24,805 nt of DNA from a virus. This document shows positions 1-24,805 of this stretch, piece by piece. How positions within the stretch are numbered: position 1 is the stretch's first letter; every line of letters begins with the position of its first letter. A program made the position numbers and the translations under genes. The stretch is taken from IMG/VR virus record IMGVR_UViG_3300030102_000211, positions 1 through 24,805 of that record; one strand, written 5' to 3'. The notes below the pieces were generated by a model that was given only the letters and a program-made list of their open reading frames with translations, did not search any database and had not been told where the DNA came from.

Positions 1-381
1 AACGAGAATACAGAGGTTGCGCTGCCTCTCCGCAATATCATCAGTATGGTTGCAGCAGCATCTCTTGCTACTTGGGCATACTTTGGTATCATAGAGCGTC
101 TTAACACCATTGAGACTAACATCACTATGATGAAGTCAAATGTGGACCATAACACTGAGTTTCGCATTAAGTGGCCCAGAGGTGAAATGGGTAGTTTGCC
201 AGCAGACTCTGAACAGTTTATGCTAATCGAACACCTCTCACAACAGCTAGACGAATTATCTGTGCAGGCAGATGAAGGTCGATTACCCCACGACCAACAA
301 CAGAAACTAACACTGGAGTTCTATGAGAAGCGTATTAGTGCCATAGAAGCCCGTCTTGAAAAGATGAGAAATGGTCACTGA
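1..381 (+). CDS. Membrane-anchored small protein, 5' end outside window (holin-like layout)
   Basis: The reading frame is open to the left edge, so the gene is probably partial. The first in-window ATG is at 46, but it sits inside the hydrophobic segment, so the true start is likely upstream. The visible 126 residues hold one membrane helix near the start (about residues 11-31, from PLRNIISMVAAAS to WAYFGII) followed by a hydrophilic, probably helical tail (two predicted coiled stretches, around LIEHLSQQLDEL and EKRISAIEARLEKM). One membrane helix plus a charged tail, next to two further small proteins, recalls phage lysis cassettes (holin or spanin), but no catalytic or family-defining motif is seen. 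From memory, the RIKWPRGEMGSLPADSEQ segment is of a kind found in marine phage proteins. Function is inferred only. It overlaps the next gene by 11 bp. Confidence 0.7.
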   Translation, partial: NENTEVALPLRNIISMVAAASLATWAYFGIIERLNTIETNITMMKSNVDHNTEFRIKWPRGEMGSLPADSEQFMLIEHLSQQLDELSVQADEGRLPHDQQQKLTLEFYEKRISAIEARLEKMRNGH

Positions 382-589
382 AACCATCACATTGATATTA
401 TATCTCTCAGGTCACGTAGCAGAGCATACAGCTTACGAACAGTTATCTAGATGCTTGAAAGCTAAACGCACTATAGAGCGAAACTTATACAAGGATACAG
501 GCACAGTTCGATATTCATGCGAAAACAAAACAGTTGAAATTAGCAAGGGTGCAGACGGTAAAAACTATATTGTAAAGATTGTGGAGTGA
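371..589 (+). CDS. Hypothetical 72-residue protein
   Basis: A small frame that starts inside the end of the preceding gene (11 bp overlap) and stops 3 bp before the next start, so it is wedged between two good genes and probably translated by coupling. The N-terminus is mildly hydrophobic (TITLILYLSGHVAEH) but is not a convincing signal peptide. Two cysteines (in SRCLKAKR and YSCENK) and a basic middle are visible. The layout, with a short hydrophobic start, 'LSRCLKAKRTIER' and a C-terminal beta-like half, resembles small uncharacterised marine phage proteins I recall. No function can be assigned. Confidence 0.6.
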   Translation: MVTETITLILYLSGHVAEHTAYEQLSRCLKAKRTIERNLYKDTGTVRYSCENKTVEISKGADGKNYIVKIVE

Positions 590-592
590 TTT

Positions 593-1063
593 ATGGTTGT
601 AGCAGAGGTATTGACAGGAATCGCTCTCGTAAAGCAGGCCACAGATTTTATTAAGTCTAATATTAACACTGTTAAAGACATCGGTCAGATAACTGGTCAC
701 ATCGATGACCTGTTTCGCGGAGAACATGAAGCACAAAAAGCCCGTAATAAAAAGGCAGGCATCGACACCTTTAGTGTAAATTCTGTTGCACAAGAGGTTA
801 TAGATGCAAAACTTGCGGCTGAAAAGTTACGAGAGGTAGCTGTTCTTGTAGATATGCGATTTGGTCCCGGAACGTGGGCAGGCATCGTCAACGAACGTGC
901 CAAGCGAATACAGGAAGCAAAAGAGGCAGAGAGGAAAAGAAAGATAGAACAGGCTCGTAAAGAACACGAGTTTTGGGAAACAGCAAAAGCAACAGCAATA
1001 GCTGTAATTGCAATCGGAGCCATGGCTGCCTGTTTTGTTGTTGTATTGACTTATTCTATCTAG
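593..1063 (+). CDS. Conserved phage protein with C-terminal membrane anchor
   Basis: A 156-residue protein with a strong ribosome site (GGAG at 583-586, 6 bp before the ATG). The N-terminal half starts with a mildly hydrophobic helix (VAEVLTGIALVKQATDFI). The middle contains VDMRFGPGTWAGIVNERAKRIQ, followed by a very charged helix rich in E, K and R (about residues 100-130). A hydrophobic membrane helix closes the protein (about residues 131-154). A tail-anchored topology with most of the protein on the cytoplasmic side is the simplest reading. I recall near-identical layouts in many uncultured marine phage genomes, always without known function. A role in lysis or membrane association is possible because the first gene of this group is also membrane-anchored. 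A promoter-like site overlaps the last codons. Confidence 0.8.
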   Translation: MVVAEVLTGIALVKQATDFIKSNINTVKDIGQITGHIDDLFRGEHEAQKARNKKAGIDTFSVNSVAQEVIDAKLAAEKLREVAVLVDMRFGPGTWAGIVNERAKRIQEAKEAERKRKIEQARKEHEFWETAKATAIAVIAIGAMAACFVVVLTYSI

Positions 1064-1074
1064 AATTGTATACT
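1046..1074 (+). promoter_or_regulatory. Sigma70-type promoter upstream of the structural run
   Basis: TTGACT (1046-1051) and TATACT (1069-1074) are separated by exactly 17 bp; each matches five of six consensus positions. Transcription would start near 1080-1082, just ahead of the GGAG (1084-1087) and ATG (1094) of the next gene, in the only gap of about 30 bp within the plus-strand run. The site would let host RNA polymerase transcribe the tail and virion genes independently of the upstream small genes. It is a pattern match only. Confidence 0.55.
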
Positions 1075-1093
1075 AAAGTATTTGGAGAAATTA

Positions 1094-1351
1094 ATGCCCT
1101 TACCTAAACTAGCAATAGATGCTTTGTTGTTTAAATATCAAGCGGAGATGAAAGATGCAATGTATGTACTCAGCAATTATCTCAACAATCCGGTCGCTGT
1201 GGGAGAGCATCCAGACCTGCTTGAAGAGATGGATAAAGCTATTGATAAATATGCTGAAGCGAATGAAAAGTTTGCTACACTTGTAAAGCTGACTCAGGAG
1301 AAAAAAGATGGCACTAAAGAAGAGCCAACGCTCTTTGAAGGCATGGACTAA
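1094..1351 (+). CDS. Hypothetical small acidic protein (85 residues)
   Basis: I chose the ATG at 1094 over a TTG at 1082 in the same frame because GGAG at 1084-1087 lies 6 bp before this ATG and would lie inside the longer version. The protein is helical and charged, with an acidic region (HPDLLEEMDKAIDKYAEANEKF) and the C-terminus KKDGTKEEPTLFEGMD. There is no membrane segment or known motif. Its last 44 bp overlap the next gene, whose own ribosome site lies in this one. It is the first gene behind the predicted promoter. No function is recognised. Confidence 0.65.
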   Translation: MPLPKLAIDALLFKYQAEMKDAMYVLSNYLNNPVAVGEHPDLLEEMDKAIDKYAEANEKFATLVKLTQEKKDGTKEEPTLFEGMD

Positions 1352-1568
1352 ACAGAAGTGGCGCACCAAAAGTGGTAAGCCGTCGACACAGGGTCCAAAA
1401 GCAACCGGGGAGAGATATTTACCTGAGAAAGCCATTAAGTCCCTATCAGCGAAAGAGTACGCCGCAACAACCCGTGCTAAAAGAAAAGCAACTAAGGCAG
1501 GTAAACAAGTCTCCAGACAACCCAAAAAGATTGCTAAAAAAGTACGTCGTCATAGAAGAGTGAGTTAG
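1308..1568 (+). CDS. Conserved highly basic small phage protein
   Basis: An 86-residue protein with a good ribosome site (AGGAG at 1296-1300, 7 bp before ATG). It is dominated by Lys and Arg with few acidic residues: N-terminal KKSQRSLKAWTKQKW, central GERYLPEKAIKSLSAKEYAA, and a C-terminal arginine/lysine tail ending KKVRRHRR. I recall the combination 'KSQ+SL..WTKQ+W' plus 'RYLPEKAI+SLS' as a widespread, uncharacterised family in marine phages, including cyanophages. Nucleic-acid binding or a structural/packaging role would fit the charge, but this is inference. It overlaps the preceding gene by 44 bp in another frame, which is long but well supported by both ribosome sites. The stop is 2 bp before the adaptor gene. 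Confidence 0.75.
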   Translation: MALKKSQRSLKAWTKQKWRTKSGKPSTQGPKATGERYLPEKAIKSLSAKEYAATTRAKRKATKAGKQVSRQPKKIAKKVRRHRRVS

Positions 1569-1570
1569 AA

Positions 1571-2638
1571 ATGGCTAGCACATATCTGACATTGGTAAAC
1601 AACGTGTTACGTGATATGAATGAAGTAGAACTTACTAGTTCGACCTTCACATCTTCTCGTGGTGTGCAGACCACAGTAAAAGATTACATAAATAGAAGCA
1701 TATCTGACATACTTAATTCTGAACTAAACTGGCCCTTCACTCGTTCTGAAGGGTCGATTGATGTCATAGCAGGTAAGGGGCTATACAGCTACTCATCAAT
1801 TAGTTCTACGCTGAAATATGTAGACTATGATAACGTATTTCTGCGTCCTAAAAACTTTATAACAAACGGTACGTACGAATCCAGTGGGTCTGCAAGTATA
1901 TCTGGCTGGACAACTGTAAGCGGGTCACCTGCCGCTAGTTCCAAGTTCGGTAATACACTTCTTCTTACTAACGCTGAAGCCTCGCAAGAAGTTACAGATT
2001 TAATAGTAGGCCGTAAGTACGTTGTGCTGGTGCAAACAAGTGGAGCAACTCTCACTTTAGAAATTGGAACTTCTTCTGGTGGTTCACAAACAGCATCTTC
2101 TACACTTACTATAAGTAGTGCGAATGAAGTTTTACTTTCTCGATTAGAATTTACAGCTACAGCGACTACTCATCACGTTAGTTTTACAGAGGCATCAGGC
2201 AATGCTGCGTTTGTTAAACTTGTAGAACTTAGCGAAAAAGATGTAGAATCCATTGCTCTTAAATACATATCGTTTGAAGAATACACTGAAAAATTTAGAG
2301 AGAGAGACGCTGCCATAAATACAGATAAGTTTGCATCTCCTGAGTATGTTTACACAACTTACAATGATGAGATTGGTATTAGCCCAATACCTAAAGACAG
2401 CAATCGAACACTTAAGTTTGATTTCTACATAGCGAATACAGACTTATCTGCTGCCACGGATACATCAATCATACCCACACGGTTTGAACCTGTAATTCAT
2501 GCTCGTGCAAAGTACTACACTAATATGTTTCGTTCGGACGTACAGACAGCGCAGTTTGCACTGAAAGAATATGAAGATGGATTGAAGCGCATGAGAGTAG
2601 AGTTACTGAACAGAAAAGATTATATGAGAGCAGTGTAG
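1571..2638 (+). CDS. Tail adaptor (T7 gp11-like, tail tubular protein A) with inserted beta domain
   Basis: A 355-residue protein. Residues 1-95 and about 223-355 form the typical adaptor: an N-terminal helix pair (YLTLVNNVLRDMNEVEL, then TTVKDYINRSISDILNSELNWPFT) and a C-terminal helical part (FEPVIHARAKYYTNMFR, then ALKEYEDGLKRMRVELLNRKDYM). Such proteins dock on the portal and connect it to the nozzle in short-tailed phages. T7 gp11 is 196 residues, so this one is much longer. The extra about 125 residues (96-222) are Ser/Thr/Gly-rich beta sequence of the form NGTYESSGSASISGW...LLLTNAEASQEVTDLIVGRKY, which resembles CBM4/9-type sugar-binding jelly rolls. The nozzle gene follows at once (stop, 1 bp, ATG). 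The assignment rests on sequence pattern and on the neighbour. Confidence 0.8.
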   Translation: MASTYLTLVNNVLRDMNEVELTSSTFTSSRGVQTTVKDYINRSISDILNSELNWPFTRSEGSIDVIAGKGLYSYSSISSTLKYVDYDNVFLRPKNFITNGTYESSGSASISGWTTVSGSPAASSKFGNTLLLTNAEASQEVTDLIVGRKYVVLVQTSGATLTLEIGTSSGGSQTASSTLTISSANEVLLSRLEFTATATTHHVSFTEASGNAAFVKLVELSEKDVESIALKYISFEEYTEKFRERDAAINTDKFASPEYVYTTYNDEIGISPIPKDSNRTLKFDFYIANTDLSAATDTSIIPTRFEPVIHARAKYYTNMFRSDVQTAQFALKEYEDGLKRMRVELLNRKDYMRAV

Positions 2639-2639
2639 T

Positions 2640-4370
2640 ATGCCAGATTTAGAACTTCAAGGTGTATCTCCTCTTTCGTTTAATTGCGAAGGGGGTCTTG
2701 TGCTAAATAGGTCTACCTTTATTATGCAGCCCGGACAGGCTCTTGAGTTGACTAACTTTGAACCGGATGTTGGCGGGGGATACAAGCGCATATTAGGGTT
2801 CAGACCATTTGTAAATCAAATTGTTCCTCAGACAAGTGTTTCTACAGAACAGGTGCTTCTTACTACTCAGTTTAATAATTTTGTATTAGCAGCAAGAGGT
2901 GAAAAGATATTTAGCTCTGCAAGCACGGAATTATCTGTTAAAATAGCCAGTGACACTGCCATGTCAGGCTCTGGTATAATTACTGTAGATAGCACAGATG
3001 GATTTAGTTCAAGTGGCACTCTGCAAATAAATTCTGAAATATTTACGTACACAGGAAAAACAACACTAACGTTTACTGGTGTAACTAGAGCAACAAGCAG
3101 TACGTCAGCCGCTGCTCACGCAGTTAACGATGCAGTGTCTGAAACTTGGACAGTGCGAGATACGGGCAGAACAAATGCTAAACGTTACAACTTTGAAAAG
3201 TACAATTTTGATGGCACTGATAAGATTATAGTAGTAGACCAAACAAATGCTCCTACTATATTCAATGCGTCTTTATCAGCATCCGATGTAAGTGAAAGTT
3301 CTGTATCTGGGGCAAAGCACGTGGTAGCGTTTAAAGACCACATGTTTTATTCTGGTATGGCATCTACTCCACAAGAGGTAGTATTTAGTCAACCATCGGA
3401 TGAGGACGCTTTTAATACAGGAAGCGGTGCTGGTAGTTTTTCAGTTGATGATACAATTGTTGGGCTAAAAGTGTTTCGTGAAAATTTGTTCATATTTTGT
3501 GAAAACAGAATATTTAAGTTAGGGGGTAGTTCGTCATCTGATTTTGCAGTTGTTCCTGTTACTAGAAACATTGGATGTATCAATGGGTTTACTATTCTTG
3601 AATTTGCAGGCGACCTTATATTTTTAGGACCAGACGGACTTCGTACCGTTGCAGGTACGGCACGTATCGGCGACGTGGAATTGGGTACAATAAGTGTAAA
3701 CGTACAGCAGTTGTTTAGAGATAATCTTACAAATGCTGATGAGTTTGTCTCTTTAGTCATACCTGATAAAACTCAATATCGAATATTCTTTTCAAAAGAA
3801 GGGCAGGCAGAAACAGCGTCTATTGGTGTTACTTGTGTTATGAAAGGGCAGACGTTTGAATTTTCTCAATTAAAAGGTATACGTCCTTCGTGTGCGGATA
3901 CAATTGTAAATGAGGGAGATGTAATCGTTTTACATGGGGGCTTTGATGGGTTTGTGTACAGACAAGAACGTGGTAATACGTTTGATGGTGCGTTAATAAG
4001 TGCTAAGTATAGAAGCCCTGATTTAAGTATGGGGGACCCCGGTGTGCGTAAACATATGCAAAGGGTAAATGTAAATTATGCACCAGAGTCTACAATTGAT
4101 GCTGACTTGTTTGTCAGGTATGATTACGAATCGAACACGTCTACTCGTCCTGCAGCGTACCCTTTAGATAGTACGAATGTTGCAGGTATATATGGGTCAT
4201 CTATTTATGGCAGTGCTGTGTACGGGGGTCCGTCTCAGCCGATTGTCCGTAAGGCAGTAGAGGGTTCAGGATTTGCAGTAGCACTGCGCGTAGAAGATGG
4301 GGCAACTGCCACAGCCCCTTACACATTAAAAGGATTTCAACTAGAGTTTCAAGTGGGAGCAAGAAGGTAA
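2640..4370 (+). CDS. Tail nozzle / tail tubular protein B (T7 gp12-like)
   Basis: A 576-residue, almost all-beta protein. The N-terminus (CEGGLVLNRSTFIMQPGQA, then LTNFEPDVGGGYKRILGFRP) is the typical opening of podovirus nozzle/stabilisation proteins, which form the distal tail tube below the adaptor and gate DNA exit. Repeated beta-propeller-like strands follow (for example VVAFKDHMFYSG, IVGLKVFRENLFIFCENRIFKL, ILEFAGDLIFLGPDGLRTV). Residues about 102-167 form an extra small module (SGIITVDSTDGF, LQINSEIFTYTGK, TFTGVTRATSS, AAAHAVNDAV), a unit that also occurs alone in other phage tail proteins. The C-terminal region carries YGSSIYGSAVYGG before a last beta stretch. The position between adaptor and fibre fits. 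T7 gp12 is 794 residues, so this is a shorter version. Confidence 0.85.
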   Translation: MPDLELQGVSPLSFNCEGGLVLNRSTFIMQPGQALELTNFEPDVGGGYKRILGFRPFVNQIVPQTSVSTEQVLLTTQFNNFVLAARGEKIFSSASTELSVKIASDTAMSGSGIITVDSTDGFSSSGTLQINSEIFTYTGKTTLTFTGVTRATSSTSAAAHAVNDAVSETWTVRDTGRTNAKRYNFEKYNFDGTDKIIVVDQTNAPTIFNASLSASDVSESSVSGAKHVVAFKDHMFYSGMASTPQEVVFSQPSDEDAFNTGSGAGSFSVDDTIVGLKVFRENLFIFCENRIFKLGGSSSSDFAVVPVTRNIGCINGFTILEFAGDLIFLGPDGLRTVAGTARIGDVELGTISVNVQQLFRDNLTNADEFVSLVIPDKTQYRIFFSKEGQAETASIGVTCVMKGQTFEFSQLKGIRPSCADTIVNEGDVIVLHGGFDGFVYRQERGNTFDGALISAKYRSPDLSMGDPGVRKHMQRVNVNYAPESTIDADLFVRYDYESNTSTRPAAYPLDSTNVAGIYGSSIYGSAVYGGPSQPIVRKAVEGSGFAVALRVEDGATATAPYTLKGFQLEFQVGARR

Positions 4371-6701
4371 ATGGGCGCAAATTATACAAGACAGTCCACG
4401 TATGCTGATGGCGATACTATAAATGCTGCTGATACCAACAATGAGTTTGACCAGCTACTAGCTGCGTTTGCGGCAAGTACAGGACATACACACGATGGTA
4501 CGACAGGAGAAGGTGGGCCAATATCTGCATTGGTCTCTAATGCTATTACCTTTGGCACAGGAGCAGACACAGATATTGCAGTAACCTTTGATGCAAATAG
4601 TAATGACGGTGTAGTCACTTGGAAGGAAGACGAAGATTACTTTGAGTTTAGTGACGACATATTACTAGCAACCACAGAAAAAGTGCAATTTCGTGACACT
4701 GCAATTCATATAAGTTCAAGCACAGACGGGCAACTGGATATTGTAGCAGACAATGAAGTACAGATTGCTGCAACAACGATAGATATTAATGGTAACGTTG
4801 ACATATCTGGTACGCTTACAATTGGTAGCGCAGGTATATCTGAAGCAGAGTTAGAGATACTGGATGGTGCTACGGTCACCACCACTGAATTGAACATAAT
4901 AGATGGCGACACAACCGCATCCTCTACAACAGTAGTAGATGCCGACCGTGTTGTGATGAATGATGATGGCACAATGAAACAGGTGGCGGTTACTGACCTT
5001 GCCGCCTATTTTGATGACGAAATTACAGCAATGCCTAATCTGACATCTGTTGGTACTTTAACAACATTGACTGTAGATAACATCGTCATCAACGGTACGA
5101 ACATAGGACATACCTCTGATACGGACGCCATAGCAATTGCGTCTGATGGTGATGTTACATTTTCTCAAGACGTGGTGATTACAGGAGACCTGACTGTTTC
5201 TGGTGATGATATCACTATGGGTACGAACACTGCAGGTAATCTTCTTATCGCAGATGGTACAAACTTTAATTCTGTAGCAGTAGGAAGTTTATCTGAGATA
5301 AGCACAGTTGCTAACGACGATGTATTTCTTGCTGTAGATACGTCTGGTGGTGGCCTTAAAAAGATTACAAGAAGTGCGATTGTATCTGGATTAGCTACAT
5401 CAGGTGCGATATCAAACGTGGTTGAGGATAGTACTCCGCAGTTGGGCGGCGACCTCGATATGAATGGTCAGGATATTGTTACCACATCTAATGCAGACAT
5501 TGACCTTGCTCCTAATGGCACAGGTAAGGTTGTAGTTAAAGGTAACACTAATCCGGGTACAGTTGTTTTTAATTGTGAGAGTAATAGTCATGGTCAAACA
5601 GTTAAATCACAACCACACTCTGCTTCAGTTACAAACGTATTGACTCTTCCGCCGGGGGGTGACCAAGAGATTGTTGGTACGACTGCCACTCAAACACTTA
5701 CAAATAAAACACTTACTACACCTGTTGTAAATGCTGGCGCACAGTTAAAGAATGGTGCAACAAGTGCTGGCTTTTTAGAGTTTTTTGAAGATAGTGACAA
5801 CGGCACAAACAAAGTTACACTAATCGGTCCTGCATCTACAGCAGATGTTACTGTGACACTTCCTAGTTCTGCAGGTACGGTGGCACTTACGTCCGACGTA
5901 ATTGGTAACGTATCTGAGGATTCTACACCTCAACTTGGCGGTGACTTAGATGTTAATGGTAACTCTATTGTTTCTGCCTCTAATGGTAATATAAGCATTA
6001 CACCAAATGGTTCTGGTAAAGTTATTCTTGATGGTTTGTCTCATCCAACAGCAGATGGTTCTGCTGGGCAGGTTCTAAAAACAGACGGAAGTGGCAATTT
6101 ATCTTTTGCTACCGTGGCATCAGACCTGTCAGAGGATAGCTCACCGCAACTTGGTGGTAATCTTGATGTTAATGGAAACTCTATTACTTCTGCTAGTAAT
6201 GGAAATGTGGAAATAGCACCAAACGGAACAGGTGATGTTCATCTTACTACTGATACAGTAAGGGTTGGTGATTTAAATACAAATGCCGTAATAACAACAA
6301 ATGGCACAGGCGATTTAACATTAAGCACAAATAGCGGAACTAACTCTGGAACTATTCTCATAGCTGATGGTTCAAATGCTGATATTACAATAGACCCAAA
6401 TGGCACTGGCAATATTCTTATAGGTAACTTTGAGTTTGATGCAGACCAGAGTGTAGGCTCTGGGCAAGATAACTATGTGCTGACCTATGACAACAGCACT
6501 GGTCATATCTCTCTGGAAGCAGCGGCTGCGGCTGGTGCGACAGGTGGTGGCGGTGATGAAATATTTTATGAGAACGGTCAGAACGTCACGACAAACTACA
6601 CAATCACAAACGGTAAAAATGCCATGAGTGCTGGCCCGATAACAATAGACAGCGGTGTAACTGTAACCGTTGGCTCTGGTGAAACTTGGACGGTGGTTTA
6701 A
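4371..6701 (+). CDS. Long tail fibre protein with internal repeats
   Basis: A 776-residue fibrous protein that starts directly after the nozzle stop (GAAGG upstream). The N-terminus (TRQSTYADGDTINAADTNNEFDQL, then a STGHTHDGTTGEGGPI segment) is the standard head-binding start of many phage fibres. The body is a chain of short beta strands rich in G, N, D, S and T, as in triple-beta-helix fibres, with the LEILDGATVTTTELNIIDG motif near residue 160. Three copies of a 41-residue unit beginning (S/V)EDSTPQLGG(D/N)LD start at residues about 351, 515 and 587. 'LTNKTLTTPVVN' near residue 440 is a common fibre linker. The C-terminus (NGQNVTTNYTITNGKNAMSA, ending GSGETWTVV) is a tip module shared, from memory, by many marine phage fibres. 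Its role is host receptor binding. Confidence 0.88.
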   Translation: MGANYTRQSTYADGDTINAADTNNEFDQLLAAFAASTGHTHDGTTGEGGPISALVSNAITFGTGADTDIAVTFDANSNDGVVTWKEDEDYFEFSDDILLATTEKVQFRDTAIHISSSTDGQLDIVADNEVQIAATTIDINGNVDISGTLTIGSAGISEAELEILDGATVTTTELNIIDGDTTASSTTVVDADRVVMNDDGTMKQVAVTDLAAYFDDEITAMPNLTSVGTLTTLTVDNIVINGTNIGHTSDTDAIAIASDGDVTFSQDVVITGDLTVSGDDITMGTNTAGNLLIADGTNFNSVAVGSLSEISTVANDDVFLAVDTSGGGLKKITRSAIVSGLATSGAISNVVEDSTPQLGGDLDMNGQDIVTTSNADIDLAPNGTGKVVVKGNTNPGTVVFNCESNSHGQTVKSQPHSASVTNVLTLPPGGDQEIVGTTATQTLTNKTLTTPVVNAGAQLKNGATSAGFLEFFEDSDNGTNKVTLIGPASTADVTVTLPSSAGTVALTSDVIGNVSEDSTPQLGGDLDVNGNSIVSASNGNISITPNGSGKVILDGLSHPTADGSAGQVLKTDGSGNLSFATVASDLSEDSSPQLGGNLDVNGNSITSASNGNVEIAPNGTGDVHLTTDTVRVGDLNTNAVITTNGTGDLTLSTNSGTNSGTILIADGSNADITIDPNGTGNILIGNFEFDADQSVGSGQDNYVLTYDNSTGHISLEAAAAAGATGGGGDEIFYENGQNVTTNYTITNGKNAMSAGPITIDSGVTVTVGSGETWTVV
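5421..6251 (+). repeat. Three copies of a 41-residue repeat in the tail fibre
   Basis: Copies lie at about 5421-5543, 5913-6035 and 6129-6251. All encode EDS(T/S)PQLGG(D/N)LD(M/V)NG, then a (S/T)SN(A/G) turn, then PNG(T/S)G. Copies 2 and 3 are closest to each other and are separated by only about 93 bp; copy 1 is about 370 bp upstream. The repeats are conserved in protein and only partly in DNA, so they are old duplications. Confidence 0.85.
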
Positions 6702-7070
6702 ATGAGTACATTAAAAGCAGATACAATTGTAGCGTCAAACGGCTCTAGCCCTGTTACGCTGACTAAGCAACAGGCGGCAAAGGCTTGGTTTCACTATGAT
6801 GGTTCTGGAACAACTTTTGCCGATAGTTTTAATGGGGCTTCTGCAACAGATGATGGTACAGGCACTTACACAATGACTTTTACTTCAGCAATGTCTAACG
6901 CAAATTATGCGGTTACGGTGTCTGATGATGATGGTGGAACAACCAGAGCGTTTACTCACGCGAAAACGTATGCAACTGATAGTTTTTCCACTAGAAGTAG
7001 TCGTGGAGATACAGGTGCAAACACAGACAAAACAACAGTTGCAACCGCTGTACACGGAGATTTAGCATGA
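6702..7070 (+). CDS. Fibre-associated tip protein, paralogue 1 (MSTLKA...HGDLA)
   Basis: A 122-residue, Ser/Thr/Gly/Asp-rich beta protein that starts directly after the fibre stop. Signature parts are the start MSTLKADTIVASNGSSPVTLT, the centre TDDGTGTYTMTFTSAMSNANYAVTV, and the end VHGDLA. The same plan is repeated in the next two genes. From memory, such proteins sit behind tail fibres in many marine phages and are presumed to form fibre tips or decoration; this is inference from position and composition. Its stop overlaps the next ATG (ATGA, 7067-7070), so translation is probably coupled. Confidence 0.8.
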   Translation: MSTLKADTIVASNGSSPVTLTKQQAAKAWFHYDGSGTTFADSFNGASATDDGTGTYTMTFTSAMSNANYAVTVSDDDGGTTRAFTHAKTYATDSFSTRSSRGDTGANTDKTTVATAVHGDLA

Positions 7071-7453
7071 GTACACTTAAAGCAAACGCTCTTATTGGTA
7101 CAAGCACTGCTGGCTCTATCGCTGTAACAGGTGAAGGTAATAGCACGACAACTAACTTGCAGCAGGGGTTGGCGAAGGGTTGGGTTTCAAAAGCAACCGA
7201 TAGTTCACAAAGCATTGCAGGGGATACATTTAATACAAGCGGATTTACAGACAGTGGTACTGGAATTAGCGACCACACACTGACCAACGTCATGAGTGCA
7301 GACGATTATTGTGTGATGTCTACTGCTCACACAGGCTATCCATATCACGGCAGAGCGCAGTCAACAAGTGTATACAGATTGAGAACAGTAAATAGTTCTG
7401 GAAGTTCTGCTGATGGCGTTAAAAATGGTACAGTACATGGGGATTTAGCATAA
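7067..7453 (+). CDS. Fibre-associated tip protein, paralogue 2
   Basis: A 128-residue protein with the same start (MSTLKANALIG) and end (TVHGDLA) as the gene before it, and the same centre (FTDSGTGISDHTLTNVMSADDYCV). The outer parts are conserved while the region between the centre and the end differs fully (here HTGYPYHGRAQSTSVYRLRT), as expected for a receptor-facing surface under diversifying selection. It overlaps its upstream neighbour by 4 bp and its downstream neighbour by 1 bp (TAATG at 7451-7455). Confidence 0.8.
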   Translation: MSTLKANALIGTSTAGSIAVTGEGNSTTTNLQQGLAKGWVSKATDSSQSIAGDTFNTSGFTDSGTGISDHTLTNVMSADDYCVMSTAHTGYPYHGRAQSTSVYRLRTVNSSGSSADGVKNGTVHGDLA

Positions 7454-7881
7454 TGGCAGGGAAAATTGTAGCAGACCAACTAGAACACAGCAGTGCAGGG
7501 TCGCTTGATACGCAGTTTGTAGTTAAGGGTAGTTCAAAAGCGTATGCAACTATTGACGCTTATCAAACCACTACTGGAACAACTACCTCATTTAACATAA
7601 GTTCAACAACGGACGATGGTGCGGGGTTATGGGATTGCTCCTTTACCAATAGCATGAGTGCTGCCACTTACTCCGCAGCAATAGTTGGTACTGGTGGTCA
7701 AGATACTGAACAGCTTTTAAGAATACCTCACGTTAGGGCTGGCGTACACACTAATTCAAGTCCATCAGAAATGCTTACATCTAAATGTGGGTTTGTATAT
7801 AGGTATCTTACTTCAAGTGGAACGATAGGTAACTATGGTTATGCTTATAGTTCGTTTACTCTACATGGAGATTTAGCCTGA
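7453..7881 (+). CDS. Fibre-associated tip protein, paralogue 3
   Basis: A 142-residue protein and the most diverged of the three. It starts MAGKIVADQLEHSSAGSLDT rather than MSTLKA, but keeps the centre STTDDGAGLWDCSFTNSMSAATYSAAIV and the end FTLHGDLA. Two cysteines are present, one in the centre (WDCSF) and one further on (SKCGF). The first residues resemble another common start of marine phage fibre-tip proteins (GKI.ADQL.H). It overlaps the next gene by 1 bp (TGATG at 7879-7883). The role is inferred from family and position. Confidence 0.78.
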   Translation: MAGKIVADQLEHSSAGSLDTQFVVKGSSKAYATIDAYQTTTGTTTSFNISSTTDDGAGLWDCSFTNSMSAATYSAAIVGTGGQDTEQLLRIPHVRAGVHTNSSPSEMLTSKCGFVYRYLTSSGTIGNYGYAYSSFTLHGDLA

Positions 7882-8354
7882 TGAACATACCTGAATTTAA
7901 AGGCACACACTTATGGGATAGACTGTGCTGGGCAAAAGAAAACTTAGAGGGATATCAGTCAGAGTATCGTGTGGTGTACGAAGACAGCATAGACGAGTGT
8001 GCCAAGATACTTGTACCTGACCCTAATTGGATGGCTTGTGCATTGCAGGGCGGTATCCTACCCCCGGTCTGGGTATATTGGGAACTTGCAAAGGATGAAG
8101 CACAGCCAGACTTCAAGAAGCATACTCGTGGCTATCTGTTGCATGACACAAAACCTGTTGAGGCTATGACAGAAGAGCAAGCCTTAGAGTATCTCATAAT
8201 GAAAGACTGTCCTCAACACGTTTGGCGGGAATGGAATACAGGCAACAAACCTAAGTTGGTTATTTGCCGCAAAGAACAGTTACCAAGCACTAGAGAGTGG
8301 CGCAATGCTTGGAAGATAACTGAGGAACTAACCGTCACTGATTTAGCAGCCTAA
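7881..8354 (+). CDS. Conserved hypothetical protein of the fibre region
   Basis: A 157-residue mixed protein, tryptophan-rich (THLWDRLCWAKENLEGYQSEYR, DPNWMACALQGGILPPVWVYW, HVWREWNTGNKPKLVICRKEQ, STREWRNAWKITEE). Unlike its upstream neighbours it is a compact globular protein and not a low-complexity fibre. It ends TVTDLAA, close to the GDLA end of the three preceding proteins, and the DNA of that end is shared. I recall relatives downstream of tail fibres in marine phages but no function. A fibre-assembly or attachment role is possible from position. Confidence 0.75.
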   Translation: MNIPEFKGTHLWDRLCWAKENLEGYQSEYRVVYEDSIDECAKILVPDPNWMACALQGGILPPVWVYWELAKDEAQPDFKKHTRGYLLHDTKPVEAMTEEQALEYLIMKDCPQHVWREWNTGNKPKLVICRKEQLPSTREWRNAWKITEELTVTDLAA

Positions 8355-8367
8355 GAGGAGAAACCTA

Positions 8368-8739
8368 ATGGCAACAACATACATCGTAGACAAGGACGGA
8401 AATCAGATTGATGCTTCTAAGGCTACCGTTCCTTCTGACCGTCACTTCCGTGGTGCATGGTCATTGAGTGGTGAAGTTATATCAGAAGATATAGACGCAG
8501 CCAAAGTAATCTTTAAGGACAAAATCCGTGAGGTGCGTAAACCACTGCTTGAGGCAGAAGATGTGGCCTATATGAAAGCATTAGAGACTGACGATGCATC
8601 TGCAAAAACTGCTTCTGTAAATAAGAAGAAAGCTCTTCGTGATGCCCCAGCAGCATCTGCAATTACTAATGCAGATACAATTGCAAAGTTGAAGGCAGCT
8701 TGGGATACAAGTGTACTTGGGGATAGTCCATACTCATAA
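8368..8739 (+). CDS. Tail-fibre assembly chaperone-like protein
   Basis: A 123-residue protein with a strong ribosome site (GAGGAG at 8355-8360, 7 bp before ATG). The N-terminal part (MATTYIVDKDGNQIDASKAT, then PSDRHFRGAWSLSGEVI) is followed by a helical part: KDKIREVRKPLLEAEDVAYMKALE, KKKALRDAP, and IAKLKAAWD. The order 'R..R..LL...D ... K..LRD.P' is the pattern of the phage tail assembly chaperone family (Phage_tail_APC type), which helps fold or attach fibres. The position at the end of the fibre cluster agrees. The protein could also be a minor tail part. The family assignment is by motif only. Confidence 0.65.
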   Translation: MATTYIVDKDGNQIDASKATVPSDRHFRGAWSLSGEVISEDIDAAKVIFKDKIREVRKPLLEAEDVAYMKALETDDASAKTASVNKKKALRDAPAASAITNADTIAKLKAAWDTSVLGDSPYS

Positions 8740-8753
8740 TAAGGAAGTAGCAT

Positions 8754-10589
8754 ATGGCAACAGAAGCAGAAGCGGCGAGAAAAAAAGCTTTTTCGAACTT
8801 TGTCACCCGCAAATTCAAGAATAAAAAACAAGAGGATGAGTTTGTAAAAGCTCTTGGAGCCGCGACAAAAGCCGCACAATTTAATAAAAAACAAAACCAA
8901 CAGTTATCTTACTTTAATAGAGAGATGCAACAACAAATGACAGATGGTGCTAAAAGACGACAAACCCGTGCGATGGCTCAATCTATGGGTGCGATAACAA
9001 CTGACCAAGACCTCAAGAATGAAATGGGGTCTCTTGCTGCAGGTATGCAAGGTGGCGTACCTCAAATGAACGTTGTGCTGGGAGACCGTAGGCCAGAAGA
9101 GGTAATACCTGATTCTGAGAGTGCAGCGTTTGATACGGAGTTGATGGACAGAACAGGCAAGTTCTTAGATACAAGGCCAATCATACAGACAGGCTTTGGC
9201 GAAAGAAGAATTGGACAAGACCCATTTAAGAAGGCATCTCGCACAAAAGCTGCTGATGCAAGCGTTGGATTAACTAGAACAGACCCTGAAACAGGTGAAA
9301 TTTTACGTGACTATAGACGACCTGATTCCGATAGAACAGACCCTGTAACAGGTGAGCCTTTACGTCTGGGTGAAGTTACAGACATAGAGCGTGTTAGAGA
9401 CCAGCTATTAGCAGAGCGACCTATTACAGGCTATGATGAAGCAGGGCAACCCATTTATGGCAGTGCGATTGATGCCGCTCAAATAACAGGAGACCCTAGT
9501 GTTGTTGACCCCACAGGTTTTTCGAAAGGTACTTTATCTACAGGAGCAACAGGCACAGCCCCTTCAGCAGAATTAGATGAAAGGGCCACTGTTAAGTACC
9601 AAATGGAAAACCTTTTGAGCAGCATAGAAGAGGGAAAACCTCTTCCTGCTTGGGCTTCTCCTGCCATGCGAAAAGTATCTAGTATCATGCAAGCACGTGG
9701 TTTGGGTGCGTCCAGTATGGCTGCAGCCGCTATGACACAGGCTATTATGGAATCTGGTGTGCCGATAGCTGCACGTGATGCACAATCGTACGCAAATCTT
9801 CAACTACAAGAATTAAAAGGTGAACAACAAATGGCTTTGCAAAATGCTTTGCAGATTGCAGGCATGGACAAAGCTAATTTGTCTGCACGTCTTCAAGCAG
9901 GAGTTACCAACGCACAACTCTTATTGAAAAAAGATACATCAAATATGAGTGCGACACAGCGTTCAAACGAACTCTCATTTAACGCACTTACTCAAGCCAT
10001 ATTTAAAGATGGTGCAGAAGAAAACTTACGAAGTCAAGTCAACGCTAAGAATGACATGCAAGTTGAACAGGTTTATGCTCAACTGGGCGCACAAGTTGAA
10101 ACAGCCGATGCGAATAGAACAGCGGGAATGGAACAATTTAACGCAGGTGAAGCAAATGCTATGTCACAATTTAATGCACGACGTAGAGATGCGGATGCTC
10201 AATTCGATGCAAGAATGTCTTTTGCAATTGAACAAAGTGATGTAGGGTGGAGAAGGGCAGTAAACACAGCCGACACTGCTTTGCAAAACGAAACCAATCG
10301 TATTGATACACAAAGATTATTTGATGCTAGTCAAACTGCTTTAGCTACGTTGTGGCAAAAATACAGAGACAACGCCGCATGGAATTTTCAAAAGAGCGAA
10401 TCCATATTGCAAAGACAACATGAGATTGGTATAATGGCTATGGAATTTTCAAACTCAAAAGAACTGTACGACCAAACACAAAAGGATAATATTGCTTTAG
10501 GTGTAGGTAACTGGGTAGCCACATGGTTAGCAGAAAACGGTATACCAGATTTCGCAAGCCCAACAGGAGATGCAGATGAAACTTCTTAA
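8754..10589 (+). CDS. Putative internal virion (ejection) protein, 611 residues
   Basis: AGGAAG at 8742-8747 precedes the ATG by 6 bp. The N-terminus is basic and helical (ARKKAFSNFVTRKFKNKKQ). Residues 173-205 hold a doubled unit RTDP(E/V)TGE. From about residue 297 (LPAWASPAMRKVSSIMQARGL) to about 570 the protein is a long Gln/Ala/Asn-rich helical region with repeated FNA/FDA words (EQFNAGEANAM, SQFNARRRDAD, AQFDARMSF). No enzyme motif and no membrane helix is evident. Its place directly after the fibres and ahead of three more virion-type proteins, plus the Gln-rich helical make-up, fit an ejection protein that leaves the capsid with the DNA, like T7 gp14-gp16. I recall the ARGLGASSMAAAAMTQA stretch from marine phages. 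Confidence 0.65.
   Translation: MATEAEAARKKAFSNFVTRKFKNKKQEDEFVKALGAATKAAQFNKKQNQQLSYFNREMQQQMTDGAKRRQTRAMAQSMGAITTDQDLKNEMGSLAAGMQGGVPQMNVVLGDRRPEEVIPDSESAAFDTELMDRTGKFLDTRPIIQTGFGERRIGQDPFKKASRTKAADASVGLTRTDPETGEILRDYRRPDSDRTDPVTGEPLRLGEVTDIERVRDQLLAERPITGYDEAGQPIYGSAIDAAQITGDPSVVDPTGFSKGTLSTGATGTAPSAELDERATVKYQMENLLSSIEEGKPLPAWASPAMRKVSSIMQARGLGASSMAAAAMTQAIMESGVPIAARDAQSYANLQLQELKGEQQMALQNALQIAGMDKANLSARLQAGVTNAQLLLKKDTSNMSATQRSNELSFNALTQAIFKDGAEENLRSQVNAKNDMQVEQVYAQLGAQVETADANRTAGMEQFNAGEANAMSQFNARRRDADAQFDARMSFAIEQSDVGWRRAVNTADTALQNETNRIDTQRLFDASQTALATLWQKYRDNAAWNFQKSESILQRQHEIGIMAMEFSNSKELYDQTQKDNIALGVGNWVATWLAENGIPDFASPTGDADETS
10565..10569 (+). promoter_or_regulatory. Ribosome site that decides the next start
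   Basis: AGGAG ends directly before an ATG at 10570 and lies 6 bp before a second in-frame ATG at 10576. Only the second has usable spacing, so the gene is taken to start at 10576. Confidence 0.7.
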
Positions 10590-11022
10590 AGCATTAGCAC
10601 CGATTGCAATAGGAATAGGTGCAGGATATTTTTTAGGTGGTGGGACACTTGGTGGGGCAGCATCATCTGCCGCTGTAAAAGGTTTAGCGTCATCCTTTTT
10701 AACAACTACAGGATTTAAACGCAAAGATGGGACTACTCAGTTACCCTTTCAAATGGCTGTTGCACCTCGTCCACGTTCAGTACAAGAGTTAACACGAGGC
10801 AGTCCATCACAAGTGCCTGAACAACTTCAACCGATAGAAAGAATGGTACGTGCCAACCCTCAACTTGCAACTGCAATGAGTAATCTGTACCAAAACGCAC
10901 AAAATCAACAGGTACGAGATATGTTTGCTTCTTTCCAAACAGACGATGTGCAGCCTACGATTAGACAGGGCAGAAGAACCATAGTTACAGAACAGCCTAA
11001 AAACATACAGGTAACAGTATAA
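10576..11022 (+). CDS. Small virion-associated protein with N-terminal hydrophobic glycine-rich segment
   Basis: A 148-residue protein that starts inside the end of the preceding gene (14 bp overlap). Residues 4-25 (LKALAPIAIGIGAGYFLGGG) form a glycine-zipper-like hydrophobic stretch long enough to enter a membrane, followed by Ala/Ser/Gly-rich sequence (GAASSAAVKGLASSF). The rest is hydrophilic: RPRSVQELTRGSPSQVPEQL, ERMVRANPQLATAMSNLYQNA, DVQPTIRQGRRTIVTEQP. A membrane-active N-terminus among internal virion proteins would suit a small ejection protein that helps form the channel through the host envelope, as T7 gp14 does. The gene is real by position and coupling; its function is inference. 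Confidence 0.7.
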   Translation: MKLLKALAPIAIGIGAGYFLGGGTLGGAASSAAVKGLASSFLTTTGFKRKDGTTQLPFQMAVAPRPRSVQELTRGSPSQVPEQLQPIERMVRANPQLATAMSNLYQNAQNQQVRDMFASFQTDDVQPTIRQGRRTIVTEQPKNIQVTV

Positions 11023-11573
11023 TGGAACAAATGGATAAACGACCCCCTGCTGGAAGTATTGAAGCAAAAGACCCTTTTGCAGCAGCACCAGCAGGACACT
11101 CTCTTACGATAGACAACACTCAATGGCCTTGGGGAAAACCCCCAAAACAAGTTGACCCATCTGAGGTTTTAAAAAAGGCGATAGGCTCATTAGAGACACG
11201 CAAAGTAAAACAAGAGATGATGAAGTTACTTGCTGTCGGTGTTTCTGTTGAAACTCTGGTCGAGGGATACATACTACAGGCGTTTCATGAGGGTTCGTTT
11301 TTACCGGATGTAGGATTGCTTATTAAAGGGCCGTTAGCCATGTACATTGCAAACATGGCAGAGGAAGAGGGCATACCTTATCGTTTCTTTGAAAACGCTG
11401 ACGAACTTGAAGAAGGTGAGATGGATGATGAAACATTCTTTAACATGATGCAGCAAAATAATCCTGCCATGTTCGAGTACGTTTCAGAGACAGTGAATAG
11501 AGGTATACGTGAAGGCAATGCTCCACAGCCTATTAAAGAAGACAGTTTTATGAATATGAAGAAGGGTAAGTAA
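11022..11573 (+). CDS. Conserved virion-associated protein (183 residues)
   Basis: It starts in a TAATG overlap with the gene before it. The N-terminal part is flexible with KDPFAAAPAGHSLT, then a short tryptophan motif NTQWPWGKPPKQVDP (about residues 32-46). A helical core follows (AIGSLETRKVKQEMMKLL, VSVETLVEGYILQAFHEG, LIKGPLAMYIANMAEEEGI), then an acidic run (NADELEEGEMDDETFF, about residues 125-140) and a basic tail. I recall the order 'G.SLT...PWE.PP' plus 'GV.VE.L.E..L..A..EG....DV.LLI..P' as a conserved, unnamed family of marine phages. It lies between internal virion-type genes, so a structural role is likely. There is no catalytic motif. Confidence 0.72.
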   Translation: MEQMDKRPPAGSIEAKDPFAAAPAGHSLTIDNTQWPWGKPPKQVDPSEVLKKAIGSLETRKVKQEMMKLLAVGVSVETLVEGYILQAFHEGSFLPDVGLLIKGPLAMYIANMAEEEGIPYRFFENADELEEGEMDDETFFNMMQQNNPAMFEYVSETVNRGIREGNAPQPIKEDSFMNMKKGK

Positions 11574-11574
11574 G

Positions 11575-13815
11575 ATGGGTGTAGGTGCAGCATTAGCTTT
11601 GGGTCTTATTCAAGGTTTCACTAGGAACATAGAAAAAGAACAACAAAGCAGACAACTAGACCGTGATACATTACGTAATGCAAATAATTTAATGCTTACT
11701 GCTGCGACACAAGGTAAGTTGCATCCTCAAAATGCAGCCGTTATAGGTGCTGCAATTAAAGACGCTCGTGGTGAGTTGGATGCTAAAGAAAGAATTGATA
11801 TATTTGGCACACGCACAGAGCCGATTAATTTTGATATTACGGAACTTGCACCGCTCTTAAAGTACAATGACCCCAATGCTAAAAAAGCTGATGACCAATT
11901 TAAAACAATATTTAAGGTGGGTGGCGACGAGTTTGGTTTGATGTCTAACTTCGTGGAAAGTCCTAATAGCAATTCAGCAAGAGTAGCACTAGCAGAAATT
12001 GGTTCTAATATGACCAACCGTGATTTTACGAATATGATTGCAAACAATCAGGAAATGTATGAAAGAATACACGGTGTAGCCACGTCAGCCATTAAGGTAA
12101 TAAACGGCGCATTTCAAAAAGCTAAATTGCAAGCAACAGAGGGAGCAACGTTTTCAGAACCTACGTTTAATGACCGTGGTCTTCAACCTTTTTTAGACCT
12201 TGGCACAAAAATGTACAACCTGCCAAACCTTACCCAAATAAAAAACGCTTCTACCAAAGAGGCTTTTCAAGAGATTACAGGGGAACAAATTGATTCTGTT
12301 GTACAAACAGGATTAGGTGATTTTGGTATTAAGCTAGATACAGCAGAAAAAAAACAAGCGATAGTAAAGATAGCTAACCAAATGAAAAAGGGGTCAGATG
12401 AAATAGTGCAATTTCTTACGGATACCTTTTTTGAAGATGCTGCAGAATTTGTACCAGAAGATAAAATAGTTTTAGTGGATGGTATGATTAAACTTGGCGC
12501 AGAGTTTGAAAAATTAGGTAATATAACTGCGTTAGACCCTGATATTGGTCTTCGCAGACTTGATATAGATAAAGCCGCAGAATTTTATAATGCCATAGAA
12601 AGAAATGCAGGGGGTCCAGAAAGCTCTCTTGCACAGCAAATTTACATACTTGCACCTTATATGTCAGGTTCAAAAAAAGAGGGCGGCGGTGTAATAGGTT
12701 TTGGAAATACAACTACCGGTATGACAAGACAAACGTACGTTTTAAAACAAACAAGTGGTCAGTTCAAATCGTTTGGAGAAATAGAAGCAGCACGTAATGC
12801 TATAGAATTAACAAATGATACGCTGACAGTTTTTCGTCAAAAACGAGCAGAATTAGATGAACCACTTGCTTACAGTGAGCTTAAAAAAGCTGTGAAATTT
12901 GTATTTGGTGGTGAGGGTTTTATTGCTTCTGCTGTGAAAGATTTAGGTTTTACAGGCATATATGAAGGTAACACCAACAAAGACAGAACACTACGTGAGG
13001 GTGAAAAGTACGTTGATGAAGAATACGTAAAATCTTTAAATGCTAACGTAGAAAAAATAGGTCAAGAAAAGGGTCAAACATACGCTGAGTTAGAAGCTCT
13101 ACGTGTCACACTGGCTTTCCAAATGGCACGTGCGGCTGACCCATCAGGACGTTTATCTAACCAAGATATTGAACAGCAAATGGTCAAACTAGGCACAGCT
13201 TTTGATACACAAAGCATGGCTTTAGCTAAGATTGACGAGATATCAAGAGAGTTTAAAGTCACACAAGATAGACTAGACATTTTAGTGAAATACGGAAAAG
13301 GCACGGACATCATCGACCTTAAAGGTCAGGCAATTATTGATGCTGCCATAGCTGTAAATCATTTAAAGATGGAACGTGAACGAATGAACTATCTAGGTAT
13401 GAATGTTGGTGTTCGTACACAATCTTACGCTGAAATGGACCGCACACCATCAAGTCAGTATCAAGGGGCGTTTATCGTTCTCAATGCAGCAGGTCTTCCT
13501 GTTAGAAAAGACAATAAAAACATATTGGTTGACCAAAACGGAAGCGTTCTTTCTCCTGACCAACTCGTACCTATTGCTGAAGAACCTTCTGAAGTGACTT
13601 TACCTGACGGTAAAAAATTAGAAGTTGAACCAAAGGCAGAAGAAAAGCCAAAGCCAGATGACCCACCCCCACCAGCAGAGGGTGCGCTGGATGCTACAAA
13701 AGAAGAAACAACAGGTGGCAACAATTCTACTGGATGGACTTTAAAAGGTAGACAAGGAAAATGGAAGTACGATAGTAACACACAAACATTCGTACCTTTT
13801 CAACAAGCAAGCTAG
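11575..13815 (+). CDS. Large putative internal virion protein, 746 residues
   Basis: The start lies 1 bp after the preceding stop. After a short hydrophobic opening (GVGAALALGLIQGF) the protein is mostly helical and soluble, without a membrane segment or recognised enzyme motif. A proline- and acid-rich linker (about residues 670-702, KAEEKPKPDDPPPPAEG) leads to a small basic, aromatic C-terminal module (GWTLKGRQGKWKYDSNTQTF) that looks like a separate binding element. Its size and its place before the giant protein correspond to T7 gp15 (747 residues in T7), an ejection protein. I cannot show homology by eye; the assignment rests on order, length and composition. The sequence includes many adenine-rich Lys and Gln codons like its neighbours, so there is no sign of transfer. 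Confidence 0.62.
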   Translation: MGVGAALALGLIQGFTRNIEKEQQSRQLDRDTLRNANNLMLTAATQGKLHPQNAAVIGAAIKDARGELDAKERIDIFGTRTEPINFDITELAPLLKYNDPNAKKADDQFKTIFKVGGDEFGLMSNFVESPNSNSARVALAEIGSNMTNRDFTNMIANNQEMYERIHGVATSAIKVINGAFQKAKLQATEGATFSEPTFNDRGLQPFLDLGTKMYNLPNLTQIKNASTKEAFQEITGEQIDSVVQTGLGDFGIKLDTAEKKQAIVKIANQMKKGSDEIVQFLTDTFFEDAAEFVPEDKIVLVDGMIKLGAEFEKLGNITALDPDIGLRRLDIDKAAEFYNAIERNAGGPESSLAQQIYILAPYMSGSKKEGGGVIGFGNTTTGMTRQTYVLKQTSGQFKSFGEIEAARNAIELTNDTLTVFRQKRAELDEPLAYSELKKAVKFVFGGEGFIASAVKDLGFTGIYEGNTNKDRTLREGEKYVDEEYVKSLNANVEKIGQEKGQTYAELEALRVTLAFQMARAADPSGRLSNQDIEQQMVKLGTAFDTQSMALAKIDEISREFKVTQDRLDILVKYGKGTDIIDLKGQAIIDAAIAVNHLKMERERMNYLGMNVGVRTQSYAEMDRTPSSQYQGAFIVLNAAGLPVRKDNKNILVDQNGSVLSPDQLVPIAEEPSEVTLPDGKKLEVEPKAEEKPKPDDPPPPAEGALDATKEETTGGNNSTGWTLKGRQGKWKYDSNTQTFVPFQQAS

Positions 13816-13828
13816 ATAGGATATACTC

Positions 13829-16800
13829 GTGGCTGAAATGATTCGTCAACCTACTGCAGGATTTGAAACTGACCCCGCACTAGGACAGATTGCACAGGAA
13901 ATGGTCAGCACCACTGGTGCGCCTGTTCCTAAATTTACTGACATCCTATACGGCGATGTTACACAGATAGGCGGTGAAGAGATACCGCAAGTTACAATTG
14001 AGGCAGCAAGAAAAAACCCTAACTCCGAACAGGCACAGTTTATTCGTGACCAGATTGATTTTCAAACCGCTATGCAGCAGTCTCAATCTCGTGGCGTACG
14101 AATGGCAGGCACGGTTGTTGACCCTCAAACAGGGATAGTAACTCCCGGTATTCCAAAAGAGTTCGAAGGTAGGCTAACAGAAAAACAAGAAGAAGAGTTA
14201 ACAGAGTACGGTGGTCGTAGCCTTCGTCTGCAACAGGCTCTTGCCCCTTACATACAGGACAAACGTGTTCGACAAATCATGGCTGACATATACGGAACAG
14301 GTCAGTGGACTGTAGAAACAGCACGTGAGACAAATCAGTTTGCTAGTGACGTAGGCGGAACAGTTGTAAATGCTCTGTATTATACGCTTATGATGGGTAC
14401 GGCTGCAGTGGATGCTGCGTTCGATGAAAATAGAGAGTACAAAGAAGTTTGGGAAACTGACTATAAAAAGGACGCTGTAGAAACTCTTGCACGTTGGAAA
14501 CAATTCATTGAAACAAACGTTGGTACTACAGACCACGCTAGGTCTGTAAATAAACTTGTCAAGGAAGAGTTTATTAAGAGACACGGGCAACTAGAATACG
14601 ACAAACTTACTAAGTTACAGATAGGAGATGCCCCTGCTGTTGAGGGGCAACTAATACCTGATGACCTTGGTCAGATTCTTCTTGACTTAGGCACGAGTGA
14701 GTTGAGTTTGCCTGAACAGGTATTGAAGCTGTTGTACGAAACTGCTCCCGTCGCTGCTCCTGTTGCTGTGATGCACATAGGGTCAGGTAATAAAAAGCTA
14801 AAGAAGGTTGCAGATGCTGCCGAAGTTATGCCTGCGTTGAAGGGCATGGACCCTGTGATGGCGTATCGTATGCTTCGCCTTACCGAATCGAAAACCATGT
14901 TCAGCAGGGGTGTTTCTAAAGTTCTTAACAAAGTAGGAGATACCCTAGGCTATAGAGGTTCTATTGGAAACGTGCTTGAGGTTCGCGGATTCAAAGCTGC
15001 CACTAAAAAACTAGACGATGAGATTACATCCGTAAGAACAGAACTTGACAACGCAAAGATTGGTGGTGCAAAAGACGCTGAATTAAAACGTTTACAGGTA
15101 CAACTTGACTCCCTGATGGGTCGTCGTAATCGATTGCGTGTAAAGGGGGGCTTCTTTCTCAAGAATCCATACGCCTTTACATTTGCAGTTGACGAATCGA
15201 TTATTGCTACAGGGCAAGTAATTGGTACGAATCTCGCTGAACAGTTTGGATACGATAAAGATTTGGGCGGTTTGTTTGGTACGCTTAGTTTTGCGTTTCT
15301 TGGTAGACCTGCTGTTAAGCTTCCCGGTAAAACACTTAGTGCAGTAGATAAAGTAGCATTTGGTGGAAGAGGTAGTCAGATTGGTGTTGACATGATTCGT
15401 CACATCGAGGACATGGCAAAGATTGTACCTATCATTAAAGACCGTCCTGAACTTGTAAAAGGGTTCTTACGTTCTTCACAGTTTGATTTTATAGAAGCTG
15501 AGTTAAATAGAAAATTATTACCATCAGAAATTGCATCATTTCGTTCTGTAGCTGACATCATGAAAAACCTACCTGATGACCAACGCGATACAGTGTTTAA
15601 TTCTATGGTAGACTACGTTGCCCTGAAGGGACGTTTGGTAAACTCGTATGATGAAGCTGACCGTGCGAGAGCAGACGAACTTCTTACCATGACCTTCGGA
15701 CAAATTTCTGGACTAGCCCCACTACAAGCGTTGGAAGTTACATCTCTAGGTCGCATGAGAGGACAGAGTTTTAATGATGCTATTAGCGCACAGCTTCAAC
15801 AGGAACAAGCACTGGTTGCTTTAGACAGAAACATTTCACAGCTTAGAAAGATGTTTGAAGGTAAGTCAGGTGTTGATAGTGAAGATACTATCTTTGCACA
15901 GCAGTTTATAGATAACATGGAACGGGCTGCAGACCAGCAGCGCATACAGTTAGGTGAACGCAAGCGTGAGTATCTTGGTTTGCTCCGTGAGTACAAAGAC
16001 AAGGTGTTAAGCAACCCCTTGGAAGATGTAGACAGTGATGACATTGTTAAACAGCTAGTCGATATGGAGTTGAGTCTGACTCCCGGTGCAATAGGAAATA
16101 CAGAAGTAGAACGTCAAATCCTGACGCAAACGATAGAGGATGTACAGGTTGCAGCAGCAAAACGATTTAAAAGTTTACAAGGACTTGTGGGTACGCCTGC
16201 TCACCGTCGTCTCTTAGGTCAAACTACAGAACTTCTGTACGATGCTCACATTTCTACTCAATATGCAAAAGGTCGCCAAGCGTATAAAATTGCATCTGAG
16301 AAGATTGGAGACAAGCGACTAGACATTGCTCCGTTTGTAGAACAGTTCGTACAAACATCTGAGGATATCTCACAGAGAGATTTAGGTGGTTTGTTTGCAG
16401 CGGATGCAGACTTCTTTACTGGTCGTTCTGGTAAGATGGCGTTACGTGCGTTCAATGATATGGCTACACGTTCGTTAATTAAGAACTTAGAACTGGATGA
16501 GGAAGACTTGTCTGAACTGGTCGAGTACGTTTCTACACGCAAACTTGCAGATGGTAGCGCAAATCCCGACTTTATCGAGGATGTAAACCCTGTCAAGTTG
16601 GCCCTACACTTCTCTAAGAAAGAGGGTGCGGAGTTTGCACCGTTCGAAGCAGATGCCTTTGAAGTAGATACAATCTATCGTCACTTCAGAAACAAGGGAG
16701 AGTATATCCGCAATGACGCACAGGCAAAACCGTACAAGGATGCTGCACGAGAGATAAACACTCTGATGATGGCAGACAAAGACATTGGCCCTGCTATCAA

Positions 16801-18307
16801 CGAAGCACGTAAAACGTACAAAGCTGAAGTGTTTGATATTGCTCGTCCGGGTACGTATGGTGATAAGCTGGACAAAGCTACAGACAATCCTAGAAAGGAA
16901 CGCATTGAAGCTGGCGGATATCAACGTGCATACAAGATAGGCCAGTATCCTGAAGAATGGCACAAGGATTTTGCAAAAAATATTGGTAACGCAATAGATG
17001 GTAAAGGCGTTCTTCCTGCAGATATACAACTCAGGATGGATGAGATTCAGCAGTTTTGGGCTGACGACTTTATAGACGGGAAGTTTGTTTTTGATTTGAC
17101 TACAGAAGCAGGCAGAGCAAAATTCTCAGGTCTTCAAGACATGATACGTGCAAACTTACACGAACACTGGATGACATCTCGCTTGGATAAAGCAGCAGGT
17201 GACATGATTATGATTGCGGATAGCCCAACAGCAAAACTGTCAGGGTACGATTTTACTGTTACTGAACGCATAAAAGCACTAGAAGAAGTTCTGAACGTAC
17301 AGGTAATTGAAGAAGTAGGGGACAGCCCTAGTTCGTTTAACTTGTTAGACATGATGGAAATCATGAGTGAACAGAACGAACTTGAAAACTTGATGAAGGT
17401 AAACAAGAAGCTGCAAGGTGATTGGAATAAGTTCACAACAAATATAAACAATAGAATTGCAGACGAGGGTGATGCTGCTGTTGACCAAATCAACCTTGAC
17501 CAGAGGGTTATACGAAAGCTGGAAGAAGCAGCAATAACAACTGACCCACAACAGTTCTACAAAACGTACGTTGAAAACCAAAACGTAATTAAACTGCAAA
17601 GTCTTCGTCGGAATTACTTATCTAATTTGGATGCAGATGTGGATATTGAAAAAGCTACACAAGAGTTTGATGATAGTGTTCGTTATCTAATATTTAACGG
17701 TTTGTTAGAAACAGCGCAGTCTGCACCTCTTGCAAAACGAACTTTTTCTGGTAACAGTGGCAAGGCTACTATGACTGTCATGAATAATCCAGAGGTTCTT
17801 CTAAAGCAGCTTGACAGTGCAAACGTACAAGAGATACTTGAATTAGTTGGCATGGATGCGGACCACGTACGTTTTATGTACGACATGACTGACATGGCTA
17901 TGAGAGCAGGTGGTGTGGCTGCAATACCGTTTGCACCAAAGGGTCAAATCAGAGGTATCAGCCCTAACGAAATCATCAGCCGTTCGTTTAACATTGCACG
18001 GGGTATGGTTAGCCCTACCTACGTTGCAGCAGAGTTTGCGTTTCGTCTGATGCAGCAGAACGGTATGTCCGGTCTGCAACTTGCAGCAGGAAACAAACAG
18101 GCTGCAGAAATCATGGTAAAAATGATGGACATACCAGAAGATATATCAGAAGATGATATTCGCACACTAATGTCTATCGCTCAAACATTCATCGTACAAG
18201 AGGGATATAGACGCGGTATAACCTTTGCTACAGACTTCTTACCCTCAGAAGATATATCTGCAGCACAAATGCAAATAGGAACAGAGACCAATGAAAACGT
18301 ACAATAA
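13829..18307 (+). CDS. Giant internal virion protein (T7 gp16-like position), about 1490 residues
   Basis: The largest gene of the window. The start is GTG at 13829, with TAGG (13817-13820) 8 bp before it; ATG at 13838 is the alternative. Length and place match the giant ejection protein of T7-like phages (T7 gp16, 1318 residues), which spans the host envelope during DNA entry. Visible parts are a hydrophobic segment near residues 171-197 (VGGTVVNALYYTLMMGTAAV), another near 305-317 (TAPVAAPVAVMHI), a coiled coil near 389-435 (KLDDEITSVRTELDNA, then ELKRLQVQLDSLM), and a C-terminal conserved-looking block (ISPNEIISRSFNIARGMVSP, AAEFAFRLMQQNGM). I do not see the N-terminal lytic transglycosylase motifs that T7 gp16 carries. 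The last 17 bp overlap the next gene. Confidence 0.7.
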   Translation: MAEMIRQPTAGFETDPALGQIAQEMVSTTGAPVPKFTDILYGDVTQIGGEEIPQVTIEAARKNPNSEQAQFIRDQIDFQTAMQQSQSRGVRMAGTVVDPQTGIVTPGIPKEFEGRLTEKQEEELTEYGGRSLRLQQALAPYIQDKRVRQIMADIYGTGQWTVETARETNQFASDVGGTVVNALYYTLMMGTAAVDAAFDENREYKEVWETDYKKDAVETLARWKQFIETNVGTTDHARSVNKLVKEEFIKRHGQLEYDKLTKLQIGDAPAVEGQLIPDDLGQILLDLGTSELSLPEQVLKLLYETAPVAAPVAVMHIGSGNKKLKKVADAAEVMPALKGMDPVMAYRMLRLTESKTMFSRGVSKVLNKVGDTLGYRGSIGNVLEVRGFKAATKKLDDEITSVRTELDNAKIGGAKDAELKRLQVQLDSLMGRRNRLRVKGGFFLKNPYAFTFAVDESIIATGQVIGTNLAEQFGYDKDLGGLFGTLSFAFLGRPAVKLPGKTLSAVDKVAFGGRGSQIGVDMIRHIEDMAKIVPIIKDRPELVKGFLRSSQFDFIEAELNRKLLPSEIASFRSVADIMKNLPDDQRDTVFNSMVDYVALKGRLVNSYDEADRARADELLTMTFGQISGLAPLQALEVTSLGRMRGQSFNDAISAQLQQEQALVALDRNISQLRKMFEGKSGVDSEDTIFAQQFIDNMERAADQQRIQLGERKREYLGLLREYKDKVLSNPLEDVDSDDIVKQLVDMELSLTPGAIGNTEVERQILTQTIEDVQVAAAKRFKSLQGLVGTPAHRRLLGQTTELLYDAHISTQYAKGRQAYKIASEKIGDKRLDIAPFVEQFVQTSEDISQRDLGGLFAADADFFTGRSGKMALRAFNDMATRSLIKNLELDEEDLSELVEYVSTRKLADGSANPDFIEDVNPVKLALHFSKKEGAEFAPFEADAFEVDTIYRHFRNKGEYIRNDAQAKPYKDAAREINTLMMADKDIGPAINEARKTYKAEVFDIARPGTYGDKLDKATDNPRKERIEAGGYQRAYKIGQYPEEWHKDFAKNIGNAIDGKGVLPADIQLRMDEIQQFWADDFIDGKFVFDLTTEAGRAKFSGLQDMIRANLHEHWMTSRLDKAAGDMIMIADSPTAKLSGYDFTVTERIKALEEVLNVQVIEEVGDSPSSFNLLDMMEIMSEQNELENLMKVNKKLQGDWNKFTTNINNRIADEGDAAVDQINLDQRVIRKLEEAAITTDPQQFYKTYVENQNVIKLQSLRRNYLSNLDADVDIEKATQEFDDSVRYLIFNGLLETAQSAPLAKRTFSGNSGKATMTVMNNPEVLLKQLDSANVQEILELVGMDADHVRFMYDMTDMAMRAGGVAAIPFAPKGQIRGISPNEIISRSFNIARGMVSPTYVAAEFAFRLMQQNGMSGLQLAAGNKQAAEIMVKMMDIPEDISEDDIRTLMSIAQTFIVQEGYRRGITFATDFLPSEDISAAQMQIGTETNENVQ

Positions 18308-18647
18308 TGGCCCACGCAAAGGCATGATGTATGGTGGCATGACTCGTCGTAAGCCAATGATGTACGGCGGCATGACTACTAAAAAGAAAACCCGCAGGAA
18401 AGCCTACGGGGGTGGGATGATGTCTGCGACACAGCCACAGCAAAATCAAATGAGTAACATGACACCTAATCAGATGAACAACATGCAAACACAAATGATG
18501 CAAACACCTAAATTAAGAATGGCAGGGGGTGGCAACACAGAGTTTGGCATGTTAAGTGTAAAAGCAGGGATTGACAAGAACCCAAAGCCAACAAAGGCAG
18601 ATAGAATAGCTGGGGCTACAATGAAGAAATCTAAACGTATGTCCTAG
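18291..18647 (+). CDS. Small Met/Gly/Tyr-repeat basic protein (MMYGGM)
   Basis: A 118-residue protein, the last gene of the plus-strand run, starting within the giant gene (17 bp overlap; AGGA at 18277-18280 is 10 bp upstream). The N-terminal third holds repeated units: MMYGGMTRRKP, MMYGGMTTKKK, and a degenerate KAYGGGMM. The centre is Gln/Asn/Met-rich low complexity (NQMSNMTPNQMNNMQTQMMQ). The end is basic (KNPKPTKADRIAGATMKKSK). There is no membrane segment. I recall similar 'MMYGG' proteins in uncultured marine phages, none with a function. Composition suggests a disordered, sticky, nucleic-acid- or protein-binding virion component. Its 3' end overlaps the last minus-strand gene tail to tail. 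Confidence 0.75.
   Translation: MKTYNNGPRKGMMYGGMTRRKPMMYGGMTTKKKTRRKAYGGGMMSATQPQQNQMSNMTPNQMNNMQTQMMQTPKLRMAGGGNTEFGMLSVKAGIDKNPKPTKADRIAGATMKKSKRMS
18324..18389 (+). repeat. Two tandem 33-bp units encoding MMYGGM
   Basis: Units at 18324-18356 and 18357-18389 encode MMYGGMT followed by four basic or polar residues. The first 24 bp of the two units differ at only a few, mostly third-codon, positions; the ends differ. A partial third copy (AYGGGMM) follows near 18400-18420. Confidence 0.85.
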
Positions 18648-18849
18648 ACTTATCCATTACCTCATCACCGACTGTACGCAAGTACCGAATTAGGGATGCT
18701 ACACTGTGCGAACCTTCGTATTCTGGCATCCCTAAATTCATTTCGCGTTCAAAATCGTCAGGGTTGACGCCATCCCACAGTATCTCTACGTTGCCACTGG
18801 TAAGCAGGTTTGCTTCCAGAGAAAATAACTTAGCCTTTTTTTGTGCCAT
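18631..18849 (-). CDS. Hypothetical 72-residue protein
   Basis: The last gene of the minus-strand run. It starts inside the end of the nuclease gene (20 bp overlap) and its stop lies within the last gene of the plus strand. The protein is acidic: NVEILWDGVNPDDFEREMNLGMPEYEG, then a helix (HSVASLIRYLRTVGDEVMDK). There is no known motif and no membrane segment. The ribosome site is weak. The chain of overlaps and the clean codon usage support it as a real gene, but no function is recognised. It contains the inverted repeat at 18690-18735. Confidence 0.6.
   Translation of the reverse strand: MAQKKAKLFSLEANLLTSGNVEILWDGVNPDDFEREMNLGMPEYEGSHSVASLIRYLRTVGDEVMDKSRTYV
18690..18735. other. 10-bp inverted repeat near the convergent gene junction
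   Basis: TTAGGGATGC (18690-18699) and GCATCCCTAA (18726-18735) are perfect inverted copies separated by 26 bp, with one further G-U pair possible inside. The pair lies about 43 bp past the plus-strand stop. No run of T follows on either strand, so this is not a standard intrinsic terminator, though a hairpin could form in RNA from both strands. Confidence 0.6.
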
Positions 18850-19321
18850 TTGCTTGTCTCAATTCAGATATAGGTACGTTGTAACAATCCGCACGAACCG
18901 TATAACCGTTCGCAGGGTCAAGTGAACCTTTCTTCATAAATACAGCTTTATCAAAGTACTCTTTTTTATCTAGCATACCCAAGAACCAACCTATAGAGTA
19001 ATCCTTGTGTACACGAGTAAAAGCGTACATGTCACATTTTTGTTTTGTATTAAAGTTACTGATGCTGCAATCATAATGTAACTTAGGAACAGCAGAAGTT
19101 TGTTTAGTTTTTACTTCTATTTTCTTACCGTCATCTAGAATAATATCATAATCGTACGAATTTTTCCACACGCCACCTAACACAGAAAGTACGATTTGCT
19201 CTCCTATAAATCCTGCTATACTACCGCCCCCTCTAAGTATAGAATTGTTTAACAACCCCATCTGACGAGTTTTAGAACGAGCAGCTAAGAGCATCTCATC
19301 AGATATTTGAATTTCAATCAT
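18830..19321 (-). CDS. PD-(D/E)XK family nuclease, 163 residues
   Basis: The ATG at 19321 follows the upstream stop by 1 bp and is preferred to a TTG 18 bp further up. The restriction-endonuclease-like signature is visible: Glu41 in a helix (GFIGEQIVLSVLGG), Asp57/Asp59 in YDYDIIL, then Glu69-Val-Lys71 in KKIEVKTK. That gives E, D and ExK in the usual order and spacing of the PD-(D/E)XK fold, which cuts DNA with a metal ion. The rest (KCDMYAFTRVHKDYSIGWFLG) resembles small phage enzymes of this type I recall from marine phages. The target is unknown: host DNA degradation, phage DNA repair or exclusion of competitors are all possible. It lies at the downstream end of the replication/nucleotide run. 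Confidence 0.75.
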   Translation of the reverse strand: MIEIQISDEMLLAARSKTRQMGLLNNSILRGGGSIAGFIGEQIVLSVLGGVWKNSYDYDIILDDGKKIEVKTKQTSAVPKLHYDCSISNFNTKQKCDMYAFTRVHKDYSIGWFLGMLDKKEYFDKAVFMKKGSLDPANGYTVRADCYNVPISELRQANGTKKG

Positions 19322-19322
19322 A

Positions 19323-19451
19323 CTAAAAGAACTTATCAATCAGTGCGACACACACTTCGTAAGTTCCGTATGCAAACAATCCTATTACACACACCTTTAG
19401 AAACTTATTCATACCGTCATCTGACATGCGTTCCCACTCTGGCCTACTCAT
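19323..19451 (-). CDS. Tiny membrane protein (42 residues)
   Basis: The start at 19451 is chosen because a purine-rich leader (GAGGAG and GGGGAG within 19455-19469) lies just before it; the frame could be longer, but the extra residues are charged and coincide with the previous gene. The protein has a short charged N-terminus (SRPEWERMSDDGMNKFLK) and one membrane helix (about residues 17-37, KVCVIGLFAYGTYEVCVALI). It overlaps the upstream small gene by 8 bp and stops 1 bp before the nuclease ATG. No family is recognised. Confidence 0.5.
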   Translation of the reverse strand: MSRPEWERMSDDGMNKFLKVCVIGLFAYGTYEVCVALIDKFF

Positions 19452-19737
19452 GCTCTCCCCCTGCTCCTCTACCAAGACCCCCAAAATATTGTGGTCTCTT
19501 ACGTGCAACTTCAAAAGTAGCTACAGTTATTACTATACCAGCTATAAGTATACTATGCAACAACGCACTAATGCCAAACACAGTTATAGACCCAACGTAC
19601 ATTGAAAATATAATACACCACATCCATGCGAGAAGTTGCATAACAAGGTGTCTGGTGTTTGTGTCTGGTATGTTACGCAGAGGGTTATGTTGACTGTTCA
19701 TAACCACATTCCAACTATCATGTATGAACTTATTCAT
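19444..19737 (-). CDS. Small protein with two membrane helices (97 residues)
   Basis: It starts in a 4-bp ATGA overlap with the reductase gene. The N-terminus is soluble (NKFIHDSWNVVMNSQHNPLR). Two hydrophobic segments follow, about residues 31-51 (LVMQLLAWMWCIIFSMYVGS) and 57-77 (SALLHSILIAGIVITVATF). The short C-terminal tail is glycine-rich and charged (KRPQYFGGLGRGAGGEHE). A helical hairpin in the membrane is likely. Such proteins can be holins, but nothing else of a lysis cassette is next to it, and its place behind the reductase is unusual for one. I recall comparable proteins in marine phages without assigned function. Confidence 0.65.
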   Translation of the reverse strand: MNKFIHDSWNVVMNSQHNPLRNIPDTNTRHLVMQLLAWMWCIIFSMYVGSITVFGISALLHSILIAGIVITVATFEVARKRPQYFGGLGRGAGGEHE

Positions 19738-21665
19738 CGTACAGAACTCAAATCTACTATCTCACAAGAATCTGCTGTACAAGCTAGCTCACGTGAACCT
19801 GTAGTCGTATCTTCTTTTTCAAACTCAGTCAGCTTATTCCAATCAAGAGTAACGTAATCGTACGCTTGCTGCCATTCTAGATAATCTTCACGTTCTATGT
19901 CTTGATACGGAGCTTGTTGATAAGTATGCTCACTGTGAGGCAGGAACGAAACACCGGATGCAACGTCAAAGTTTTGATACACCCAAGCACCTACATCCAT
20001 CCACTCTTCTTCCTTAACAGAAATAGTTACAGATGGCTTGTGTTCACACCAATGCAGGGCGTACGTTTTCCACAACTCTAGTTGCTCTATAGCAGACATA
20101 TCTGTACGAAGCACTGCACCTAAAGGTGACTGCATAGCAAAACTAAACACGGTGGTTGTGTCAGGCTTCATGACATCAGGTTCATTGTACACTCCTGACT
20201 CTTTCATGAATTGAGTAAGAGGGTCAGAGTTACCACCACGAACAGTTCGAATATAATAGTCATTGTGACGAGCATGTATACCACTAGCTGCGTCCACGAG
20301 TTGTGACACAGTACCCGACGGCTTTACACAAGTGATTGCAGCAGATTGAGGGATTCCAAGCATCTTTGCATACCTCTGATTCGTTTTGACTGCCTCTTCT
20401 TTCATCTTTTCTAACCACCGTTTGCTGTCTACGTTTTTTGACAGAACTGCGTGGTCCATTATACCAGTTAAGGACACGCCTAACAATCTTTCTTCCTCTG
20501 TGTTCTTTTTCCATACATTCCTCAGATACTTAAAATCTGTAAGCGTAGACTGTATTGTACCTACAATAGTAGCAATTCTCGTCTTCCTCAGTAAGTCTTC
20601 AAGGGTATCACTAGCCCTCACAACGACCTCAGAGAGGTTACAAAACTGATATGGACGCAAGATAATCTCACTACAGGGGTTTGTACCCCACTGATGCCCT
20701 GTCTCTCGTCTGCCGTTACGTGCAACCTGTTTGTCTGCAGCTTCACGATTAAAGATACCACGTTCACCAGATTTACTATCGTACAACGCAAGCCATTCAC
20801 GCATAAACGTACCCATCTCAGGCTTGCCTTTGTATGCGACAGAGTTGTTAGCCAAGGCTCTCTGTCCTTCATTCTCCCACCATTGTCCTGCCTTAGCGTG
20901 ACGCATCTGGTCATCATTTAAATTACTAAGACTAATAAGAGCAGAGCGTCTTACCCCACCTACGACAACAATCTCCCCAATCTTACACATCAAATCATGA
21001 CACTCAATTGGAAACAATCTACGGCCTGATGCTTTCTTAAATACTTCTACAGTAAACGTGAACAAGTCCACAAGAGGCTGTGGGCCAGAGGCTCTTCCCC
21101 CCATAATCTTTAAGCGTTCTCCAGACGCACGAACTTCTGACACATCCCATGTAGGAATTTGTCCTGCGTACAACAGTGCAATTAACTCTCTGTATGCCTT
21201 TGCCCATCCCGGTTTGCTATCTGCAACTTTAATAACGGTTTCAGAGTTATTCATTGCGTCACTAACTACAGGCATCTTATCAACGTTATTACGCTCAACA
21301 GAAAATCCTACACCAGTGCCACACATAAGGATGTACATACATTCATCAAACGAACGAGGACTATCTACAGGAATGTACGAACAGTTGTACCCACATACGT
21401 TATCTCGTTCTAGTGCAGCCCCAGATGTCATCATGGCTCTCATGCTTGGCATGACTTCTAAACCTAAAATAGCATCATGTATTTCAGAGAGGTCTTTCTT
21501 TGGTATATCAAAATTATGCTTGTCTTTAACATGATTTGTCATAAAATTTGTGTAACGATACACAGTTTCATGCCAATCTTCTCTGCGTTCTTCATCCTCA
21601 ATCCAACGAGCATACCGTGACTTGTGGATAAATTGCTGATACGGGGTGGGTAACATATTGTTCAT
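19734..21665 (-). CDS. nrdJ: Class II (adenosylcobalamin-dependent) ribonucleoside-triphosphate reductase
   Basis: A 643-residue monomeric reductase that makes deoxynucleoside triphosphates using vitamin B12 for radical generation. The key residues are in place: Cys331 in NPCSEI (thiyl radical) with Glu333, Cys342 eleven residues on and Cys95 in YNCSY (the reducing pair), and a C-terminal CTADSC (Cys629, Cys634), the CX4C redox pair that reloads the active site. The first set matches Cys408/Glu410/Cys419/Cys119 of the Lactobacillus leichmannii enzyme in order and spacing. GGVRRSALISLSN and KPSGTVSQL are further family motifs. It is about 100 residues shorter than the 739-residue reference. 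The start overlaps the DUF3310 stop (TAATG) with AAAGGA upstream. No thioredoxin or glutaredoxin gene is seen nearby. Confidence 0.95.
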   Translation of the reverse strand: MNNMLPTPYQQFIHKSRYARWIEDEERREDWHETVYRYTNFMTNHVKDKHNFDIPKKDLSEIHDAILGLEVMPSMRAMMTSGAALERDNVCGYNCSYIPVDSPRSFDECMYILMCGTGVGFSVERNNVDKMPVVSDAMNNSETVIKVADSKPGWAKAYRELIALLYAGQIPTWDVSEVRASGERLKIMGGRASGPQPLVDLFTFTVEVFKKASGRRLFPIECHDLMCKIGEIVVVGGVRRSALISLSNLNDDQMRHAKAGQWWENEGQRALANNSVAYKGKPEMGTFMREWLALYDSKSGERGIFNREAADKQVARNGRRETGHQWGTNPCSEIILRPYQFCNLSEVVVRASDTLEDLLRKTRIATIVGTIQSTLTDFKYLRNVWKKNTEEERLLGVSLTGIMDHAVLSKNVDSKRWLEKMKEEAVKTNQRYAKMLGIPQSAAITCVKPSGTVSQLVDAASGIHARHNDYYIRTVRGGNSDPLTQFMKESGVYNEPDVMKPDTTTVFSFAMQSPLGAVLRTDMSAIEQLELWKTYALHWCEHKPSVTISVKEEEWMDVGAWVYQNFDVASGVSFLPHSEHTYQQAPYQDIEREDYLEWQQAYDYVTLDWNKLTEFEKEDTTTGSRELACTADSCEIVDLSSVR

Positions 21666-21952
21666 TATACTTTTTCCTTTTCTATTTCTATTAGTCTTTT
21701 AAGGTAGAACTCTGCTTTTTTAAGGTCTTCGAGTCCGTTTTTGTATCTGTACCGCCAGAGGTATTTGAGGATGTTTCCTTGGAGATAGAACTCATAGCCT
21801 GAACCCGTCGCCGCTTCGATTGCGTCGAGGCACTCGATACCTGCCTGATTGTAGTGTGGTGGATTGTCGACCATGTTAACATTTGCGTACGCTTCCTTTC
21901 CCGCTTGTTCGTTTTCTTCTATCTCTTTCATTATGTTCATGTAGCTTGTCAC
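21665..21952 (-). CDS. DUF3310 family protein
   Basis: A 95-residue protein with the full DUF3310 signature: NPPHY (30-34), G-IEC-DAIEA (38-46), GNILKYLWRY (59-68) and KNGLEDLKKAEFYLKRL (71-87). The family is common in phages, often annotated loosely as a nucleotide kinase, but its biochemical role is not settled. Its place directly before the reductase suggests a link to nucleotide metabolism or DNA replication. The start is GTG at 21952: it forms a GTGA overlap with the stop of the gene before it and has GGAG 7 bp upstream. An ATG at 21940 is the alternative. Confidence 0.88.
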   Translation of the reverse strand: MTSYMNIMKEIEENEQAGKEAYANVNMVDNPPHYNQAGIECLDAIEAATGSGYEFYLQGNILKYLWRYRYKNGLEDLKKAEFYLKRLIEIEKEKV

Positions 21953-22299
21953 TGCGTCTCTCCAAAATTTACTTTCACAATGTTGTCTTCTCGCGCAACA
22001 ATCTTATCTATTGCTTCTTCTTCGTTTTTACTTTCAGGTTTAAAGGACTCTGCCATTGCAATGAAACTAAGACGAGCAATACCAGCATCCCACACACGGT
22101 CAAAATCATTCTCCATTAACTCAATCATACCAGACAACATGACCATACCAGCGGGTACGTTTTCTATATTAAAGTCATTTTTTGTTGTGTCATACGCCGT
22201 CATAGAAAACGAATCTTCGTCCTCGTAGTTCATAATTAAATAGTACCTGTTAGGTAACAGACTTGCTGCTTCTACTTTCTTCTTTATATCATCACTCAT
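21949..22299 (-). CDS. Hypothetical protein (116 residues)
   Basis: An acidic globular protein that starts within the end of the endonuclease gene (8 bp overlap). Visible parts are KKKVEAASLLPNRYYLIMNYE, then ENVPAGMVMLSGMIELMENDFDRVWDAG, then an acidic helical tail (PESKNEEEAIDKIV). From memory, the combination 'ASLLPNRYYLI.NYE' and 'G.IELME.DFDRVW.AG' recurs in marine phage replication regions without a known role. There is no enzyme motif, cysteine cluster or membrane segment. The context suggests a helper in DNA or nucleotide metabolism. Confidence 0.7.
   Translation of the reverse strand: MSDDIKKKVEAASLLPNRYYLIMNYEDEDSFSMTAYDTTKNDFNIENVPAGMVMLSGMIELMENDFDRVWDAGIARLSFIAMAESFKPESKNEEEAIDKIVAREDNIVKVNFGETQ
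21960..21963 (-). promoter_or_regulatory. Ribosome site supporting a GTG start
   Basis: Reading on the minus strand, GGAG lies 7 bp before the GTG at 21952, which overlaps the preceding stop as GTGA. It favours the GTG over the downstream ATG at 21940 for the DUF3310 gene. Confidence 0.6.
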
Positions 22300-22693
22300 C
22301 GTTGTCTGCCTTCCTTAACCATTCGGCTGGTATGTGTTTCTCTGACCAATCAAATCCATGTCGGATGCACCAATCAGCATATGTTGTTTTGCTTCCCCTG
22401 TATATCTTATTACGACAATTCATAAAAACGAACCGTATGTCAAGTTCAGGATGCTGCTTTTTTATCAAAATCATCTTCACTCTGTCTGGCTTAGACAACT
22501 CGCCTTTTGCCTCAATGTAGATGTCTGTCTCTGGTAGGTAAAAGTCTGGGGTGTACGTTTTGGGGTCAGGTATGTACGTTAGTCGTTTTGTTTCGTACTC
22601 GAACGGTATGTTCTTTTCTTTCAAACTACGTGCCAAGCTGAGTTCAAACTGTGACCGGTATCCTGATTTTCTATTTGCAAATTTACGTTTCAT
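22292..22693 (-). CDS. Endonuclease I-like Holliday-junction resolvase (T7 gp3 family)
   Basis: A 133-residue protein; T7 endonuclease I has 149. The start is ATG at 22693, which makes an ATGA overlap with the upstream stop; a longer TTG-started version would intrude deeply into that gene. The catalytic set of the family is present: Glu17 (YRSQFELSLARSL), Asp50 (YTPDFYLP), Glu61 and Lys63 (IYIEAKGE), equivalent to T7 Glu20, Asp55, Glu65 and Lys67. Other matching stretches are KKQHPELDIRFVF, KIYRGSKTTYADWC and IPAEWL, each with a close counterpart in T7 gp3. The enzyme cuts branched DNA: in T7 it resolves replication intermediates before packaging and helps degrade host DNA. Confidence 0.93.
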   Translation of the reverse strand: MKRKFANRKSGYRSQFELSLARSLKEKNIPFEYETKRLTYIPDPKTYTPDFYLPETDIYIEAKGELSKPDRVKMILIKKQHPELDIRFVFMNCRNKIYRGSKTTYADWCIRHGFDWSEKHIPAEWLRKADNDE

Positions 22694-23070
22694 ATTATTA
22701 AATTTATCGAGTTGAGTCTTTGTTTTAGATACCCTGCGAGTTTTGGGGACAGTCTTTGAATAGCATCTAGTTCTTTTGTGAGCGGTGCTAGTGGTACGCA
22801 AATGTTTGCTCCCTGATTAGATAGTTGTCGCATCTTTAGTAATTCATTCTCAACGGTACGTGCATCTCGTTCGTACGTTTCTGCACGTAGAAACCCATCT
22901 TCAGAGTAATTCTCTCTTAGTGTGATAGGCATACCCTTTTCATGCTGACGAAGAAATACGACACGTCTTTCTCCCCCCGTACCAGAGTGTGCCTCTACAT
23001 ACGCATGATGTAAGTCCTCATTTAAAGCCATGAGGTCTATATCATATTCTCTCATTAAAATGTATGGCAT
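22690..23070 (-). CDS. Hypothetical protein (126 residues)
   Basis: It starts in a TAATG overlap with the exonuclease stop and ends in an ATGA overlap with the endonuclease I start. An alternative start lies at 23055 (MREYDIDLM). The protein has an N-terminal mixed part (ALNEDLHHAYVEAHSGTGGERR, then VVFLRQHEKGMPITLRENY) and a helical C-terminal half (DARTVENELLKMRQLSNQGA, LTKELDAIQRLSPKLAGYLK). No motif is recognised. Wedged between exonuclease and resolvase, it probably acts in phage DNA processing, but that is inference from position. Confidence 0.68.
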   Translation of the reverse strand: MPYILMREYDIDLMALNEDLHHAYVEAHSGTGGERRVVFLRQHEKGMPITLRENYSEDGFLRAETYERDARTVENELLKMRQLSNQGANICVPLAPLTKELDAIQRLSPKLAGYLKQRLNSINLII

Positions 23071-23954
23071 TAGATTTCTTTCTTTTTTAATCTAGTGTAC
23101 CATGTCTTAGGTGGGTTCTTAGCCTGTGAAGTGACCTTTTCTCGTAGGATTGCATCAGGCCAACAGTGTGCGCGATAACCACAGAAACCACACACACGAG
23201 GCAGTATCTTATTCCCCGTCTTAATAATCTGTCCTTGTCTACGATAAGTCTCGTCCTCTGGTTCAAACTTTACAAACGGTGCGTTAGGGTCATTCAGTAC
23301 CTTTACACGACGCTTTGCTTCTTCTAAGTACTTGTGTTTATCTGTATCGTGCCACTCAGGAACAGGAACTTCAAGTATTTCTCCAGATGACTTGTTTACG
23401 ACTAGCCAACCACCAAACGGCATATCCATTGCTTCACCATACAGAAAGCCCTGCATGATGTACCCAAACGGGTCTTCATCAAGCAACTTTTCGTACCCAC
23501 CAATCCACTTATTTTTAAACGCCCAATCACTGGCAGACTTAATATCCCACACCCTGTCAATGCCCATAGAATCGCGCAGGATAAGGTCAAGTGTACCTCT
23601 GACTATATACCCATCAAGATGTAAAGAACAACGCTCCTGTGCGCCTCTGATGTCTGCACCAGACTCTCGCAATATTAGCATCACTGCTGCTTCTGTCAGG
23701 TCACCAAACAGAAAGCGGAACACAGCATTGTATTCCATATCCTCTTTGATACCATCTCTATCCAGCATCTGCTGACACATGGGACGACCAAGACCAGACA
23801 TGCGAACGTACCATTCGCGCTTTTCACGTTTTAATTGTTTGGCGGCAGCTTCACGACAGTCTTTTTCAAATTCCTCAAGTGAAGCAGGGGAGACATCAAG
23901 TTCCCCCCTGCTTGCTTTATCCAAAAAGTCTTGGATATTAAGCAGCGTCAACAT
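23070..23954 (-). CDS. Cas4/RecB-like exonuclease with iron-sulphur cysteines
   Basis: A 294-residue PD-(D/E)XK exonuclease. The nuclease signature is in order: Glu88 (GDLTEAAVM), Asp123 (RGTLDLIL), Asp137-Ile-Lys139 (WDIKSAS), and Gln168 in YIMQGFLYGEA. Cys60 and the C-terminal set Cys255-x2-Cys258-x5-Cys264 (CGFCGYRAHC) have the exact arrangement by which Cas4 proteins bind a 4Fe-4S cluster. It probably acts as a 5'-3' or DNA-end exonuclease, filling the place of T7 gp6 in breaking down host DNA and in recombination. It has no CRISPR genes around it. It overlaps the upstream gene by 17 bp; no clear ribosome site is seen, so coupling is likely. A single-strand annealing role together with the upstream protein is possible. 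Confidence 0.88.
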   Translation of the reverse strand: MLTLLNIQDFLDKASRGELDVSPASLEEFEKDCREAAAKQLKREKREWYVRMSGLGRPMCQQMLDRDGIKEDMEYNAVFRFLFGDLTEAAVMLILRESGADIRGAQERCSLHLDGYIVRGTLDLILRDSMGIDRVWDIKSASDWAFKNKWIGGYEKLLDEDPFGYIMQGFLYGEAMDMPFGGWLVVNKSSGEILEVPVPEWHDTDKHKYLEEAKRRVKVLNDPNAPFVKFEPEDETYRRQGQIIKTGNKILPRVCGFCGYRAHCWPDAILREKVTSQAKNPPKTWYTRLKKKEI

Positions 23955-24783
23955 CAGTAAAGTCGTCTGCTAAGTCAAAGTCTCCGCCACCCGTCATATT
24001 ATTTAACTTAGTAGCTTCACGATTCTGCTCCATCACATAATTATTATGTGCAGATACAGTTTCAGCAAACATACCCATCAGTTGCTTATCAGCCTCAGTT
24101 ATTGGTACTTCACCGTGCAAAGTCGGTACGGGAATCCAGTAAGTGACACTGCCCTTCTTTGCCTTTGATGTTGCAAGATTAACCATCTGGCGTTGCATCA
24201 GCTTCTTTTGACGGGACAGCCCATCAATAAAATCACCAATCGGCTTGTATCCCGAACGTTTAAAGTACGCCACAACAGGCTGGGCATCCAGAGTCACTTC
24301 CGTGCCATCTGCAGCGTTAAACGTACCTGACAGTTGACCGTAAATTACCTGATTACAGACGACGGCACGAGAACGCATTTGCGCCTCTTCAGATGCAGTC
24401 TCTTCTTCATCACGAGACAAGCGACCACACTTATTCTTTCCTTCCGTATCAGGAAACTCTCCAGATATCGTAGGCTTCTGGACAGACTTACATTTAAAAG
24501 CCCCCTCGTCTGCGTCCCACAAACTATATTCGAAAGTACGCAATATAGGACGTAACTGCACAGTAGGAGCGTACAAGAACCTACCGTCCACGTACACCTT
24601 CCAATCCCCTCTCGTAAGAGCAAGTCCCTCTTCCGTTTCCATATCGTAGTTTATATTTAGTCGTGGTAGGCCCGTCTGCCTCTGCTGAGTCTGTTGACCA
24701 GAAGCTGCCATCAAAGCAGTTTCGTCATCAGAGTTAAACGCTGCTACCAAAGAGTCCAATTCAATATTTACAAGATTTCCCAT
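23938..24783 (-). CDS. Candidate single-stranded DNA-binding protein
   Basis: A 281-residue protein. The ATG at 24783 has GGAG 6 bp upstream (24790-24793) and is preferred to an in-frame ATG 12 bp further up that has no usable spacing; an in-frame stop at 24802-24804 shows the gene is complete. After a Gln-rich linker (SGQQTQQRQTGLPRLNINY) comes a beta-rich core (GDWKVYVDGRFLYAPTVQLR, VVCNQVIYGQLSGTF, VVAYFKRSGYKPIG, YWIPVPTLHGEVPI). The C-terminus is a short acidic tail (DFDLADDFTDVDAA), as in phage ssDNA-binding proteins, which use it to recruit partners. The position just before an exonuclease supports that role. Two cysteines with a third nearby (FKCKSV, NKCGRL, VVCNQV) could bind metal. 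The assignment is by layout, not by a decisive motif. Confidence 0.6.
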   Translation of the reverse strand: MGNLVNIELDSLVAAFNSDDETALMAASGQQTQQRQTGLPRLNINYDMETEEGLALTRGDWKVYVDGRFLYAPTVQLRPILRTFEYSLWDADEGAFKCKSVQKPTISGEFPDTEGKNKCGRLSRDEEETASEEAQMRSRAVVCNQVIYGQLSGTFNAADGTEVTLDAQPVVAYFKRSGYKPIGDFIDGLSRQKKLMQRQMVNLATSKAKKGSVTYWIPVPTLHGEVPITEADKQLMGMFAETVSAHNNYVMEQNREATKLNNMTGGGDFDLADDFTDVDAA

Positions 24784-24789
24784 TCGATT

Positions 24790-24793
24790 CTCC
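24790..24793 (-). promoter_or_regulatory. Ribosome site that decides the start of the ssDNA-binding candidate
   Basis: GGAG on the minus strand is 6 bp before the ATG at 24783 and lies inside the alternative longer frame that starts at 24795. Confidence 0.65.
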
Positions 24794-24805
24794 ATTTCCG
24801 ATTAG

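Follow-up and report, generated by a model that had tools for sequence, protein, structure and literature searches.

In phage T4, the capsid targeting sequence is N-terminal, with a prohead-protease cleavage motif that follows the rule [LI]xE. The T4 internal proteins IPI, IPII, and IPIII are small and basic, alike in an N-terminal segment and divergent after it, and are not highly conserved among related phages (PMC9026906); they are delivered by injection, with IPI, and probably IPIII, acting against defenses of the host (PMC9391042). In phage T7, the 88-aa protein gp6.7 bridges the dodecameric portal and the core, is ejected, and is resolved mostly as loops; gp7.3 sits in the tail channel (PMC11784390).

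The DNA considered here (the window) is the whole 24,805-nt stretch of virus record IMGVR_UViG_3300030102_000211. Judged by gene content, the window phage is HMO-2011-like: in the B12-dependent RNR it shares 68% identity with Puniceispirillum phage HMO-2011, and a 576-aa protein is 56% identical, over 86% of its length, to a “putative tail structure protein” of HTVC033P. It is probably an uncultured marine phage, going by its named relatives (HMO-2011, HTVC phages, and a SAR11 cell). Its rightward gene set ends in an ATG-initiated ORF encoding 118 aa (Table 1), which was confirmed as real, as were its two MMYGGM motifs. The product contains 19 Met, 15 Lys, and 15 Gly, and has a net charge of +20; the median for the family described below is +18. 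A Gln/Asn/Met-rich center, noticed in an earlier reading made from the sequence only, lies at about residues 45–76. The basic tail noticed in the same reading does have Lys and Arg at its end, but most of it is a conserved 25-residue module, followed by KKSKR. Neither this module nor its exchange among relatives, both described below, had been noticed. The module, at residues 85–109, is near-invariant (FGMLSVKAGID.NP.PT.ADRIAGA) and is placed after a Met-x-Gly-Gly hinge.

Table 1. Features of the MMYGGM gene and its two neighbors, in window coordinates.
Feature	Position	Strand	Basis or remark
Upstream 1492-aa ORF, an ejection protein in the sequence-only reading	13829..18307	+	
Whole gene, ending the rightward (virion) gene set	18291..18647	+	ORF; 226 relatives in IMG/VR
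Overlap (17 nt) with 3' end of the upstream 1492-aa ORF	18291..18307	+	Coordinates
N-terminal block, residues 1–44, basic, nearly without acidic residues; proposed anchor	18291..18422	+	
MMYGGM unit 1, residues 12–17	18324..18341	+	Sequence, family alignment
MMYGGM unit 2, residues 23–28, preceded by RKP	18357..18374	+	Sequence, family alignment
Third YGG, degenerate (AYGGGMM), out of register, residues 38–44	18402..18422	+	
Gln/Asn/Met-rich linker, residues 45–76, variable	18423..18518	+	pN 0.319; family alignment
Hinge (Met-Ala-Gly-Gly-Gly) at the 5' edge of the exchanged segment	18519..18533	+	12 chosen module-swapped pairs
C-terminal module FGMLSVKAGIDKNPKPTKADRIAGA, residues 85–109, exchangeable	18543..18617	+	Module-profile relatives, column conservation, swaps
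Basic end TMKKSKRMS	18618..18644	+	Sequence
Convergent 72-aa gene, conserved companion, overlapping the 3' end of the gene by 17 nt	18631..18849	-	

The MMYGGM motifs had been described as a tandem DNA array of 33-bp units, perhaps of variable copy number. Neither description holds. There are just two units, 33 bp apart and alike at 23 of 33 bases; the 33 bases after the second, where the third YGG lies out of register, match at only 7–8 positions, and Tandem Repeats Finder at its lowest score setting lists no array in the MMYGGM region. Among 100 unique family proteins, 98 have two units and two have one, counting variants within the first 34 residues and excluding the divergent or partial L141, L148, and L162; in its strict form, MMYGG occurs twice in 87 proteins, once in nine, and never in four. 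A variable tandem-repeat protein is contradicted by these unit counts, the 23/33 base identity, and the blank Tandem Repeats Finder result. The converse possibility, that the MMYGG unit is not conserved among relatives, is likewise refuted by the family alignment and the unit counts.

The family was collected from IMG/VR in two scans. The first, with loci selected by motif, gave 226 relatives (270 stretches); the second, run via the convergent neighbor gene to avoid motif-based choice, gave 241 (263 stretches), although its contigs are partly identical (in several cases) to those of the first. In each scan the best 80 loci, ranked by similarity, were kept, as they were for two module profiles discussed below (at least 510 and 454 relatives), so that some of the conservation within the seed patterns follows from the way the loci were chosen; conservation is also seen outside the seeds. 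By regular expression, the MMYGG block opens the protein in 80 of 81 loci, L050 having the block with a different start. In the neighbor-gene scan, 77 of 80 loci carry the protein, some with altered motifs and two (L141 and L148) divergent or partial. The remaining three are L105 and L151, which run for just 159 and 27 bases past the neighbor gene, and L152, the sole one with enough sequence, where 2,500 bases past that gene showed no recognizable MMYGG-type protein. Five cultured relatives are without the protein, four giving no match and one a weak match crossing three stop codons. The 100 unique proteins, from all loci of the scans, range from 70 to 173 aa (median 108), and only six contain Asp or Glu within the first 44 residues.

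Both the sequence and the position of the gene are conserved. Summed over all pairs of 54 sequences, dN/dS is 0.066 for residues 1–27 and 0.095 for residues 1–44, with pS of 0.59–0.64 and pN of 0.09–0.10 in the N-block; with dN/dS low and synonymous sites strongly diverged, it is the protein that is kept and not the DNA. In all 95 family proteins for which this could be tested, the start codon lies between −26 and +16 nt from the stop codon of an ORF of at least 150 codons, and 51 overlap it. In the window, the 17-nt overlap with the upstream ORF likely represents translational coupling.

The C-terminal end differs among relatives in a particular way. Module classes were assigned by regular expressions of our own making, which eight of the 100 unique proteins did not fit. 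The window's class, SVKAGI, is found in 28, followed by FAADG (21), the EF-like FPDLNKDGK (17, one of them with an additional class), an EF loop with Glu as its last residue (10), RNKMG (9), FAxLA (4), and SDxD (3). An RNR tree was built by a quick method from 53 of 78 rows, those alike in both RNR and module having been removed (rows L087–L098 came from the neighbor-gene scan, the others from the motif scan). At least 21 module changes are needed on this tree, whereas every one of 1000 shuffles required more (mean 30.3, minimum 24); inheritance of the module thus plays a part. It also changes over short distances: 46 pairs, not independent of each other, have RNRs at least 97% identical, and 21 of these differ in module (19 swaps between named modules and two losses). 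Four different modules occur within a single group (SH-aLRT 97) made up of the window, L088, L091, and L097. In L035 (5001–5252), the family protein has apparently lost its module, while its relative L034, with a 99.7% identical RNR, keeps FAADG.

Borders of the exchanged segment were located in 12 module-swapped pairs, hand-picked mostly from the 97% RNR list; the module alignments are gapped and overstate likeness. DNA identity in these pairs is 87–96% over the N-terminal part and linker and 83–99% over the 200 nt downstream of the gene, and the 150 nt upstream are almost identical in three (at least 149/150) and diverged in nine. L024 and L008, for example, match at 149/150 positions upstream, 229/246 in the N-terminal part and linker, and 189/200 downstream, around different modules; for L003 and L025, the corresponding figures are 150/150, 232/246, and 166/200. 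Compared to L087, L089, and L091, whose modules differ from its own, the window is 96% identical in the first 81 nt of the gene and 94–96% in the 200 nt downstream, and just 55–63% alike in the 300 nt upstream; the end of the long upstream ORF has diverged as well in all eight loci compared with the window. Likeness of the flanks combined with difference of the modules indicates that exchange has been recent, with the hinge on one side and the gene's end on the other as its borders.

The same modules occur outside the family. In IMG/VR, an SVKAGI profile found 473 stretches (454 relatives) and an EF profile at least 510 relatives, MMYGG-family members included in both. The proteins carrying them vary in length from some 55 to over 800 residues; many are rich in Lys and Gly and have other modules, and their contigs reach 136 kb. 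Outside the family, the conserved stretch is sharp-edged, about 21 residues for EF (56 thinned rows) and 27 for SVKAGI (25 rows); within a few residues beyond these edges, mean column identity drops to about 0.1, Gly-Gly excepted. The MMYGG family shares four 22-residue strings and two 27-residue strings, without any amino-acid difference, with proteins outside it. Four-fold degenerate sites in the two module sets nevertheless agree between the family and other phages at only 0.34 and 0.33, against a base-composition expectation of 0.36; within sets, agreement is higher (0.39–0.51), as among nearer relatives. Identical residues with four-fold sites at chance indicate that the modules are held by selection at the protein level, and not by recent copying into the family.

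Module distribution is centered on phages. A search of 84,980 bacterial and archaeal genomes with the SVKAGI profile gave two loci, one in an Aureispira MAG contig and the other in a contig from a SAR11 single cell, where a portal gene lies four genes upstream. In cultured Pelagibacter phage HTVC027P, the EF-module protein gp44 directly follows the portal protein gp43; in L180, L189, L228, L313, L183, and L341, a portal (phrog_1216) or head-tail adaptor (phrog_332) gene is found about 0–3 genes upstream, and in L228 a major head protein gene also lies two genes downstream. Among 20 neighbors of module proteins, hand-picked with large genes favored, 10 matched head, tail, or other structural PHROGs, one a regulator, four families of unknown function only, and five nothing. 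In L191 (2246–2908), one protein combines an EF module with a region containing the string SDSIPARLSDGEFV, which recurs in other module proteins; this region matches tape-measure PHROGs. The SAR11 single-cell contig L341 has four consecutive small basic proteins downstream of its portal gene (4857–6157), one of them DUF6321.

Small basic proteins are also found elsewhere in these genomes. The window itself encodes one of 86 aa (1308–1568, + strand) that matches phrog_14910 (E 3e-35), and L349 has an 86-aa ORF of similar sequence (14992–15249). Four of six longer family contigs (G002, G003, G004, and G006) have further small basic proteins between the coat and tail genes; in G001 and G005, the filter used listed none there. 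L355 encodes, also between coat and tail genes, an 83-aa protein of Lys-rich MA[KR]GG repeats (12890–13138), without Pfam or PHROG match. A lysis gene, as the position of the window gene might suggest, was considered and rejected: no hydrophobic stretch is seen by reading, and there is a lysozyme gene elsewhere in related contig G004.

Of the two neighbors, the convergent gene was found by tblastn in 81 of 81 loci. The 1492-aa ORF is 19–35% identical in those relatives where tblastn found it and was not found in a number of others; it had no match at E 1e-3 in 50,697 phage records, and its product no PHROG match. The genes on the other side are kept in relatives while this ORF diverges. The family gene sits behind a relative of the giant ORF where one is recognizable. 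Compared with the window, L002 is 91% identical in RNR, 97% in the 72-aa neighbor, and only 25% in the giant ORF; it thus shares the RNR side and not the giant ORF, and no co-adaptation with the giant protein is seen. With respect to the window's nearest relatives, these identities indicate that the gene goes with the RNR side.

Standard annotation finds little in the protein itself. It had no match in PHROGs or Pfam, and two in NCBIfam, both far below the cut-off. Searches of the 50,697 phage records by tblastn yielded nothing useful for the whole protein, for which the low-complexity filter weakens the search, or for the SVKAGI module. Against the PDB, the family profile matched none of 177,635 distinct sequences at E 10, and the SVKAGI module profile gave no useful match. 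An AlphaFold2 model (alignment of 54 sequences) is mostly loop and of low confidence (mean pLDDT 57.6, pTM 0.14), with short helices at residues 59–69 and 102–109; this prediction supports a disordered protein with short helices, in agreement with the disorder proposed from the sequence. In the open-licence literature, no relevant paper was found for the motif strings, none for DUF6321 with phage, and nothing useful for DUF6496 or DUF5872 (an algal-virus paper only); nor was virion proteomics of a relative found, HMO-2011-type phages included (proteomics terms were not found in the text of PMC6918029), or proteomic or structural evidence for any protein with these modules in a virion.

We consider the protein to be, with a probability of about 0.45, a disordered, basic accessory protein of the virion, consisting of a constant anchor and an exchangeable module. 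The N-block, with its two fixed MMYGG motifs and Lys/Arg stretch, would be the anchor, its most likely attachment being packaged DNA or a component of the virion, and the C-terminal end a slot for one module from a pool common to many phages. The protein would be translated jointly with the giant protein that comes last among the virion genes, enter the particle, and be delivered on infection, after which the module may act on a target; the EF-type modules of relatives would bind calcium. This reading draws on purifying selection on residues 1–44, module exchange and its cassette borders, predicted disorder, module identity with sharp edges and four-fold sites at chance, the position of the start by a long-ORF stop in 95 of 95 proteins, and the portal and head neighbors. 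Counted against it are the negative search for virion evidence, the partial agreement of module labels with the RNR tree, the divergence of the end of the upstream ORF as well, the L002 identities that place the gene with the RNR side, the 10 of 20 picked neighbors without a structural match, and the five cultured relatives without the protein. The sequence-only reading also proposed a virion part made with the ejection proteins, and gene position and the portal and head genes near modules elsewhere make this likely.

Other roles for such a protein can be imagined. It could be a structural adaptor like T7 gp6.7 or gp7.3, connecting the portal or tail to the ejection core and ejected with it, with modules that only tune assembly; this we think rather unlikely. 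Its size, the low-confidence model (mostly loop, with helices at 59–69 and 102–109), the start at the end of a long upstream ORF, and the portal genes near modules in other phages would all fit, but a pure assembly adaptor would not readily account for swaps between phages with near-identical RNR and N-terminal part, and the family profile has no PDB match up to E 10. The same short-distance exchange resembles that of accessory host-interaction genes, and could point instead to a protein outside the virion, made late or directed at the host (counter-defense or takeover), with modules as interchangeable effectors. That the gene goes with the RNR side relative to the window's nearest relatives is consistent with this; against it stand the 95/95 testable starts at long-ORF ends and, in several other phages, portal or head genes close to the modules, and we regard it as improbable.

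Condensation of nucleic acid was suggested in the sequence-only reading, and the protein might then be packaged with the DNA in the manner of a protamine. The charge (+20 per 118 residues, family median +18) and nearly acid-free first 44 residues are as would be expected; such a protein needs charge, however, and not two MMYGG motifs kept at dN/dS near 0.07, nor has it any need of exchangeable near-invariant modules, so that this role has a low probability. At the DNA level, the N-terminal part and the neighboring gene could conceivably serve mainly as homology arms around a protein with little function, given DNA identities of 87–96% and 83–99% (N-terminal part and downstream 200 nt) in the 12 chosen pairs. 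The strongly diverged synonymous sites of the N-block beside a conserved protein (pS 0.59–0.64, pN 0.09–0.10) make this unlikely, and with modules kept as protein at chance four-fold agreement between the family and other phages, we give it hardly any weight.

Beyond the accessory-protein reading itself, it may be, more tentatively, that phages of quite different kinds share a pool of portable 20–30-residue, Gly-Gly-bordered modules plugged into small basic virion proteins, exchanged as cassettes between close relatives at the window locus, and making up a combinatorial code for interacting with host-cell or particle partners that are widely conserved. If so, this would be a widespread class of phage proteins missed by annotation, the window protein having no PHROG or Pfam match and NCBIfam matches far below cut-off, and the locus would be a concrete place where closely related phages swap functional tails. 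The modules, in which 22–27 residues stay the same in very different phages while the rest of the protein varies, would then be short near-invariant peptides usable to fish for binding partners directly.

Among known families, DUF6321, DUF6496, DUF5872 (this one just below cut-off), and PHROGs 17747, 14910, and 23735, all of unknown function, are likewise small basic modules, found in the module proteins themselves or in genes beside them; their sequences are different, and none matches the window protein. The EF-FPD module class of relatives, FPDLNKDGKITQADILKGRGV, resembles dockerin type I and EF-hand loops, in that 32 of its 35 segments have D1, D5, G6, and D12 (the three exceptions were taken as off-target pattern matches; D1, D5, and G6 are in the search seed, D12 is not). 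The best PDB matches of its profile are dockerins (E 0.005); Dockerin_1 was found in seven of 54 family members (best E 0.004), and in two outside proteins at 16.6 and 13.8 bits, below the Pfam cut-off of 22.9. By reading, however, the module is a single loop and not the dockerin loop pair, and the window protein itself carries a different module, SVKAGI.

Like T7 gp6.7, the window protein is small; gp6.7 is resolved mostly as loops, and the low-confidence model of the window protein is mostly loop with short helices. The family profile matched no chain in the PDB, in a set that may or may not include those of gp6.7 and gp7.3; in addition, the family gene follows a giant ORF and not the portal gene, and its C-terminus is modular. 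As with the T4 internal proteins, members of the family are small and basic, with a shared N-terminus and a diverging remainder. They differ from these in phage type and in swapping short, near-invariant modules; no sequence relation was found, and the [LI]xE motif occurs in the first 60 residues of only one of 100 family proteins. By analogy, the best reading is of a protein that would act in the manner of the T4 internal proteins or of T7 gp6.7 and gp7.3, as a member of neither group.
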